64,000 bases of DNA, taken from Arthrobacter sp. YN. Its GTDB lineage: Bacteria > Actinomycetota > Actinomycetes > Actinomycetales > Micrococcaceae. Shown one piece after another: positions 1 through 64,000 of this stretch; position 1 is the first letter of the stretch, and the number at the start of each line of letters is the position of its first letter. Position numbers and translations under genes: made by a program. Location of the stretch: the NCBI RefSeq assembly GCF_002224285.1, contig NZ_CP022436.1, positions 1,798,001 to 1,862,000 of the forward strand. The letters run 5' to 3'. Below the pieces are notes generated by a model that made no database searches, was not told the DNA's origin, and worked only from the letters and a program-made list of their open reading frames with translations.

Positions 1-2
1 TG

Positions 3-1322
3 GAGCAAACTCTTCCCGGCGGCGAATTGATCCATGGTGCCGAGGGCGGTTCCGTCGTACGGCGCTCGGTCCTTCCCGGCGGCGTGCGCGTCCTGACCGA
101 GGCAATGCCCGGCCAGCGTTCGGCCACCATAGGGTTCTGGGTGGCAGTGGGTTCGCGCGATGAAGCGGACGGCCAGCACGGTTCCACGCACTTCCTTGAG
201 CACTTGCTGTTCAAAGGCACCAAGCGCCGCACCGCCTTGGAGATCGCCTCGGCTTTTGACGAGGTGGGCGGCGAATCGAACGCCGCCACCGCGAAGGAAA
301 GCACCTGCTACTTCGCCAGGGTCCTGGACACAGACCTGCCCATGGCCATCGATGTTATTGCCGACATGATCACCGGCGCCGTCCTGGATCCTGCTGAGTT
401 GGAGCAGGAGCGCGACGTCATCCTTGAGGAAATCGCAATGGACAGCGATGACCCCACCGATGTTGCCCACGAGAAATTCGTGGAGGCCGTCCTCGGCCAC
501 CACCCCTTGGCCCGTCCCATTGGTGGAACCCCTGACGCCATCAAGGCTGTGGCAAGGGACGCGGTCTGGGCGCACTATCAGCGCTACTACCGCCCGGAGG
601 AACTGGTCATTACCGCTGCCGGCGGCTTGGACCACGACGTCGTCTGCGACCTTGTCCTCGATGCCCTGACGGCCGCGGGCTGGAACCTCGACCCCCAGGC
701 AGCCCCGGTCAACCGCCGTGGAACGGACCGCGCCGTCATCAGCGGAACGTCCGGCCTCCATGTGGTCAAGCGCCCAGTGGAGCAAGCCAACATCATCATG
801 GGTTGCCCCACGATTGTGGCAACCGATGACCGACGATTCGTCATGAGCGTGCTCAACGCTGTCCTGGGTGGCGGCATGTCCTCCAGGCTGTTCCAGGAAA
901 TCCGCGAGAAGCGAGGCCTGGTGTACTCCACGTACTCCTTCACCGCGGCTTACGCTGACGCCGGCTATTTCGGAATGTACGCAGGATGTACGCCGTCCAA
1001 GGTCCGCCAGGTGCTGGACCTCCTGGGCGTCGAGCTGGAGAAGCTTGCCAAGGAGGGCATCACGGAGGAAGAACTCCGTAAGGCCGTAGGCCAGCTCAGC
1101 GGTGGAATCGTCCTGGCCCTGGAAGACACGGGATCACGGATGTCACGGCTGGGCCGGGCAGAGTTGGTTTCCGGAGAATTCCAGGACATTGACGAAACCC
1201 TTGCCCGGATCCAGGCCGTCACGGTGGAAGAAGTGCAGGACCTGGCCCGCGAACTTGCAGCAGCACCCCGAACCATCACTGTGGTGGGTCCTTTCGAGGA
1301 AACCGAGACTTTCGGCCTCTAA
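3..1322 (+). CDS. M16 family zinc metallopeptidase (5' partial)
   Basis: Pitrilysin/insulinase-type peptidase. The frame is open to the left edge, so the true start lies outside the window; the first in-window start-like codon is a TTG at 27. Counting from that codon, the inverted zinc motif HFLEH (HxxEH) is at residues 55-59, followed by the acidic segment expected to supply the third ligand near residues 125-135. An M16 N-terminal domain spans roughly residues 20-170 and an inactive-type M16_C domain roughly 185-370, including a GGGMSSRLFQEIREKRGL stretch typical of the family. At about 430 residues it matches the short bacterial processing-peptidase-like class. In related genomes such a gene often follows pnp, but that cannot be seen here. 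A hairpin follows the stop. Confidence 0.93.
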   Translation, partial: EQTLPGGELIHGAEGGSVVRRSVLPGGVRVLTEAMPGQRSATIGFWVAVGSRDEADGQHGSTHFLEHLLFKGTKRRTALEIASAFDEVGGESNAATAKESTCYFARVLDTDLPMAIDVIADMITGAVLDPAELEQERDVILEEIAMDSDDPTDVAHEKFVEAVLGHHPLARPIGGTPDAIKAVARDAVWAHYQRYYRPEELVITAAGGLDHDVVCDLVLDALTAAGWNLDPQAAPVNRRGTDRAVISGTSGLHVVKRPVEQANIIMGCPTIVATDDRRFVMSVLNAVLGGGMSSRLFQEIREKRGLVYSTYSFTAAYADAGYFGMYAGCTPSKVRQVLDLLGVELEKLAKEGITEEELRKAVGQLSGGIVLALEDTGSRMSRLGRAELVSGEFQDIDETLARIQAVTVEEVQDLARELAAAPRTITVVGPFEETETFGL

Positions 1323-1347
1323 GCCTCTGGACTCGCGCACTGTCAAC

Positions 1348-1382
1348 AGGGCAGCATGATCACACGGTGATGATGCTGCCCT
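1348..1382 (+). terminator. Hairpin terminator after the M16 peptidase
   Basis: Arms AGGGCAGCAT (1348-1357) and ATGCTGCCCT (1373-1382) pair perfectly. An inner ATCA/TGAT pair extends the stem, and a short T-rich stretch follows at 1387-1391. It sits between the M16 stop at 1322 and the next gene start at 1398. Confidence 0.65.
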
Positions 1383-1397
1383 GACGATTTTGGAGAC

Positions 1398-1862
1398 GTG
1401 ATGGATCTGCCCTCGAGCGGCCAGGCCGCGGAGCTGTTGCAGGACTTCATCGGTCACTGGCTGGGGATCACGGAGATTGCCGCGTCGCCGTGGGGGAGCG
1501 CCCGGACGGCTGAAGCGGAAGTGGTTTTCACCAAGGCTGCCGGCGGGTATGCCGTCGTCCAGAGCTACCGGCACCGCGAGGCAGACGGCACGCACTTTGA
1601 AGGGCATGGCATGTTCACTGTGGACCGGGATCACGGGGACACTCTTTGGTACTACGTAGACAGTCTGGGGAGGTCGCCGGCCAGCCCGGTCCGGGGAGCG
1701 TGGAATGCAGGCACTCTGACCTTGGACAGGAGGACTGCCGACGGCGTCGCCAGGCACACCTTCCGCGTGGAGGACGGGGTCCTGGTGCATACGGCCGATC
1801 TACGGCTGGAAGGGACACCGGACTTCAGCCCGTTGCTGAAGAGCGTCTTCCGTAAGGCCTGA
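1398..1862 (+). CDS. Conserved hypothetical protein, possibly DUF1579-like
   Basis: A 154-residue soluble protein with no signal peptide or membrane segment. The opening (about residues 12-25, FIGHWLGITEI) followed by alternating beta-strand-like segments (VVFTKAAGGYAVVQSYRH, FEGHGMFTVD, TLWYYVDSLG) resembles small beta-barrel proteins of the DUF1579 or lipocalin-like type that begin with an h-G-W motif. That family link is by eye only. Tandem GTG (1398) and ATG (1401) codons both lie after the weak purine stretch TGGAGA. It converges with moaD, leaving only 3 bases between the two stops. No function is proposed. Confidence 0.7.
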   Translation: MMDLPSSGQAAELLQDFIGHWLGITEIAASPWGSARTAEAEVVFTKAAGGYAVVQSYRHREADGTHFEGHGMFTVDRDHGDTLWYYVDSLGRSPASPVRGAWNAGTLTLDRRTADGVARHTFRVEDGVLVHTADLRLEGTPDFSPLLKSVFRKA

Positions 1863-1865
1863 GCC

Positions 1866-2132
1866 TCAGCCTCCGGCGAAGGGCGGCAGGACATCGATGA
1901 CATCCTGGGCTCCAAGCGGCGCTGAACGGTCCCTCACAGCTACCTCGTTGCGGAGGAAACTGCTCCGTGCCACGATGCGGTCCAGCGTCGGAGTGCCTTC
2001 GGGAGGCAGTGGACGTTCGACGGCGAGGGCGGCTTCCAGCAACGCTTCCAGGCTGGTGCCTTCCGGGAGGACGTGACGTTCTTCTTCGACACCGGCCGCC
2101 GCGCGTGCGGCAGCGAAGTAACGGACAAGCAA
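1866..2132 (-). CDS. moaD: MoaD/ThiS-like sulfur carrier, molybdopterin synthase small subunit
   Basis: An 88-residue ubiquitin-like sulfur carrier ending in the diagnostic Gly-Gly (PPFAGG), where the thiocarboxylate used by MoaE to make molybdopterin is formed. The N-terminal VRYFAAARAAAG strand and the late DVIDVLPPFAGG segment are typical of MoaD. The start is a TTG 4 nt after the moaA stop, with GGAGG about 9 nt upstream, which favours TTG over any internal codon. It is the second gene of a moaA-moaD unit on the minus strand; the partner moaE is at 9299. ThiS is an alternative, but the neighbouring moa genes argue for MoaD. Confidence 0.88.
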   Translation of the reverse strand: MLVRYFAAARAAAGVEEERHVLPEGTSLEALLEAALAVERPLPPEGTPTLDRIVARSSFLRNEVAVRDRSAPLGAQDVIDVLPPFAGG

Positions 2133-2136
2133 GGTT

Positions 2137-3276
2137 TCAGCCTCCGATTGCGCTCATGCTGCGGTCCGGCTGGACGAAGTCCGCTGCGCCGAGACCTGTG
2201 TGGTCCATGCCGTGGGCTTTAGGCTTGACCCACATGGCGTCTTGCCATCGCGACGCCAGTTCATGATCCGTGGACCCGTCGCGAAGCAGGCCCAGGAGGT
2301 CGAATTCTTCGCGGGAGAAGAGACAGCTCATGATCTTGCCCTCGGCCGTGATGCGCGTTCGTCGGCAGTCGGCGCAGAACGGTTCGGTGACCGAGGCGAT
2401 GATGCCGACTGTACCGAGGACCGGACCCGTAGCTTCACCGGAAGCCGTGTCCCGGCGTCGTACTTCAAAGCGTTCGGCCGGGGCGCCGTCCCGTTCGCGG
2501 GGGTCGTGCCCCAGCACAAAGTCGCGGGAGAGCAGATCCCGGATTTCGGCGGCCGTGATCATGTTGCGACGGGTCCACCCGTGATCGGCGTCCAGTGGCA
2601 TTTGTTCGATGAAGCGAAGCTCGTAGCCGCGGCCCAATGCCCAGGCGAGCAAGTCCGGCGATTCGGTGTCGTTGATCCCGCGCATCAGCACGGCGTTCAG
2701 TTTAACCGGCCCCAGGCCCGCTGCCCAGGCGGCATCAACGCCGGCCAGGACACGATCCAGGAACGGCCGGCGCGTGAGTTTGGTAAAGGTTTCCTCGTGC
2801 AGTGAGTCGAGCGAGACGTTGATGCGGGTGAGGCCTGCAGCCTTCAGCGCCGCCGCCTTCTTGTCCAGGCCGACACCGTTGGTGGTCATGGAGATCGGGA
2901 GGTCCGGGTGGTCGCTGCGGATGCCGGAAATGATGTCCACCAGGTCAGCGCGGACCAAGGGTTCGCCGCCGGTGAGGCGCAGTTCCCGTACGCCCAGGGC
3001 GTTGACCCCGATGCGGACGATCCGGACAATTTCGTCCCTGGTCATCACGGCTTGTTTCGAGAGCCATTCCAACCCCTCGGCCGGCATGCAGTAAGTGCAG
3101 CGCAGGTTGCATTTGTCCGTCAGGGACAGCCGCATATCCGTAGCGCGCCGGCCATAACGGTCCCACAGGCCCGCAGGCGTTCCTGCGGGGCGCGGCGGCG
3201 GTACCGCGACGCCACTTTCCTTGCTGCCTGCGGGGCCACCCGAAGGGGGCACCGGCATTCCCAGCTGAACACTCAT
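2137..3276 (-). CDS. moaA: GTP 3',8-cyclase MoaA (radical SAM)
   Basis: Catalyses the first step of molybdenum cofactor synthesis, rearranging GTP to 3',8-cyclo-GTP. At 379 residues it is slightly longer than usual because of a Pro/Gly-rich N-terminal extension of about 40 residues. The radical SAM cysteines are C56, C60 and C63 (CNLRCTYC). A second cluster is supplied near residues 300-317 by FCADC and a later MSC cysteine. The protein ends in the conserved double glycine (SAIGG). The LTGGEPLVR motif is present. Start ATG is at 3276. It forms a two-gene unit with moaD 4 nt downstream and is separated from the plus-strand two-component genes by a short divergent gap. Confidence 0.97.
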   Translation of the reverse strand: MSVQLGMPVPPSGGPAGSKESGVAVPPPRPAGTPAGLWDRYGRRATDMRLSLTDKCNLRCTYCMPAEGLEWLSKQAVMTRDEIVRIVRIGVNALGVRELRLTGGEPLVRADLVDIISGIRSDHPDLPISMTTNGVGLDKKAAALKAAGLTRINVSLDSLHEETFTKLTRRPFLDRVLAGVDAAWAAGLGPVKLNAVLMRGINDTESPDLLAWALGRGYELRFIEQMPLDADHGWTRRNMITAAEIRDLLSRDFVLGHDPRERDGAPAERFEVRRRDTASGEATGPVLGTVGIIASVTEPFCADCRRTRITAEGKIMSCLFSREEFDLLGLLRDGSTDHELASRWQDAMWVKPKAHGMDHTGLGAADFVQPDRSMSAIGG

Positions 3277-3410
3277 AAATTCAGGCTACGCCACCGTGGC
3301 AGGATCAGTGACACCAATTACAGTCATACAGTTCTTACGGATTCCATACACTTGCACCGCGGATGCCTGAATCGGGTGCTGGGGACCGCAGGCAAACCTA
3401 TGCTGAAAGC

Positions 3411-4178
3411 GTGACCACACCTACGGCATCATCAGCGGAACCAGGGAATCGCCGCATCCTCCTGGTGGAAGACGAACAGACCATCGCCGATGTGGTCCGC
3501 GACTACCTGCTGCAAGCGGGCTTCCAGGTGGACATGGCCGGTGATGGATTTACCGCCCTGCAGTTGGCAGCGGCCCGCCACCCCGACCTGGTGATCCTGG
3601 ACCGCATGCTTCCCGGACTGGACGGCGTGGAGGTGTGCCGCCGGCTCCGCCGGACCATGAGCGTACCGGTGATCATGGTCACGGCTTTGGGAACCGAAGA
3701 TGACCGGATCCTGGGCCTTGAGATGGGAGCTGACGATTACGTCACCAAGCCCTTCTCACCGCGGGAGCTGGTTCTCCGCGTCAAATCGGTGCTCCGTCGC
3801 AGCATCAAGGAGTTTACGCCGGAACCACCGGTGGAAGCCGCGGGCCTGGAACTCGATCCCGCGTCCCGGACAGTGACCCATCATGGAGTTCCGTTGGCCT
3901 TGACGGTGCGCGAATTCGATCTCCTGGCTTTCCTCATGCGCCGGCCCCACCAGGTGTTCAGCCGCGAGGAACTCATCAAGGCCGTGTGGGGCTGGGACTT
4001 CGGCGATCTCTCAACAGTTACAGTGCACGTGCGTCGCCTGCGGGAAAAGATTGAAGCCAATCCCACCAAGCCGGAGTTGATCAAGACGGTCTGGGGTGTG
4101 GGGTACCGCTTCGATTCCGCCACCGGCAGCGCGCCGGAGCACTCCGACGGCGGGGAGCGTGGCCATGGAGGGCAGTGA
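3411..4178 (+). CDS. OmpR-family response regulator
   Basis: A 255-residue two-domain regulator. The receiver domain (about 15-130) carries the acidic pocket E20-D21-E22, the phospho-acceptor D64 in VILDRMLPG, T91 and K113 in YVTKPF. A winged-helix DNA-binding domain (about 150-245) contains LTVREFDLLAFL and TVTVHVRRLREKIE. I chose GTG 3411 because the receiver begins a few residues later and the longer frame from 3363 adds only unconserved sequence. The stop overlaps the kinase gene by 14 nt. The unit continues through the kinase into a sulfite-oxidase-like molybdoenzyme, so it may control that enzyme; that is inference. Confidence 0.92.
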   Translation: MTTPTASSAEPGNRRILLVEDEQTIADVVRDYLLQAGFQVDMAGDGFTALQLAAARHPDLVILDRMLPGLDGVEVCRRLRRTMSVPVIMVTALGTEDDRILGLEMGADDYVTKPFSPRELVLRVKSVLRRSIKEFTPEPPVEAAGLELDPASRTVTHHGVPLALTVREFDLLAFLMRRPHQVFSREELIKAVWGWDFGDLSTVTVHVRRLREKIEANPTKPELIKTVWGVGYRFDSATGSAPEHSDGGERGHGGQ

Positions 4179-5397
4179 GCTGTGGACCATCCTGGCGTGG
4201 GTCCTGTTCTGGGCCGTCCTCATCGGCGCCACAACCTTGTTCAGCCTGCGGCTCCTGCGGCGGGCGTCGGTCCTGGCGCAGATCTGCTTGGTGGTGGTAG
4301 CTACGGTTGCGGTCCTGGTTGCCGGCATGGTCAGTGCGTTCAATGCCATGTTCATCTCCGCGAGGGACCTGGAAGTGATGTGGTACATCCTGGCCGTGGC
4401 ATCAGCAGTGGCCGTTGCCTTGTCACTGATGCTGGGCGCGGGGGTTTCCCGTAACGCTGCCCGGTTGGTGGTTGCCGCGCGGCGCCTGGGCCGTGGGGAG
4501 ACCTTGGACCACGCGGAGGGGCGGGCCAGAGCTCCCGCCATGACGTCCGAACTTGCCGAACTGGCCAAGGAACTTGAGGCCAGCAGCCGCAGCCTCGCCG
4601 AGTCACGGGAACGTGAAGCCGCCATTGAGACTGCCCGGCGGGAATTGGTGTCGTGGATATCGCATGATCTCCGGACCCCGTTGGCCAGCATGCGTGCCAT
4701 GACCGAGGCCCTTGAAGACGGTATGGCGTCCGATGTGCCGGGCTATTACCGGAAGATCATCGGACAGACGGAGCAGATGACCGCCATGGTCAATGACCTC
4801 CTGGAGTTGTCCAAGATCCAGGCCGGCACTCTCCGTCTCCGTGCTGAACCCCTGGACCTTTACGACCTTGTCAGCGATGCGTTGTCCGACCTCGCACCTT
4901 TGGCCGCTCAACGCGGCATCACGCTCGACGGCGGCGGGGACCGTGAGTGCATGGCCGTCGCCGATGGACCCAGCCTCGCCCGGGCCGTGCGGAACATCCT
5001 GCTCAACGCCATTATCTACAGCCGGCCGGACACTGTGGTCCACGTCAGCGTCGGGCGGGACGGCATGGGGCAGAACGGCGGAAATGCAGTGGTCGCAGTG
5101 CAGGACCAGTGCGGGGGCATCCGCAGCGAGGACCTGCCTCATCTGTTCGAGACGGGCTGGCAGAAAGACCGCGCCCGGGGCACCACTGAAGGGCTGCAAG
5201 GCAGTTACAGTGGCGCGGGCATCGGACTGAGCATGGTGGCCGGCATCGTCAAGGCCCACGGGGGATCTGTCACCGTGGACAACGTCGACGGCGGATGCCG
5301 GTTTGCGCTGTCCCTTCCGGCGGAGGCTCCCCAGCCATCTTCTTTCCCGGCCACATCCGGGACTTCAGCCGACGAACGCGCAGGAGGCGCATCATGA
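4165..5397 (+). CDS. Membrane sensor histidine kinase
   Basis: A 410-residue kinase partnering the upstream regulator. Three hydrophobic segments occur near residues 7-29, 39-60 and 72-92, with almost no extracytoplasmic loop, so the signal is probably sensed in or at the membrane. A HAMP-like linker follows, then a HisKA box with H167 in SWISHDLRTPL. A HATPase region has an N-box (RNILLNAIIYSR), a G1-like QDQCGGI and a GAGIGLSMV G2 box. Start ATG 4165 is preferred over the in-frame GTG 4159 and over codons far upstream inside the regulator gene. Its stop overlaps the next start as ATGA, indicating translational coupling to the molybdoenzyme gene. Confidence 0.92.
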   Translation: MEGSELWTILAWVLFWAVLIGATTLFSLRLLRRASVLAQICLVVVATVAVLVAGMVSAFNAMFISARDLEVMWYILAVASAVAVALSLMLGAGVSRNAARLVVAARRLGRGETLDHAEGRARAPAMTSELAELAKELEASSRSLAESREREAAIETARRELVSWISHDLRTPLASMRAMTEALEDGMASDVPGYYRKIIGQTEQMTAMVNDLLELSKIQAGTLRLRAEPLDLYDLVSDALSDLAPLAAQRGITLDGGGDRECMAVADGPSLARAVRNILLNAIIYSRPDTVVHVSVGRDGMGQNGGNAVVAVQDQCGGIRSEDLPHLFETGWQKDRARGTTEGLQGSYSGAGIGLSMVAGIVKAHGGSVTVDNVDGGCRFALSLPAEAPQPSSFPATSGTSADERAGGAS

Positions 5398-5777
5398 GCA
5401 TGCACAGCAGTGTGGACACGCCGGAAACCCGGGCCTCCACCCCATCACAAAGCCGGCTCCAGCGCAGCCCACGTCTGTGGGCTGCCGCGGCCGGTGTAGC
5501 GGCGGGCGGTGCGGGGATCGCGGCTGGTGAACTGACCGCCGGCTTGTTGAGCCCGCTGGTTTCCCCTGTCACGGCCCTGGGCGGAGCTGTGATTGATGCA
5601 GTGCCTCCCGGAGTGAAGGACCTGGCGGTGCAGTTGTTCGGCACAGCGGACAAGATCGTGTTGATTGCATCCATCGGTCTCGTCGCGGGGTTGTTGGCAG
5701 CGCTGGCCGGTGTTCTGGAGCGTCGCCGCACCGGCTGGGGCTGGTGCTGGCCGGGCTGGCAGGAGCGGCTGGCCTGA
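5394..5777 (+). CDS. N-terminal membrane part of a frameshifted molybdopterin oxidoreductase
   Basis: Starts at ATG 5394, overlapping the kinase stop (ATGA). It encodes an N-terminal tail of about 35 residues, then hydrophobic segments near residues 35-65 and 82-110. After LERRRTGWG the frame runs into about 13 unrelated residues and stops at 5777. The expected continuation of the hydrophobic segment (LVLAGLAGAAGL) lies in the +2 frame and leads directly into the catalytic protein at 5744-7006. The switch falls exactly at a GGGG run (5737-5740); one extra G would fuse both parts into a 537-residue protein. I therefore read this as the 5' fragment of one gene, broken either by a sequencing indel or by a real frameshift. 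Confidence 0.75.
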   Translation: MSMHSSVDTPETRASTPSQSRLQRSPRLWAAAAGVAAGGAGIAAGELTAGLLSPLVSPVTALGGAVIDAVPPGVKDLAVQLFGTADKIVLIASIGLVAGLLAALAGVLERRRTGWGWCWPGWQERLA

Positions 5778-7006
5778 CCGCCGTCGTGACGCGTGCCCAA
5801 GCAAGCCCGCAGGCGGCCCTGGCCCCGATCGTCGCTGCGGTCGTCACGATGCTGCTGTTGCGTACCCTCATTCGTCGGCTCATTACGTGGGCTCCCGAGG
5901 CCACGCGTCAGGAACTGCAGGGGCATGATCCCGCACCCCTGGCACGGCGAAGTTTCCTGAACGCTCTCGGCGGCACCTCCCTAGCCGCCGTCGTGGCCGG
6001 AACCGTCACCGCGGTCCTCACCCGGGCCACCGCCGTGGCGTCAGGTTTCCGCGGTTCCATGACGCTCCCGGAGCCCGTTACCCCACCGCAGGCAATACCC
6101 GCCGGGGCCTCGCTGGCCGTGGACGGCATCAGCCCCCTGGTGACCCCGAACTCCGATTTCTACAGAATCGACACGGCACTGACGGTACCGGCCATCGACC
6201 CGCCGGCGTGGAGGCTGAAGGTCACCGGATTGGTGGAGCGGGAGATCGAGATCGACTTCGCCACGCTCCTCGCCAAACCCATGATCGAACGGCATATCAC
6301 CATCGCCTGCGTGTCCAACAACGTCGGCGGCGACCTCATCGGCAATGCGCTCTGGCTGGGCTGGCCCCTCCGCGAACTGCTTGCCATGGCCGGTCCCAAA
6401 TCCGGTGCAGACATGGTGCTGTCCACCAGTAACGACGGTTGGACGGCAAGCACACCGTTGGAGGCCTTGACCGACGATCGCGACGCCATCCTGGCCGTCG
6501 GCATGAACGGCGAACCGCTCCCGCTGGAGCACGGCTTCCCGGTCCGCATGATCGTTCCCGGGCTCTACGGATTCGTCTCGGCCACCAAATGGTTGACCGA
6601 ACTGAAAGTCACACGCTTCGCAGACGACACCGCCTATTGGACTCCCCGCGGCTGGAGCGACCACGGACCCATCAAGACGCAGTCACGCATCGACGTACCC
6701 CGCAGCGGCAGGACGGTCCAGGCGGGCACAGTGCAATTCGGTGGGGTGGCATGGGCCCAGCACCGGGGCATCAGCAAGGTGGAGATTCGTGTCAACCGCG
6801 GGTCCTGGCAGCCGGCTACCCTGGCGGGCGGAATCTCCACCGACACCTGGTATCAGTGGCAGCTGGGCGTGGACCTCACCCCCGGCGACTACGAGGTCCA
6901 GGTGCGGGCCACAGACTCCACCGGCCAGCCGCAGACCGAGGACAAAGCCCCCGTGGCTCCGGACGGCGCCACGGGCTATCACACCATCAGCGTCAAGGTG
7001 GGCTAA
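5744..7006 (+). CDS. Molybdopterin-dependent oxidoreductase, sulfite oxidase-like (3' part of the frameshifted gene)
   Basis: The 420 residues from GTG 5744 include the last hydrophobic helices (about 1-50), a twin-arginine-like helix at 68-100 (ARRSFLNAL), then a sulfite-oxidase-family molybdopterin domain (about 135-310) with C189 in ITIACVSN as the likely molybdenum thiolate ligand. An Ig-like Mo-co dimerisation domain follows (about 320-420). The GTG has no convincing ribosome site and lies inside the overlapping upstream reading frame, so it is more likely an artefact of the frameshift at 5737-5740 than a real start. The gene follows its two-component system and precedes moeA, so cofactor supply and apoenzyme are adjacent. 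The substrate is unknown. Confidence 0.85.
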   Translation: MLAGLAGAAGLTAVVTRAQASPQAALAPIVAAVVTMLLLRTLIRRLITWAPEATRQELQGHDPAPLARRSFLNALGGTSLAAVVAGTVTAVLTRATAVASGFRGSMTLPEPVTPPQAIPAGASLAVDGISPLVTPNSDFYRIDTALTVPAIDPPAWRLKVTGLVEREIEIDFATLLAKPMIERHITIACVSNNVGGDLIGNALWLGWPLRELLAMAGPKSGADMVLSTSNDGWTASTPLEALTDDRDAILAVGMNGEPLPLEHGFPVRMIVPGLYGFVSATKWLTELKVTRFADDTAYWTPRGWSDHGPIKTQSRIDVPRSGRTVQAGTVQFGGVAWAQHRGISKVEIRVNRGSWQPATLAGGISTDTWYQWQLGVDLTPGDYEVQVRATDSTGQPQTEDKAPVAPDGATGYHTISVKVG

Positions 7007-7070
7007 GGCCCTAGTCTGGGTACGTCCGGAGAAATTCCGGAAGCCAGCGTGTCACAACAGGAGGTTGTCC

Positions 7071-8291
7071 GTGCCCAGATCAGTTGCGACCCATCGCCAG
7101 GCAGTGGTGGAACTGCTGGCAGGCGCTGCCACCACCAAGGGAAACCACCGTGTGCCGTTGCTCGACGCACTGGGAAAGCCGCTGGCCGTCGATGTCCATG
7201 CGCCGCTCTCCCTGCCGCCGTTCGCCAACTCCCAGATGGACGGCTTTGCCGTCCGGTCACAAGACATTCCCGACGACGGCGGGCAGCTCAGGGTGGCAGC
7301 GCCCGTCCCGGCAGGTGCGACACCAACAGCGCTGAAGGCCGGCTACGCCGCCCCCATCATGACCGGGGCCATGATTCCAGAGGGTGCCGACGCCGTCATA
7401 CCCATCGAGAAGGCGAGCCCCAGCACCTTCCCTGACCCCACCACCTTGGATGCCGTCGTCGACCTTCCCGCGGTGGCTCCCGGTGCTTACGTGCGGAACA
7501 GCGGCAGCGACATCCACCAGGGTGCCCTGGCCCTGGCAGCAGGCACCCTGCTGGGACCGGCCCAGCTTGGCCTGCTGGCAGCCCTGGGCCTGGCAACTGT
7601 CGAGGTCCCTGAACCCCTGTGCGTCCTCCTGGTCACCACGGGAGACGAGGTAGTGGAACCGGGGGAAGAACTCACGCCCGGCAAGATCTTCGACTCCAAC
7701 GGAACGCTGCTTGAAGCGTCCATGCGCCAGGCAGGCCTTGACGTTGTCCGTACGGGCATCTCCGATGACGATCCTGCACACCTGCTGGCTGTCCTTCACC
7801 ATCACACCCGGGAGGCGGACCGTCCCGTGGATGTCATTGTCACCACCGGGGGAGTGAGCAAGGGTGCCTACGAGGTGGTGCGCCAGGCGATGGCCGGCCA
7901 GCCCGTTGATTTCCTCCCCGTGGCAATGCAGCCGGGCGGGCCGCAGGGGCTGGGGACCTTCAACGGCGTTCCGTTCCTCGGATTTCCCGGCAACCCTGTC
8001 AGCTGCCTCGTCTCCTTTGAGATGTTCCTCCGGCCGGCCGTATCGGAGGTTATGGGAACTCCTGTTCCACGACCCGTTCGGAGCGTACGCCTGGCTGAAC
8101 CCCTGACCTCGCCGGAGGGCAAACACCAGGTCCGGCGTGGTTCGGTGGCCGGGGACGGCATCCTTCGTATGGAGGGCGGCGCAGGTTCCCATCTGGTCCA
8201 CGCGCTCGCCCGTGCCAACGCGTTGGTCCAGATCCCAGGCAACGTCACGGAACTCACAGCAGGAGCCGAAGTGGAAGTATGGATGCTGTGA
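7071..8291 (+). CDS. moeA: Molybdopterin molybdotransferase MoeA
   Basis: Inserts molybdate into adenylated molybdopterin, the last step of cofactor synthesis. The 406-residue protein has the family's [14 protein letters not shown] motif near residues 50-62, the TTGDEV and FDSNGTLL segments (about 190-215), the [11 protein letters not shown] motif (about 255-265) and GFPGNPVSC (about 303-311). The GTG start at 7071 has a perfect AGGAGG at 7059-7064, 6 nt upstream, which overrides longer in-frame extensions into the preceding gene. Its end overlaps moaC by 13 nt, opening a tightly packed moeA-moaC-mog-moaE operon. Confidence 0.96.
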
Positions 8292-8815
8292 ATGAAACTC
8301 CCGGGACAACAGAACACGGCGGCGGCCTGACGCACCTGAGGCACGATGGCACTGCGCAGATGGTGGACGTCTCCGCGAAAGCAGTGACCACACGCGAGGC
8401 CACTGCCACGGCAACCGTCCGCACAACACCGGACGTAATGGTCCTCTTGGGCGCCGGTGAGCTGCCCAAAGGCGACGCGCTCGCCGTGGCACGGGTGGCA
8501 GGCATCATGGCGGCAAAGAAGACGCCCGAGCTGATCCCGTTGTGCCATCCGTTGCCGATTTCCAAAGTCACCGTGGATTTCCACTTGGGCGCCGGCTCGG
8601 TGGACATCCTGGCAACCGTCAAGACCAAGGGCGTGACCGGCGTCGAAATGGAAGCCCTGACGGCGGCATCGGTAGCGGCGCTGAGTGTCTACGACATGAT
8701 CAAGGCCGTGGACAAGCACGCCGTGTTGACCGACATCCGCGTGCTGGCCAAGAGTGGCGGCAAGAGCGGCGACTGGGACGTCTCCGGGGAACCGGTCCAG
8801 GAGGCCGGCGAATGA
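8279..8815 (+). CDS. moaC: Cyclic pyranopterin monophosphate synthase MoaC
   Basis: Converts 3',8-cyclo-GTP, the MoaA product, to cyclic pyranopterin monophosphate. The 178-residue protein shows the [19 protein letters not shown] segment and the [12 protein letters not shown] catalytic motif, followed by [14 protein letters not shown] and YDMIKAVDK near the C-terminal half, all standard MoaC landmarks. The N-terminus carries about 15 extra residues. ATG 8279 lies within the end of moeA, and the stop overlaps the next start (ATGA), so translation is probably coupled through the operon. Confidence 0.96.
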
Positions 8816-9309
8816 GTGCTTGCGAGCCGAACACTGTTCGGAAGGCCGGCGTCGTGATCGCCTCCACCCGGGCAGCTGCGGGAATCTATGCCGATGAGAC
8901 GGGGCCCATCATCCTCGATTGGCTCAATGAGCACGGCTTCGAGACGTTCCCCACCATGGTGGTGCCGGACGGGGAGCCGGTGGGAGCTGCCCTCAGGGCG
9001 CTCCTGACCCAGGACCCCGCCGTCGTCATCACCAGCGGCGGAACGGGCCTGAGCCCGGACGACAAGACACCGGAGATGACGCTTCCGCTCCTGGACCGCG
9101 AAATTCCCGGCATCATGGAAGGAATCCGGCGCGCGGGCGCTGCGAAAACCCCGATGGCGATGCTGAGCCGCGGCCACGCGGGAGCTGCGGGAAAGACGTT
9201 CATCATCAACCTGCCGGGATCCCCGAAAGGCGTTATGGATGGATTGGCTGTCCTGGACCCAGTGATCGGGCACTTGTGCGAACAAATGGAAGGTAGCCAT
9301 GGGCACTGA
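8812..9309 (+). CDS. mog: MogA/MoaB-type molybdopterin adenylyltransferase
   Basis: A 165-residue MoCF-fold protein that adenylates molybdopterin before MoeA acts. The [15 protein letters not shown] motif and the closing LPGSPKG loop are the two conserved nucleotide/pterin-binding elements of the MogA/MoaB/Cnx1G group. I place the start at ATG 8812, which overlaps the moaC stop; the longer frame upstream only reads moaC out of frame. The 3' end overlaps moaE by 11 nt. MoaB and MogA cannot be separated by motif alone, but the two-protein arrangement with a separate MoeA fits this role. Confidence 0.92.
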
Positions 9310-9754
9310 AACAGATTTCGAAGTAGTCAGCGCTGTCCTCAGCGCGGAACCCATCTCGGTGGATCAAGCCATCGCGGCGGTCGAATCGGACACCGCCGGG
9401 GCTGTGGTCAGCTTCAGTGGCGTGGTCCGGAACCACGATTCCGGCAAGGCCGTGGACCGGCTAAGTTACAGCGCCCATCCCACGGCGCACCAGGTCATGT
9501 CCGACGTCGTGGCCCAGTTGGTCGCCGAGCACTCAGGCGAAGCCGATCAGCCCGTCCGCATCTGGGCAGCGCACCGTATCGGGATGCTGGAGATCGGTGA
9601 CCCGGCGCTGGTCTGTGCCGTCGCGGCGGCCCACCGGGGACAGGCGTTTGCTGTCTGTTCCGAGCTGGTGGACAGGGTCAAAGCGCAGGTTCCCATTTGG
9701 AAGGAACAGTTCTTCACCGACGGCACCGTCGAGTGGGTCGGCGCGGGGGAGTAG
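9299..9754 (+). CDS. moaE: Molybdopterin synthase large subunit MoaE
   Basis: A 151-residue catalytic subunit that dimerises with thiocarboxylated MoaD to add the dithiolene sulfurs. Landmarks are GAVVSFSGVVRNHD near residues 35-48, AAHRIGMLEIGD near 88-99, AVAAAHRGQAF near 105-115 and VPIWKEQFF near 132-140, the last with the conserved lysine. It ends the plus-strand cofactor operon. Its MoaD partner is encoded about 7 kb away on the minus strand next to moaA, so the pathway is split into two transcription units within one neighbourhood. Confidence 0.96.
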   Translation: MGTETDFEVVSAVLSAEPISVDQAIAAVESDTAGAVVSFSGVVRNHDSGKAVDRLSYSAHPTAHQVMSDVVAQLVAEHSGEADQPVRIWAAHRIGMLEIGDPALVCAVAAAHRGQAFAVCSELVDRVKAQVPIWKEQFFTDGTVEWVGAGE

Positions 9755-9805
9755 GCCTGAGTCACGGTTCCTGCCGGGTGCCGGCCCGGCGGTAGGGTTA
9801 ACGGC

Positions 9806-10564
9806 ATGACCGAACAACTTGCTGTTGCAGTGCTGGGCGCCCACGGGCGCATGGGAATTGAAGCCGTGAAAGCTGTGGAAGCAGCTGATGACATGAAGCT
9901 TGTAGCCGCCCTGGGTCGCGGCGATTCCCTGGAAACCCTGCTCGACGCCGGCGCACAGTATGTTGTTGACCTCACCGTCCCGGACACCACCGAGACCAAC
10001 GTCCGGTTTGCCGTGGAGCATGGCATCCACGCTGTTGTGGGTACCACCGGCTGGAATGCCGACAGGCTGGAGTCCCTCCGTGCATTGCTGGAGCAGAAGC
10101 CGGACACCGGCGTACTGATCGCCCCGAACTTTGCCCTGGGGTCTGTACTGGCCTCCGCTTTCGCAGCCAAAGCCTCACAGTACTTTGAGTCCGTTGAGAT
10201 CATCGAGCTGCACCACCCGAACAAGGTGGACGCACCCTCCGGCACGGCGGTGCGTACGGCGCAGCTGATCGCTGATGCACGGCAGGCAGCCGGAGTTCCG
10301 GCAAGCCCGGACGCCACTGAAACGTCGTTGGATGGAGCCAGGGGCTGTGACGTGGAGGGTGTCCGCGTCCACAGTGTCCGGCTCCGCGGTTTGGTAGCCC
10401 ACCAGGAGGTCCTTTTCGGCGGTCCGGGTGAGCAGCTGACATTGCGCCATGATTCCTTTGACCGGGCTTCCTTTATGCCTGGCGTCCTGCTGGGATTGCG
10501 CAAGGTCGCAGCGCACCCCGGCCTCACGGTTGGCCTGGACGGCTACCTGGACCTGGGGCTCTAG
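9806..10564 (+). CDS. dapB: 4-hydroxy-tetrahydrodipicolinate reductase DapB
   Basis: NAD(P)H-dependent reductase of the diaminopimelate/lysine pathway. The 252-residue protein starts with the Rossmann motif VAVLGAHGRMG (about residues 7-17) and has VGTTGW, the APNFALG segment, and the catalytic His/Lys stretch ELHHPNKVDAPSGTA (about 133-147). The ATG at 9806 is the first plausible start. dapA (14088) and dapF (26627) lie downstream in the same orientation, so three lysine-pathway genes are scattered over 18 kb rather than forming one operon. Confidence 0.97.
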   Translation: MTEQLAVAVLGAHGRMGIEAVKAVEAADDMKLVAALGRGDSLETLLDAGAQYVVDLTVPDTTETNVRFAVEHGIHAVVGTTGWNADRLESLRALLEQKPDTGVLIAPNFALGSVLASAFAAKASQYFESVEIIELHHPNKVDAPSGTAVRTAQLIADARQAAGVPASPDATETSLDGARGCDVEGVRVHSVRLRGLVAHQEVLFGGPGEQLTLRHDSFDRASFMPGVLLGLRKVAAHPGLTVGLDGYLDLGL

Positions 10565-10568
10565 GTCC

Positions 10569-11057
10569 ATGGGAAATTTCTGGACTTCCTTGAAGAAGAA
10601 CCGCACCAAAATCTGGGTCGGCGCCATCACCCTGCTGTTGGTGCTCTACCTGGTGGTGTCCGTCCAACGCTCGTTCCTCCTCCTCGGTGACTCCAACCTG
10701 GTAGCGAAGGGCATTGGAGCGGCCTATCTGGTCCTGCCCGTTGTCGGTGCGTGGGCGCTCATCCGCGAGCTCCTGTTTGGCGCCCGCACCGAGCAGATGG
10801 CCAAGGTCCTGGAAGCCGAAGGCGGATTGCCCGAGGACACACTGCCCCGTACGCCCGGCGGGCGGATTGTCCGGGCTGCCGCGGATGCGGAGTTCGAGAA
10901 GTACCGCGCCGAGGCAGAGGCGGCGCCGGAGGACTGGCGTTCCTGGTTCAGGCTGAGTTGCGCCTATGACGCCTCAGGGGACCGCAAACGCGCCCGGGCA
11001 TCAATGCGCGACGCCGTGAAGCTGTTTCGCTCTCAGCCCACCGCTGCGGGACGGTAG
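10569..11057 (+). CDS. Small membrane protein with TPR-like tail
   Basis: 162 residues, starting at ATG 10569, 4 nt after dapB, so probably co-transcribed. Two hydrophobic helices (about 15-35 and 47-66) lead into a soluble C-terminal region rich in Ala, Glu and Arg, with EDWRSWFRLSCAYDASGDRKRARASMRDAVKLF resembling a single tetratricopeptide-type helix pair. The family is not named here. The last 25 nt overlap the convergent acyltransferase-like gene. Linkage to dapB is common in relatives as far as I recall, but no functional link to lysine synthesis is evident. Confidence 0.82.
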   Translation: MGNFWTSLKKNRTKIWVGAITLLLVLYLVVSVQRSFLLLGDSNLVAKGIGAAYLVLPVVGAWALIRELLFGARTEQMAKVLEAEGGLPEDTLPRTPGGRIVRAAADAEFEKYRAEAEAAPEDWRSWFRLSCAYDASGDRKRARASMRDAVKLFRSQPTAAGR

Positions 11058-12268
11058 CTGCCCAGCTTCGACGCCGTATGGGCTACCCACTCCAGCGGTC
11101 CGCGGCGCCGGAGCAAGGCGAAGCAGACTCCGATTGCCACGGCACACAGTGCCTGGGTCCAGTACATGCCCTCTTCTGTCCACCCCGCAGGGAGCGGCTG
11201 GTTGGTGAACCCCGAAACCACCCATACATGGGCCGAGTAGAGGCTGAGCGTCATGGCTCCCGGCCCGCTGAGCACTATCAGGATATTGACCTTGATACGT
11301 TCGGCCACGGTACCCAGCAGGAGGAAGAAACCCACCACTGCAGCGGCTGTTGCGCTGGTGTGCAGCAGGTCCAGCGTGGTCCCTGCATGGGGGGATGCCG
11401 TGGCCAACCACCACCACGAACCGGTCTGCTCCAGCCCGGTCAGATTAATCTGGAGCATGTTTTCCAGCGGGTACCCGCGCGTTCCGGGGAGCGCCTCCAG
11501 AGCGGCCCGGCCGCCCAATGCCTCCATGGCAAGGAACCCACCCAGCTTTGACACCGCAGCGACAGCGACTCCGCAGCTTAACAGCAGCAACTGCACCTTC
11601 GCCGTCGTGAGCGCCAACCGGCCGATCACCAGCCCGATCAGCAGATACGAGATCCACTGGAACACCGGGTAGTAACCAGTGAAGAAGAGGTCTGCGAGGA
11701 GGCGGGCCGGCGTCCCCAGGTCCTCGCCGTTGGGGTTGTGACCCAGTTGCAGGGGAGGAGCGGCGTCCAACAACAAGGGCCGGACCAGGTAGGCCAGCAG
11801 CGGAGATAAGAGAACCCAGCCCGCCGCCCAGAAACACAGTGCCTTGAGCCGAAGGCCAAGGAACGGCAGGACGCACAGGAAAAGTACGGCGTAATGCACC
11901 AGGATGACGGCGACGTTGACGTCCAGCCCTCCCAGAGTGAGGCCGACGACCGCAATCACCAACGCGCGCATGGCCACGCCGCCCCTGGCGGACCAAAGAT
12001 CGTTGCCTGTGCGGGGTTCCTGCTTACCCGTACTCAGCGCCAGCCCAATGCCGGCAAGGACGGCGAAGAGTGCAGCAGACCGACCCGAGAATACCAGTCC
12101 CACGAATGTCGGCTCCCACGACGGGGAGGGGCCGAACGTCGGCAGTAGGTGCGTGGACATCATGCCAAGCAACGCTGCGCCCCTGGCGGCGTCGATCCCT
12201 GTGAGACGGGAGGAGACCTGGCCGCCGTCGCGCGCTTTCCGCGGAGGCGCAGTCTCTTGCGAAGTCAT
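11033..12268 (-). CDS. Polytopic membrane protein, DUF1624/DUF418-like (acyltransferase-type)
   Basis: A 411-residue protein with about ten hydrophobic helices. The N-terminal SRLTGIDAARGAALLGMMSTH motif, with a conserved Asp-x-x-Arg-Gly followed by a His in the first helix, is characteristic of the heparan-alpha-glucosaminide N-acetyltransferase-like / YeiB-type membrane family (DUF1624, DUF418). Members are thought to acetylate or otherwise modify envelope glycans, but the substrate here is unknown. Start ATG 12268. It converges on and overlaps the previous gene by 25 nt. A decayed hydrolase lies divergently upstream. Confidence 0.85.
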   Translation of the reverse strand: MTSQETAPPRKARDGGQVSSRLTGIDAARGAALLGMMSTHLLPTFGPSPSWEPTFVGLVFSGRSAALFAVLAGIGLALSTGKQEPRTGNDLWSARGGVAMRALVIAVVGLTLGGLDVNVAVILVHYAVLFLCVLPFLGLRLKALCFWAAGWVLLSPLLAYLVRPLLLDAAPPLQLGHNPNGEDLGTPARLLADLFFTGYYPVFQWISYLLIGLVIGRLALTTAKVQLLLLSCGVAVAAVSKLGGFLAMEALGGRAALEALPGTRGYPLENMLQINLTGLEQTGSWWWLATASPHAGTTLDLLHTSATAAAVVGFFLLLGTVAERIKVNILIVLSGPGAMTLSLYSAHVWVVSGFTNQPLPAGWTEEGMYWTQALCAVAIGVCFALLRRRGPLEWVAHTASKLGSYRPAAVG

Positions 12269-12341
12269 GCTGCGATGGTCTCACAGCCAACTGTGAGCTG
12301 GACCGACGGTAGAGTCCTATGCTGACCTCGATCTTGGCTCC

Positions 12342-12577
12342 ATGCCGCCGCAATCAACTGTTCAACTGTGGCTGCCGCAGTACGGCTTCCTCAGGGTGCT
12401 CGAGGTGTCGCTGAAGGGCGAAGACGTGAGGGTTGCCGGGGGATCCGGCAAACGATGGATCACCTACGGCAGTTCCATCACGCAATGCAGGCAGGCCGAT
12501 GGTCCAATGCCGGCTACCGGCTGATGGCCGAAAGGCTGGGTCCACAGCTGGCGGCCGTCGCCAACGCGCACGGCTGA
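12342..12577 (+). pseudogene. Internally deleted SGNH/GDSL hydrolase remnant
   Basis: Two pieces of one family appear in different frames. The first (from 12342) reads VQLWLPQYGFLRVLEV and then RWITYGSSIT, which matches the strand around the nucleophile block (GSS) of SGNH hydrolases. The second (about 12502-12577, +2 frame relative to the first) reads SNAGYRLMAERLGPQLAAV, the typical C-terminal helix following the catalytic Asp-x-x-His. The central 100 or more residues, including the Gly and Asn blocks, are missing, and the expected N-terminal part before 12342 is not evident. The parts join around CRQADG/WSNAGY near 12500. It is best read as a dead gene. Confidence 0.6.
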
Positions 12578-12642
12578 CCGGGCACCAGTGACTGCTCCGG
12601 CTGTCTGGCCGGCGCGGCCCGGCGCGGGTCCGGCTCTTGTTT

Positions 12643-12658
12643 TCGAATATATGTTCGA
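12643..12658. promoter_or_regulatory. LexA (SOS) box
   Basis: TCGAATATATGTTCGA differs at one position from the actinobacterial/Gram-positive LexA palindrome TCGAAC-N4-GTTCGA. It lies 13 nt before the ATG at 12672. Related boxes stand before recA, lexA and the radical SAM gene in this window. Confidence 0.72.
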
Positions 12659-12671
12659 ATAGCATGGCAGG

Positions 12672-13006
12672 ATGAACGATGTTCCCACGCCACCCGAAGG
12701 TCTCGCCGGACCCATGAAAGCCATGAGCCCCGGCGTCGTCGACTTCCTTTTCAGGCAACTCGTGGCGGGCGAACCCCCGAAGACACCCAGTGGCGCCGCG
12801 AAGGAACAGTGTTGGCCGAGCAGCCGCCAGGAGCTGAACTTGCCCGGCGGCTATCCGAGGCAGACCTGGATTCCCTGACGCCGCTGGAACTGTTTGAATA
12901 CGTTCGCGCTTCCCAGCGGCTGGTGACGTGGGCCGAACACCTCAAGGAGCGGGCCGTGGCGCACTACTGCTCGGAGCAACCTGCGCGGACGTCCGGGCCG
13001 GCCTAG
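12672..13006 (+). pseudogene. Truncated, frameshifted DUF222 (13E12-like) protein remnant
   Basis: Reading from ATG 12672 (after AGG) gives about 35 residues ending in FRQLVAGEPP. The frame is lost at a CCCCC run (12774-12778). With one extra C it would continue smoothly through WRREGTVLAEQPPGAELARR and the segment DSLTPLELFEYVRASQRLV to a stop at 13006, about 111 residues. That last segment resembles the N-terminal part of DUF222-HNH nuclease proteins, which are normally 400-550 residues; the DUF222 core and HNH domain are absent downstream. It is therefore a remnant, or a short standalone protein if the indel is an error. The upstream LexA box fits mycobacterial 13E12 genes, some of which are recalled as SOS-regulated. 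Confidence 0.55.
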
Positions 13007-13075
13007 CCCACCTGGACTGAGGGGTCCGCCTGGGCCTGCCCCGTTCCGCGGTTTCCTCCGGAATAGGATGGGCTG

Positions 13076-14029
13076 GTGACTCTGACACCCCCGCATGTCC
13101 CAACCCAAAGGCCGGCCCCCCTGGATGCCACGTCCGTTGAGAGCCCGTTCGCTGACACCGCGCCCGCAGGGCCCGGGTTCGTTGAGGCCCGGCCTCGCCC
13201 TGGGGAAGAGCCGGATGACCTGGCAGTGCTTCGCGCCGCCGTCGTTCAGTATGAAGCGCTGCTGCCGGGTGCTGGGGGCGCGGCCGTGGAAGCAAACGTC
13301 GCCGCCCATGTGGTGCTGGTGGAGCAAGCCTGCGAACGTGGCGCACGCCTGGTGCTTTTTCCCGAGCTCTCCTTGACGGGGTATGAACTCACCGCCTTTG
13401 AAGTCCCCGGCGGAGCAGGGCAGCCTTCACTGGGCAGTCAACCGTCGCCGTGGTTGACCGACGGTGACCCGCGGCTCCACCCCCTCCAGGATGTCTGTGC
13501 CCGCACCGGGACGGTGGCGGTCGTCGGGGCAGGCTGGCGTGAGGCGGATCGGACGCCCCGGCTGGCCTCGCTCATCGTTGGCCGTGACGGTTCGGTGAAA
13601 CCGGTCTTCAAAACGCATTTGCATGGGCCGGAGCGGGAGCTTTTTGTCCCTGGAAACGGCCCGGCAGTGCTGGACGTTGACGGATGGCGGGTTGCCTTTG
13701 CCGTCTGTGCTGACGCCGCGCATCCTGCCCACGCCGGTGCCGCGGCGGAAGCGAAGGCCGATGTGTATGCAGTGTCCGCGCTGTACACGCGGGGCGAGGA
13801 ACTCAGGCTCGGATTGCATTTGGGCGCCCGATCCATGGACCACCGGATGTTCGGATTATTGGCAAACCTTGGAGGGAAAACGCCGTTGGGCCCCTCCTGC
13901 GGTCTCAGCGGAGGGTGGGGTCCCGACGGTGCTGCCCTGGTCCGGGTGGCGGGCACCGGGACGGAGGCAGCCATGGTGTCGTTGGACCGGTCCCGCCTTG
14001 ACGCCTACAGATCCGCGGCAGGGGCATGA
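13076..14029 (+). CDS. Nitrilase-superfamily carbon-nitrogen hydrolase
   Basis: A 317-residue amidase with all three catalytic residues visible: Glu in LVLFPELSLTGYEL, Lys in VFKTHLHGPE and Cys in VAFAVCADAAHP. The first 48 residues are a Pro/Ala/Glu-rich extension before the catalytic domain (LAVLRAAVVQYEALL). The start GTG 13076 is the earliest supported codon; an internal start nearer the domain is possible. The protein resembles small omega-amidase or N-carbamoylputrescine amidase-type enzymes, but the substrate cannot be read from the sequence. It stands alone, with dapA following after a short gap. Confidence 0.88.
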   Translation: MTLTPPHVPTQRPAPLDATSVESPFADTAPAGPGFVEARPRPGEEPDDLAVLRAAVVQYEALLPGAGGAAVEANVAAHVVLVEQACERGARLVLFPELSLTGYELTAFEVPGGAGQPSLGSQPSPWLTDGDPRLHPLQDVCARTGTVAVVGAGWREADRTPRLASLIVGRDGSVKPVFKTHLHGPERELFVPGNGPAVLDVDGWRVAFAVCADAAHPAHAGAAAEAKADVYAVSALYTRGEELRLGLHLGARSMDHRMFGLLANLGGKTPLGPSCGLSGGWGPDGAALVRVAGTGTEAAMVSLDRSRLDAYRSAAGA

Positions 14030-14087
14030 GGACCATCACGCGGAACCCATTCTTGTAACAAGCCCGTGACAGGGTAACGTTTTTCTT

Positions 14088-14999
14088 ATGTCTGACTTGC
14101 GCGCCCACACTCCCGCCCTTGGTACCCTCCTGACCGCGATGGTCACCCCGTTCACCGAGGACGGCAAGGTGGACTACGACCAAGCCGCTGTACTGGCAGA
14201 GAAGCTTGTCCAGGATGGTTGCGATGGGCTCGTTGTTACCGGCACCACCGGGGAGACCTCAACCCTTACAGATGACGAAAACCTTGGTATGTTCCGGGCG
14301 GTCAAAGAAGCCGTCGGCGGCAAGGCCGCCATCATTGCCGGAACAGGCACCAACGACACCGCACACTCGGTGCACCTTTCCCAGCGCGCGGCTGAGGTTG
14401 GCGTGGACGGTCTCCTGATCGTCACGCCCTACTACAACAAGCCCAGCCAGGCAGGCGTCCGGGCGCACTTCGAGACCATTGCCTCGTCAACGGATCTCCC
14501 CGTCATGCTCTACGACATCCCGGGCCGCTCCTCCATTGCGATTGCTCCTGAGACCATGATCGGACTGGCCAAGCACCAGAACATCGTGGCGGTCAAGGAC
14601 GCCAAGGCAGATTTTGCCGCCGCTACCCGGGTCATGGCAGAGACTGACCTCGTCTTCTATTCCGGTGATGACGGATTGACCCTCCAGTGGATGGCGCTCG
14701 GCGCCGTCGGCCTGGTGGGCGTCACCACCCACGTGGCCACGCGTCGCTTCCGCGAACTGATCGACGCCGTGAACGCCAGCGACCTCGCCACTGCGAGGGC
14801 CATCAACTTTGAACTGGAACCCGTCATTCGCGCAACCATGACGCGGGTCCAAGGCGCAGTAGCCGCCAAGCAGATTCTCAAGTGGCAGGGAGTCCTGCCC
14901 AACTCGGTTGTCCGTTTGCCCCTCGTGGAGCCGGACGCAGCCGAGATCGACATCATCCGCGGGGATTTGGCGGAAGCCGGAATGGACTTCAACGTCTAG
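14088..14999 (+). CDS. dapA: 4-hydroxy-tetrahydrodipicolinate synthase DapA
   Basis: Condenses pyruvate with aspartate semialdehyde in lysine/DAP synthesis. At 303 residues it is a normal-length (beta/alpha)8 class I aldolase. Landmarks are VTGTTGETSTL (about 45-55), the tyrosine in VTPYYNKPSQAG, MLYDIPGRS (about 140-148) and the Schiff-base lysine in NIVAVKDAKAD (about 165-175), then FYSGDDGLTL. ATG 14088 is preceded by a T-rich rather than strongly purine-rich stretch. Only 27 nt separate it from the RNase J gene, so the two are probably co-transcribed, an arrangement shared by many actinobacteria. Confidence 0.98.
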   Translation: MSDLRAHTPALGTLLTAMVTPFTEDGKVDYDQAAVLAEKLVQDGCDGLVVTGTTGETSTLTDDENLGMFRAVKEAVGGKAAIIAGTGTNDTAHSVHLSQRAAEVGVDGLLIVTPYYNKPSQAGVRAHFETIASSTDLPVMLYDIPGRSSIAIAPETMIGLAKHQNIVAVKDAKADFAAATRVMAETDLVFYSGDDGLTLQWMALGAVGLVGVTTHVATRRFRELIDAVNASDLATARAINFELEPVIRATMTRVQGAVAAKQILKWQGVLPNSVVRLPLVEPDAAEIDIIRGDLAEAGMDFNV

Positions 15000-15026
15000 G
15001 CCGGTTCCGCCGGAAAGAAGCACAAT

Positions 15027-16718
15027 ATGACCCAAACCGCCCTTCCCGGACTGGTTACGCCGCCGAAACTGCCGAAAGGCACGCTGCGGATTGTTCCGCT
15101 CGGTGGCCTGGGAGAGATCGGCCGCAACATGGCCGTCTTCGAAATCGACGGCAAGCTGCTGGTCGTTGACTGTGGCGTGCTCTTCCCAGAAGAGACCCAG
15201 CCCGGCGTAGACCTTATCCTGCCCGATTTCTCCTACATCGAAGACAGGCTGCAGGACGTCGTTGGCGTCGTGCTGACGCACGGTCACGAGGACCACATCG
15301 GTGCTGTTCCCTACCTGTTGCGCCTTAAGGCCGATATTCCTCTAATCGGGTCCCAGCTGACCCTGGCCCTGGTGGAAGCAAAGCTGCAGGAACACCGGAT
15401 CAAGCCGTATACCCTGACCGTCACCGAGGGCCAGGTGGAGCAATTCGGCCCGTTCGAGTGCGAGTTCATTGCCGTGAACCACTCCATCCCTGATGCCCTG
15501 GCCGTTTTCATCCGGACCGAGGGTGGCACGGTGCTGCACACAGGCGACTTCAAGATGGACCAGTTGCCGTTGGATGGCCGCATCACCGACCTCCGCCACT
15601 TCGCCCGGTTGGGCGAAGAGGGCGTGGACCTTTTCATGGCGGACTCCACCAACGCGGACGTCCCTGGGTTCACCACGGCCGAAAAGGAAATTGGTCCCAC
15701 TCTGGACCGCCTGTTCGGCCAAGCCAAGAAGCGCCTCATCGTCGCGTCGTTCTCGTCCCATGTTCACCGTGTCCAACAGGTCCTTGATGCCGCAGGGAAG
15801 CATGGCCGCAAGGTTGCATTCGTTGGACGCTCCATGGTGCGCAACATGGCCATCGCCGCCAAGCTGGGGTATCTCGATGTGCCGGCCGGCATTTTGGTGG
15901 ACATCAAGAACATCGACAACATGCCCGATGACCGCGTGGTCCTTATGTCCACCGGTTCCCAGGGCGAGCCGATGGCGGCACTGTCACGCATGGCCAACGG
16001 CGACCACCGCGTAGTGGTTGGACCCGGCGACACCGTCATTCTGGCCTCCAGCCTGATTCCCGGCAACGAGAATGCCGTGTTCCGCATCATCAACGGACTC
16101 CTCAAGCTCGGCGCAGATGTGATCCACAAGGGAACAGCAAAGGTCCACGTCTCCGGGCACGCAGCGGCAGGGGAGCTCCTGTACTGCTACAACATCCTTG
16201 AGCCGCTCAACGCCATGCCTGTGCACGGCGAAACCCGTCACCTTATTGCCAACGGCAACATTGCGCGGGAATCCGGTGTTCCGTCCGAGGGCATCATCCT
16301 GAGCGACAACGGCACAGTGATCGACCTGAAGGACCACAAAGCCAACATCGTTGGCCAAGTAGAGGTCGGATTCGTCTACGTGGACGGTTCCAGCGTGGGT
16401 GAGATTACCGACGCCGACCTGAAGGACCGTCGAATCCTCGGGGACGAAGGCTTCATTTCCATCATCACGGTCATCAACCGCACTACCGGCAAGATCGTGT
16501 CCGGACCGGAAATCCATGCCCGTGGTGTTGCTGAGGATGATTCCGTCTTCGACGAGATCATCCCCAAGATCAACGCCGCACTGGAAGACGCTGTGCTTAA
16601 TCACGCAGACCACACCAACCATCAGCTGCAGCAGGTGGTGCGCAGGATCATCGGCACGTGGGTCAACCGCAAGCTCCGCCGCCGTCCCATGATCATTCCG
16701 GTGGTCCTTGAGGCGTAG
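15027..16718 (+). CDS. rnj: Ribonuclease J
   Basis: A 563-residue metallo-beta-lactamase/beta-CASP RNase involved in rRNA maturation and mRNA decay. It shows the metal motif HGHEDHIG (about residues 80-87), HSIPDALAVF, HTGDFKMD, and the beta-CASP ADSTNADVPG and SFSSHVHRVQQ segments, then HVSGHAAAGEL and a C-terminal dimerisation domain ending in NRKLRRRPMIIPVVLEA. Length and motifs match actinobacterial RNase J without the long RNase E-type extensions. The start ATG 15027 follows GGAAAGAAG. A perfect palindromic hairpin follows the stop. Confidence 0.97.
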   Translation: MTQTALPGLVTPPKLPKGTLRIVPLGGLGEIGRNMAVFEIDGKLLVVDCGVLFPEETQPGVDLILPDFSYIEDRLQDVVGVVLTHGHEDHIGAVPYLLRLKADIPLIGSQLTLALVEAKLQEHRIKPYTLTVTEGQVEQFGPFECEFIAVNHSIPDALAVFIRTEGGTVLHTGDFKMDQLPLDGRITDLRHFARLGEEGVDLFMADSTNADVPGFTTAEKEIGPTLDRLFGQAKKRLIVASFSSHVHRVQQVLDAAGKHGRKVAFVGRSMVRNMAIAAKLGYLDVPAGILVDIKNIDNMPDDRVVLMSTGSQGEPMAALSRMANGDHRVVVGPGDTVILASSLIPGNENAVFRIINGLLKLGADVIHKGTAKVHVSGHAAAGELLYCYNILEPLNAMPVHGETRHLIANGNIARESGVPSEGIILSDNGTVIDLKDHKANIVGQVEVGFVYVDGSSVGEITDADLKDRRILGDEGFISIITVINRTTGKIVSGPEIHARGVAEDDSVFDEIIPKINAALEDAVLNHADHTNHQLQQVVRRIIGTWVNRKLRRRPMIIPVVLEA

Positions 16719-16740
16719 CCCCTGGGCAACATGCACACCC

Positions 16741-16776
16741 AAGGGGGCCTGAAATCCGCGGATTTCAGGCCCCCTT
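16741..16776. terminator. Perfect 36-nt palindromic hairpin between rnj and ftsK
   Basis: AAGGGGGCCTGAAATCCG is followed immediately by its exact reverse complement, giving an 18-bp stem with only the few bases at the tip able to form a loop. It lies 22 nt after the rnj stop and 17 nt before the ftsK start. No long T run follows, so termination efficiency is uncertain and the hairpin could also affect ftsK leader translation. Confidence 0.65.
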
Positions 16777-16793
16777 GCGGTACCGTGGCACTT

Positions 16794-19658
16794 ATGGCGA
16801 CCCGTACTACCTCCACGCCACGAGGCAGCTCCAGCAGTAAATCCGGCGGCACAGGCCGGAGCGCAGCCGCATCCAAAACCGGCGCAGCCGCACCCAGGAA
16901 CGGTCGGGGAAGTACCGCCCGCACCAAGCAGGCAGCCGCCGTCGTGCCCCAGGTTCCGCTGCCCCTGCGCATGCTTTCAGGTTTTTGGCAGGGGATCGGC
17001 CATGTGGTCGGTGCCGGCGTCCGCCGCATCGGTTACGACGTCAGCGACCTCGACCCCGCGGATCGCCGTGACGGCGCAGCCCTGTTCAATCTGGTGTTGG
17101 GCATCGCCATTGCCACCTTCGCCTGGTGGGGCCTGACAGGTTGGCTCCCGGACGTTGTCTACAGCGTGGTCAACGGGACGTTTGGCTGGATGGCCCTGAT
17201 CCTGCCATTCATGCTTTTTGTTTGTGCCTTCCGGTTGTTCCGGAAACCCCAGGACGGCCGCGGCAACAACCGTGTGGGCATTGGCTTCATGATCATGACC
17301 CTGGCCGGCTCGGGTTTGGCCCACGTCATTGGCGGCCTGCCCACCGTGGCCGATGGATTCGATGGCCTGCGCAGGGCAGGCGGCATGCTGGGATTCCTCG
17401 CCGCCGCCCCTCTGGCCGCAATCCACGCCGCAGTGCCGGTGGTCCTCTACAGCCTGTTGGCGTTCGTCTCATTCCTGATCGTCACCGCAACCCCGTTCGG
17501 CGCCATTCCCTCCCGGATCCGGGGTGCCTATGAGCACCTTATGGGCGTGGACCTCATGGATGGTTCCGGCAAGGACGCCCATGACCGCAGTTATCTTTAT
17601 GAGAACGATGCACCTGCCAAGCCCAAGAAGAAGCGCATGCGCTTCTTTGGCAAGGACGAGGAACCCGAGGCAGGCCTGGAGGGCTACGTCGGGGACGAAG
17701 CTTTCGAACATGCAATAGTCGACGACGACGAAACTCCCGCCGCGTCGGAACCGCGCGTTCCGCCGGGGGTGCGTCGCCCAACCCAGGCGGAGATCGCCGT
17801 CGGGAAGATCAAGGCAGCCCAGGGCCTGGGTGCTGCGCCCGGCATCGACAACCCCACCGAAGCCATCCCGGTCATCACTCCTGACATGACCGTTCCCGCG
17901 CCCACTGTGGCCCAGGTCCCCGCGAAGCCTGCCGGTGCGCCGCTCCCGCAAACGCCCATCCCACAGCGCACGGAGCAGTTGTCCCTCGCCGGGGATGTCA
18001 CCTACACACTGCCGGCCTCGGACTACCTGACGCCGGGCTCCATTCCGAAGGAGCGCACGGAGGCCAATGACGCCGTCGTCGCCGCCCTGACGGACACCCT
18101 GACACAGTTCAACGTGGACGCTGCCGTGACTGGCTTCAGCCGTGGTCCCACCGTAACGCGCTATGAGATCGAGCTGTCTCCCGGTACCAAGGTGGAGCGC
18201 GTTACGGCGCTGTCCAAGAACATTTCCTATGCGGTCGCATCGAGCGATGTCCGTATCCTGAGCCCCATCCCCGGCAAATCGGCCATTGGCATCGAGATTC
18301 CCAACACGGACCGCGAAACGGTTTCGCTGGGCGACGTGCTGCGGAGCCAGAACGCCCGCCGGACCGACCACCCCATGGTCATGGGTGTTGGCAAGGACGT
18401 GGAGGGCGGCTACGTGGTGGCCAACCTGGCCAAGATGCCCCACCTGCTGGTGGCTGGGGCCACCGGTGCCGGTAAGTCGAGCTTCGTGAACTCCATGATC
18501 ACCTCCATCCTCATGCGCGCCACCCCGGATGAAGTCCGCATGGTCATGGTGGACCCCAAGCGCGTGGAGCTCACCGCGTACGAAGGCGTCCCGCACCTCA
18601 TCACGCCCATCATCACCAATCCTAAAAAGGCCGCTGAGGCCCTGCAGTGGGTTGTCCGGGAGATGGACGCCCGTTACGACGACCTCGCCAACTACGGTTA
18701 CAAGCACATCGACGATTTCAACAAGGCCGTCCGTGCCGGCAAAGTGGTGCCGCCCGTGGACTCCAAACGGGTCATCAAGCCTTACCCTTACCTCCTGGTG
18801 ATCGTGGATGAGCTCGCCGACCTCATGATGGTGGCGCCGCGCGACGTCGAAGACTCGATTGTCCGCATCACCCAGCTTGCCCGTGCTGCCGGTATCCACC
18901 TGGTCCTGGCCACCCAGCGCCCGTCCGTGGATGTGGTCACTGGCCTGATCAAGGCGAACGTGCCTTCGCGCATGGCCTTCGCAACCTCGTCCGTGACGGA
19001 CTCGCGTGTTGTGCTGGACCAGCCGGGCGCGGAGAAGCTGATTGGCCAGGGTGACGCGCTTTTCCTGCCGATGGGTGCGTCCAAGGCAATGCGTGTCCAG
19101 GGTGCCTGGGTGACGGAATCCGAGATCCACAAGGTGGTGGAGCACGTCAAGGGACAGCTCCAGGCTGTCTACCGCGACGACGTTGCTGCCGAGGCCCCCA
19201 AGAAGCAGATCGACGACGACATCGGAGACGACCTCGAGGTCCTGTTGCAGGCCACCGAGTTGGTGGTGACCACCCAGTTCGGCTCCACGTCGATGCTGCA
19301 GCGCAAGCTCCGGGTGGGCTTCGCCAAGGCCGGGCGCCTGATGGACCTCCTCGAATCCCGCGGCGTGGTGGGGCCCTCGGAAGGTTCGAAGGCCCGCGAT
19401 GTCCTGGTCAAGCCGGACGACCTCGCGGCGGTCCTGGCAGCGATGAAGGGCCAGGAATCGCCCGCTGCCCCCGACGCCCACACGGCGGCCCTGAGCGACA
19501 ACGCGAACTCGAACATCGCCGTCGGCGGTTATGCGGAGGACCTGGTGCAGGCGGACCTGGACAACCGGACGCAGGCCATTGAGTATCACGATGGCGCTGA
19601 CGGCCCGGATGACGACGACGAAGGCGGCGAAGACGCCTGGTCGCTGACGGGGCGCTAG
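16794..19658 (+). CDS. ftsK: DNA translocase FtsK/SpoIIIE
   Basis: Septal DNA pump that clears chromosomes during division. The 954-residue protein has a basic Ser/Gly/Ala-rich N-terminus, four or five membrane segments (about 90-240), and an acidic/Pro-Ala linker (about 250-420). A RecA-like motor follows with Walker A GATGAGKSSF, Walker B LLVIVDELADLMM, and the DPKRVELTAYEGVPHL and LATQRPSVDVVTG signatures. A C-terminal winged gamma domain (QRKLRVGFAKAGRLMDLLE) reads KOPS. I chose ATG 16794 because a longer frame would start inside the palindromic hairpin. The tail after gamma is acidic. Confidence 0.97.
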   Translation: MATRTTSTPRGSSSSKSGGTGRSAAASKTGAAAPRNGRGSTARTKQAAAVVPQVPLPLRMLSGFWQGIGHVVGAGVRRIGYDVSDLDPADRRDGAALFNLVLGIAIATFAWWGLTGWLPDVVYSVVNGTFGWMALILPFMLFVCAFRLFRKPQDGRGNNRVGIGFMIMTLAGSGLAHVIGGLPTVADGFDGLRRAGGMLGFLAAAPLAAIHAAVPVVLYSLLAFVSFLIVTATPFGAIPSRIRGAYEHLMGVDLMDGSGKDAHDRSYLYENDAPAKPKKKRMRFFGKDEEPEAGLEGYVGDEAFEHAIVDDDETPAASEPRVPPGVRRPTQAEIAVGKIKAAQGLGAAPGIDNPTEAIPVITPDMTVPAPTVAQVPAKPAGAPLPQTPIPQRTEQLSLAGDVTYTLPASDYLTPGSIPKERTEANDAVVAALTDTLTQFNVDAAVTGFSRGPTVTRYEIELSPGTKVERVTALSKNISYAVASSDVRILSPIPGKSAIGIEIPNTDRETVSLGDVLRSQNARRTDHPMVMGVGKDVEGGYVVANLAKMPHLLVAGATGAGKSSFVNSMITSILMRATPDEVRMVMVDPKRVELTAYEGVPHLITPIITNPKKAAEALQWVVREMDARYDDLANYGYKHIDDFNKAVRAGKVVPPVDSKRVIKPYPYLLVIVDELADLMMVAPRDVEDSIVRITQLARAAGIHLVLATQRPSVDVVTGLIKANVPSRMAFATSSVTDSRVVLDQPGAEKLIGQGDALFLPMGASKAMRVQGAWVTESEIHKVVEHVKGQLQAVYRDDVAAEAPKKQIDDDIGDDLEVLLQATELVVTTQFGSTSMLQRKLRVGFAKAGRLMDLLESRGVVGPSEGSKARDVLVKPDDLAAVLAAMKGQESPAAPDAHTAALSDNANSNIAVGGYAEDLVQADLDNRTQAIEYHDGADGPDDDDEGGEDAWSLTGR

Positions 19659-19696
19659 CTTCAAAGGCGTCTGCCCAAAGACGGTAGCCTAGAGGG

Positions 19697-20299
19697 GTGA
19701 CTACAGCCGAGGGTGATAACGCGACGTCCAGCAACTCCGATGTCTGGAACCTGCCCAACATCCTCACGATGCTCCGCATCGTCCTGGTTCCGTTTTTCGT
19801 CTGGTTCCTGCTCGCCGACAACGGCGAGTACGGCCTGTGGCGCTGGGCAGCCGTAGTGGCCTTCGCGGTAGCCATCTACACGGACAAGCTCGACGGCGAC
19901 ATCGCCAGGGCGCGCGGCCTCATCACCAATTTCGGCAAGATCGCCGATCCCATTGCCGACAAATTGCTGATCGGCTCCGCGCTGGTGCTCTTGTCCATCC
20001 TGGGGGAACTGCCGTGGTGGGTCACCATCCTCATCCTCGTCCGCGAGTGGGGGATTACCGCGCTTCGGTTCGTCGTGATCCGGTACGGCGTCATGCCGGC
20101 CTCCAGGGGCGGAAAGCTGAAGACGGTGGTCCAGACCGTGGCCATCTTCTTGTACATCCTTCCCCTCAAGGCGATCGCCCCCTGGCTGGGCGACGCCGCC
20201 TTCTGGGTCATGATGCTGGCGCTTGCCATCACCCTGTGGACCGGCGTCGAATACGTCATCCAAGCCCTCAAGCTGCGGGCAGCGGGGCGTCGCGCATGA
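19697..20299 (+). CDS. pgsA: CDP-alcohol phosphatidyltransferase PgsA
   Basis: Makes phosphatidylglycerophosphate from CDP-diacylglycerol and glycerol-3-phosphate. The 200-residue integral membrane protein contains the CDP-alcohol phosphotransferase motif region KLDGDIARARGLITNFGKIADPIADK (about residues 61-86), whose Asp residues bind the metal. Note that the first aspartate of the canonical D-x2-D-G motif is carried in TDKLDGD. Several hydrophobic helices surround it. The GTG start at 19697 is close to a weak GAGGGG. The stop overlaps the next start as ATGA. Genes of this kind next to cinA, clgR and recA are conserved in actinobacteria. Confidence 0.94.
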   Translation: MTTAEGDNATSSNSDVWNLPNILTMLRIVLVPFFVWFLLADNGEYGLWRWAAVVAFAVAIYTDKLDGDIARARGLITNFGKIADPIADKLLIGSALVLLSILGELPWWVTILILVREWGITALRFVVIRYGVMPASRGGKLKTVVQTVAIFLYILPLKAIAPWLGDAAFWVMMLALAITLWTGVEYVIQALKLRAAGRRA

Positions 20300-20808
20300 C
20301 GTCCGGTGACGCCGTCACCGCCGCAGCAGAGACGTCGACGGCGGTGGTCGCCGCGGCGATCGCAAAGAACCTCACGGTGGCCACGGCTGAGTCGCTCACC
20401 GCTGGAATGGTAGCGGCCACCCTGGCCAATACTCCCGGCGCTTCAGCGATGCTTCAGGGCGGAGTTGTTGCGTATCAAAACTCCGTTAAGGCCGGAGTCC
20501 TGGGCGTTCCGGGAGAGCTGCTTGCCGAGGTCGGCTCCGTTGACGGTGCTGTTGCGGAGGCCATGGCCGACGGTGCCCGGCGTGCTTGCGGTGCCAGCAT
20601 TGGAGTATCCACAACCGGAGTGGCCGGACCTGATCCCCACGACGGCAAAGCCGTAGGAACCGTGTTCGTTGGAATCGCTGCCGATGCCGGAACCCAAGCC
20701 TTCGAATTCAGCTTCACGGGGGACCGCCAGTCCATTCGCGAGCAAGCCTGCGGGGCGGCACTGGCGCGTCTGCTTGCTGCGCTGGAGGGGGATGGTTACC
20801 GTTCGTAA
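20296..20808 (+). CDS. CinA C-terminal-type nicotinamide-nucleotide amidohydrolase
   Basis: 170 residues corresponding to the stand-alone C-terminal domain of CinA (PncC family), which deamidates nicotinamide mononucleotide in pyridine nucleotide recycling. Typical segments are TVATAESLTAGMVAATLANTPG (with the conserved Ser-Leu-Thr-Gly-Gly-like loop), QGGVVAYQNSVKAGVLGV, and the STTGVAGPDPHDGKAVGTVFVG motif. ATG 20296 overlaps the pgsA stop, indicating translational coupling. The N-terminal MoCF domain found in full CinA proteins is absent. A roughly 230-nt leader separates it from clgR. Confidence 0.92.
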   Translation: MTSGDAVTAAAETSTAVVAAAIAKNLTVATAESLTAGMVAATLANTPGASAMLQGGVVAYQNSVKAGVLGVPGELLAEVGSVDGAVAEAMADGARRACGASIGVSTTGVAGPDPHDGKAVGTVFVGIAADAGTQAFEFSFTGDRQSIREQACGAALARLLAALEGDGYRS

Positions 20809-21038
20809 AGTAGCCGGGAACAAAAACTGATTGCCAATAGTTGTGTCATTGAGTCGCTTCGGAAGAGCCGGGGCGCCTAGGATGTAGAAACCAACCCGGT
20901 CCGCCCACCAGCGAACCGGATGACTGAGGGAGCAAGGCGATACAGATGGTAAAGCAGCCCGTATCCGTAAACGGCGTTGTCCGCTGGAAGGATGTGGGCT
21001 TGGCTGATCAGGCACAGAGCGAACAGAAGGAGCGCAAA

Positions 21039-21380
21039 ATGGTTGTACTACGCCACGAGATCGGTGATGTACTGCGCGATGTCCGCCAGCGTCAGGGCCG
21101 TACCCTCCGCGAGGTTTCGCACAGCGCCCGCGTCTCACTTGGTTACTTGAGTGAAGTTGAACGCGGCCAGAAGGAGGCTTCTTCCGAGCTCCTGTCCTCT
21201 ATCTGCACAGCCCTGGATGTTCCGTTGTCCCACATGCTCCGCGAAGTCAGCGACAGAGTGGCCGTTGCTGAGGGAGTGGCCGTGCCGGACACCGTTCCGC
21301 AGGAATTCTCCCAGCGTTACGGTCGCGATCTGGACCTCACGGACGACTTCCCGCAGGGAATGCTCTCCGGAGCCCGGTAA
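21039..21380 (+). CDS. clgR: ClgR-like XRE-family transcriptional activator
   Basis: A 113-residue regulator whose helix-turn-helix ([20 protein letters not shown], about residues 26-45) and following [10 protein letters not shown] segment are diagnostic of ClgR, the activator of clp protease and stress genes in actinobacteria. I prefer ATG 21039 because the family begins with [12 protein letters not shown] and AAGGAG lies 7-8 nt upstream. An in-frame ATG at 20946 would add 31 residues not expected in the family, although it also has a GGGAGCAAGG stretch upstream, so the longer form is not excluded. A strong terminator follows. Conserved location upstream of recA. Confidence 0.9.
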
Positions 21381-21399
21381 CCGTTCCACCAGAATTGGA

Positions 21400-21435
21400 A
21401 GAAGGTCCCCAGCCATCGGCTGGGGACCTTCTTTT
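21400..21435 (+). terminator. Rho-independent terminator after clgR
   Basis: Perfect 15-bp stem, left arm AGAAGGTCCCCAGCC (21400-21414), loop ATC, right arm GGCTGGGGACCTTCT (21418-21432), followed by further T residues. It lies between clgR and the convergent MarR gene and may serve both. Confidence 0.85.
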
Positions 21436-21477
21436 GGTGTTTGTTGGTATGGACTGAGGGGCGGGAGCCCTGGCGGA

Positions 21478-22029
21478 TCAGGCGTCGGCCGGCTTGGTGG
21501 GGTCGGCGGCAATGTCCGGTTCCCGCAGGGTCACGTCCTTGAGGACGCCGTCGCCGTAGATCGCATTGAGCCGGCCCATGTAGTCGGCAAGGATCTGGAC
21601 GTCTTCAAGCGGCCATTCGCCCAGGCGTTCACGGAATACCTGCCGCCGGGCATCCTGGACCTGGTGCATCTTGTCCTCGCCCTTGTCCGTCAGGCGGATG
21701 GATTGTGCCCTTCCGTCCTGCGGGTCGGCTTCCTTGTAGACCAGGCCAATGCTTTCCAGGAAAGCGATCTGCCGGCTCACGGACGGCTTGCCCACGCCAA
21801 TGCACGTAGCGAGGTCCGTCAACCTGATGGGTCCTTCCCTCCGGATGACGGTCAGCAGCCCGTAGGCGGCCGGTTCCATGTCCGGGTGGACCTGGCGCGA
21901 CAACTGGTGGGAGATTGACCGGGCCCGGCGCCAGAGCAGGCTCAGCTGGTGTTCCACCTGCTGGAGGGCGTCGTCTACGGCGTCGCCTGGCACGGCCTGA
22001 CCGGGCGTGCTCTGGAGAGGATTGCTCAT
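21478..22029 (-). CDS. MarR-family transcriptional regulator
   Basis: About 183 residues. The winged-helix core reads LTDLATCIGVGKPSVSRQIAFLESIGLVYKEADPQDGRA, with the wing basic and Asp/Gly-rich as in MarR proteins; helices before and after provide the dimer interface (AAYGLLTVIRREG upstream). The C-terminal tail is longer than usual (KDVTLREPDIAADPTKPADA). Start ATG 22029 is used; ATG 22038 and a more distant ATG at 22080 are alternatives, and the last would overlap the divergent DUF3046 gene. Its ligand and targets are unknown. It converges on clgR, separated by the terminator. Confidence 0.85.
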   Translation of the reverse strand: MSNPLQSTPGQAVPGDAVDDALQQVEHQLSLLWRRARSISHQLSRQVHPDMEPAAYGLLTVIRREGPIRLTDLATCIGVGKPSVSRQIAFLESIGLVYKEADPQDGRAQSIRLTDKGEDKMHQVQDARRQVFRERLGEWPLEDVQILADYMGRLNAIYGDGVLKDVTLREPDIAADPTKPADA

Positions 22030-22070
22030 GGCAACCATTCTAGAGTCCGGCTCCGTGAGAGACTCTATCC

Positions 22071-22295
22071 GTGAGGGCAAGTGACTTTTGGCGATTGATG
22101 GACGATGAGTTCGGGGCAGGCTATTCCCGGGTCCTCGCCGGCTCCTTGGTACTCGCAGGCGTGGGCGGGCGGACTGCCGTTGAGGCCCTGGCCTCCGGAT
22201 ACCAGCCCCGCGAGGTGTGGTTGGCTGTGTGCGAAGTCCAGGATGTTCCGGCCGAACGCAGGCTGGGGCGGGACATCAAACCGGCCTCCAACTGA
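22071..22295 (+). CDS. DUF3046 family protein
   Basis: A 74-residue protein starting at GTG 22071. The sequence MRASDFWRLMDDEFGAGYS, then VLAGVGGRTAVEALASGYQPREVW and a final VPAERRLGRDIK, matches the small DUF3046 proteins found immediately upstream of recA throughout actinobacteria. No function is established. It is divergent from the MarR gene, and the SOS box for recA lies 44 nt after its stop, so recA probably has its own promoter. Confidence 0.87.
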   Translation: MRASDFWRLMDDEFGAGYSRVLAGSLVLAGVGGRTAVEALASGYQPREVWLAVCEVQDVPAERRLGRDIKPASN

Positions 22296-22338
22296 GGGTC
22301 GCGCTGCTGCCTCGACAAGGGACACGCCGGACCATTGT

Positions 22339-22354
22339 TCGAATATCTGTTCGG
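22339..22354. promoter_or_regulatory. LexA (SOS) box in the recA promoter
   Basis: TCGAATATCTGTTCGG matches TCGAAC-N4-GTTCGA at 10 of 12 fixed positions. A possible -35 (TTCGAA, 22338-22343) overlaps it and a TATGCT (22362-22367) lies 18 nt further on, a good arrangement for LexA repression. The recA ATG is about 190 nt downstream. Confidence 0.65.
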
Positions 22355-22543
22355 ATGGGGATATGCTCCTGTGAGAGGAAAATTGATCCCGAAGGCCGCA
22401 TTTCCGAGCATCCGGATTGCCCGGTTGTCCACATAGCCGGATTCGGCTCATAAAAATGTCAGCACGTCGTAATAGCGTCTGACATGACAGGAAAGCGGCC
22501 CTTAGGGCCACTCCACAGCGAGAAAGCATCAGAGGTGTGAACC

Positions 22544-23584
22544 ATGGCGGCAACCCCGGATCGTGAAAAGGCGCTCGAAGCAGCGCTTGCCCAGATCGAC
22601 AAGCAGTTCGGCAAAGGATCCATCATGCGCCTGGGTGACGACACTCGGGCTCCCATCGAGGTCATCCCTACCGGATCCATTGCCCTGGACATCGCCCTGG
22701 GCATTGGCGGCCTGCCCCGTGGCCGCGTGGTGGAAATCTACGGACCGGAATCCTCGGGTAAGACCACCGTTGCGCTGCACGCCGTTGCCAGTGCCCAGCG
22801 CGCCGGCGGCATTGCGGCCTTCATCGACGCTGAGCACGCCCTGGACCCGGACTACGCTGCAAAGCTCGGAGTAGATACGGATGCACTCTTGGTCTCGCAG
22901 CCGGATACCGGCGAGCAGGCCTTGGAGATCATGGACATGTTGGTGGGTTCCGGCTCCCTGGACATCGTCGTCATCGACTCCGTGGCCGCCCTGGTACCCC
23001 GTGCTGAAATCGAAGGCGAAATGGGTGACTCCCACGTGGGTCTGCAGGCCCGCCTGATGAGCCAGGCCCTGCGTAAGATCACCGGCAGGCTCAGCCAGAC
23101 CAAAACCACAGCGATCTTCATCAACCAGCTGCGTGAGAAGATCGGTGTCTTCTTCGGCTCCCCGGAAACCACCACCGGTGGTAAGGCCCTGAAGTTCTAC
23201 GCTTCGGTGCGTATCGATGTCCGTCGTATCCAGACCTTGAAGGAAGGTGCGGACTCCGTGGGTAACCGCACCAAGGCCAAGATCGTCAAGAACAAGATGG
23301 CGCCGCCCTTCAAGATTGCAGAATTCGACATCATTTACGGCCAGGGCATCTCCCGTGAGGGCGGCATCATTGATATGGGCGTCGAGCACGGCATTATCAA
23401 GAAATCGGGCTCTTGGTTCACCTACGATGGCGATCAGCTGGGCCAGGGCATGGAGAACTCGCGGCGATTCCTCCGGGATAACCCTGAGCTCGCCCAGGAG
23501 CTGGAGCGCTTGATCAAGGAGAAGCTCGGCGTGGGCGTCAAGCCGGAGGAAGACTCCCCAAAGCTGAAGGCCGTTGACGGTTAG
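22544..23584 (+). CDS. recA: Recombinase RecA
   Basis: A 346-residue strand-exchange protein and LexA co-protease. It shows [14 protein letters not shown] near the start, the Walker [10 protein letters not shown] (about 66-74), [17 protein letters not shown], Walker [21 protein letters not shown], the L2 loop region with [20 protein letters not shown], and the usual acidic/Lys-Pro C-terminal tail. No intein interrupts it. ATG 22544 is preceded by a purine-rich AGAGGTGTG. recX begins within its last codons. Confidence 0.99.
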
Positions 23585-24116
23585 GAGAGGGCCGGATCCG
23601 GAGTCCTCCGTATCCGCCGATCCCGAGCCTGATCCCGAGTCCGTGGCGCGTGCCATCGTCCTGAGGCAGTTGACGATGGCGCCGCGGAGCCGGCTCCAGC
23701 TTTCCCGCAAGCTCGCGGAACGCAATGTGCCCGAGGACGTGGCCGAGGCAGTCCTGGACCGGTTCGAAGAGGTTCAGCTGATTGATGATGCTGAGTTTGC
23801 GAGGATGTGGGTCCGCAGCCGTTCGCAGAGCAAGAAGCTAGCTAAAGGCGCACTTCGCCGCGAACTCACGGACAAGGGAATCGAACTGGACGCAGCCGAA
23901 GAAGCACTGTCGCAGCTCAGCGATCAGGATGAAGAAGTGGCTGCTCGTGAGCTTGTTCAACGCAAGCTGCGTCCCGGCGTCGATCTGGCTGATCGCGCAG
24001 AACGGGACAAGTACACCCGTCGTCTGGCGTCGATGCTGGCACGGAAGGGCTACGCCCCCTCCATGGCCTTTAGGATCGTCGGTGAGGTGCTGGCAGAAGC
24101 CGGTACCCTTGAGTAG
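23574..24116 (+). CDS. recX: Regulatory protein RecX
   Basis: A 180-residue all-helical modulator of RecA filaments. The three-helix repeats can be recognised in [22 protein letters not shown], the segment [23 protein letters not shown], and [20 protein letters not shown] near the end. The start is a TTG at 23574, overlapping recA by 11 nt; a later start would cut into the acidic N-terminal extension only. Tail-to-head with miaB (GTG overlapping the TAG stop region), so recA-recX-miaB-miaA likely form one transcript. Confidence 0.92.
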
Positions 24117-25645
24117 TGAGTTTGACCATTCCTTCCCCAACAGTTTCCGCCACTCCTTCGGCTGAGCCCCGGACCTATCAGGTCCGCACGTTCGGCTGCC
24201 AGATGAACGTCCATGATTCAGAGCGCATGGCGGGACTCCTGGAGGACGCGGGGTACGTGCCTGCGGACGGTGAGCTCGCTGACGTGGTGGTCTTCAACAC
24301 CTGCGCTGTTCGGGAGAATGCGGACAACAAGCTCTACGGCAACCTCGGCCAACTCCGGCAGGTCAAGGCGGCGAACCCCGGCATGCAGATTGCTGTAGGT
24401 GGCTGCCTGGCCCAGAAGGACCGTGAAACCATCGTCAAGAAGGCGCCATGGGTTGACGCCGTCTTTGGTACCCACAACGTTGGCGCCCTGCCCGCGCTGC
24501 TGGACCGTGCCCGGCACAACAATGAAGCACAACTTGAGATCCTCGAGTCTCTGGATGTCTTCCCTTCAACTCTTCCCACTAAGCGGGACTCTGTCTATGC
24601 GGGGTGGGTTTCCATCTCCGTGGGCTGCAACAACACCTGCACGTTCTGCATTGTGCCTTCGCTCCGCGGCAAGGAAAAGGACAGACGCCCCGGAGAAATC
24701 CTCGCCGAGATCCAGGCGCTCGTGGATGATGGCGCTGTTGAAGTGACGCTCCTCGGCCAGAACGTCAACTCTTACGGCGTGGAGTTCGGGGATCGGCAGG
24801 CTTTCTCCAAACTCCTGCGCGCATGCGGTGAAATCGAGGGCTTGGAACGCGTCCGCTTCACCAGCCCGCACCCCGCAGCCTTTACCGATGACGTCATCGA
24901 CGCCATGGCTGAGACGCCCAACATCATGCCGCAATTGCACATGCCCTTGCAGTCCGGCTCAGACAAAGTCCTCAAAGACATGCGGCGTTCCTACCGCTCC
25001 AGCCGGTTCCTCGGGATTCTGGACAAGGTTCGCGATCGGATTCCCAACGCAGCCATCACCACGGACATCATCGTCGGGTTCCCAGGCGAAACTGAAGAGG
25101 ATTTCCAGGCGACCCTGGACGTCGTGGAGAAGTCCCGTTTCGCCTCAGCCTTCACCTTCCAGTACTCCAAACGGCCCGGCACGCCGGCCGCAGACTTGCC
25201 TGACCAGCTTCCGAAAGCCGTGGTGCAGGAGCGTTTCGAAAGGCTGACAGCCCTCCAGGACCGCATTGCCGCTGAGGAGAACGCCAGGCAGCTGGGCCGG
25301 ACGGTTGAAGTGCTGGTGACGGCCCAGTCAGGGCGTAAAGCCGAGGAAACCCACCGCTTATCGGGTCGGTCCAAGGACCAGCGCCTGGTGCACTTCTCCG
25401 TGCCGTCCGGCGCAGATACTCCCCGTCCCGGTGACTTTGTGACGGTCACCATCACGGAGGCTGCTGCTTTCCACCTCGTGGCGGATCCGGCCACAGCTGG
25501 GGACTATGTACTGCGCCGATCCCGTGCCGGCGACGCCTGGGATCGTTCCCAAGCTGAGTCCTGCGGTGTTCCTTCACCGGGTTCGGCCTCAAGCAAGGCC
25601 GGAGTGTCCCTGGGCATGCCGTCGCTGCCTGCTCGTCGCGCCTGA
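24116..25645 (+). CDS. miaB: tRNA-2-methylthio-N6-dimethylallyladenosine synthase MiaB
   Basis: A 509-residue methylthiotransferase acting on A37 of tRNA after MiaA. The N-terminal cluster cysteines are in [25 protein letters not shown] and [12 protein letters not shown]; the radical SAM cluster is in [17 protein letters not shown] (about 163-179). A TRAM domain follows ([14 protein letters not shown] and [16 protein letters not shown]). About 55 residues beyond the TRAM form an unconserved Ser/Ala/Arg-rich tail. Start GTG 24116 directly abuts recX. Confidence 0.97.
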
Positions 25646-25662
25646 CGTCGGACCAGGATCAC

Positions 25663-26589
25663 GTGCCTACCTCCACCCAGGACGCTTCCCTGCCGGTCAT
25701 TGCAGTGGTTGGGCCCACCGGTTCCGGAAAGTCGGACCTGGGCGTCAACCTGGCCCTCGCCCTGAACGGTGAGGTCATCAACGCGGATGCCCTGCAGTTT
25801 TATCGCGGAATGGACATCGGAACAGCCAAGATCAGCGTGGAAGAGCGCAAGGGCGTGCCCCATCACTTGCTGGACACCATGGGTGTCACTCAAGAGGCAA
25901 GTGTTGCGGACTTCCAGGCGGACTGCCGTAGAGCCATTGGGGAAATCCGTTCACGGGGAAAACGCCCTATCCTGGTGGGGGGATCCGGTCTGTACGTCCG
26001 CGCCGCACTGGACGTCCTGGAGTTCCCCGGCACCGATCCCGTCATCCGTAAGGCCCTTGAAGAAGAGTATGACGCGCACGGCCTCGCGACGCTGCGAACC
26101 CGTCTTGAGGACGTCGATCCCGTGTCGGCAGCCCGTGTAGGTGACGCGCGGCGGGTGATCCGGGCGCTTGAAGTGCACCAGTTGACCGGGCGCCCTTTCA
26201 GTTCGTTCATGCCGCAACGCGAGTATTTTCAGCCGGCAGTGCAGATCGGGCTGTCAGTGGACCGTGAGGTGCTGAGGGAACGGTTGGCCCTGAGGGTCCA
26301 TCGGATGGTGGAGGCTGGTCTGCTTGACGAGGTTGAACGGCTTGATGCTGCAGGGCTCCGGAAGGGCAAGACCGCGTCCCGCGCTTTGGGGTACGCGCAG
26401 TTCCTGAGGGTCCTGGACCATCAGACCGACGTGGGTGCCGCGTCAGAGGAAACCATCGTGGCCACGAGGCAGTTCGCCAGGCGTCAGCTCACCTGGTTCA
26501 GGGCTGACCCCCGGATCACCTGGCTTGACTGGCAGGATCCCCACCTCGTGGCCAAGGCCGTCGCCACCGCTTCGAGCCGGCAGCCCTGA
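25663..26589 (+). CDS. miaA: tRNA dimethylallyltransferase MiaA
   Basis: Transfers dimethylallyl to A37 of tRNA, making the MiaB substrate. The 308-residue protein carries the P-loop [13 protein letters not shown] (about 14-26), the substrate motif [19 protein letters not shown] (about 39-57), VPHHLLDTM, and the [13 protein letters not shown] and [12 protein letters not shown] segments. GTG 25663 is the start; the 17-nt gap from miaB contains no promoter-like element. Typical length for the family. Confidence 0.97.
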
Positions 26590-26626
26590 TTTCTGGCCGA
26601 ACCAGCGTGGAAGGTAGCCTAGTGGC

Positions 26627-27595
26627 ATGGATGAAACCCCTGCAGTTCCCGCCCAGCAGTCCGAAGCTGCCGGTGCTACCGTGACCGCCTCAAGCCTTGC
26701 TGGCCTCACGTTTTCCAAGGGCCATGGAACGGGCAACGACTTCGTCCTGATTGCCGACCCCGGTGATGCCCACGAGATCACCCCGGAGCAGGTTGCCCGG
26801 TTGTGCGACCGCCATGTAGGCATTGGTGGGGACGGTCTTATCCGCGCTGTTCCGTCGCGGTTCCTGCCGGAGGGGCGGGACCTCCTGGAGCAGGATCCGG
26901 ACGCCGAATGGTTCATGGATTACCGCAACGGTGATGGTTCCCTCTCGGAGATGTGCGGCAACGGCGTCCGCGTCTTCGTGCACTTCCTGATTGCCGAGAA
27001 ATTGGTGGATCTTGGCCCGGGTGAAACCCTGACCATCGGCACCCGTGGCGGGGTCAAGAAAGTGGTCCGGACGGCCAACGGGTACGCCGTGGACATGGGC
27101 CCCTGGGAGTTCATCTTCCCCAAGGAAGCCACCACCAAGGCCATGGACGCGCTGGTCAGTGCGGACGGCCTGGAGGTAGCCCGGCCCGGCCTCTCAGTCA
27201 GCATGGGCAATCCCCACACTGTGGTTGCTTTGGCTGAACTCAAGGAGCTGTCGGCCACGCAATTGTTCAAGGCGCCGGTGGTCGATCCCAGGCCTGCCAA
27301 CGGGACCAACGTTGAATTCGTTGTTCCGGCCGAACCGTTGGTTGAAGACGGCGTCGGCACCATCACCATGCGCGTCCATGAGCGCGGCGTGGGGGAGACC
27401 CAATCATGCGGCACAGGAGCCTGCGCCGCCGCCGTCGCCATTCGTCACTGGGCCGGCAACACAGCGCCGAACGACTGGCACGTCAACGTGCCGGGCGGCG
27501 TCGTGGGTGTTAAGTTCTTCCCCGGTGCAGGCGGCCGCGAACATGTAGAGCTCAGCGGCCCGGCCGTGATCGTGGCTACTGGGACGCTTTCCTGA
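26627..27595 (+). CDS. dapF: Diaminopimelate epimerase DapF
   Basis: Interconverts LL- and meso-diaminopimelate. Both catalytic cysteines are visible: [13 protein letters not shown] (about residues 106-118) and [13 protein letters not shown] (about 258-270). The opening [14 protein letters not shown] is canonical, but it is preceded by about 28 extra residues from ATG 26627, so the protein (322 aa) is longer than E. coli-type enzymes (about 275). Its 3' end overlaps the convergent methyltransferase by 20 nt. Confidence 0.96.
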
Positions 27596-28256
27596 CCCGA
27601 ATGATCCTGAAGGACTTGGACGTGCTCTCCCGGCCCACCGTGTAGGTCTTGTCCAGCTCACCGGCGAGCCACCGCTGGAGGGAGTCCGAGCCGAGGTTCT
27701 TTTGAACCACCAACCAGGCGTTTCCTCCCGGGGCCAGGCGCGGCAGCCATGTCAGCAGCAGGGTGTGAAGCTCGTCCTTACCAATCCGGATGGGCGGGTT
27801 GGACCAGATGGTGTCGAACTCGACGGCGGGGTCTACCTCGTGTGGCAGGCTGGCCGTCACGTTCTCCAGGCCCAAGGCAGCCGCGTTCTCATTGGTCAGC
27901 GTGACACACCGCTCGTTGACGTCCACGGCGTGCACCTTGGCGTGGGGCGCCATCAGCCCCAGCGTCAAGGCAATGGGACCCCAGCCGCAGCCGATGTCCA
28001 ACAAGTTTCCCTGGGGTGAAGGCGGCGGAACTTCGGAGAAAAGTATGGCAGTGCCCTTGTCCACTCCGTCGGGGCTGAAGATGCCGGAGGAGGTCTGCAA
28101 GTGGCGTGTGGCTCCAGCGAGTTCCACCGTGAGTGGCTTTCTGGTGAATGGTCCGGCCGGTTGGGCGGTGAAATAGTGTGCAGACTCCATAATTTGCCAG
28201 ATTAGTTGGCTATCGGCGCCATGGGAAACTGCCGGCCCCGAGGGGTGGCTTGACAT
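27576..28256 (-). CDS. RsmC-like SAM-dependent methyltransferase
   Basis: 226 residues with a Rossmann-type methyltransferase core: motif [14 protein letters not shown] (about residues 86-98), [11 protein letters not shown], and the NPPIR motif (about 153-157), whose Asn-Pro-Pro-hydrophobic signature marks base-amino methyltransferases such as RsmC/RlmG (16S or 23S guanine N2). Length fits a single-domain, RsmC C-terminal-type protein. Start ATG 28256 is used; ATG 28190 ([10 protein letters not shown]) is an alternative because homology begins around there. It is divergent from hflX with a long leader between them. Confidence 0.85.
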
Positions 28257-28712
28257 TGGATGATATTGTGAAACGCATGTTCTTGATCTTCGAATAATAA
28301 CGCCGCAACCCGCCTGAGTACTCAGGCGTCACACGGCACCGCCCGCGATGCAGCCCGGTACTTGGTAGTTCTGCCAAGCCCCGGTCTTTCCGCCAGGCAG
28401 GTCCCACCGGCACCTCCGTTGACCCGCTTTCCCCGTCACGGATGTTTTGAAGATCACACCCTCCAGCCCAGCCCTTTGAACCGCCAGCATCCTGCGCGGG
28501 GTCCAGCTAAGCCGGCAGTGCAATCTCCAGATGGCCAGGAACCTCCGCGCGGATCCCACCACGCCAGATCACAGCAACCGCCGACCATTCCAATGGCGGC
28601 CGTTCAGCACAGGAGGCCCTCTTTGGCCCATGCCCGTCAGCCCAGCGCGAATAGCGCCCCATCGAACAGCAAACAGCACTATTCTGGAATAGCCGAACAG
28701 TCTAAGGAGACC
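28257..28712. other. 456-nt region upstream of hflX
   Basis: No convincing gene. It contains a perfect 18-nt palindrome, CGCCTGAGTACTCAGGCG, at 28311-28328, about 60 nt from the divergent methyltransferase start. The rest (28360-28700) is rich in CCA/CAG-like, Pro/Gln/Arg-coding sequence and stays open in the hflX frame for over 100 codons, but its translation is low-complexity and unlike HflX. I read it as an untranslated leader with a possible operator or RNA stem. Confidence 0.4.
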
Positions 28713-30275
28713 ATGACCACCCAGAAGCACTCCGGATCCGATTCCGACGCCCAGGACATGAGTCCTGAACAAATCCAGGCCGTCATCGACCGGATTCTTT
28801 CCAAGGATGTACCTGCCCAGGCATCCGATGACGACGATGCCGGTGGCGTGTTCGGCAAGGCGCAGGCCATTTCCACACTTGACCAGGAACACAGCATCTA
28901 CGACGGCGACCAGGAAGACCTGGCCGAACGCCGTGCGCTGCGCCGCACCGCTGGCTTGTCCACGGAACTCGAAGACGTCACCGAGGTCGAATACCGGCAG
29001 CTGCGCCTTGAGCGCGTTGTCCTGGCCGGCCTCTGGACCGAAGGGACACTGGTCGACGCCGAAAATTCGCTCCGCGAGCTCGCTGCCCTGGCAGAGACTG
29101 CCGGTTCGGAAGTCCTTGACGGTTTGGTGCAGCGGCGAACGAAGCCGGACCCGGGGACCTTCCTGGGGTCGGGCAAGGCCCAAGAGCTCAAGGACATCGT
29201 TGCCGCCACCGGTGCGGACACCGTAGTGGTGGACACCGAGCTGGCTCCTTCCCAACGCCGTGGCCTTGAGGACATTGTCAAGGTCAAGGTAGTGGACCGC
29301 ACCACGCTGATCCTGGACATCTTCGCCCAGCATGCCAAGAGCCGTGAAGGCAAAGCCCAGGTTGAGCTTGCCCAGCTGGAGTACCTGCTTCCGCGCCTCC
29401 GTGGTTGGGGTGACTCCATGTCCCGCCAGGCCGGTGGCCAGGTGGGTGGAGCAGGTGCAGGCATGGGCTCGCGTGGTCCGGGTGAAACCAAGATCGAACT
29501 GGATCGCCGTCGCATCCGCACACGGATGGCCAAGCTTCGTCGTGAAATCGCCGCGATGAAGCCGGCCCGCGAGACCAAGCGCGCCAACCGCCGTCGTAAT
29601 GCCGTTCCTTCCGTCGCGATCGCCGGATACACGAACGCCGGCAAGTCTTCGCTCCTGAACCGCCTCACTGATGCTGGTGTGCTGGTGGAGAACGCCCTGT
29701 TCGCCACCCTGGATCCCACCGTTCGTAAAGCCCAGACTCCGGATGGCATCGGCTACACGTTGGCGGACACTGTGGGGTTTGTCCGTTCGCTGCCGACCCA
29801 GCTGATTGAGGCGTTCCGCTCCACGTTGGAGGAGGTGGCGGATGCAGACCTGATCCTGCACGTAGTGGACGCCTCGCATCCTGATCCTGAAGGCCAGATC
29901 GCTGCTGTCCGGGCTGTCTTCACAGAGGTGGATGCCCGCAAGGTGCCCGAGATCATCGTCCTGAACAAGGTTGATGTCGCAGACCCCTTCGTGGTGGAAC
30001 GCCTTAAGCAGAAGGAACCCCGCCACGCGGTAGTCTCCACTCGTACGGGCCAGGGCATTGCAGAGCTGTTGGAAGACATCAGCCAGTCCATTCCCCGGCC
30101 GGGCGTACGCCTGGAGCTGCTCATTCCATACGACCGTGGTGAAATGATCAGCAAACTGCACAGCTCCGACTCGGAAATCCTCACCCTCGAGCACGAGGAA
30201 AACGGAACCCGCGTTGTTGTCATGGTCCGCGAGGGACTGGCAGCCGAACTGGAGCCGTTCGTCACCAATGGTTGA
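28713..30275 (+). CDS. hflX: GTPase HflX
   Basis: A 520-residue ribosome-associated GTPase that splits stalled or heat-damaged ribosomes in other bacteria. The N-terminal nucleotide-binding-like domain includes TEGTLVDAENSLRELAALAETAG, then the glycine-rich GGQVGGAGAGMGSRGPGETK linker, and the G domain with G1 GYTNAGKSS (about 303-311), G3 DTVGF and G4 NKVD. ATG 28713 has TAAGGAG 4-8 nt upstream. The N-terminal 75 residues are acidic and unconserved. The stop overlaps the next start. Confidence 0.96.
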   Translation: MTTQKHSGSDSDAQDMSPEQIQAVIDRILSKDVPAQASDDDDAGGVFGKAQAISTLDQEHSIYDGDQEDLAERRALRRTAGLSTELEDVTEVEYRQLRLERVVLAGLWTEGTLVDAENSLRELAALAETAGSEVLDGLVQRRTKPDPGTFLGSGKAQELKDIVAATGADTVVVDTELAPSQRRGLEDIVKVKVVDRTTLILDIFAQHAKSREGKAQVELAQLEYLLPRLRGWGDSMSRQAGGQVGGAGAGMGSRGPGETKIELDRRRIRTRMAKLRREIAAMKPARETKRANRRRNAVPSVAIAGYTNAGKSSLLNRLTDAGVLVENALFATLDPTVRKAQTPDGIGYTLADTVGFVRSLPTQLIEAFRSTLEEVADADLILHVVDASHPDPEGQIAAVRAVFTEVDARKVPEIIVLNKVDVADPFVVERLKQKEPRHAVVSTRTGQGIAELLEDISQSIPRPGVRLELLIPYDRGEMISKLHSSDSEILTLEHEENGTRVVVMVREGLAAELEPFVTNG

Positions 30276-32328
30276 GAAGGTGGCGGCGGACGCCGTCGAG
30301 TCGTTGGGGGAGAAGACCACGCTCGAGTTGTTGGACCGGGCTGTTGCCGGCATGGGCGGTCAAAGCCGTGCCGGCCAGCACGAGATGGCCAAGCATGTCA
30401 CCAGGGCCATCGAAACCGGGGAGCACCTGCTGGTCCAGGCGGGAACGGGAACAGGGAAGTCCTTGGCGTACCTGATTCCGTTGATCGCGCATTCGATGGA
30501 CAGCGACAAACCGACTTTGGTGTCCACCGCCACCTTGGCACTCCAAACGCAGATTGTTGGCCGGGACCTTCCCCGGCTGCTGGAGACCATTAACCCGGCC
30601 CTTGAACGCCCCGTTAACGTGGCGCTCGTCAAGGGCAGGGCCAACTACGTCTGCCGGCAAAAACTCGAAGGCGGGTTCCCCAGTGAGGAACCATCCGAGG
30701 GACAGCTGTTTTCGCTGGGCGAGGACACCAGTGTCCCGCACTTTGCTGCGTCCATGGGGGGACCGCAATCACAGCTGGGCAAGGAAGTGGTCCGGCTTCG
30801 CGAATGGGCCGAAAAGACCACCACCGGCGACCGTGACGAACTCATGCCCGGCGTCACGGACCGGGCATGGCGGCAAGTCTCCGTGACGTCCATGGAGTGC
30901 CTCGGCGCGCAGAAGTGTCCCCTCGCCGAGGAGTGCTTCAGTGAGTTGGCGCGGTCCCGCGCTGGCGAGGCCGACGTCGTAGTCACCAACCACGCCATGC
31001 TGGCCGTCAGCGCCTTCGAAGGGCTGGCTGTGCTGCCCGAATACGACGTCGTGGTAGTCGATGAGGCCCACGAACTGCAGGACCGGGTGACGGGCGCGGT
31101 GTCAGGCCAGTTGTCCGTTGCCATGGTCCACGCGGCGGCGTCCAGCGCGCGCAAGCACACCGCCATCACCGTGGATGCCCTCAATGCTGCGGCCGATCGT
31201 TTGGATATGGCTATAGCGGGAGTGCCCAACGGGCTCCTGCCCAGCGGGCTCAATGACGAACAGCTCGACTGTCTGGACCAACTGAGGGAAGCCACACGCG
31301 CAGCATTGTCGGATTCGAAGACGGATTCTTCCAACGCGGTCGACGGCGGCAGGCAACTGGCGCGCTCACGGCTCATGCTCATACTGGAGCTGTGTGAGCG
31401 GATGCTCGCGGCCAAGGAGAACCGGGAAGTCGTGTGGTTTTCCCGCAACAGCACTTTCGATCCCCAGCAGGGATACTCGCAGCCCGACGAGACCGCTCCG
31501 GCCCTGATCAACATCGCACCCCTGAGTGTGGCGGGACGCCTGCGTGAAGGTCTCTTTGCCGGTCACACAGTGGTGCTGACTTCCGCCACTCTGGCCATCG
31601 GTTCGGCTTTCGAACCGGCCGCAGGGGGCCTTGGACTGATTGGCGACGGAGCACCAAGCTGGACCGGGATCGATGTCGGCTCGCCCTTCGACTACCCCAA
31701 GCAAGGTGTCCTCTACGTGGCCAAGCACTTGCCAAAGCCTGGACGTGGAACCTCACCCGAGGCCCTGGACGAGTTGGAAGACCTCATCCGCGCTTCCGGT
31801 GGGGGAGCGCTGTGTCTCTTCTCCTCGCGGCGAGCGGCTGAGGAAGCCGCCGATGCCATGAGACTTCGACTCGACGTCAGTATCCTCTGCCAGGGTGAAT
31901 CCACCATGGCAGCACTGGTAAAGCAGTTCGCTGACGAGCCCGACACCTGCCTCTTCGGCACGATGTCGCTATGGCAGGGTGTGGATGTCCCCGGTGGTTC
32001 GTGCCGCCTTGTGGTCATAGACCGAATCCCGTTCCCGCGTCCGGATGACCCGTTGATGACTGCCCGTTCGCGTGCCGTGGCACAGTCGGGTGGGAACGGG
32101 TTCATGGCTGTATCGGCAACGCACGCTGCCATTCGTCTGGCCCAAGGGGCCGGCCGGCTCATCCGTTCCACCGGAGACAAAGGAGTTGTGGCGGTCCTTG
32201 ACTCCAGGCTCTCAACAGAACGCTACGGGGGCTTCCTCAGGGCAGCCCTGCCGCCGTTCTGGGCGACGACGGACAGAACCGTGGTGCGGGGCGTGCTGGA
32301 GCGCCTGGGCCCGGCCAAAGCCTCCTAG
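30268..32328 (+). CDS. DinG/YoaA-like ATP-dependent DNA helicase (iron-sulfur type)
   Basis: A 686-residue superfamily 2 helicase. Walker [11 protein letters not shown] is at about residue 58, the DEAH box ([11 protein letters not shown]) at about 264, and motif VI-like [13 protein letters not shown] near the C-terminus. Four cysteines in [23 protein letters not shown] fit the XPD-type 4Fe-4S insertion, placing it with DinG, YoaA and Rad3-like helicases acting on 5'-tailed or R-loop substrates. ATG 30268 overlaps the hflX stop by 8 nt. It converges with lexA (4-nt overlap), but no LexA box was seen before this gene. Confidence 0.93.
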
Positions 32329-33068
32329 AGGGAACGCAGGACCGACACGACCTTGCCCATGATGGTGGCTTGGTCGCCGAGGATGGGTTCGTACTGGGTG
32401 TTCTGCGGAAGAAGCCAGGTGTGCCCGTCGCGCTGGCGGAAGGTCTTGACGGTTGCTTCGTCGTCCAGCAGGGCGGCAACGATGTCGCCGTTGATGGCGT
32501 CGTTCTGCCTGCGGACTACTACCCAGTCGCCGTCGCAGATCGCGGCATCGATCATCGAGTCGCCGGCTACTTTCAGCATGAAGAGCTCGCCGTGTCCTAC
32601 GAGTTGCCGGGGCAGGGCAAGCACGTCCTCCACTGTCTGGTCAGCAAGGATGGGGCCGCCGGCAGCGATCCGACCAACCAGCGGGACCATGGCAGTATCG
32701 CTGGCGCTGGCAAGCTCGGTCACGGCAAAGCCGCCCGTGCTGCGGAGGGTGGTGGGTGCTTCCACTCCTGGAATGGGTCCGCCATCGAGGGTCAAAGGCA
32801 TGAGGACTTCCATGGCCCGGGGGCGTTTGGGATCTCGGCGGAGATATCCAAGCTTCTCCAGCTGGGAGAGCTGGTGCGTGACGCTCGACAGGCTGGCCAG
32901 GCCCACGGTGTCACCAATTTCACGCATGCTGGGCGGATAACCGTTGTCATTGACGGACCGCTGGATGGTTTCCAGAATCTTCTTCTGACGGACAGTCAGG
33001 CTCTTGGGACTCTTTTGAGGCTGCTGGCTCCGCAGGGGTGCCCCGCCGCCGGTGGCTTTCGCTGCCAT
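32325..33068 (-). CDS. lexA: SOS repressor LexA
   Basis: A 247-residue repressor. The N-terminal winged helix reads [20 protein letters not shown] then [19 protein letters not shown]. The autocleavage site is in GRIAAGGPI (Ala-Gly), and the S24-type dyad is Ser in [11 protein letters not shown] and Lys in DEATVKTF. I chose ATG 33068 because the domain begins about 25 residues later and the longer frame from 33125 adds unconserved sequence. Two LexA boxes lie 133-215 nt upstream, so it is probably autoregulated. A LysM gene is divergent. Confidence 0.97.
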
Positions 33069-33200
33069 GTTCGCCAATGCCTTTCCATTCCGCCCGGAGT
33101 GTGCCCGGGGTTGTCGGGTCTGCAAAAAATGTCAGACCCTCCTGTTCCACTGAAACAGTGCTGTTTCTTCACTCAAACGTAGGGCAGCCACAGGCGTTTA

Positions 33201-33216
33201 TCAAACATTTGTTCTA
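33201..33216. promoter_or_regulatory. LexA box 1 (lexA-proximal)
   Basis: TCAAACATTTGTTCTA matches the TCGAAC-N4-GTTCGA palindrome at 10 of 12 fixed bases. It is 133 nt before the lexA start on the minus strand. Confidence 0.6.
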
Positions 33217-33267
33217 GCGAGTCTCGACACCGTTCGTTGATAAGTGCTAAAAATGTCATAGCAAGGT

Positions 33268-33283
33268 TCGAATATGTGTTCTA
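33268..33283. promoter_or_regulatory. LexA box 2
   Basis: TCGAATATGTGTTCTA matches 10 of 12 fixed bases. It lies midway between lexA and the divergent LysM gene and could serve either promoter. Confidence 0.65.
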
Positions 33284-33308
33284 TAAACCTGACGCTGACT
33301 CCGGATGT

Positions 33309-33325
33309 TCGAACGAAGTGTTCGA
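33309..33325. promoter_or_regulatory. Possible LexA site 3 with a 5-nt spacer
   Basis: TCGAAC and GTTCGA are both perfect half-sites but are separated by 5 nt (GAAGT) instead of 4. Each is part of a full GTTCGAAC 8-mer, so the 21-nt tract is two copies of GTTCGAAC with 5 nt between. It lies 89 nt before the LysM gene. Confidence 0.45.
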
Positions 33326-33413
33326 ACTGACGGAGTTGGGCGGGGGAACGCAAAGAATTGGCAGCCATGTACCGGGTTCCGGCGCACGGCAATAGCTCAG
33401 AAGGGCTCAGCTC

Positions 33414-33773
33414 ATGTCCGCAATCACTACGTTCGCTGATTTCCGCACCACCCAGGCGCCTGCGCGTCTGCGCCTGACCCGACGGGGACGGATGGTCTTC
33501 TTCGGCATCCCGGCCATGCTGCTGGTGGCGGCACTGCTGAGCCTGGCTGGATTTATCACGTCACCGGCCAAGGCCTCGGATTCCCAGTCGCAGCTCCAGC
33601 CGCCCGTCGCTGTCACTGTTACGGTTCAGCCGGGACAGTCGCTGTGGGGCATCGCCGGAGCCGCTGCTCCTGAGCGGGATCCGCGCGATGTCATTACTGA
33701 GATCATCCAGCTCAATGACCTCCGTGGCGGCCGCATCCAGCCCGGTCAGCAGCTTTTCGTGCCCGCAAATTAG
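33414..33773 (+). CDS. LysM-domain membrane protein, candidate SOS cell-division suppressor
   Basis: 119 residues: a basic N-terminus, one membrane helix (about 27-47, MVFFGIPAMLLVAALLSLAGF), a Ser/Gln linker, and a LysM domain (about 68-117, VTVQPGQSLWGIAG then IQLNDLRGGRIQPGQQLFVP). A small single-pass LysM protein divergent from lexA is the arrangement of B. subtilis yneA and M. tuberculosis chiZ (Rv2719c), and of C. glutamicum divS by position; these block division during SOS. The function is inferred from architecture and neighbourhood. LexA sites lie in its upstream region. ATG 33414 has only a weak ribosome site. Confidence 0.83.
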   Translation: MSAITTFADFRTTQAPARLRLTRRGRMVFFGIPAMLLVAALLSLAGFITSPAKASDSQSQLQPPVAVTVTVQPGQSLWGIAGAAAPERDPRDVITEIIQLNDLRGGRIQPGQQLFVPAN

Positions 33774-33845
33774 TACGTTGCATCCCCGCGTGAGCCGGCC
33801 GCCGGGCGTCACAGTTAGTCGGCATTCCCGGCAGCCCCTTAAACT

Positions 33846-34970
33846 GTGGTGGTGAGTGACCAGCTTGAGCGACTAAACCGACTACCCCTCCGGACCAACC
33901 TGCGTGGACTGAGCCCTTACGGCGCTCCGCAGCTTGATGTCCCCATTTTGCTCAATGTCAACGAAAACACCCATGGTGTACCGGCTGATGTGCAGGCAGC
34001 CATCACGGAAGCCGTTGCTGCTGCGGCCACAGGACTGAACCGTTATCCGGACCGGGAGTTCACCGAACTTCGTGAAGCTCTGGCCGAGTACCTTGGACAC
34101 AATCTCACCCCGGACAACATCTGGGCAGCCAATGGCTCAAATGAGGTTCTGCAGCAGATCCTCCAAGCATTTGGCGGACCCGGCCGGAAAGCACTGGGAT
34201 TCCCGCCTACGTACTCCATGTACCCCTTGCTGGCCAGTGGCACGGACACGGAATACGTCCGCGGAGTCAGGGCTGACGACTACGGCTTGGACGCTGCCTC
34301 CGCTGCTGCGCAGGTTCGCGAAGCACGTGCCAACATCGTGTTCCTGTGTTCGCCCAACAATCCCACGGGAACAGGTCTGGGGCTGGACGTCGTTGAGGCT
34401 GTTTATGAGGCAGGCGAAGCCAGCCAGGCCATAGTGATCGTGGACGAGGCTTACCACGAGTTCGCGCACGACAATACCCCGAGCGCCCTGACCTTGTTGC
34501 CGGGGCGCGAGCGTCTGATCGTTTCCCGCACCATGAGCAAGGCTTTTGCCCTCGCCGGTGCCCGGCTGGGCTACATGGCTGCAGCTCCCGAGGTCACGGA
34601 TGCCATTCGTCTGGTCCGCCTCCCTTACCACCTGTCGGCTGTTACCCAGGCAACCGCCCTGGCTGCGCTCAGCCACCGGGAAGCCCTCATGGCAGACGTC
34701 GAGGACATCAAGGTCCAGCGCGACCGCATTGTGACCGAGCTCCTTCGCATGGGCCTGAAACCTGCGGAATCGGACTCCAACTATGTCTTCTTCGGCGGAC
34801 TCAAGGATCCTCATGCGATCTGGCAGGGCCTGCTTGACGCCGGCGTGCTGATCCGCGATGTCGGGATTCCGGGCCACCTCAGGGTCACTGCGGGAACCGA
34901 ACCGGAAACCACGGCCTTCCTCGAGGCGCTGGAAGCGCTGCTGGACGGCCGGGCGTCACGGCCCGCCTAA
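33846..34970 (+). CDS. hisC: Histidinol-phosphate aminotransferase HisC
   Basis: PLP-dependent fold-type I aminotransferase of histidine synthesis. The roughly 374-residue protein has [12 protein letters not shown] near residue 37, [35 protein letters not shown], and the PLP lysine in [17 protein letters not shown]. Three consecutive GTG codons (33846, 33849, 33852) compete as the start; the sequence does not decide among them. It begins a his cluster hisC-hisB-hisH-small ORF-hisA. Confidence 0.96.
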
Positions 34971-35016
34971 ACTTGTCCATAGACCCAACCCACTCTTCGT
35001 GTATAAGGACGTCCCA

Positions 35017-35643
35017 ATGAGCGAAACCGGCGCCACGCCGTCCGCTGCCCGCACCGCGCGCATGGAGCGCACCACCAGCGAATCCTCCGTCCTGGTGGAG
35101 ATCAACCTGGACGGATCAGGTGTCTCGGACATCAGCACCTCGGTTCCGTTCTACGACCACATGCTGACGGCGCTCTGCAAGCACTCGTTGATTGACATGA
35201 CGGTGAAGGCCACCGGCGATACCCACATCGACGCCCACCACACCGTTGAAGATGTTGCCATCACTTTTGGCGAGGTGCTGCGCACCGCTTTGGGTAACAA
35301 GGCAGGCATCCGCCGCTTCGGCGAAGCGACTGTTCCTTTGGATGAGGCCCTCGCCCACGCTGTGGTGGATGTTTCCGGCCGCCCGTACCTGGTTCACGGC
35401 GGAGAGCCGGCCGGCCAGGAGTACCACTTGATTGGTGGTCACTTCACTGGTTCGTTGACCCGCCACGTTTTTGAGGCCATCACCCTGCACGCCGGGATTT
35501 GCCTCCACATGAACGTTCTCGCCGGCCGCGATCCCCACCACATCGTGGAGGCCCAGTTCAAAGCCTTTGCCCGGGCACTCCGTGCTGCAGTGGAATCCGA
35601 TCCCAGGGTCGAGGGCATCCCCTCCACCAAGGGGGCATTGTGA
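35017..35643 (+). CDS. hisB: Imidazoleglycerol-phosphate dehydratase HisB
   Basis: A 208-residue single-function dehydratase (no fused phosphatase). The metal-binding repeats are [16 protein letters not shown] and [22 protein letters not shown], with [28 protein letters not shown] and the DVSGRPYLV strand in between. ATG 35017 follows AAGGAC. The C-terminal [10 protein letters not shown] is the usual end. The stop overlaps the hisH start. Confidence 0.97.
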
Positions 35644-36392
35644 GCGGTCAGGTCCTGAAGGACGGGGCAGTGGCCGACACCATCGCTTCGGTCAAGCCCG
35701 AGTCCCCGGAAGGCAAGCCCACCGTCACGGTGCTCGACTATGGTTCGGGCAACGTACGTTCGGCTGTCAGGGCACTGGAGCGTGCCGGCGCCCATGTAGT
35801 GCTGAGCTCCAAGCCTGAGGACGTACTCAATGCCGACGGACTGGTGGTTCCCGGCGTCGGTGCTTTCGAGACCGTCATGAAGGAACTCAAGGCCGTTGAT
35901 GCCATCCGGATGATCGGACGCCGCGTTGCCGGCGGCCGGCCCGTGCTGGCCATTTGCGTCGGCTTGCAGGTCCTGTTTGAAGCCGGTGTGGAACACGGCA
36001 CCGAGTCCGAAGGCATGGCCGAGTGGCCCGGCAAGGTGGAGCTCCTGCCCGCTCCCGTTGTCCCGCACATGGGGTGGAACACCGTGGACGTCCCGGAAGG
36101 CTCCAAGCTTTTTGCCGGCGTCGAGAAGGAGCGTTTCTATTTTGTGCACTCGTACGGTGTGCAGGAATGGAACTTCGATGTTGTGCAGCCCCGCATGGCC
36201 CCGCCGCAGGTGACGTGGTCCGAGCACGGCGCACGGTTCATCGCCGCCGTGGAAAATGGCCCGCTGTGCGCTACCCAGTTCCACCCGGAAAAGTCGGGGG
36301 ACGCCGGGGCGCGCCTGTTGCGGAACTGGGTGGACGGCCTGAAGAAGACCACCACTCCAGCAGCCGAAACCTCCGGAAGCGGTGCCGCCTAG
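35640..36392 (+). CDS. hisH: Imidazole glycerol phosphate synthase, glutaminase subunit HisH
   Basis: Class I glutamine amidotransferase that feeds ammonia to HisF. Catalytic Cys is in [12 protein letters not shown], and His-x-Glu is in [11 protein letters not shown]. The 250-residue protein carries a Ser/Gly/Asp N-terminal extension of about 30 residues before [18 protein letters not shown] 35640 overlaps the hisB stop (GTGA). hisF is not in this window, so the synthase partner lies elsewhere. Confidence 0.95.
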
Positions 36393-36551
36393 ATGTGGTC
36401 TGTTGTTCTTATGGGCCTTGCCGGCGTGCTGGTGGGCGGCGGTATTTCCTTCCATCAGCAGAAGAAGCCCCGCTGGGTTTCGATCTCTTTCTACGTGCTG
36501 GCAGGGTTGTCCCTGCTGGCCGCCTACCTCCTGACGCTGCCCGGTAACTGA
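36393..36551 (+). CDS. 52-residue predicted membrane peptide between hisH and hisA
   Basis: ATG 36393 follows directly after the hisH TAG, and the frame closes with TGA at 36549-36551. The translation begins [17 protein letters not shown], continues with a short basic turn (HQQKKPRW), then a second hydrophobic stretch (about residues 30-48, ending LTLPGN). Two helices with a positive loop are typical of small inner-membrane proteins. Tight packing inside the his operon supports it being translated. The family is not recognised and any role in histidine synthesis is unproven. Confidence 0.72.
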
Positions 36552-36597
36552 GCCGGTCACCAAACACCCGCGTCAAACCTCGAACTCAAGGACCCAC

Positions 36598-37341
36598 ATG
36601 ACCACCTCTGCCCAGCCCGTTCTGGAACTCCTGCCCGCCGTCGATATCGTTGACGGCCAGGCAGTCCGCCTCCTCCAAGGAGAGGCCGGCTCGGAGACCA
36701 GCTACGGAACGCCTCTGGAAGCAGCCTTGAACTGGCAGAATGCCGGTGCTGAATGGGTTCATATGGTGGACCTCGACGCCGCATTCGGGCGCGGCAACAA
36801 TGCCGACCTCATCAATGAGGTAGTGAAGCAACTGAACGTCAAGGTAGAGCTGTCCGGTGGCTTGCGCGATGACGAATCGTTGGAGCGTGCCCTGGAACTG
36901 GGTGTCGCGCGGGTGAATCTTGGCACGGCAGCGCTGGAGAACCCCGAGTGGACCCGCAGGGCCATTGACCGCTTCGGTGACAAGATCGCCGTCGGACTTG
37001 ATGTCCGGGGTACCACCCTTGCCGGGCGGGGCTGGACCAAGGAAGGCGGCGACCTTTGGGAGGTCCTGGCCCGCCTTGAGGATGCCGGTTGCGCGCGCTA
37101 CGTCGTCACGGACGTCACCAAGGACGGAACCCTGCAAGGGCCCAACGTGGAACTGCTGCGGCAGATGGTGGAGAAGACCGGAAAGCCTGTTGTCGCCTCG
37201 GGAGGCATTTCCAGCCTCGAGGACCTCCGCGTCCTGCGTGAACTCGTGCCGCTGGGCGTAGAGGGTGCGATTGTGGGCAAGGCACTCTATGCCGGTGCCT
37301 TCACGCTGCCCGAAGCCCTGGACGTTGCCGGTCGTCGCTGA
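36598..37341 (+). CDS. hisA: Phosphoribosyl isomerase HisA / PriA
   Basis: A 247-residue (beta/alpha)8 isomerase. [14 protein letters not shown] carries the first catalytic Asp (about residue 15), and the second half shows the [21 protein letters not shown] and [18 protein letters not shown] segments with the second Asp. In actinobacteria this enzyme usually also performs the TrpF step (PriA); the GRGW stretch is consistent, but dual activity is inferred. ATG 36598. The stop overlaps the SseB-like gene by 1 nt. Confidence 0.95.
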
Positions 37342-38261
37342 TGCCCCACGACGCCGAACACCCGCACGGTCACCAAGGCCACCCCGGTGCGGGCAGCCGG
37401 CACTTGCCGGGCCACATTGCTGCCGCCCTGGCCGGGGCCGGGGGAGCGACTGACTCTGCCGGGCAACCGTGGGCAGGCAGGAGCCTCAGTGGGGACGACG
37501 CCAGGATCCATAACTTTGAGGACGACGACGGAACAGCCGACGCCGGCTACGTCACCGCGATTGCCGCGTTGATCAACGGCACCGGAACCGAGGCCCATGT
37601 TGTCGCCTCGCTGGCTACTGCGCGGGTGTTTGTTCCCGTTGTTGCGCAGTTGGCAGAGGAAGCCCTTGGCGTTGACGGACTGCATGCCGACAAGCAGGCG
37701 GATATGGCTTTGGTCACACTCCAAGCGCCCGATGGGCGCAAAGCCATGCCTGTCTTTACTTCGGCGGCTGCGCTGGAGGCTTGGCATGGGGAAGCCCGTC
37801 CCGTGGCGGTTTATGCTGCCCGCGCTGCTCTTTCCGCGGTCTCCGAGGGTGCGCAGTTGCTGGTGTTGGATCCAGGATCGGACTTCACGTTCGTGGTCCG
37901 ACGCCCGGCCATGTGGGCCCTCGCCCAACAGCGGGACTGGACGCCGTCATACCTTGATGATCAACTGGAGTCTGCTCTCGCTTCAACCGTGTCAGCTTTC
38001 CGGACCGTGCGGCGGCTGGAGACGCAGCCCGGCGCAGGCGTTGCGTCGTTGACGGCTGACGGACGGACGGTGTCCGGCGGTGGTTCGGGTCCCGAGTTGC
38101 GGGTGGTGCTCTTCCTCGAAGATGGCCTCGACGCTGTGGCCGTGCAAACGCTGGTGGCGCAACTCAATGAGGCGTGGGCGCGGATGGATTCCTTCGCTGA
38201 GGGTGTTGACTCCATTGAAGTGAAATTGCAGCGTGCGGCGCAGGAGCCTGGGACGCACTAA
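37341..38261 (+). CDS. SseB family protein
   Basis: A 306-residue soluble protein. The first 55 residues are His/Gly/Pro-rich (PHGHQGHPGAGSRHLPGH) and probably disordered. Beyond, RVFVPVVAQLAEEALG, QADMALVTLQAPDGRKAMPVFTS and LEAWHGEARPVAVYAARAAL match the SseB N-terminal domain, which is often found in actinobacterial enhanced-serine-sensitivity-type proteins of unknown function. ATG 37341 overlaps the hisA TGA by one base, so translation is probably coupled. Confidence 0.82.
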   Translation: MPHDAEHPHGHQGHPGAGSRHLPGHIAAALAGAGGATDSAGQPWAGRSLSGDDARIHNFEDDDGTADAGYVTAIAALINGTGTEAHVVASLATARVFVPVVAQLAEEALGVDGLHADKQADMALVTLQAPDGRKAMPVFTSAAALEAWHGEARPVAVYAARAALSAVSEGAQLLVLDPGSDFTFVVRRPAMWALAQQRDWTPSYLDDQLESALASTVSAFRTVRRLETQPGAGVASLTADGRTVSGGGSGPELRVVLFLEDGLDAVAVQTLVAQLNEAWARMDSFAEGVDSIEVKLQRAAQEPGTH

Positions 38262-38310
38262 TGGCAGCCGGTTCCCCGGTCTGCCCCGGGGGAACAAGAG
38301 GATTTAGCCA

Positions 38311-39615
38311 GTGAATTTCGCTCTCTACAAGGAGATGCTGTCCATCCGCCCTGTCCGGCGCTTGCTGGTGGTGGGCATGATCGCCCGTATTCCGCATTCT
38401 GCGGCCGGCGTTCTCCTCACCCTGCATATCGTCCTGACCTTGGGCCAGGGCTACGCAGCCGCAGGGGCAGCAGCGGCCGTGATGACCATTGGCATCGCCT
38501 TGGGCGCGCCGTGGCGGGGCCGCAGGGTGGATATGGTGGGCCTGAGGAAGGCCCTGATCCCGTCGGTGGTCTCCGAGACCGTGATCTGGTCGATCGTCCC
38601 GCACGTATCTTATGAGTGGCTTCTGCCGTTGGTCTTTGTCGGCGGGCTCTTCACCTTGCCGATCTTCAGTGTTGTACGTCAGTCACTGGGCGTCATGGTG
38701 GAGGGGGAACAGCGCCGGTCTGCGTTCGCCCTCGATTCCATCGCAACTGAACTCGTCTTCATGATAGGTCCGGCCGTTGGCGCCATTGTTGCCACAAGCG
38801 GTCACTCGGCGATAGGCCTGACTGCGGTAGGTATCTCGGTCTCCGTGGCTGGACTCTTCCTCATGTGGTTCAACCCGCCAACGCGAAGCGAAGCGGCCTG
38901 CACGCCGGAGGAGTCCGCGGACCGGGCCGCAGCGGATCTCGCTGCCGCTGAAGCGGCCATGGTGGCCTCGGCGCCGGCCCATGTCCAGGAAGCGGCATCG
39001 GAAATGGCGCCCTCAACGTCGCGCAGTGCAGCCCTCCGAAGCCGCGTCGCCAGGAATTTCACGTGGTTCACTGCATCCGTGGCTGCCCTCTTCACGGTGG
39101 CGGCCGGTTCAGGTATGGTGCTCAGCGGCTCGGATGTGAGCATTGTCGGGTTGCTGGAGCGTGGCGGGCACGAGAATGAAATTGGCATCGTGTTCTTCTT
39201 CTGGTGCGCCTCATCCGTGGTCGGCGGACTGATCTACGGGTCCATGAAGCGCTCCATTTCGCCCATGTTGCTGCTGCTGGGCATGGCCGCCCTGACCATC
39301 CCCATGGGATTTGCCCAGGACACCTGGACCCTGGCTTTCCTGTCACTCCTGCCGGGCTTGTTGTGCGCACCCGTCCTGTCCGCGTCGTCGGAGAAGGTCG
39401 CCGACCTCGTGGACGAGGAACGCCGCGGCGAAGCAATGGGCTGGTACGGCTCTGCCCTGACGGCCGGCGTTGCGCTGGGCGCCCCTTTGGCCGGCGTTTT
39501 CATCGACGCCGTGGGCCCTTCAGCTGGATTCGCGGCCATCGGTTCGGCAGGCGTTGTGCTCTGTATTGCAGGCCTGGTCCTGACTTCCTTGCGTCGACGC
39601 GCGGCCCGCGTCTGA
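38311..39615 (+). CDS. MFS transporter
   Basis: A 434-residue secondary transporter of about 12 helices split by a central hydrophilic linker (about 190-250) that is unusually rich in Ala, Glu and Ser (ADRAAADLAAAEAAMVAS). The first half has GIALGAPWRGRRVDMVGLRKALI, the MFS A-motif loop. The second half has a matching GSMKRSISP loop. Homologues commonly follow the his/SseB genes in relatives as far as I recall. Substrate unknown. ATG or GTG choices: the GTG at 38311 is used. Confidence 0.88.
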   Translation: MNFALYKEMLSIRPVRRLLVVGMIARIPHSAAGVLLTLHIVLTLGQGYAAAGAAAAVMTIGIALGAPWRGRRVDMVGLRKALIPSVVSETVIWSIVPHVSYEWLLPLVFVGGLFTLPIFSVVRQSLGVMVEGEQRRSAFALDSIATELVFMIGPAVGAIVATSGHSAIGLTAVGISVSVAGLFLMWFNPPTRSEAACTPEESADRAAADLAAAEAAMVASAPAHVQEAASEMAPSTSRSAALRSRVARNFTWFTASVAALFTVAAGSGMVLSGSDVSIVGLLERGGHENEIGIVFFFWCASSVVGGLIYGSMKRSISPMLLLLGMAALTIPMGFAQDTWTLAFLSLLPGLLCAPVLSASSEKVADLVDEERRGEAMGWYGSALTAGVALGAPLAGVFIDAVGPSAGFAAIGSAGVVLCIAGLVLTSLRRRAARV

Positions 39616-39634
39616 CACGCCAAGCGGAAGAAGC

Positions 39635-39674
39635 ACGACGGCGGGTCGACCACATGTGGTCGACCCGCCGTCGT
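39635..39674. terminator. Perfect 40-nt palindrome, probable bidirectional terminator
   Basis: ACGACGGCGGGTCGACCACA is followed immediately by its exact reverse complement. It is placed between the convergent MFS gene (stop 39615) and DUF1844 gene (stop 39697), so either transcript would form the same hairpin. No long T run on either side. Confidence 0.75.
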
Positions 39675-39696
39675 TGAAACCTGTGGCAGTTGCCGG

Positions 39697-40098
39697 CTAG
39701 TTCACCGGACCGGTGAACTTTTCGCCGGGGCCCTTGCCCGGGGCGTCGGGAATCAGCGATGCCTCGCGGAAGGCCAACTGCAGTGAGCGAAGCCCATCGC
39801 GCAACGGGCCGGCGTGCTGTGAGCCGATTTCCGGGGCAGCTGCGGAAACAAGGCCGGCAAGGGCTGTGATCAGCTTGCGGGCTTCGTCGAGATCCTTGAG
39901 GTCCTCGGCGTTGGGGTCATCCGCCAGGCCTACCTTCACGGCAGCTGCGCTCATCAAGTGAACGGCGCCAGTGGTGATGACTTCTACGGCCGGAACTTCA
40001 GCGATGTCGCGGATCTGCTGGGAAACCCCGGCATCAGCGGCAGGGGAAGCCGCGTTTTCGCTGTAGGAGTTGCGGGAATTGCTGTCTTCAGTGCTCAT
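39697..40098 (-). CDS. DUF1844 family protein
   Basis: A 133-residue protein, acidic at the N-terminus (MSTEDSNSRN), then DIAEVPAVEVITTGAVHLMSAAAVKVGLAD, which matches the DUF1844 core, and DLDEARKLITALAGLVSAA. ATG 40098 is preferred; the longer frame to 40176 is unsupported. It is divergent from infC, a conserved pairing in actinobacteria. Its function is unknown. Confidence 0.85.
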   Translation of the reverse strand: MSTEDSNSRNSYSENAASPAADAGVSQQIRDIAEVPAVEVITTGAVHLMSAAAVKVGLADDPNAEDLKDLDEARKLITALAGLVSAAAPEIGSQHAGPLRDGLRSLQLAFREASLIPDAPGKGPGEKFTGPVN

Positions 40099-40449
40099 AC
40101 TGGTAAGCTTGTCACAGACCGACTGGAAGTCGTTATTCACGGCCAACATCAGCAGTAATGCTCCCGCCTCGTGCAATGTGCGCTTGGCGGGTTGTTTCTG
40201 TAGAATTGTCTTTCAGTTTGCAAGCGGAGTTCTCTCCCACCCGCGTCAGCCGTTTCCCTTCAGGGACATGATCCCTTTCGGGACAAGAGGTTGCCGGGTA
40301 CCTGGTCGGACACGTGGGTGGCACAGTCACCCATAGTGCGTACTTCCCGTAAGGGGAGTGCAGCCGATCTTCGAGGCCTTCGATTGCACCAGCAATTGGG
40401 GGCCTTCTCTATTTGCCGGTGATATCACCACAACCACAGGAGCTTTAAC
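40099..40449 (+). other. infC 5' leader, candidate regulatory RNA
   Basis: About 350 nt without a gene between DUF1844 and infC. It contains several potential stems. Near the 3' end, AGGCC (40370-40374) and ATTG can pair with CAAT and GGCCT around 40391-40404 to form a hairpin followed by TCTCTATTT, a terminator-like element about 45 nt before infC. AGGAG at 40438-40442 is the infC ribosome site. Conserved infC-rpmI-rplT leaders regulate by ribosomal proteins in other bacteria; that parallel is inference. Confidence 0.45.
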
Positions 40450-41565
40450 ATTAGCGAGCCAAGAATCAATGAGCGTATCCGCGTCCCCGAGGTGCGGTTG
40501 GTCGGCCCTGCCGGCGAACAGGTAGGAATTGTCCGCATCGAGGACGCCCTGCGTCTTGCTGCCGAATCCGATCTCGATCTCGTTGAAGTTGCCCCGCAGG
40601 CTAAGCCTCCTGTTTGCAAGTTGATGGACTTCGGCAAGTACAAGTACGAGGCTGCAGTCAAGGCCCGCGAAGCCCGCAAGAACCAAACCAACACGGTTCT
40701 GAAGGAAATTCGCTTCCGCCTCAAGATCGACAAGCACGACTACGAAACCAAGCGCGGCCACGCACTTCGCTTCCTCGGTGCCGGTGACAAGGTCAAGGCC
40801 ATGATCCAGTTCCGCGGTCGTGAGCAGCAGCGTCCGGAGATGGGCATCCGCCTGCTCCAGAAGTTTGCTGAAGATGTTGCCGAGGTTGGCATCGTTGAGT
40901 CCAGCCCGCGCATTGATGGCCGCAACATGGTCATGGTGATTGGTCCGCTGAAGAACAAGGCTGAAGCAAAGGCAGAAGCCCGCCGTGCCGCCCAGCGTGC
41001 AGAAGCCAAGGCCCAGAATGAGGCCAAGGCGTCGGGACACGTGGACACCACTGGTGACCAGGCTCCCCTGACGCAGTCCTTGGGTGACCTTCTTCCGGCC
41101 GGCCTGCTGGCTGGTCAAGACGAGACCACGCAGGAAACTGTGGAGGCTCCCGAGGTTGAAGCAGCCGTTGCCGAAGAGGCTCCGGTTGTTGAAGAGGCCC
41201 CGGTAGTTGAAGAGGCAGTGGCGGTCGAGGAAGCTCCTGTTGCAGAGGAAGCTCCGGCGCCTGTTGTCGAAGAAGCACCTGTAGTCAAGGAAGCCCCGGC
41301 TCCCAAGGCTGAACCGACCAAGGCAGCACCTGCAAAGGCTGCACCGGTTGAAAAGGCTCCGGCAACGAAGGCTGCTCCGGCCGAAAAGGCTCCGGCGGCG
41401 AAGGCTGCCCCGGCCGAAACGCCGAAGCCTGTGGTTCCGGCCGCTCCGAAGCCCGCGGTTCCTGCGGCTCCGAAGCCCATGGCCAAGCCGGCAGCTCCCA
41501 AGCCGGCAGCTCGGCCCGCGGCCCCCAAAGCCGCGCCGAAGCCTGCTTCACGCAAGACCAACTAA
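40450..41565 (+). CDS. infC: Translation initiation factor IF-3 with ATT start and long Ala/Pro tail
   Basis: Starts with ATT at 40450, 7 nt after AGGAG (40438-40442); the residues that follow ([18 protein letters not shown]) are the canonical IF-3 N-terminus, and no ATG or GTG could replace it without cutting the domain. An AUU-type start is the known basis of IF-3 autoregulation. The IF-3 N domain, linker ([19 protein letters not shown]) and C domain ([24 protein letters not shown]) end near residue 190. A further roughly 180 residues, almost entirely Ala, Pro, Glu, Val and Lys (repeats such as [10 protein letters not shown]), make it about twice the usual size. Confidence 0.95.
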
Positions 41566-41686
41566 CTAGTTCAACGCCGCGGAGGCTCCGCCTCCACCGG
41601 CAAGCAACCAGCATGCCGGCCCTCGCAGGCCGGCTGCGCGAAAGAATCGCGGACTTGTCCGTGGATACGTAAGGAGATCGGTTCCC

Positions 41687-41881
41687 ATGCCGAAGATGAA
41701 GACCCACAGCGGTGCTAAGAAGCGCTTCAAGCTGACCGGTACCGGCAAGCTGAAGCGTCAGCAGGCCAACCGCCGTCACTACCTGGAGCACAAGTCCTCC
41801 AGGCTGACCCGTCGCCTCGCCGGTGACAAGCTCGTCTTCAAGGGCGATGCCAAGGTCATCAAGAAGATGCTCGGCGTCTAA
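41687..41881 (+). CDS. rpmI: 50S ribosomal protein L35
   Basis: A 64-residue basic protein: [20 protein letters not shown] opening, then [21 protein letters not shown], the standard bL35 sequence. The upstream AAGGAG (about 41671-41676) gives a strong ribosome site. The 121-nt infC-rpmI gap holds small GC-rich stems (GGAGGCTCCGCCTCC near 41580). Confidence 0.98.
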
Positions 41882-42000
41882 GTTCCAAGTTCTTTGGTTG
41901 CTGCCATCCGGCAGCGGCCGACTACACCAAAAGCCTTCTCAGGCCGGCCGGGATTCCGGCAGTAGCAGCTTGGGATAAAGATTTCTGAAGGAGTACGCAC

Positions 42001-42675
42001 GTGGCACGTGTGAAGCGGGCGGTAAACGCCCACAAGAAGCGCCGGGTTGTCCTCGAACGCGCCAAGGGTTACCGCGGTCAGCGTTCGCGCCTGTACCGCA
42101 AGGCCAAAGAGCAGCTGCTGCACTCGTTTGTGTACAGCTACGGTGACCGCCGTAAGAAGAAGGGTGACTTCCGTCGCCTCTGGATCCAGCGCATCAACGC
42201 TGCATCCCGCGCCAACGGCCTCACCTACAACCGTCTCATCCAGGGCCTGAAGGCCGCTGAGGTTGAGGTTGACCGCCGCATGCTGGCCGAGCTGGCTGTC
42301 TCTGACGCCAACGCTTTCGCCGCTCTGGTGAACGTTGCCAAGGCTGCACTTCCGGCTGACACGTCCGCTCCGGCTGCCAAGGCCGTAGCTGCTCCGAAGG
42401 CTGCAAAGGTTGCTCCGGCTGCCGCTACGGCAACGGCTGTCAAGGCTGTCGTTTCCGAGAAGCCCGCCATCGATGGCGCAGTTGCCGCTGATGGCGACGA
42501 GGCTCCGGAAGGCTACGCCATCAAGGGCAACGCCGAGTCCAAGAAGTACCACGTTCCGGGTTCCACCTGGTACAACACCACCGCTGCTGAATACTGGTTC
42601 TCCACCGTTGAGGCTGCAAAGGCTGCCGGCTTTGAGCCTGCAGGTGGCGAAGCCCGCCAGCAGATCAAGAACTAG
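42001..42675 (+). CDS. rplT: 50S ribosomal protein L20 with an extra C-terminal domain
   Basis: Residues 1-118 are a normal bL20 ([20 protein letters not shown], and [19 protein letters not shown]). Instead of ending there, the protein continues for about 105 residues: an Ala/Lys/Val linker (about 120-165), then a compact domain [38 protein letters not shown] and AAGFEPAGG. That KGN...YH.PGS...Y...WF...EAAAAGF pattern is the Ada-zinc-binding-like 'sunset' type domain found at the C-terminus of some actinobacterial proteins. Total 224 residues. GTG 42001 follows AAGGAG. Confidence 0.97.
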
Positions 42676-42701
42676 TCGCAACAGCCACTAAAGTTCTTTA
42701 T

Positions 42702-43613
42702 ATGAACGAAACCGGGCGCCCGCAAGACTTTTCGATGACCAACCCCCGAGCTGATCGGGTGAGGGATGTCGCCAAGCTTGCCGGGCGCCCGGCGCGTTTA
42801 AAACGCGGACGCTTCCTCGCGGAAGGTCCGCAGGCGGTACGCGAGGCGTTGAGCCTGCACCGTGAGCGCACCGCGGCGGGAGGCCCCGCCGTCGTGCATG
42901 AAGTTTTTGCCAGCGAAGCGTGCCTGGACCGTCTTCCGGAACTTGCAGACCTCGCCCAGGGAATGCCGCTCCGGCTGGCAAGCGACGAAGTCCTGGCCGC
43001 CATGGCGGATACGGTCAACCCGCAGGGGATTGTGGCCGTGTGCAGTTTTGTGGACGTCACCCTGGAATCAGTGCTCGACGCCGGTCCGCGCCTGATCGCG
43101 GTCATGTGCCAGGTACGGGACCCCGGCAACGCCGGCACGGTCCTTCGCGCTGCTGATGCGGCCGGTGCTGATGCCGTGGTCCTGACGGGATCGAGCGTGG
43201 ACATCTACAATCCCAAAGCTGTCCGATCCACCGCAGGTTCCCTGTTCCATCTCCCAGTGGTGCTTGGAGCCGATGTTGAGGACCTCGTGGAGCGCTGCAG
43301 GGATCTCGGTATCGGTGTCCTGGCCGCGGACGGCTACGGGACCGTCAACCTGGACAAGCTCCAGGACGAAAATGCTGCCCGGAGGCTCGGGAACGGTTCT
43401 GTAGCCTCTGAGTACGCTCTTGAGGCGCCTACAGCGTGGCTGTTCGGCAACGAGGCGCAGGGTTTGTCAGACGCCGAGTTGTCGCTCGCTGACCACCGCG
43501 TGGCTGTGCCCGTCTACGGGGCGGCTGAGAGCCTGAATCTGGGCACAGCTGCCACCGTGTGCCTCTACGCCAGTGCACGCTCCCAGCAGGGCGCCACAGT
43601 GGGGAATGCGTAA
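42702..43613 (+). CDS. TrmH/SpoU-family rRNA 2'-O-methyltransferase
   Basis: A 303-residue SPOUT methyltransferase. An N-terminal substrate-binding domain (RLKRGRFLAEGPQAVREAL) precedes the knot: motif 1 VRDPGNAGTVLRAADAAGAD (about 144-163), motif 2 LFGNEAQGLSDAEL, motif 3 AESLNLGTAATVCLYA. An RsmE-like role is excluded by the motifs, and the target nucleotide is unknown. ATG 42702 begins 26 nt after rplT, so it may be the last gene of the infC unit. Confidence 0.92.
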   Translation: MNETGRPQDFSMTNPRADRVRDVAKLAGRPARLKRGRFLAEGPQAVREALSLHRERTAAGGPAVVHEVFASEACLDRLPELADLAQGMPLRLASDEVLAAMADTVNPQGIVAVCSFVDVTLESVLDAGPRLIAVMCQVRDPGNAGTVLRAADAAGADAVVLTGSSVDIYNPKAVRSTAGSLFHLPVVLGADVEDLVERCRDLGIGVLAADGYGTVNLDKLQDENAARRLGNGSVASEYALEAPTAWLFGNEAQGLSDAELSLADHRVAVPVYGAAESLNLGTAATVCLYASARSQQGATVGNA

Positions 43614-43704
43614 ACAGCGCGGCGCCGGGTACGGCAGGTTGTGCGAAATCGGCCGATGACGACTCTCCTGGGTGCTGGTTCCAGCACCCGCACGGCATCG
43701 GAGG

Positions 43705-44913
43705 TCAGCTGGCAAGCGGTCGTTTGCGTTCCAGCAGGCCGCTGAGCAGGGCCACGCCCAGGCCCAGGATGGCCAGTACCGCGCCCACAAGGGCGGGTGC
43801 TACGTAACCCCAGCCCCATGCGATCACGGTGCCGCCCAGGAAGGCTCCCAGGGCGTTGGCGATATTCAGGGCCGAGTGGTTCAGCGAGGACGCCAGGGAT
43901 GCGGCTCCCGGGGCAGCGTCCAGCAGGCGGGTCTGCAATGCGGGGGTCAGCATCGACCCGACGCCTCCCACAACGAACGCCATGACGAACGCTGCCCAGG
44001 CCCAGTGAGCTGCGATGGCGTAGACCACCAGAGCTGCGGCGATGCCCGGCATGACCCAGTAGATGGTGCCCATGACGGATTTGTCGGCGATTCGCCCGCC
44101 CACGATGTTGCCCACCACCATGCCGAGGCCATAGAGGGCCACGACAGCTGGAATGAGGCTCTCGGGGATTCCTGCCACGGATGTCATGGTGTGGGCGATG
44201 TAAGTGTAGACGGCGAAGAACCCGCCGAAGCCGATGATGCCGATGAGCAGGGCCAGCCACACCTGCAGGCGCTTGAGGGCGCCAAGTTCACGACGGATGC
44301 TGGCATCGGGGTGGGCTGCTTCGAAGGGGACGAACTTCCACACCATGGCAACGGTCACTAGTCCGATGGCACCAACAATGATGAAGAGCAGCCGCCAGCC
44401 AAAGGTTTGTCCCACCCAGGTGGCCAAGGGCACGCCGATAACGTTGGAAACTGTGAGGCCGGCCATCACCATGGAGATTGCCCACCCGCGCTTGGTTGGA
44501 GCAACGAGTCCGGCGGCGATGACGGCGGCCACGCCGAAGAAGGCTCCATGTGGAAGGCCCGAGGCGAAGCGGGAGAGCAGCATGAAGCCGTAGTCCGGTG
44601 CGATGAAGGACGTCAGGTTCGCCAGTGAAAGAAACAGCATGAGTCCCAAGGCGAGGTGCTTCTTGGGGAGCTTGGCCCCGAAGGCGGCGAAAATCGGTGC
44701 GCCGATGACCACGCCAAGGGCGTAGGCCGAGATCAGGTTTCCTGCCTCAGGTGTGCTGATGCCGAGTCCCTCCTCCACTTCCTTCAGAAGGCCCATCATG
44801 GCGAACTCGGTGGTACCTATGGCGAACCCGCCCATGGCCAACGCCAGGATGGCCAGGCCAAGGTGGCGCCGTGTTGCTTTCGCGGCGGTGGACGGGGACA
44901 CGGTGGTAGTCAT
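43705..44913 (-). CDS. MFS transporter (arabinose-efflux-permease type)
   Basis: 402 residues with 12 predicted helices. The N-terminal half shows GGFAIGTTEFAMMGLLKEVEEG and the loop GAKLPKKHLALGLMLF; the middle has a short cytoplasmic stretch (RRELGALKRLQVW), and the last third repeats the GGRIADKSVMGTIYW A-motif-like loop. This fits the AraJ/YdhP-like drug- and sugar-efflux branch of the family. The substrate is unknown. Converges with the rRNA methyltransferase; divergent from the NUDIX gene with a 130-nt gap. Confidence 0.87.
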   Translation of the reverse strand: MTTTVSPSTAAKATRRHLGLAILALAMGGFAIGTTEFAMMGLLKEVEEGLGISTPEAGNLISAYALGVVIGAPIFAAFGAKLPKKHLALGLMLFLSLANLTSFIAPDYGFMLLSRFASGLPHGAFFGVAAVIAAGLVAPTKRGWAISMVMAGLTVSNVIGVPLATWVGQTFGWRLLFIIVGAIGLVTVAMVWKFVPFEAAHPDASIRRELGALKRLQVWLALLIGIIGFGGFFAVYTYIAHTMTSVAGIPESLIPAVVALYGLGMVVGNIVGGRIADKSVMGTIYWVMPGIAAALVVYAIAAHWAWAAFVMAFVVGGVGSMLTPALQTRLLDAAPGAASLASSLNHSALNIANALGAFLGGTVIAWGWGYVAPALVGAVLAILGLGVALLSGLLERKRPLAS

Positions 44914-45046
44914 AAACCTGTTTCTTGAGGGTGCCTTGCGGGCTGGGGAATGCGGAGAAAATCCGATAACAAGCTTAGTCCCGTGGCTTGTCGTTGACGC
45001 AGGAATGTGACGATGCCCATCAAGCGGCCGCCCCTAGACTGGGGGA

Positions 45047-45481
45047 GTGACTGCACTGATAAACGTTGTTGGCGCTGCGATCGTCGACTCCCTTGAAGCA
45101 CCCACCCGCCTTCTTGCTGCGCGCCGCTCAGCACCACCGCAGTTTGCCGGTATGTGGGAATTTCCAGGGGGCAAGGTGGAGGCCGGCGAGACTGCCGAGG
45201 CCGCCCTGCACCGGGAACTGGCCGAAGAGCTTGGCATTGAGGTTCAGCTGGGACGCGAGTTGGAGTCAGGTCAACCGGAAGGGTGGGTCCTCAACGAACG
45301 GGCCGCAATGCGGGTCTGGTTTGCGGAACTGACAGCTGGTGAGCCCGCTCCGCTAGAAGACCACGATGAACTGCGGTGGGTTTCACTGACTGGTGAAGAT
45401 GAAGCCCTTAGCCTTCCCTGGATCCCGGCGGACTTCCCCATTGTCCGGGCTCTGCTTGACCGCGTAGTCGCCCCTGCATAG
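45047..45481 (+). CDS. NUDIX hydrolase, MutT-like 8-oxo-dGTP pyrophosphatase
   Basis: A 144-residue protein carrying the complete Nudix box GGKVEAGETAEAALHRELAEELGI (Gx5Ex7REUxEExGU, about residues 36-59). The preceding MWEFPGG and the total length match MutT-type enzymes that clear oxidised nucleotides, but other NUDIX substrates cannot be excluded. GTG 45047 is the first supported start, with GGGGGAG upstream. The stop lies within a small hairpin shared with the convergent radical SAM gene. Confidence 0.9.
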   Translation: MTALINVVGAAIVDSLEAPTRLLAARRSAPPQFAGMWEFPGGKVEAGETAEAALHRELAEELGIEVQLGRELESGQPEGWVLNERAAMRVWFAELTAGEPAPLEDHDELRWVSLTGEDEALSLPWIPADFPIVRALLDRVVAPA

Positions 45482-45486
45482 CAGGG
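45472..45486. terminator. Short hairpin at the NUDIX/radical SAM junction
   Basis: CCCTGC-ATA-GCAGGG, with the NUDIX TAG stop (45479-45481) in the loop and right arm. Probably a weak bidirectional terminator for the two convergent genes. Confidence 0.4.
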
Positions 45487-45491
45487 TCAGC

Positions 45492-46577
45492 TCAGAAGAG
45501 CGGCTGCTGTCCAGGGAGTGTGCCGGCGCCCACCTCAGGGGCAGCGGCCCCGTGCGCCGGGCGGGCGTTGCGGTGGCTGAATCCTGAAGTCCGGGTGTAG
45601 CCGTATTTCGCTTTGAAATGGGTGATACGGCCGGTCAGCCAGGTGCTGTATTCCTTGGAAACGTAGCCTTGGCCGTAGAGGCGGCGGTACTTGCCGACGA
45701 GTTCGGGGTGCTGGGCCGCCAGCCACTGCATGTACCACTCCCGCGTTCCTGGCTTCAGGTACAGCGCTCCTGCGGTGACACCCGTGGCGCCGGCTTTGGC
45801 GAGTTCGCTGAACAACGAATCGAGGGCCTCATCCGAGTCAGTGAGCCACGGCAGGATGGGCATCGCCATGACGCCGCAACCCAGTCCGGCATCCCGGAGC
45901 CGGGAAATCAGTTTGAGTCGGGCCCTGGGCGAGGGGGTACCGGGTTCCACCAGCTCGGCGAGATCTTCATTGGTCATGGCGAGCGAGATTCCGAGGTCCA
46001 CGGGCACCATGGTGGCAGCGTGCTTGAGCAGGGGGATATCACGCGCCAGCAGGGTGCCCTTGGTCAGGATGGAGAAGGGTGTGCCCGAGTCCGTCAGCGC
46101 ACGGATGATTCCGGGCATTAGGGCGTAGCGGCCTTCGGCGCGTTGGTAGGGGTCGGTGTTGGTTCCCAAAGCGACTTGGTGCCGTTCCCATGAGGGTTTG
46201 GCGAGTTCCCTCCGGAGCACTTCGGCGGCATTGATCTTCACCACCACTTGCGAATCGAAGTCGCGCCCGGCGTCGAACTCCAGATAAGTATGGCTCTTGC
46301 GGGCAAAGCAGTAGACGCAGGCGTGACTGCAGCCGCGGTAAGGGTTCACCGTCCATTCGAACGGCATGGCAGAACCCGAAGGCACCTTGTTGAGCACTGA
46401 CTTTGCGGTGACCTCATGAAAGGTGACTCCGGAGAATTCGGGTGTCGAGATGGAACGCACCAGCCCGGCCAGCGGCAGCAACGCATCCATGGCCGGGGCA
46501 GGGCCTGGAGCTGAAGAGCCGCCGTCGTCGGACGCCGGTCCACGGTTAGGTGACAGTGCTTGTGCGTCCCATCTCAT
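45492..46577 (-). CDS. Rv2578c-like / SplB-type radical SAM protein
   Basis: A 361-residue protein from ATG 46577 (an ATG at 46586 is an alternative). The radical SAM cysteines are C83, C87 and C90 (NPYRGCSHACVYCFAR); downstream NTDPYQRAEGRYALMPGIIR, LTKGTLLARDIPLL and MPVDLGISLAM-type segments match the Rv2578c-family, which is related to spore photoproduct lyase. A candidate LexA box lies immediately upstream, 10 nt before the start. The substrate is unknown; SplB relatives repair UV dimers, so DNA repair is a plausible but unproven role. Confidence 0.88.
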   Translation of the reverse strand: MRWDAQALSPNRGPASDDGGSSAPGPAPAMDALLPLAGLVRSISTPEFSGVTFHEVTAKSVLNKVPSGSAMPFEWTVNPYRGCSHACVYCFARKSHTYLEFDAGRDFDSQVVVKINAAEVLRRELAKPSWERHQVALGTNTDPYQRAEGRYALMPGIIRALTDSGTPFSILTKGTLLARDIPLLKHAATMVPVDLGISLAMTNEDLAELVEPGTPSPRARLKLISRLRDAGLGCGVMAMPILPWLTDSDEALDSLFSELAKAGATGVTAGALYLKPGTREWYMQWLAAQHPELVGKYRRLYGQGYVSKEYSTWLTGRITHFKAKYGYTRTSGFSHRNARPAHGAAAPEVGAGTLPGQQPLF

Positions 46578-46586
46578 GAACTCCAT

Positions 46587-46602
46587 TCGAAGGTATGTTC
46601 GA
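46587..46602. promoter_or_regulatory. LexA (SOS) box overlapping the radical SAM gene start region
   Basis: TCGAAGGTATGTTCGA matches TCGAAC-N4-GTTCGA at 11 of 12 fixed bases (only the sixth differs). It ends 10 nt from the start at 46577 and overlaps its weak GGAG, so LexA binding there would block initiation of the minus-strand gene. The divergent pcp gene begins at 46670, so it might also be affected. Confidence 0.68.
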
Positions 46603-46669
46603 ATGAATGTCAAGGACCCTCGCAGCGAATAGCCCAAAGCCGAGGGCCAAGCGTTGCTAAGGTTGGTCA

Positions 46670-47311
46670 ATGATTCTGCTGACTGGCTTCGAACCGTTCG
46701 GCCGGGACGATGTTAATCCTTCCTGGCATGCGGTGCGCCGCGCGCGGGACATCCTCCGGACTGAAGGCCTGGCGGTCGAAGCCCGGGAATTGCCGTGCGT
46801 TTTTGGCGAGTCGGCCACAACACTCCGCGAGGCAATGGACGCCATCAATCCAGACCTTGTGATCTGTGTGGGTTTGGCCGGCGGACGTGCACGGATATCC
46901 CTGGAACGTGTGGCCATCAACTGCGATGACGCAAGGATCCCCGATAACAAGGGCCAGAAGCCTGTGGACCAGGAAGTGGTCCGCGGCGGCCCGGCGGCGT
47001 ACTTCTCCACCTTGCCCATCAAGGCCGCGTTGCGGGACCTCCAGATTGCTGGAATCAAGGGAGAGGTCTCGCAGTCGGCAGGAACCTACGTCTGCAATCA
47101 CCTTTTCTACGCGTTGATGCATCTGCTCGCATCGAACCCAACCATCCGCGGTGGTTTCGTGCACATCCCATATCTCCCGGAACAGGTTTCCCCGGAAAGC
47201 GGTACCCCGTCCATGCCCTTGGAATCCGTGGCGGAGGGTCTTGCCGTCGTGGTACGGACGGCCCTACAGACGCGGATGGACGCTGCCTTGAGTGCCGGCG
47301 CCATCCACTAA
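46670..47311 (+). CDS. pcp: Pyroglutamyl-peptidase I
   Basis: A 213-residue cysteine peptidase removing N-terminal pyroglutamate. The triad can be read directly: Glu in ARISLERVAINCDD (about residue 80), Cys in SAGTYVCNHLFYALMH (about 143) and His in GGFVHIPYLPEQ (about 165). The opening MILLTGFEPFGRDDVNPSW is canonical. ATG 46670. The stop overlaps the convergent SIMPL gene by 4 nt. Confidence 0.96.
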   Translation: MILLTGFEPFGRDDVNPSWHAVRRARDILRTEGLAVEARELPCVFGESATTLREAMDAINPDLVICVGLAGGRARISLERVAINCDDARIPDNKGQKPVDQEVVRGGPAAYFSTLPIKAALRDLQIAGIKGEVSQSAGTYVCNHLFYALMHLLASNPTIRGGFVHIPYLPEQVSPESGTPSMPLESVAEGLAVVVRTALQTRMDAALSAGAIH

Positions 47312-47937
47312 AGAAGTTCCCATTCCACGGTGACGCTGGCCGTGACGGAGGATTCTCCGGCTTCAACGGGCAGAGATTCGGCGGAGAAAGATGCCCTGAC
47401 CATCCCGCCCAGGGGAATGGGGGTGCCATGGACGGGCTCCTGGGCAATGGATCTCACCTGCCCCAGCCGCGCAGCAGCCAGCGATGCGTACTGTTGGGCT
47501 CGTGCCAGTGCGTCCAGCCATGCCGCTTCCTGCGCCTGTGCGGTCACCGAGCTTGCATCGGCGAAGCCTTGGTCGATCCCATTGATCCTGATGTCGTCGC
47601 CTCCGGCCGCCACTGCGGCAGCGATGGCTGCCGGCGCATCCGCGTGTGAACGAATTCCTACCTGCAGTGTGGTGGACGCTACATACGCAGTGACCTTCTG
47701 GCCTTGTCCTTCCACCCACACGAGGTCGGCCCGCAGGTTCAGGCCGCTGGTCCGCAGGTCGACGTCCGTGACGCCGGCCTCCCGCAGACTTGCCGCGACA
47801 GCGCCGGCCGCCGTCCCGGCGTCGTCGTAGGCCTTGGCGGCAGTGTCCCGGCGCGTTTCCACACCCAGCGTCAACGTGACCAGGTCCGGAACTGCTGTGG
47901 CGCTCGCAGTCCCCGTTACAGTGATGGTGCGTTTCAT
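47308..47937 (-). CDS. SIMPL domain (DUF541) protein
   Basis: A 209-residue protein with SIMPL-type repeats: ITVTGTASATAVPDLVTLTLGVETRRDTAAKAYDDA, VDLRTSGLNLRADLVWVEG, and QAQEAAWLDALARAQQYASLAAARLG. The family is periplasmic or outer-membrane in other bacteria; here no clear signal peptide is seen. Function unknown, often linked to oxidative stress. Its start overlaps the next minus-strand stop by 4 nt (ATGA), so the two are probably co-translated. Confidence 0.85.
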   Translation of the reverse strand: MKRTITVTGTASATAVPDLVTLTLGVETRRDTAAKAYDDAGTAAGAVAASLREAGVTDVDLRTSGLNLRADLVWVEGQGQKVTAYVASTTLQVGIRSHADAPAAIAAAVAAGGDDIRINGIDQGFADASSVTAQAQEAAWLDALARAQQYASLAAARLGQVRSIAQEPVHGTPIPLGGMVRASFSAESLPVEAGESSVTASVTVEWELL

Positions 47938-48383
47938 GAGGCCTCGATTCCCTTGCCGACAGGTCCGTCCTGCCGATGGTGGTCAGTGTCAATGTATCCG
48001 CCCGCCGCGAGACCGGCCTGGCGCTCAAAGAAGTTGTTCGACGCCGGGTTGCCGCTGCGGAGCATCGACCAGCCGGCGGCGATGCCGTAGAGGGCAAGGA
48101 ACGGTAAGCCCAGACAGTACGCGTACTGGGTACTGTGTCGCTCCTCATGCCCCAGCAGCACGGCATTGCTGCCGGCGATTCCATGGGGTGCGCGGTACAG
48201 AATGACGTTTCCCAGCGTGAAGGCCCCCGCGTGGGGGAGCTTCCAGTCGTAACCAGCCGCGATCAGGAGTCCGCGCGGCCCGCGGGACAGCGTGGTTCGG
48301 GACGCGACGGCGACCATCAGTCCCAGCGGCGTGGACAGGTTCACGACGTTGGCCAGCTGCCGTAAGCGGTGCGCGGGTGTCAT
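47934..48383 (-). CDS. Conserved hypothetical protein with a HEERH zincin-like motif
   Basis: 149 residues. Near residues 80-90, VLLGHEERHSTQYAYCLG contains H-E-E-R-H, formally an HExxH zinc-binding pattern, and a hydrophobic helix follows (about 95-115). The opening half includes GAFTLGNVILYRA, reminiscent of DUF4157-like metalloprotease folds, but this is not certain. ATG 48383. Coupled to the SIMPL gene through overlapping start and stop codons. No named family was recognised. Confidence 0.72.
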   Translation of the reverse strand: MTPAHRLRQLANVVNLSTPLGLMVAVASRTTLSRGPRGLLIAAGYDWKLPHAGAFTLGNVILYRAPHGIAGSNAVLLGHEERHSTQYAYCLGLPFLALYGIAAGWSMLRSGNPASNNFFERQAGLAAGGYIDTDHHRQDGPVGKGIEAS

Positions 48384-48488
48384 GTGGCCAATGCTAGACC
48401 CGCCGTGTATGGCACCGCGCGGACAGCAAGGTTACGCTGATCGGGCACCCGCCGGTGCAGGGGAAACCACTATGGGGGAAGAGGACCA

Positions 48489-49433
48489 ATGAACACGAAA
48501 CGCGCCATGGGCGTCGTCGGTGTCCTGATTGCGGTGATGGTGGCTTTGACCGGTTGCGTCAAGCTCAACATGTCGGTGAAGGTCAACAACGAAAAGAGCG
48601 TGGACTACGAAGTTGTCTACGCCATCCAAAAATCCGTCCTGGGGGATAAGACCTTCGACGAGTTCATGGAGTCGAACGGCAGCGGCGGCGAAATGGACAT
48701 CCCCGAAGGTTCCACAGTGGTGGACTACGAGGACGAGAAGTACAAAGGCAAGCGCATCACCGCAGCCAATCTCGATCCTGCCAAGCTGGCAGAGTCTTCC
48801 AGCTCCGAGAATCCCTTCCAGCTGAAGAAGGAAGGTGACTTCTACGTCCTCACCATGGGTGGCGTGACAGGTGCCGACAGCGGGAATCCGTCGGCGTCGA
48901 GCATGGCAAAGTCCATGTTCGACGAAGCCTCCGTCAAGTTCACCTTCCCAGGCAAGGTGGTTGAGGCTCAGGGTGCCATTGTGGAGGGGAACACTGCGAC
49001 GTTCGACATGCTGTCCGTGAAGGAGTCAGTGGTTCAAGCCAAGGCTGAAGCCAATGCGGGCGTACCCATGTGGATCATCTGGATCCTGGTGGCCGTGCTG
49101 GTGATCGCCGCTGCGGTGGTGCTCGTGTTCGTGCTGCTGCGCAGGAAGTCCGCACAGCAAACGCCCGCGCTCGCAGGCGCTGCACCGTACGGCCAGCCGG
49201 GCTATGCTCCTCAGCAGGACGCCTACCCCCAGCAGCCAACGCAGTCACCTCAAGCGGACTGGGCAGGGCAGGGTTACACCCCGGGGGCGCCTCCGGCTCA
49301 GGCCGCGGCACCGACCCAGGTCCCGCAGCCGCCTGCTCAGCAGTTCCCGACGCAGTTCCCGACGCAGCAGCCACCCGTCCAACGGAACGACGACGGACAG
49401 TCGCCACCGCCGCCGCCGGCACCGCCCGCCTAG
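48489..49433 (+). CDS. LppM-like lipoprotein with C-terminal membrane helix and Pro/Gln-rich tail
   Basis: 314 residues. A signal with lipobox LTGC puts the lipid-modified Cys at residue 23; the extracellular part (24-190) resembles the LppM/DUF3153 beta-rich domain. A strong membrane helix follows (about 196-219, WIIWILVAVLVIAAAVVLVF) with Arg-Arg-Lys on its inner side, and a roughly 90-residue Gln/Pro/Ala-rich tail ends in PPPPPAPPA. The tail would be cytoplasmic. Such proteins are associated with the cell envelope; no precise function is inferred. Confidence 0.82.
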   Translation: MNTKRAMGVVGVLIAVMVALTGCVKLNMSVKVNNEKSVDYEVVYAIQKSVLGDKTFDEFMESNGSGGEMDIPEGSTVVDYEDEKYKGKRITAANLDPAKLAESSSSENPFQLKKEGDFYVLTMGGVTGADSGNPSASSMAKSMFDEASVKFTFPGKVVEAQGAIVEGNTATFDMLSVKESVVQAKAEANAGVPMWIIWILVAVLVIAAAVVLVFVLLRRKSAQQTPALAGAAPYGQPGYAPQQDAYPQQPTQSPQADWAGQGYTPGAPPAQAAAPTQVPQPPAQQFPTQFPTQQPPVQRNDDGQSPPPPPAPPA

Positions 49434-49534
49434 GGTCGGGGGGCACTCATGGCGACTTCCGCCGTCGGGCTGTTCACATGGCGGGACGCGTCTTGGTGGG
49501 TTAAATCCCGTGCGTGACGTTCAACTAGACTGAA

Positions 49535-49568
49535 GGGTAGTGCGTGCCGTCCGCGGCAAGCACTGCCC
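49535..49568 (+). other. Hairpin in the pheS leader
   Basis: GGGTAGTGCGTGCCG (49535-49549) pairs with CGGCAAGCACTGCCC (49554-49568) with one G-A mismatch and one wobble, loop TCCG; TTTCGTTTT follows at 49569-49577, as in an intrinsic terminator or attenuator. It is 57 nt before the pheS start. No T-box or leader peptide with Phe codons was recognised. Confidence 0.5.
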
Positions 49569-49625
49569 TTTCGTTTTGCAGGCCTGCTTTGCCGGCCGAT
49601 CCCTACTCGTAGCTAAGAACAGTAG

Positions 49626-50687
49626 ATGACTGACACTTTGCCAGGCGCTGCCATCCCGAATCCGCTGGATGAAGCCGCCATCACCGCCGCCGTCGAGGAC
49701 GCCATTGCCGCAATTTCGGCTGCTTCCTCCCTCGAAGAACTCAAGGCTGTCCGCCTCGCCCACACCGGCGAGAAGTCGCCACTGAGCCTGGCCAACCGTG
49801 AAATCGGTGGGCTGGCCAAGGAGCATAAGGCTGCGGCCGGCAAGCTCATGGGGTCCTCCCGCGGACGCGTCAACCAGGCGCTCGCAGCCCGGACCGAGGT
49901 TCTCGAAGCAGAGAACGACGCCCGCATCCTGGTGGAAGAAACCGTGGATGTGACGGCCGCTCCGCGTCGTCGCCGGGCAGGTGCACGCCACCCGCTGTCC
50001 ACCCTGCAGGACCGCGTCTCGGACATCTTCGTTGGCATGGGCTGGGAAATCGCCGAAGGGCCCGAGGTTGAGTCCGAGTGGTTCAACTTCGATGCTTTGA
50101 ACTTCAAGCCGGACCACCCTGCCCGCGAAATGCAGGACACGTTCTTCGTGGAGCCTCCTGAGGCTCACCTGCTCATGCGCACGCACACGTCGCCTGTACA
50201 GGTTCGCTCCATGCTGGAACGTGAAGTTCCCATCTACGTTTTGTGCCCCGGCAAGGTCTTCCGTACTGACGAACTCGATGCCACGCACACGCCCGTCTTC
50301 CACCAGTTCGAGGGCCTTGCGATCGACAAGAACTTGAGCATGGCGGACCTGCGCGGCACGTTGGAGCACTTCGCCCGCCAGATGTTTGGCGATGAAGCCT
50401 CCATCCGCCTGCGCCCCAACTACTTCCCGTTCACTGAGCCTTCTGCTGAGCTGGACATCTGGCACCCGGGTGCCAAGGGCGGTCCCCGCTGGATCGAGTG
50501 GGGTGGCTGCGGCATGGTCAACCCCAACGTCCTCCGGGCAGCCGGGATCGATCCGGACATCTATTCAGGTTTTGCTTTCGGCATGGGCATCGAGCGCACG
50601 CTCATGTTCCGCAACGAGGTCGGCGATATGCGCGACATGATCGAAGGCGACGTACGTTTCAGCGAGCACTTCGGGATGGAGATCTAA
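49626..50687 (+). CDS. pheS: Phenylalanyl-tRNA synthetase alpha subunit
   Basis: A 353-residue class II catalytic subunit. An N-terminal coiled-coil arm (LEELKAVRLAHTGEKSPL) contacts tRNA, then HPLSTLQDRVSDIFVGMGWE, motif 2 around TSPVQVRSML, FHQFEGLAIDK, and motif 3 FAFGMGIERTLMF. ATG 49626 is the start. pheT follows after 2 nt, with its GTG next to the TAA. Confidence 0.97.
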   Translation: MTDTLPGAAIPNPLDEAAITAAVEDAIAAISAASSLEELKAVRLAHTGEKSPLSLANREIGGLAKEHKAAAGKLMGSSRGRVNQALAARTEVLEAENDARILVEETVDVTAAPRRRRAGARHPLSTLQDRVSDIFVGMGWEIAEGPEVESEWFNFDALNFKPDHPAREMQDTFFVEPPEAHLLMRTHTSPVQVRSMLEREVPIYVLCPGKVFRTDELDATHTPVFHQFEGLAIDKNLSMADLRGTLEHFARQMFGDEASIRLRPNYFPFTEPSAELDIWHPGAKGGPRWIEWGGCGMVNPNVLRAAGIDPDIYSGFAFGMGIERTLMFRNEVGDMRDMIEGDVRFSEHFGMEI

Positions 50688-50689
50688 CA

Positions 50690-53233
50690 GTGCGTATCCC
50701 ACTTTCCTGGCTGCGTGAATTCGCGCAGGTTCCGGCCGATGCTACGGCCGAAGACGTCATGGCGGACCTGGTCAAGGTTGGCTTTGAAGAAGAAGAGGTC
50801 CACCGTCCCACTGACGAGCTCACAGGCCCCGTTGTGGTTGGCCAGGTTCTGAGCCTGGTCAAGGAACCGCAAACCAACGGCAAGACCATCAACTGGTGCC
50901 AGGTCCGCGTCGTTCCCGAGGGACAGGAGCAGACGCTCACCGGCAAGGGCATTGATCCTTCCGGCGTGCAGGGCATCATCTGCGGCGCGCATAACTTTGT
51001 TGAGGGCGACAAAGTGGTTGTCACCCTCCCTGGTGCAGTGTTGCCCGGAAACTTCCAGATCTCTGCCCGGAAGACCTACGGTCACCTGTCTGCGGGCATG
51101 ATCGCTTCCGTCCGTGAGCTGGGCATCGGCGACGACCACGACGGCATCCTTGTTCTGTCCCGCATCGGTCTGGACCCGGAGATCGGCACCGACGCGATGG
51201 AACTTCTGGGTCTGTACGATCAGGCAGCGGAAATCAACGTCACCCCGGACCGTGGCTATGCCTTCTCCATCCGTGGCGTTGCGCGCGAGTACGCCCACGC
51301 CACCGGAACCACCTTCGTGGATCCGGCGTCGAAAGTCTCGGCTCCGGCCACCCTGCAGGGCGGCTACGGCGTCAAGCTCAACGACGACGCTCCCATCTAC
51401 GGCAAGCCGGGCTGCGATCGCTTCGTGGCCCGCACGGTACGTGGTGTGGATGCTTCGCGTCCCACGCCGCCATGGATGTCCGCCCGACTTCGTTTGGCCG
51501 GCGTCCGGTCCATCTCGCTGCCGGTTGATATCTCCAACTACGTGATGCTGGAACTCGGCCAACCGAACCACTGCTACGACCTGGACAAGCTCGCAGGCGA
51601 CATCGTGGTGCGTCGTGCCGTGGCGGGGGAGAAGATCACCACCCTCGATGACAAGGAGCGCAAGCTCGACGTCGAGGACCTGCTGATCACTGACGATTCG
51701 GGTGCCATCGGCATCGCCGGTGTCATGGGCGGTGCCCACACTGAGGTGTCCGATTCCACCACGAACATCCTGGTGGAAGCCGCGCACTTCGACGAAGTGT
51801 CGATCGCCCGCTCCCGCCGCCGCCACAAGCTGCCGTCCGAGGCTTCCAAGCGCTTCGAGCGCGGGGTTGATTGGCATGTCGCCAACATTGCCGCCCAGCG
51901 TGTGGTGGATCTTCTGGTGGAGCTCGCCGGTGGCACGGCGGATGAGGCCGGGACCGACGTCGGAACCGCTCCTGACGCGGTCACCATCGAACTGCCGGCA
52001 GAGTTTGCCGCCGCCCGTATCGGCATCGACTTCACTGAAGAGCAGATCACCACCTCGCTGGTGGACCTTGGGGCCATCGTGGAGAAGACCGCCAATGGCT
52101 ACCTGGTGACCGCTCCCAGCTGGCGCAACGACCTTGAAACCAAGGAAGACCTCGCCGAGGAAATCGCCCGCCTGGTGGGATACGACAACATCCCGTCCAC
52201 CCTCCCCGTGGCGCCTCCGGGCCGTGGCCTGAGCCGCAGCCAGCAGCAGAAGCGCCGCGTTGTTCAGGCGTTGGCTGATGCCGGTCTCACCGAGGTGCTG
52301 ACCTACCCGTTCGTTTCCAAGGCAGCCAACGACACGTTCGGTGTTGCTGCTGAAGGAGCGGCGCGTCCGGCGTTGAAGCTGGCGAACCCGATCAGCGAGG
52401 AGCAAGGATTCCTCCGCACGTCCATCCTGCCGGGCCTGATCGAGGTTGCCCGCCGCAACCACTCCCGCGGCTTCCGGGACCTGGCTCTCTATGAAGCAGG
52501 TTCGGTGTTCCTCCCGGGCGAATCGCTGGGCACGGATTCCATTCCGCCGCTGGGCGTCAAGCCTGCCGATGAGGTTCTGGATGGGCTGTACGACGGCGTC
52601 CCCCACCAGCCGCTGCACATCGCCGCTGTATTCACCGGCCATGATTCTCCTGCCGCGGCCACGCACACACCGCGTGCGTGGGATTGGGCCGACGCCTTGG
52701 ACGTTGCCCGCCTCGTGGCCGATGTACTGGGTGTTGAACTGGTAGTCAGCCAGGGCAGTCACCAAGCATTCCACCCGGGCCGTGCAGCCGAGCTCGCGCT
52801 GCGCAACGGGGATGTTGTTGGTTACGCAGGTGAGCTTCACCCGAAGCTTCTTGCCGCCCATGACATGCCTGCACGGTCAGTGGCGCTCGAGATCAACGTG
52901 GAAGCACTGTTCGACGCCGCGGCTGATGTCATCGTGGCCAAGCACATCTCCGGGTTCCCCGTGGCGACTCAGGACGTTGCGTTGGTTGTTCCTCAGGACG
53001 TGCCGGCAGACCAGGTTCTTTCGGCGTTGCGCGAAGGTGCCGGCGAACTCCTCGAGGACGTCGCGTTGTTCGACGTCTACGTTGGCCCCGGGATCGAGGA
53101 AGGCAAGAAGTCGCTGGCCTTCGGTCTCCGTTTCCGTGCCAACGACCGCACACTGACCGCGGACGAGGCATCTGAAGCCCGCGCCGCAGCCGTTGCAGTT
53201 GCGGCCGAGCGCTTCGGAGCAGTCCAGCGCTAG
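50690..53233 (+). CDS. pheT: Phenylalanyl-tRNA synthetase beta subunit
   Basis: An 847-residue beta subunit. The EMAP-like tRNA-binding domain (about 40-155, VVVGQVLSLVKEPQTNGKTINWCQV), B3/B4 editing domain (about 210-400, PDRGYAFSIRGVAREYA), B5 domain (about 415-485) and the ferredoxin-fold anticodon-binding domain (last 90 residues, SGFPVATQDVALVVPQDV) are in order. Start GTG 50690 (MRIPLSWLREF); upstream in-frame sequence belongs to pheS. A strong terminator follows. Confidence 0.97.
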   Translation: MRIPLSWLREFAQVPADATAEDVMADLVKVGFEEEEVHRPTDELTGPVVVGQVLSLVKEPQTNGKTINWCQVRVVPEGQEQTLTGKGIDPSGVQGIICGAHNFVEGDKVVVTLPGAVLPGNFQISARKTYGHLSAGMIASVRELGIGDDHDGILVLSRIGLDPEIGTDAMELLGLYDQAAEINVTPDRGYAFSIRGVAREYAHATGTTFVDPASKVSAPATLQGGYGVKLNDDAPIYGKPGCDRFVARTVRGVDASRPTPPWMSARLRLAGVRSISLPVDISNYVMLELGQPNHCYDLDKLAGDIVVRRAVAGEKITTLDDKERKLDVEDLLITDDSGAIGIAGVMGGAHTEVSDSTTNILVEAAHFDEVSIARSRRRHKLPSEASKRFERGVDWHVANIAAQRVVDLLVELAGGTADEAGTDVGTAPDAVTIELPAEFAAARIGIDFTEEQITTSLVDLGAIVEKTANGYLVTAPSWRNDLETKEDLAEEIARLVGYDNIPSTLPVAPPGRGLSRSQQQKRRVVQALADAGLTEVLTYPFVSKAANDTFGVAAEGAARPALKLANPISEEQGFLRTSILPGLIEVARRNHSRGFRDLALYEAGSVFLPGESLGTDSIPPLGVKPADEVLDGLYDGVPHQPLHIAAVFTGHDSPAAATHTPRAWDWADALDVARLVADVLGVELVVSQGSHQAFHPGRAAELALRNGDVVGYAGELHPKLLAAHDMPARSVALEINVEALFDAAADVIVAKHISGFPVATQDVALVVPQDVPADQVLSALREGAGELLEDVALFDVYVGPGIEEGKKSLAFGLRFRANDRTLTADEASEARAAAVAVAAERFGAVQR

Positions 53234-53242
53234 CACCCTCTG

Positions 53243-53287
53243 TAAAAAGAAATCCCCGGGACCTGATGGTTCCGGGATTTCTTTTTA
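53243..53287 (+). terminator. Terminator after pheT
   Basis: AAAAAGAAATCCC pairs with GGGATTTCTTTTT across a GC-rich inner stem around CCTGATGG, and the T run completes a textbook Rho-independent terminator. Confidence 0.88.
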
Positions 53288-53416
53288 TTGAGATAGGGCT
53301 CCCAGCATCTTGACAGACTATTCACGAATGTATGACAGTTTTGTCATGCACATGTGAAGCATGTGTATCACATCCCTCGCACGGCTCTTCTCTGAGCCGT
53401 CCCTTGAAAGGTACCC

Positions 53417-54283
53417 ATGAAGAAGCAGAACGTTGCTTTGCTTGTTGGAGCTGCAGTGATGGCTTTGACGTCCTCGCTTGGTGGAGCCGCAGTCGCGTCA
53501 GAGTCGACGCCGCAAGTAACCGCCGCCGAGGTCCAGCCTGTATCGCACACCGTGGACAAGTCGCAGGTTTCGGGATCCGCTGCGTCACCGCTGGCCGACA
53601 AGTACACGATTGCCGCACCATCCAAGAACGGAGGCGCCTCCACGGACTCAGTCATCGGCGCTGATGGTCGCGTCCGCATCACCAACACCACGGCGGCGCC
53701 GAACCGCTCCATCGTCCAGATCGAGTTCAACGGCGGCTACATTTGCTCCGGTGCCTTGATTTCCGACGACACCGTGCTGACAGCGGGCCACTGCGTGCAC
53801 GAGGGCGGAACCGGGTCAGCGGCTGATTACTCCTGGGGCGTGAAAGTGGCGCCTGGTCGGAATGGATCGACGGATCCTTACGGTACGTGTGGCGCAACGC
53901 AGCTCTTGACGGACCAGCGCTGGATAGACTCGGCGAACACCAACGCCGACTGGGGCGTCATTAAGCTCGACTGCACCATCGGCAACACCACCGGCTGGCT
54001 CAATTACACCGGCACCACCGCAAGTCTGAATGGCACCAGCACCACGGTCCGTGGCTACCCGGGGGATAAAGCGTTCGGCACCATGTGGTCCATGACTGGT
54101 CCCATTGAGAGCACCACCACCGAGAAGGTCTACTACAAGATGGACACGTACGGCGGCCAAAGCGGCGCCCCCGTTTACAACAGCTCCAACACCATCATGG
54201 CCATCCACACCAACGGCGGCAGCTCCAACTCGGGCACCCGCATCACGCCCACACTGGCGAACTACCTGACGTCGGTAAAATAG
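53417..54283 (+). CDS. Secreted V8-like glutamyl endopeptidase (S1B serine protease)
   Basis: A 288-residue secreted protease. Signal peptide (about 1-28, ending near AVA/SES), a propeptide to about residue 78, then a chymotrypsin-fold domain with the triad H125 (VLTAGHCVH), D178 (NTNADWGVIKL) and S249 (YGGQSGAPVY). The mature start probably is the VIGADGRVRI segment near residue 79. The Gly-rich GGQSGAP context and a preference for glutamate fit the GluSE/V8 family, but specificity is inferred. ATG 53417 follows AAGG. Stands alone; a hairpin follows. Confidence 0.93.
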   Translation: MKKQNVALLVGAAVMALTSSLGGAAVASESTPQVTAAEVQPVSHTVDKSQVSGSAASPLADKYTIAAPSKNGGASTDSVIGADGRVRITNTTAAPNRSIVQIEFNGGYICSGALISDDTVLTAGHCVHEGGTGSAADYSWGVKVAPGRNGSTDPYGTCGATQLLTDQRWIDSANTNADWGVIKLDCTIGNTTGWLNYTGTTASLNGTSTTVRGYPGDKAFGTMWSMTGPIESTTTEKVYYKMDTYGGQSGAPVYNSSNTIMAIHTNGGSSNSGTRITPTLANYLTSVK

Positions 54284-54658
54284 CAGGGTTGAGTTAATCC
54301 GAAGAGGCAGTGTTCCCCGCAGCGTGATCCCGGCTGCGGGGACGCGTGCTTTGGCGGATAGGAGCCCGACAAGTACAAGCAATATTTTGCAGGGGACAAA
54401 GTTCTCTATGGGGTAACGGGTGTGTGGATTGGACCGCGGGGCGACCTTCCCTTGGCTGACCACGTTCTTGGCCTAGGCGCGACCCACCCCTGTTAGTAGC
54501 AAGTACTCCGGCCGAATGTTACGTACCCATCTGATGCACGGTATTGACGGTGATTGGTTACAGCGGGCGACTCCTGTGCCTGAGCCAGGATTGGATCTGC
54601 ATATGGATGGGATCTCGCAGTAGCCTCGGAACACAGGGCCGTTCGGTGACAACCTTTC
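54284..54658. other. 375-nt gap downstream of the protease
   Basis: Contains a hairpin (CCCCGCAGC 54315-54323 pairing with GCTGCGGGG 54333-54341) consistent with a terminator for the protease. No gene or repeat is evident in the rest; the open frames there read as noise. It lies between convergent genes. Confidence 0.5.
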
Positions 54659-55177
54659 CTAGCGGAATTTGCCTTCAGGGTCGGCAAAGCAGCGGGTATT
54701 CCCACCAAGGTTTATTTCGTACTTTCCGGTGGTGAGTCCCATTACGAATTTGTCGGGCCCGAACACGTCGGTGTGTCTGACGAAGTTTGGGCCGCCATCG
54801 GATTCTTGTTTGACGGTGAAGCCGGTGGCCTCGAACAAGGTCTTGACCTTGTCGTGTAGAGCGTCCATTTCTTCCAGGCTCAGCGGACTCCTACTGCTAT
54901 CGAAAGAGACTTTGGTTCCTTCCGTGCCAAGGGGGCGGACACAGACCCCGCCTGGTTTGTCTGGCGTGACTTTCGTCCAGTCGCCGGGGGCGAGGGCTTG
55001 GACTTCCGTGAAGATGTCGAGGTATTCCTTGCGGGCTTGTTCCGGGTCCATGGCCTGCTCCGCGGTGCTGGTAGGTGAATTGGTGCTCGGCGTTGCCGCG
55101 CACCCTGCAAGAGTGAGAAGAATGATTGCCGCGGCGTGAAGGACGCAGCTGCACCGGCGGCGGAGTTTCAGGGGCAT
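54659..55177 (-). CDS. LppA-like lipoprotein, copy 1
   Basis: A 172-residue lipoprotein from ATG 55177. A short basic N-terminus precedes a hydrophobic stretch and a lipobox (LTLAGC), lipid Cys at residue 26. The body has a linker rich in Thr/Ser/Pro, then an alpha/beta domain ending in GGNTRCFADPEGKFR with two late Cys. The last 78 residues differ from copy 2 at only six positions, and the DNA is nearly identical including silent sites, while residues about 55-95 diverge. The pair recalls mycobacterial LppA/LppB, adjacent near-duplicates. Function unknown. Confidence 0.85.
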   Translation of the reverse strand: MPLKLRRRCSCVLHAAAIILLTLAGCAATPSTNSPTSTAEQAMDPEQARKEYLDIFTEVQALAPGDWTKVTPDKPGGVCVRPLGTEGTKVSFDSSRSPLSLEEMDALHDKVKTLFEATGFTVKQESDGGPNFVRHTDVFGPDKFVMGLTTGKYEINLGGNTRCFADPEGKFR

Positions 55178-55184
55178 TGTTCTC

Positions 55185-55706
55185 TTACCGGAATTTGCCT
55201 TCCGGGTCGGGAACGCAGCGGGTATTTCCGCCAAGGTTTATTTCGTACTTTCCGGTGGTGAGCCCCATGACGAATTTGTCGGGCCCGAACACGTCGGTGT
55301 GTCTGACGAAGTTCGGGCCGCCATCGGATTCTTGCTTCACAGTGAACCCCGTGGACACGAAGACAGTTTTTACCTTGTCGTGCAGAGCGTCCATTTCTTC
55401 CCGGCTCAGCGGACTTCGACTGGTATCGATTGAGAATTGGGTACCGTCAGACCCGTCCGGGAGCCGGCAGACATCCCCTTGATATTCGGAGGGTGGCGCG
55501 ACATCCCAGTCGCCGGGGGCGAGGGCTTGAATCTTGTTGAAGAGGTTGAAGTACTCTGTGCGGGCTTGTTCTGGGTCCATGGTTTGCTCCGCGGTGCTGG
55601 TAGGTGGGTTGGTTGCAGGGGTTGTTCCGCACCCTGCAAGGGTGATTAGAAGGATGGCTGCGGCGGGAAGGATGCGCCTGTTAAGGGGGCGGTGCATGGT
55701 TGTCAT
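55185..55706 (-). CDS. LppA-like lipoprotein, copy 2
   Basis: A 173-residue paralogue of the downstream gene, with lipobox LITLAGC and lipid Cys at residue 26 when read from ATG 55706; ATG 55697 would shorten it by three residues. The TSTAEQTMDPEQARTEYFNLF segment and the C-terminal half (FTVKQESDGGPNFVRHTDVF) match copy 1 closely. The start overlaps the stop of the truncated hydrolase (ATGA), and 7 nt separate it from copy 1, so all three are one minus-strand unit. Confidence 0.87.
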   Translation of the reverse strand: MTTMHRPLNRRILPAAAILLITLAGCGTTPATNPPTSTAEQTMDPEQARTEYFNLFNKIQALAPGDWDVAPPSEYQGDVCRLPDGSDGTQFSIDTSRSPLSREEMDALHDKVKTVFVSTGFTVKQESDGGPNFVRHTDVFGPDKFVMGLTTGKYEINLGGNTRCVPDPEGKFR

Positions 55707-56518
55707 CGTGTCGCATTCGTGAGTTGGTCATTCAAGCCGAGGGCGATTCTGGCTTGGTTATAGCTTGACTGGGTTCTCCTGTCGAAGTACCCGTAGATGC
55801 CGTCCTTGCCGCCTGTTTGTCCGTCGTGGGTTTCCGTGGGGTGCTCGACGGCACCATCAGATCCTGTGGTGCCGTCCGTGCCAAAGGTGACAGCGCCGAA
55901 TCCGGGGTCTGCGGTACTCTTACGCTGCCAGCCGAGCCCATGCCCGACCTCAGCTACGTGGTCCCAGTCGTAGGTTCCCCGGTAAACGGTGCCGCCGGGG
56001 TTCAAGTGGAGATCGTTCACGGAGGTCACGTTATCAGGGGCACCAACATCACCGACGAGGACAAGGTTATCGACCGGCAGCTCGGTTTTGGCTGCTTCCA
56101 TGGCCCCGAGGGAACCCATGGAGTGCCCGATAGCTGTTGTCATGGCAGTGTTGTCGAGGTCCTGATGAACGGCGTTCGCCCCTGTCACATAGTTGCCAAG
56201 GGCAGCCCCCACGACTTTTGCATGGTCGTTGCTGAACACACCCATACCCTGGGCCGGCTCAACACCAATCCAGGCAACGACAGCAAGACGGACCCGGTCA
56301 ATCCCATACAGACGAGCGATGTCACGTTGCTCAACTCTTTGATCATTGGCCTGCATGGTCTTTGATGCCATGTCCTTGCCGACGGTGGTGTCCAGCCCGG
56401 GGATCTGAAAGCTGACGTGCTTGGCGGCGTCGAGGTCTCCCACGGAAATAGATGCACCGAACCCGACCACCGCTCTTGCAGCCGCCACCGGGGCTGACGG
56501 TGATGCGATGCAGGGCAT
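55703..56518 (-). pseudogene. 5'-truncated DUF1023-type alpha/beta hydrolase
   Basis: The recognisable part reads ASISVGDLDAAKHVSFQIPG, VAWIGVEP, and the nucleophile elbow IGHSMGSLGAMEA (catalytic Ser), through a C-terminal YGYFDRRTQSSYNQARIALG segment. Family members have a long N-terminal helical (WXG-like) region and the start of the hydrolase domain before this point; here homology begins about residue 60 of the open frame and the sequence upstream is the antisense of a phosphopantetheinyl transferase gene. The ATG at 56518 is only an arbitrary boundary. It heads the hydrolase-lipoprotein-lipoprotein unit. Confidence 0.65.
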
Positions 56519-57104
56519 GTCGCCTCGACGGGCTGCTGATTTCTCCATGGGCAGGCTTTGCGCTCGGACGTCTATCGCGGCGTTGGGTGGCAGCCACGTG
56601 GAACTCGGTCGCTTGCCCAACGGAGCCGTAGACTGGCCTGCTGGTTGGACCGGGAGCATCAGTCACTCGAGAGGCGTGGCCGTAGCATGCGTCGGGAGCT
56701 CTACTCGAGTACGGGCAATCGGTGTGGACGTAGAACCGAATGCTCCTCTACCCAGGGAAACCTCGCGTGCAGTAGCACATGACTGCTTCATTGGAAGGGC
56801 GGCAGGTCTACAGGCGTCGGGCAGCCGCGTGGGCTTTTCGGCTCGAGAATCCGCGTTCAAGGCACTCAGTGCCATCGGTCGTGCAATGCCGATTCTGAGC
56901 ATGACAGTGACAGTCGCGATGGAAACGACCCAGCACGGGCTGTTCACAGTCCATCTCAACGATGACACTAATGTGCCGTTACAAGGCCGGTGGCACGTGG
57001 TCAACTCGATGGTGATGACCACCGTGATTATCGGTGCAGGGGAGCATAACGGCGCAGCGCGGTGGAGAGACAGTGAAGATTCCGCGGCAACTGACAGCCG
57101 GTGA
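56421..57104 (+). CDS. EntD-like 4'-phosphopantetheinyl transferase, start uncertain
   Basis: Transfers phosphopantetheine to carrier proteins. The EntD-type order is visible: RRAADFSMGRLCARTSIAALG, GWTGSISHSRG, the metal-binding GVDVEP, and FSARESAFKAL (usually SAKESVFKA). About 40 residues that normally precede FSMGRLCA are missing or unrecognisable, the first start-like codon after a stop is TTG 56421, and an ATG at 56508 (MQGMSPRR) is an alternative. It overlaps the truncated hydrolase on the other strand, so the gene may have lost its 5' end. Its carrier-protein partner is not nearby. Confidence 0.7.
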   Translation: MAASRSPTEIDAPNPTTALAAATGADGDAMQGMSPRRAADFSMGRLCARTSIAALGGSHVELGRLPNGAVDWPAGWTGSISHSRGVAVACVGSSTRVRAIGVDVEPNAPLPRETSRAVAHDCFIGRAAGLQASGSRVGFSARESAFKALSAIGRAMPILSMTVTVAMETTQHGLFTVHLNDDTNVPLQGRWHVVNSMVMTTVIIGAGEHNGAARWRDSEDSAATDSR

Positions 57105-57120
57105 TTACCCCGGCTGTCAG
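57091..57120. terminator. Bidirectional terminator between PPTase and MarR genes
   Basis: Perfect 11-bp stem CTGACAGCCGG / CCGGCTGTCAG with an 8-nt loop (TGATTACC). It overlaps the stop of the plus-strand gene and lies 12 nt after the MarR stop on the minus strand. Confidence 0.7.
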
Positions 57121-57131
57121 TACTTCAGAGA

Positions 57132-57590
57132 CTACTCAGTGCTCTGAGCAGGCGTGGGATCCAATTTGTAGAAGGAACTCACGGCCTCGAGGTATCGGGC
57201 GACGCTTTCAAGTTCTTCGGGAGAGAATTTTGAACTGAGCGCATCGAATTCATCACTCGTCTTCCCATAGAAATCATGCAGAGGAGCGATGTTCTCTTCC
57301 ACCAGCTCGAGGATAGTTCGCCGGCGATCCGCCGGGTCGGAGGTTCGCCGAACGTATCCGGCGGTTTCGAGTCGGTCGATCAGCTTCGTCACCGTGCTCG
57401 TGGGCATCGTTGTCACTTCGCTGATTTGGCGAGGCGTCCGCACGTCTGGTCGCATGACCAGAAGGTGGAGCGTCTGCAGGTCCGTTACTAGCAGACCGTA
57501 CCGACGGGCTACCCGTTCGTTCCCCAAGATCGCTGTTACCAGTTGCTCCTGGAGGGCCAAACGAACTCGCGCAATCGGATTCTCAGTCAC
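57132..57590 (-). CDS. MarR-family transcriptional regulator
   Basis: A 152-residue regulator. The winged helix is RQISEVTTMPTSTVTKLIDR, followed by LETAGYVRRTSDPADRRRTILEL, a classic MarR wing, with dimerisation helices at both ends. Start GTG 57590. Its own upstream region (57616-57630) contains a sequence similar to the inverted repeat before the nearby NmrA gene (59555-59589), so it may autoregulate and control that operon. Ligand unknown. Confidence 0.88.
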   Translation of the reverse strand: MTENPIARVRLALQEQLVTAILGNERVARRYGLLVTDLQTLHLLVMRPDVRTPRQISEVTTMPTSTVTKLIDRLETAGYVRRTSDPADRRRTILELVEENIAPLHDFYGKTSDEFDALSSKFSPEELESVARYLEAVSSFYKLDPTPAQSTE

Positions 57591-57615
57591 GGGTAGCCTT
57601 TCACACTATTTTCTC

Positions 57616-57630
57616 TTCCGAATCGGGAAA
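57616..57630. promoter_or_regulatory. Putative MarR half-operator
   Basis: On the minus strand it reads TTTCCCGATTCGGAA. It resembles each arm of the inverted repeat at 59555-59589 (TCCCGATTyCGG), lacking one base. It is 26-40 nt upstream of the MarR start codon. Confidence 0.4.
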
Positions 57631-57771
57631 TTCCTTGTTCTGCCCCATTATCACCTTAACGGCGCCTGTGGCACTGCTCTTTAGGGACGGTGGTCTGAGC
57701 ACCTTCGAGCCCACAGGCGGGCTTGGCAAATCAAACGCCCCGAAGCGGTGCTCTGTTCCCGTGACGGACCA

Positions 57772-58500
57772 CTACGTCAGCAGCTCGCGGGGAGTCTTTT
57801 CCCATGGCCAGATGATTGTGATCATGAGGCCAAGTGCAGAATTCCAGATGTATTGCCTCACGCCTTCGGACGCAACATCGCGAACCCGTTCGACACGTCG
57901 CACGAGCGCGTACGAAGCCATCGGGATCAGCAATAGTCCCACAATCAGACCCACCGGGACGCCGAGTATAAGTAGCGACCCCTGTCCCCAGGCGGTGTGG
58001 ATGGGCAGGAAGTCCATGCCCATGAAGCCGACATTGTGCAGGACGAATACGAGGTACCCACCTACGGTGACCAGCAGGATGCGGTTGATTAGAGATGCCG
58101 ATCGGATGCGTTCGGTTGAGAGCACCGCCAGGGCGGCAATGATTGCAGAAAACGCCGCAAACGACAGTTGGAGCATGACCCCTGGCGACACGCCCTCGAA
58201 ATAGGTCACGAATCCGCCGATAAACACACCTTCGAGCATCACGAAGCCGATGATTGATGTGCGTTGAAATCCAGACTGCCGAGCACGCCAGATCGCCAGC
58301 ACGAGAAGGCCGGCAGCCCCTACCATCCACGCTGCTGGAGTTGAACCTTCCAGCGCCTCAGAATTAGTAATCGGCGAGACCGTCCACACGATGCCAATCA
58401 AGGCCGCGGGATGGATCACAATGAACAGAAAGAGTGAAACCCCCAGGGTCCTTGTTGCTACGCGCTTGCCGATCAATCGTGTCTCACGTGTCTGCGTCAT
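57772..58500 (-). CDS. Bax inhibitor-1/YccA-like membrane protein
   Basis: A 242-residue polytopic protein starting at ATG 58500. Seven hydrophobic segments can be counted; the central EGVFIGGFVTYFEGVSPGVML followed by QLSFAAFSAIIAALAVLSTERI and the late FVLHNVGFMGMDFLP resemble the BaxI_1 (YccA-like) family of actinobacteria. The start overlaps the stop of the upstream gene if that gene's frameshift is repaired (ATGA). Third gene of the NmrA operon. Function unknown; family members modulate membrane stress. Confidence 0.72.
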   Translation of the reverse strand: MTQTRETRLIGKRVATRTLGVSLFLFIVIHPAALIGIVWTVSPITNSEALEGSTPAAWMVGAAGLLVLAIWRARQSGFQRTSIIGFVMLEGVFIGGFVTYFEGVSPGVMLQLSFAAFSAIIAALAVLSTERIRSASLINRILLVTVGGYLVFVLHNVGFMGMDFLPIHTAWGQGSLLILGVPVGLIVGLLLIPMASYALVRRVERVRDVASEGVRQYIWNSALGLMITIIWPWEKTPRELLT

Positions 58501-58846
58501 ACCAGCACCGCATTCATGGCATTGGCGAGCACCAGTGCGCTGAGCGGCCAGAAGAGAAGATCCCCGCCGTCTTGCCACTCCGTTGCCGGGTTGCGCCGAT
58601 ACCGAGCAGCGCTGCGATGATGAGAAGGACTATCAGCTTGATCCCGATCTTCAAGTAATTGGGTGTGCCGCTGACTCCCCAAGGAGCAGCGAGCGCGAGT
58701 CCTGTCACGAGTGCCAGGGCCATACCCCACTGCATCAGAGAGGTAATTTCCATCCGTCTGCTCAGTGCTTCGACCAACCAGGGTCCAATCAGCAAAGCGA
58801 ATCCAACCAAGTGCAGAACAATGACGATTCCGCGAATGATCTCCAT
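58497..58846 (-). CDS. Four-helix membrane protein, frameshifted in this sequence
   Basis: From ATG 58846, the frame gives four hydrophobic helices (IVIVLHLVGFALLIGPWLVEAL, MQWGMALALVTGLALAAPWG, YLKIGIKLIVLLIIAALLG) but after RQRSGKTAG it diverges into GIFSSG and stops early at 58514. One extra C in the run 58562-58565 restores a final helix DLLFWPLSALVLANAMNAVLV, ending at TGA 58497, exactly overlapping the next start. The repaired protein is 116 residues. Function not recognised. Confidence 0.68.
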
Positions 58847-58886
58847 ATATCAAATTTCCTTAGATCTTGAATCGTTACGAGCTTGA

Positions 58887-59522
58887 TCAGTTGGCGATGT
58901 AGGCGTGCCTACGATCGAGGTCGTCGCACTCAGCGATATCGATCAGCGCGGTTGCCATGTCAGTGGCAGTGATGAACCATCCTCGCTTGAGCGGCCTTTC
59001 GCTGCTCAGCCGGTACCGGCCTTTCCCCTCAACCGTACGAATGCGAGGAGCTCTGATGGCGGTCCACTGGCAATCGCTCTCCCACAGCACGATGTCCATC
59101 CGGCGCATGTCGTCGTAGGTGGCACCGAGGAACTTCTGGAGGAGAGGCAACGCGATCCAGAGCTTCAGGGCCCCCTGGTGCGCCCAGTGCTCTGCAACCT
59201 CGGATGAGATGACGACTAGTCGGCTGACGCCATGGACGCGCATAGCTTCGAGGAGATTCTTGGTGCCAGCGGAGTACAGCGTTGTTGGTGACTTCGATGA
59301 CCCGGTACCGACCGTGCTGATCACCGCATCTACTCCTTCGAGCAGCGGCGCGACATCTGGTGCATTGAGAATATTTGCGGAGACCTTCGTCAGGGCTGGG
59401 TTCTCGATTGTCAAAGTTTTGGGGTTGCGCGAAACCGCGACTACTTCGTGTCCACGTTCGAGCGCTTGCTCGACGACCTGCTGACCAACAGAGCCCGTCG
59501 CCCCCGGCACTAAGATCCGCAT
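58887..59522 (-). CDS. NAD(P)-binding NmrA-like oxidoreductase
   Basis: A 211-residue atypical SDR. The opening RILVPGATGSVGQQVVEQAL is a Gly-rich nucleotide-binding motif (TGxxGxxG) at residues 4-15; the middle shows VDAVISTVGTGSSK and VSRLVVISSEVAEHW, and the C-terminal part reads TAIRAPRI. Such proteins reduce quinones or act as redox sensors. ATG 59522 has AAAGGAG 8-14 nt upstream, so the longer upstream frame is not used. First gene of an operon preceded by a strong inverted repeat. Confidence 0.87.
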   Translation of the reverse strand: MRILVPGATGSVGQQVVEQALERGHEVVAVSRNPKTLTIENPALTKVSANILNAPDVAPLLEGVDAVISTVGTGSSKSPTTLYSAGTKNLLEAMRVHGVSRLVVISSEVAEHWAHQGALKLWIALPLLQKFLGATYDDMRRMDIVLWESDCQWTAIRAPRIRTVEGKGRYRLSSERPLKRGWFITATDMATALIDIAECDDLDRRHAYIAN

Positions 59523-59554
59523 CCTGTTACTCCTTTCAAGCCATGATATGAAAC

Positions 59555-59589
59555 TAATCCCGATTCCGGAACATCCGAAATCGGGATTA
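59555..59589. promoter_or_regulatory. Inverted-repeat operator upstream of the NmrA operon
   Basis: TAATCCCGATTCCGG (59555-59569), loop AACAT, CCGAAATCGGGATTA (59575-59589): 15-bp arms with one mismatch. It lies 33-67 nt before the NmrA start, where a promoter would be. The neighbouring MarR protein is the likely ligand-responsive binder. Confidence 0.65.
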
Positions 59590-60034
59590 ACTCTAGCACT
59601 GTGCTTTCTTGGGTGTGGAAAGCGAGACCAGCTGCGGCCTGGGCCACTCTTGATCAATCGGACAGTCAGTTTGAGGAGCAGATAGAATTTGCTTGAGGCA
59701 AGCTGCCAATCTGCGAGAGAGCCTGAATGACAAGTCCATATCAACGTGCTTTCGCTGTCGCCGGATCCATTCATCCTCTCGATTACTCGCCTCCGCCGAA
59801 GCTGGCCCGGATTAGAACGCCTGGAGCCCCATCCCCTTTACGGGCGTATTCGGTTGCCAAGGCTTCTTTGCCGAAGCCTGGAGTTGTGGGATCAACTGCG
59901 GACTCCTCCTGGTCCTACGTCCCGCAGCACTGGTCAATCCACAGCGAGGCTGGGCAGCGTGGTACTGATGGCCGAAACGCTATGCGGGATCGTAGCTGCA
60001 CTTGGGCCTGGCTCCGTTGCCCGTGTTGGGAATC
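59590..60034. other. 445-nt region between the NmrA operon and the second PPTase
   Basis: I see no gene with recognisable similarity. A plus-strand frame (ATG 59727 to 60038) is open for about 100 codons, but its composition (many Ser, Arg, Pro, Trp) is unlike a folded protein. The region presumably holds the promoter for the gene at 60035 and perhaps a decayed gene. Confidence 0.4.
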
Positions 60035-60676
60035 GTGACGGATAACCCAGTACTTGAGCTGCTGAAGCTCGACGGGGCGTCGTTTGAGGGCGAAAACCTT
60101 GGGCAACTCGGCCGTCCCGCCTTGGAACGTGCACTTCGCTTTGCCACTGCGGAAGACCGTGAAGACTTCATCGCCGGCCGGCTGGCCTTGCTGGACTTTG
60201 CCGCCTCGCTCCTCGACGTGCCTCCCGATCGCCTCGTCCCTGACTATCACTGCCCGCAGTGCGGCCCCGGCCAGGACCATGGTCGCCCAGGGTTCATGCT
60301 CGACGGCGGCCCCGCACCTCTGGCGCTCAGTGCATCCCGGGCGTCGGGCTGGGTACTACTGGCCGGCGTCGTACATCCAGCGGATGGCCTGCGGCTGGGT
60401 GTGGACCTGGAAGCGATAGGCGGGGTTGGCTTCGAGGGCTTTGACGACGTCGCATTGACCACCAACGAGAAGCGTTTCCTGGCGTCAGTGCCGGAGAGTG
60501 AGCAGACCATACAGCGCGCCCGACTCTGGGCGCGCAAAGAAGCGTGGCTGAAGATGACCGGTGAAGGCCTGCGGAACAACCCTGCAGAGCTGGAAGTGTT
60601 GGACCTGCCCGGCCTGCGCGATGTCACCGAGAGGGAACTGCCTGACGGTCTCGTTGCCGCCTTGGCCCTCGGCTAA
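60035..60676 (+). CDS. Sfp-like 4'-phosphopantetheinyl transferase
   Basis: Activates acyl- or peptidyl-carrier domains. The 213 residues show LGVDLEAIGG (metal-binding Asp and Glu-like) and the signature WARKEAWLKMTGEGL (about 170-184), both PPTase landmarks; the first half with FATAEDREDFIAGRLALLDFAA gives the family's opening helices. Start GTG 60035 (MTDNPVLELL) is preferred; a TTG 33 nt earlier is possible. It is next to the carrier-domain synthetase at 62029-64000 and converges with the aminopeptidase, making it the likely activator of that synthetase. Confidence 0.88.
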   Translation: MTDNPVLELLKLDGASFEGENLGQLGRPALERALRFATAEDREDFIAGRLALLDFAASLLDVPPDRLVPDYHCPQCGPGQDHGRPGFMLDGGPAPLALSASRASGWVLLAGVVHPADGLRLGVDLEAIGGVGFEGFDDVALTTNEKRFLASVPESEQTIQRARLWARKEAWLKMTGEGLRNNPAELEVLDLPGLRDVTERELPDGLVAALALG

Positions 60677-62016
60677 CGCGCTGAAGGCAGCGGCGGAAGC
60701 GCAGCCTCGTAGAGCCATGGCCGGAGAATCGACGCAGCATCAAAGCCCGGAATGTACGAATCCGCGGCCTCAATGAACGCGTCCGTGGACACCGAGCTGT
60801 GCCTGTTGCTGGCAGTCCAATGCTGTAGGAAGCTGAAGAACGCCTCGTTGCCGGCCGCGATTCGTACGGCATGGACAGCCAGCGCGCCGCGCTTGTAGAC
60901 GCGGTCATCGAACATCAGCTCAGGGCCGGGGTCTCCGACCAGCAGGTCCTGCGGCCCGGCGTCGAGCCTCTTCCATGCGGCCGTTGCCCGCGCAGCAACT
61001 GTCATGGTCCTTGATTCTTCGGACCACAACCATTCCGCGTAGCAAGCGAATCCCTCATGAAGCCAGATGTCTTTCCAGCTGCTCACGGTCAGCGAGTTGC
61101 CGAACCACTGGTGGGAGAGCTCGTGGGCGATCAGGCGCTGGGCGTCCCAGGACTCGCGCATGTGGTTTCGGCCGAAGATGGAGACTGTCTGGGCTTCCAA
61201 CGGAATTTCCAGTTCGTCTTCAGTGACCACCGAGGTGTAATCCGTGAACGGATACGGGCCGAAGCAATCCTCGAAGGTGCGCATCATGTCGGGCTGGCGG
61301 CGCAGGCCTTGCAGAGCATCCACCGCCATCTCGGGCGTGACTGCCACGAACTGCGGCACCCGGTGATGGGTGTCGTCAACGTGCAGGGGAACCCTGACGT
61401 ACCGACCGATCTGCACGGTTGCGAGGTAGGTGGCCATGGGTTCAGCGTGTTCGTAGACCCAGGTCTCCCTGCTCGACTTGCGGGAGTGGGAGATCAACGT
61501 GCCGTTGCACACCGGCCGGTAGTTGTCGTCGGTGGTAACGGAGATGAGGAAGCTGGACTTGTAGCGGGGATGGTCATTGCAGGGGAACCAAGAGGCCGCA
61601 CCGTTGGGCTGGCCGGCCACCAAGACGCCGTCGTTCAGTTCTTCCCACCCCACATCGCCCCACAGGCCGCGGCGCGGCTGGGGGTTGCCGTCGTAGCGGA
61701 TCTCCAAGGAGAACTGCTGGCCGGGCCTCAGCGGCGCCGCCGGGTTGAGCACAAGGTGTTCGGCCCTGTGGCTGAACTTCTGGAGCTTCTTGCCATCCAG
61801 TTGGACCTTGCTGGCCCGCAGGCCCACCAGGTCCAAAACAATCTGAGCCGTAGTTGCCAACGCCGTGCACCGCAGGACCGCTTTGCCGATCAACTTGTTG
61901 CTGCCCAGCCTGACGTCGAGATCCAACTCGTACCGGTCCACACGATAGCTGGTGCTGCCGTGGTCCAGAGTATAGGGGTCCGCTTCGGTCATGGGGGCGG
62001 TGATTGGTACGGTCAT
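60673..62016 (-). CDS. M1-family zinc aminopeptidase
   Basis: A 447-residue gluzincin. The zinc site is H298-E299-x-x-H302 (IAHELSHQWFG) with the third ligand E321 in DIWLHEGFACY, a spacing of HExxH-x18-E as in M1. The exopeptidase GAMEN loop is replaced by EIPLEAQTVSIFG. The usual large C-terminal helical domain is short or absent, as in small actinobacterial M1 enzymes. It lies 12 nt downstream of the Pls/PosA gene on the same strand. Aminopeptidases next to poly-lysine synthetases are known to degrade the polymer; that role is inferred here. Confidence 0.92.
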   Translation of the reverse strand: MTVPITAPMTEADPYTLDHGSTSYRVDRYELDLDVRLGSNKLIGKAVLRCTALATTAQIVLDLVGLRASKVQLDGKKLQKFSHRAEHLVLNPAAPLRPGQQFSLEIRYDGNPQPRRGLWGDVGWEELNDGVLVAGQPNGAASWFPCNDHPRYKSSFLISVTTDDNYRPVCNGTLISHSRKSSRETWVYEHAEPMATYLATVQIGRYVRVPLHVDDTHHRVPQFVAVTPEMAVDALQGLRRQPDMMRTFEDCFGPYPFTDYTSVVTEDELEIPLEAQTVSIFGRNHMRESWDAQRLIAHELSHQWFGNSLTVSSWKDIWLHEGFACYAEWLWSEESRTMTVAARATAAWKRLDAGPQDLLVGDPGPELMFDDRVYKRGALAVHAVRIAAGNEAFFSFLQHWTASNRHSSVSTDAFIEAADSYIPGFDAASILRPWLYEAALPPLPSAR

Positions 62017-62028
62017 GATCCGTCCAAT

Positions 62029-64000
62029 CTACTTGAGGCGCGGCGCTTGTGCTGACGGACCCACCCACGGGCTCACCGGGTTGCCCATCCAGTACGTTCC
62101 GGCCGGCACTGTCTCACCCCGCATAACCAACGACGCCGGACCAACAGTTCCGCCGTCGCCGATGCTGGCCGCGGGGAGGATGACGCCGTGCGGACCCATG
62201 GTGGCTCCGTTACCGAGCATCACGGTGTCCAGGCTCATCACGCGGTCGTGGAACAGGTGCGTTTGGACAACGCAGCCACGGTTGACGGTGGAATTCTCAC
62301 CGAGCGTTACCAGGTCAGCTTCGGGCAGCCAGTAGCTTTCACACCAGGTCCCGCGGCCGATCTTCGCTCCGAGGCCGCGAAGCCACCACACCAAGGCGGG
62401 GGTTCCGGCGGCGGAGCGGGCAAACCACGGGGCGCTCACCATCTCGATAAAGGTGTCCACTACCTCGTTGCGCCAAATGAACGAGCTCCACAAGGGGTGT
62501 TCGCCCGCGCGGATGGTCCCCACCAAGGCCCACTTGGCCACGATGGAGCTCAATGCGGCCACGGCACCTGCTGCCAGCATCACGACACCACCGAGGACGG
62601 CTGCCATCCAGTAGCCCCATCCACTCGCGATCCAATCCAGAACCAGCATGACGCTGACGGCGATGGTGACGGTCAGGATGACAGGCACCAGCCGGCACAG
62701 TTCCCACAATGCCCGGGCAACCTTGAGCCTGCGGGGCGGCTGGAAGGTCCGGGTTTGGTCAGCGGCGACGGCAGTGCGGCGCAGCCTGACCGGCGGGCTG
62801 CCCAACCAGGACGTGCCGGATTTGGCTTTCGCCGGCGTGGCAGACAGTACTGCAACGAGCGAGTTCTTGGGAACGTTTCGCCCCGCAGCAGTCATGCCCG
62901 AGTTGCCCAGGAAGGAGCGCTTTCCTATTTTGGCCGGAGCAATCTTCATCCAGCCCCCACCGAGTTCGTAGGAGGCCACCATGGTGTCGTCAGCCAGGAA
63001 GGCTCCGTCGCCAATGGTGGTCATTTTCGGAACCAGCAGGACGGTTGAGGCTTCCACGTTTTTCCCGACCTTGGCGCCCAGAAGGCGCAGCCAGATCGGT
63101 GTGAAGAGGCTTGCGTAGACCGGGAAAAGGAGGTCCCGGGCCATATCCAGAAGGCGTTCCGTGGCCCAAACCTGCCACCCAACACGGCTGCGGACCCCGT
63201 AGTAACCCTCCTTCAGGCCCAACCCGAGGAGCCGGGCAACTATCAGGATGAGCACCAGGTTGCCGAAGAACCACACCAGAGCCGCAAGAGGCAATGCCAG
63301 AGCTATTTGAGGAAGGGCAGTTTCCAGGGATTCGTGGCCCTGCATGAAAGCCAGGACAACCAAGGCCCCTGCGAACGCAGAGATGTAAGGGATGAGGGCC
63401 AGGAGGGCCGAAGCGCTGGCAAAAGCGGAGAACCACAGACGGTCGACCACTGGACGCCGGCCGCTGGGCCCAGGCCATTCGTGCTTTGCTTTTCCGCGGC
63501 GCTCGGCGGGGGAGCCGGCAACGAGGTGCCCGGCCTTCACTTTGCCCAGTACAGCCGATCCGGCTTCGACGCGCGCACCCGCACCGATGGTGGCCCCTGG
63601 CATCAGTGTGCTTCGGGCGCCGACGACTGCGCCGGCTCCCACATGGATCTGACCGATATGGACGGAGTCACCATCTACCCACCATCCGGAAAGGTCCACC
63701 TCGGGCTCGATGTTGGCTCCGCTACCCAGGGACAGCAAGCCGGTGACAGGAGGCAAGGAGTGAAGGTGAACGTCCCGGCCGATCTTGGCTCCAAGCGCGC
63801 GGGCGTAGTACGGGACGAACGGTGCGCTGGCCAAGCCAATGGCACCCGAAAGATCCTGGATTTGTTCAGCAAGCCATAAACGCAGGTGGGTCTTTCCGGA
63901 ACGCGGGTAGGTGCCGGGTTTGATCCTGCCAAGCAGCACCCTGGCTGCAGCCACCGAGATCGCCATCCGGCCCAAGGGGCTGACGAAGACCAGCCACGAT
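62029..64000 (-). CDS. Pls/PosA-type nonribosomal peptide synthetase, C-terminal part (5' partial)
   Basis: The last 656 or more residues of a large synthetase that continues past the right edge (frame open: SWLVFVSPLGRMAISVAA). Three hexapeptide left-handed beta-helix domains alternate with pairs of membrane helices: ALGAKIGRDVHLH with PGATIGAGARVEAGS; then LLGAKVGKNVEAS with GDGAFLADDTMVASYE; then GLGAKIGRGTW with GNGATMGPHGVILP. Membrane segments fall between them (for example LLALIPYISAFAGALVVLAF and AVSVMLVLDWIAS). This six-helix, three-domain C-terminus is the hallmark of poly-epsilon-lysine synthetase (Pls) and related enzymes, where it chains the amino acid into a homopolymer. The adenylation and carrier domains lie upstream, outside the window. 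Confidence 0.9.
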   Translation of the reverse strand, partial: SWLVFVSPLGRMAISVAAARVLLGRIKPGTYPRSGKTHLRLWLAEQIQDLSGAIGLASAPFVPYYARALGAKIGRDVHLHSLPPVTGLLSLGSGANIEPEVDLSGWWVDGDSVHIGQIHVGAGAVVGARSTLMPGATIGAGARVEAGSAVLGKVKAGHLVAGSPAERRGKAKHEWPGPSGRRPVVDRLWFSAFASASALLALIPYISAFAGALVVLAFMQGHESLETALPQIALALPLAALVWFFGNLVLILIVARLLGLGLKEGYYGVRSRVGWQVWATERLLDMARDLLFPVYASLFTPIWLRLLGAKVGKNVEASTVLLVPKMTTIGDGAFLADDTMVASYELGGGWMKIAPAKIGKRSFLGNSGMTAAGRNVPKNSLVAVLSATPAKAKSGTSWLGSPPVRLRRTAVAADQTRTFQPPRRLKVARALWELCRLVPVILTVTIAVSVMLVLDWIASGWGYWMAAVLGGVVMLAAGAVAALSSIVAKWALVGTIRAGEHPLWSSFIWRNEVVDTFIEMVSAPWFARSAAGTPALVWWLRGLGAKIGRGTWCESYWLPEADLVTLGENSTVNRGCVVQTHLFHDRVMSLDTVMLGNGATMGPHGVILPAASIGDGGTVGPASLVMRGETVPAGTYWMGNPVSPWVGPSAQAPRLK

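Follow-up and report, generated by a model that had tools for sequence, protein, structure and literature searches.

At one end of a 64,000 nt stretch of Arthrobacter sp. YN DNA (the window) lie the 3′ part of a synthetase gene, a gene for an M1-family zinc aminopeptidase (M1) and a gene for a 4′-phosphopantetheinyl transferase (PPTase). This arrangement raises the question of whether the three genes work together on a polymer and, if so, on which polymer and in which compartment. A preliminary description of the window had noted a Pls-type synthetase, an M1 enzyme encoded 12 nt downstream and a convergent PPTase, an observation that we confirm, and had proposed a cationic polymer system, which our analysis supports. 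We read the locus as a three-gene ε-poly-L-lysine cassette comprising Pls, M1 and the PPTase, with a probability of roughly 0.87. This reading draws on the order of domains, the letters of the adenylation pocket, the intactness of the catalytic motifs, gene neighbourhood and joint presence or absence in relatives, and both substrate and polymer are predicted from these sequence features.

The locus is ordinary for its kind, and what matters is the outcome of the comparison. Pls and a peptidase in one operon, as well as Pls in Arthrobacter, are already published, and Arthrobacter is listed among the genera with Pls homologues (PMC8117764). In the open-licence literature searched, we did not meet the joint presence and absence of the pls, M1 and PPTase genes, a dedicated PPTase or an M1 without a Tat-like start.

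Domain layout and predicted substrate of Pls

The window encodes residues 673-1328 of the synthetase (62029..64000, minus strand), including three β-helix-like stretches and five of six membrane regions. The adenylation domain, which the preliminary description placed to the right of position 64000, is encoded there (G000:C1 1862001-1864015) together with the carrier domain and the first membrane region, giving a full-length Pls of 1328 aa; a lack of either domain would have refuted the earlier proposal. Pfam and NCBIfam models place adenylation at residues 49-374, the carrier at 535-596 and TIGR02353 at 626-1314, the last with 704 bits against a cut-off of 423; neither a condensation nor a thioesterase domain was matched by Pfam at E 0.001. 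Hydropathy, a structure model and structural matches agree on six membrane helices and three β-helix domains, the matched ranges testing mostly the first β-helix and those of VIA-align being largely confined to residues 21-175 in the model of the C-terminal part.

The adenylation domain is 67% identical to that of the solved Streptomyces albulus Pls (7wew), and its pocket letters, DAESIGTVVK, equal those of 7wew at all ten of the positions that we take to form the pocket. Lysine is therefore the expected monomer, and most likely the amino acid that the preliminary description had left to a reading of the specificity code. The same ten letters were present in 110 of 110 loci compared, 80 of which were found by the patterns ASCEEMW or GAAYVPVD, a search that favours the same pocket. 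The carrier serine is kept in all 111 aligned rows.

A polymer of another diamino acid, such as δ-poly-ornithine, could be imagined because argC, argJ, argB, argD and argF, found some 2.4-8 kb upstream of pls, might supply ornithine, and because a member of the same family, PosA of Acinetobacter baumannii, is reported to make poly-ornithine (PMC10522769). Three β-helices over a membrane bundle appear both in the authors' model of PosA and in ours. PosA differs from the window, however, in its pocket (DMEHNGTVSK) and its single-gene operon (PMC10522769). Its second pocket position is Met, whereas the window's Pls has Ala, as in lysine enzymes, and the PosA exchange M218A is reported to have raised lysine activity nearly 10-fold (PMC10522769). 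Moreover, all ten pocket letters equal those of Pls, and the order pheT-QOR-argC is also found in genomes without the cassette, so that synteny accounts for the position of the arg genes (we assigned the names pheT, QOR for quinone oxidoreductase, DES for desaturase and arg by inspecting translations). We rejected a poly-ornithine product on the pocket and the unchanged arg order, and regard it as highly improbable.

An M1 peptidase gene follows pls

The M1 gene (60673..62016, minus strand) begins after a 12 nt gap from the pls stop (62017..62028, minus strand) and encodes a two-domain zinc aminopeptidase. Its HExxH zinc motif (residues 298-302; 61111..61125, minus strand) is invariant, with H298, E299, H302, the third zinc ligand E321 (61054-61056), E274 and Y374 unchanged in 105 of 105 rows of an alignment that counts the window's own gene twice. 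The fold is shared with a two-domain M1 of Deinococcus radiodurans (6a8z, 6ifg), with TM-scores of 0.86-0.88 normalized to the query length and 29-30% identity.

Of 80 named actinobacterial loci, 73 have M1 immediately after pls, as do 97 of 100 pls-bearing congeners. The 4 nt overlap of pls and pldII printed for S. albulus (PMC4361855), as opposed to the gap in the window, recurs exactly in 44 of 118 loci when M1 is assigned the earliest start codon found from 14 nt ahead of the pls stop onwards, a rule that favours short distances. Two loci, L038 and L089, break off at the pls gene or within it. The two genes are probably on one shared transcript. A zinc aminopeptidase near Pls that trims the polymer, as stated in the preliminary description, is in print (PMC9223678, PMC4361855, PMC8117764), and in the S. 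albulus-like locus L036 an M1-family peptidase lies directly downstream of pls, as printed for pldII (PMC4361855). The window's M1 has both the M1-family zinc site and the gene position of PldII, and is predicted to cleave ε-poly-lysine.

Joint presence and absence in Arthrobacter

Of the 121 congeners sampled, the same 100 carry pls, M1 and PPTase genes, an equality that depends on the threshold of E 1e-6 because the PPTase matches of G002, G009, G021 and G092 are divergent (36-39% identity). The comparison used the best M1 and PPTase match per genome, which leaves the equal sets unaffected and second copies uncounted; the extra copies omitted are M1 matches of 33-40% identity and PPTase matches weaker than E 1e-14, except in G092. 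As the preliminary description had required of related genomes, the neighbours are conserved with pls, and in 92 of the 100 congeners with pls the PPTase adjoins an M1.

In 20 of 20 readable genomes lacking the cassette, none of the three genes gave a match at the corresponding site. In one further genome (G118, 63% complete) the site is unreadable at a contig end, and the lack of all three genes was established by elimination. The pheT-QOR spacing at the 20 sites is 0.15-0.24 kb in 16 and 0.9-1.7 kb in four (L143, L148, L151 and L154), which hold other DNA. QOR itself stays in all 20 and was ruled out as a cassette member. On a pheT tree of 61 of the 121 genomes (21 lacking and 40 with the cassette), at least 11 gains or losses are needed, eight of which well supported branches make unavoidable. 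Linked genes may disappear together through a single deletion, and their shared loss alone does not prove joint function. On the adjacency counts, the joint absence and the changes on the pheT tree, we rejected a chance neighbourhood.

Three genomes (G018, G073 and G095) speak against the cassette reading: they carry M1 and the PPTase at the site without the pls that normally resides there, and encode a Pls of 49-51% identity at another place. Three of the four synthetase matches of 49-52% identity were fetched. Other synthetases of the genus have a different pocket, reading DFECLSVVTK in 13 of 13 fetched as a sample from 17 distant matches (30-38%), and M1 was not found in the loci of these 13.

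The PPTase gene tracks pls

The gene convergent with M1 (60002..60676, plus strand; start codon not settled, at 60035 in the preliminary description) encodes an Sfp/HetI-type PPTase. The product matches PF01648 (ACPS superfamily) with 41.7 bits against a cut-off of 25 and is about 220 aa long, in keeping with the Sfp type, and the NCBIfam HetI model matches far below its cut-off. Among the 21 genomes without pls, 19 contain a single ACPS-family match, G100 two and the incomplete G118 none. Since 19 of 21 have just one such gene, the window's PPTase looks dedicated to Pls, and its use by this Pls is likewise predicted.

One could hold instead that the PPTase is a general one whose adjacency to pls is incidental, because it is not beside M1 in 8 of the 100 pls genomes though a match is present, and because some genomes have further carrier-type synthetases that would also need one. 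This is quite unlikely, given that none of the 21 pls-lacking genomes has a match at E 1e-6. PPTases are also found in pls loci of Micrococcales (9 of 14 loci) and Propionibacteriales (1 of 2), in contrast to Kitasatosporales (0 of 14), as counted with a profile built from the window's PPTase and eight of the loci's own. A second enzyme, an EntD/PptT-like PPTase encoded at 56421-57104, is an unlikely partner of Pls: its family is matched in 5 of 121 genomes (four above the cut-off), and it is the adjacent PPTase that tracks pls. The PPTase finding points to an enzyme that expression of a Micrococcales Pls in another host may require.

Predicted location of the M1 peptidase

PldII as published acts outside the membrane, and external protection is described for S. 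albulus (PMC9223678). We looked at M1 starts in 153 loci, reduced to 145 by removing six without M1 and two (L116 and L118, whose M1 is not Tat-like) without a Pls identity; L203 had already been dropped because it duplicates L006, and some genomes may be counted twice through named and unnamed loci. All five S. albulus-type loci have a Tat-like start, as read by a consensus motif, whereas 0 of 140 others, including the window, have one, with the 70% line between the groups drawn after the data had been seen. The five loci form one clade and hence count as a single evolutionary event. Tat domain models of Pfam and NCBIfam matched none of these five starts.

The window's M1 thus has no recognisable export signal and is predicted to be cytosolic. 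For this reason we call it a PldII counterpart rather than PldII: the link to a polymer-degrading aminopeptidase made in the preliminary description stands, with the refinement that a role outside the cell is not to be assumed for an M1 that lacks the Tat-like start seen in S. albulus-type loci. M1 might still be exported by a route invisible in sequence and shield the cell as PldII does in S. albulus (PMC9223678); its catalytic core is homologous, with 40% identity to M1 of L036. Against this stand the distribution of Tat-like starts and the M1 frame itself, whose 451 open codons in total leave no room for a longer N-terminus and which has 12 residues before the core. We consider export unlikely, and the predicted cytosolic location suggests a part in internal polymer turnover. 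The characterized S. albulus PldII, acting outside the membrane, looks exceptional beside the 140 loci of other types.

Proposed working of the cassette

In the cassette as we read it, the PPTase would modify Ser563 in the carrier domain of Pls with a phosphopantetheine arm, and the adenylation domain would activate L-lysine and load it onto the carrier. The membrane-embedded β-helix domain would then link lysines one by one via their ε-amines, and M1 would hydrolyse the poly-lysine. If M1 is cytosolic as predicted, its substrate would be intracellular polymer, for turnover, salvage or as a guard against internal build-up. The S. albulus pls-pldII system has the same synthetase layout and pocket, and differs in its Tat-like peptidase start.

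A broader, doubtful extension is that a Pls not of the S. albulus type and a signal-less M1 produced along with it form a closed cytosolic cycle, which in Micrococcales has its own PPTase, and not a secreted antibiotic. Lysine would be polymerized and released again within the cell, either to store charge or nitrogen or to serve there as a polycation under regulation; with its own PPTase the cycle would be moved and lost as one unit in Micrococcales, and Tat-type export of the peptidase would be a change accompanying poly-lysine secretion. The report that S. albulus lacking both degraders still formed no polymer at neutral pH (PMC9205021) speaks against such a cycle. The natural role of poly-lysine in pls carriers not known as producers can be asked directly by removal of one gene.

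Corynebacterium variabile has Pls and a peptidase gene in one operon, as in the window (Jiang et al., 2021; PMC8117764); the main text of that paper treats neither a PPTase nor the peptidase location. The negative production results reported for it also weigh against our cassette reading. Its Pls is reported to have given no ε-poly-lysine in Corynebacterium glutamicum and to have given the polymer in Streptomyces coelicolor, which lacks pls (PMC8117764), an outcome that would fit a cytosolic cycle. C. variabile itself is described as making no native ε-poly-lysine, with the Pls protein not detected (PMC8117764), which counts against the cycle, since the native silence is then explained without the peptidase.

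A synthetase, peptidase and phosphopantetheinyl transferase gene trio

The source genome is a single contig of 5.06 Mb, of which the window comprises G000:C1 1798001-1862000. The frame that runs open past the right edge of the window (62029-63999, minus strand) had been described from its 3′ portion as part of a Pls-type synthetase, and the complete gene bears this out. Full-length Pls, read in the source-genome stretch L005, is one 1328-aa protein (G000:C1 1860029-1864015) in which domain searches locate an adenylation domain (residues 49-374), a carrier domain (residues 535-596) and the Pls/PosA terminal domain TIGR02353 (residues 626-1314; 704 bits, cut-off 423). No other protein of the source genome exceeds that cut-off. 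Domain matches also recover the two neighbours named in the preliminary description, a 447-aa M1 peptidase (PF17900 and PF01433) whose gene begins 12 nt downstream of pls, and a PPTase (PF01648) convergent with it. Coryneform Pls with a peptidase is in print, and the same paper names Arthrobacter as one of the genera that have Pls homologues (PMC8117764); such loci are described as covered by the antiSMASH NAPAA class of non-alpha poly-amino acids, such as epsilon-polylysine (PMC11078813, PMC11078359).

The adenylation domain is expected to select lysine

Over Pls residues 35-517, the adenylation domain aligns with 7wew, a solved structure of the epsilon-poly-L-lysine synthase of S. albulus (660 bits, 67% identity). 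To the right of position 64000, where the preliminary description proposed reading a specificity code, the letters computed at ten positions, which were placed from the usual motifs and which we take to be the specificity positions, read DAESIGTVVK. The same letters occur in 7wew and in all 110 further loci, namely 30 of the genus (the window's own included) and 80 named loci that were picked by the patterns ASCEEMW or GAAYVPVD and are thus biased toward this pocket. Position 2 is Ala in the window Pls, in contrast to Met in PosA, where the Met residue is described as restricting the pocket and a Met-to-Ala substitution as increasing lysine activity nearly tenfold (PMC10522769). Because the letters equal those of 7wew and position 2 is Ala, lysine is the expected monomer.

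The pls gene and the peptidase gene travel together

Among the 80 named loci, M1 is present in 74 and lies directly behind pls in 73. Of the six loci without it, L038 and L089 end at or inside pls; L039, L049, L092 and L113 do not. Two of these, L039 and L049 (Kitasatospora), encode a lysine-pocket Pls, with no same-strand M1 match in ~6.5 kb downstream. The PPTase is in the locus in 9/14 Micrococcales, 1/2 Propionibacteriales and 0/64 others.

Other synthetases of the genus serve as a control for this link. Thirteen second synthetases (L122-L134; 13 of 17 such rows fetched) have the pocket DFECLSVVTK and frames of ~1380-1510 codons, with Phe at position 2 reminiscent of the poly-diaminopropionate synthetase described in PMC10522769. 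A third type (L119-L121; three of four rows fetched) has the pocket DAESIGTVIK and is ~50% identical to the window Pls. No M1 match was found in the loci of either type (n=13 and n=3).

In the S. albulus-like locus L036, whose adenylation domain is 93% identical to 7wew, the gene after pls belongs to the M1 family, and its start codon overlaps the pls stop in the sequence GTGA, the arrangement printed for S. albulus pldII (PMC4361855). Given this agreement, the window M1 (40% identical to the L036 M1) is very likely an enzyme of the PldII kind.

Within 121 genomes sampled out of a larger genus, pls (E 1e-60), M1 (E 1e-20) and PPTase (E 1e-6) matches each occur in 100, and the three sets are identical; the PPTase match is divergent (36-39% identity) in G002, G009, G021 and G092. 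As the preliminary description anticipated, the neighbours are conserved with the synthetase: M1 is directly behind pls in 97/100, and the PPTase adjoins an M1 in 92 and is convergent in 90. All 20 lacking genomes with a readable site show the order pheT-QOR-argC, and neither pls, M1 nor PPTase is matched there; in four of them 0.9-1.7 kb of other DNA separates pheT from QOR. In five genomes (G009, G016, G021, G049, G062) the canonical site gives no match, and the genes are found at other places. In three more (G018, G073, G095) pls has been lost from the site, apart from a ~95-aa fragment in G095; M1 and PPTase are still there, and a Pls of 49-51% identity is encoded at another place. Mapped on a tree of pheT from 61 genomes, cassette presence requires at least 11 changes, eight of them forced by well supported branches.

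ACPS-family counts are consistent with a dedicated PPTase. The 21 lacking genomes have one match in 19, two in G100 and none in G118 (63% complete); the 100 pls-bearing genomes have at least two in 99 and one in G027 (68% complete).

The window peptidase is predicted to be cytosolic

Motif reading used the twin-arginine consensus. Defining S. albulus-type loci by a Pls at least 70% identical to L036, M1 has a twin-arginine-like start and a hydrophobic stretch in 5/5 (L036, L037, L208, L209, L210), which form one clade; curated signal models gave the motif no support in family-model scans. The motif occurs in 0/140 other loci, among which L206 alone is weakly hydrophobic. The window M1 has 12 residues ahead of its core, and its frame stays open for no more than 451 codons, which leaves no room for a hidden signal. 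S. albulus PldII is described at the outer side of the membrane and termed self-protective (PMC9223678; review PMC9205021), whereas the window M1 lacks a recognisable export start and is predicted to be cytosolic. Because of that predicted location, the simplest mechanism would be an intracellular one, either turnover of the polymer or a guard. The product may still be secreted in this non-S. albulus type.

A bolder reading, a closed cytosolic cycle of polymerisation and release, has evidence against it. In C. variabile, which has a like operon, neither polymer nor Pls protein was detected, and the authors consider regulation (PMC8117764). At neutral pH, polymer was likewise absent from S. albulus lacking its two degrading enzymes (PMC9205021). 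On these two observations, a missing polymer need not be the peptidase's doing. It also counts against the bolder reading that the loci with a twin-arginine-like start make up a single clade and that curated signal models did not back the motif. Neither an all-or-none cassette with its own PPTase nor the contrast in peptidase export was met in the open-licence literature searched.

DNA between pheT and the cassette

In the window, ~6.8 kb (53234-60001) separates pheT from the PPTase. Since the matched parts of these two genes sit closer in congeners (e.g. 74 nt in G012, 3 kb in G067), much of this stretch may be strain-specific. Two adjoining minus-strand genes (54659-55234 and 55185-55706), lipoprotein-like and similar by eye, are apparently a tandem duplication. 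A second, EntD/PptT-like PPTase (56421-57104, plus strand; PF17837, NF050105 under cut-off) belongs to a family matched in 5/121 genus genomes, four above cut-off, and its frame is overlapped by that of an alpha/beta hydrolase on the opposite strand (55703-56659, minus strand; PF06259).
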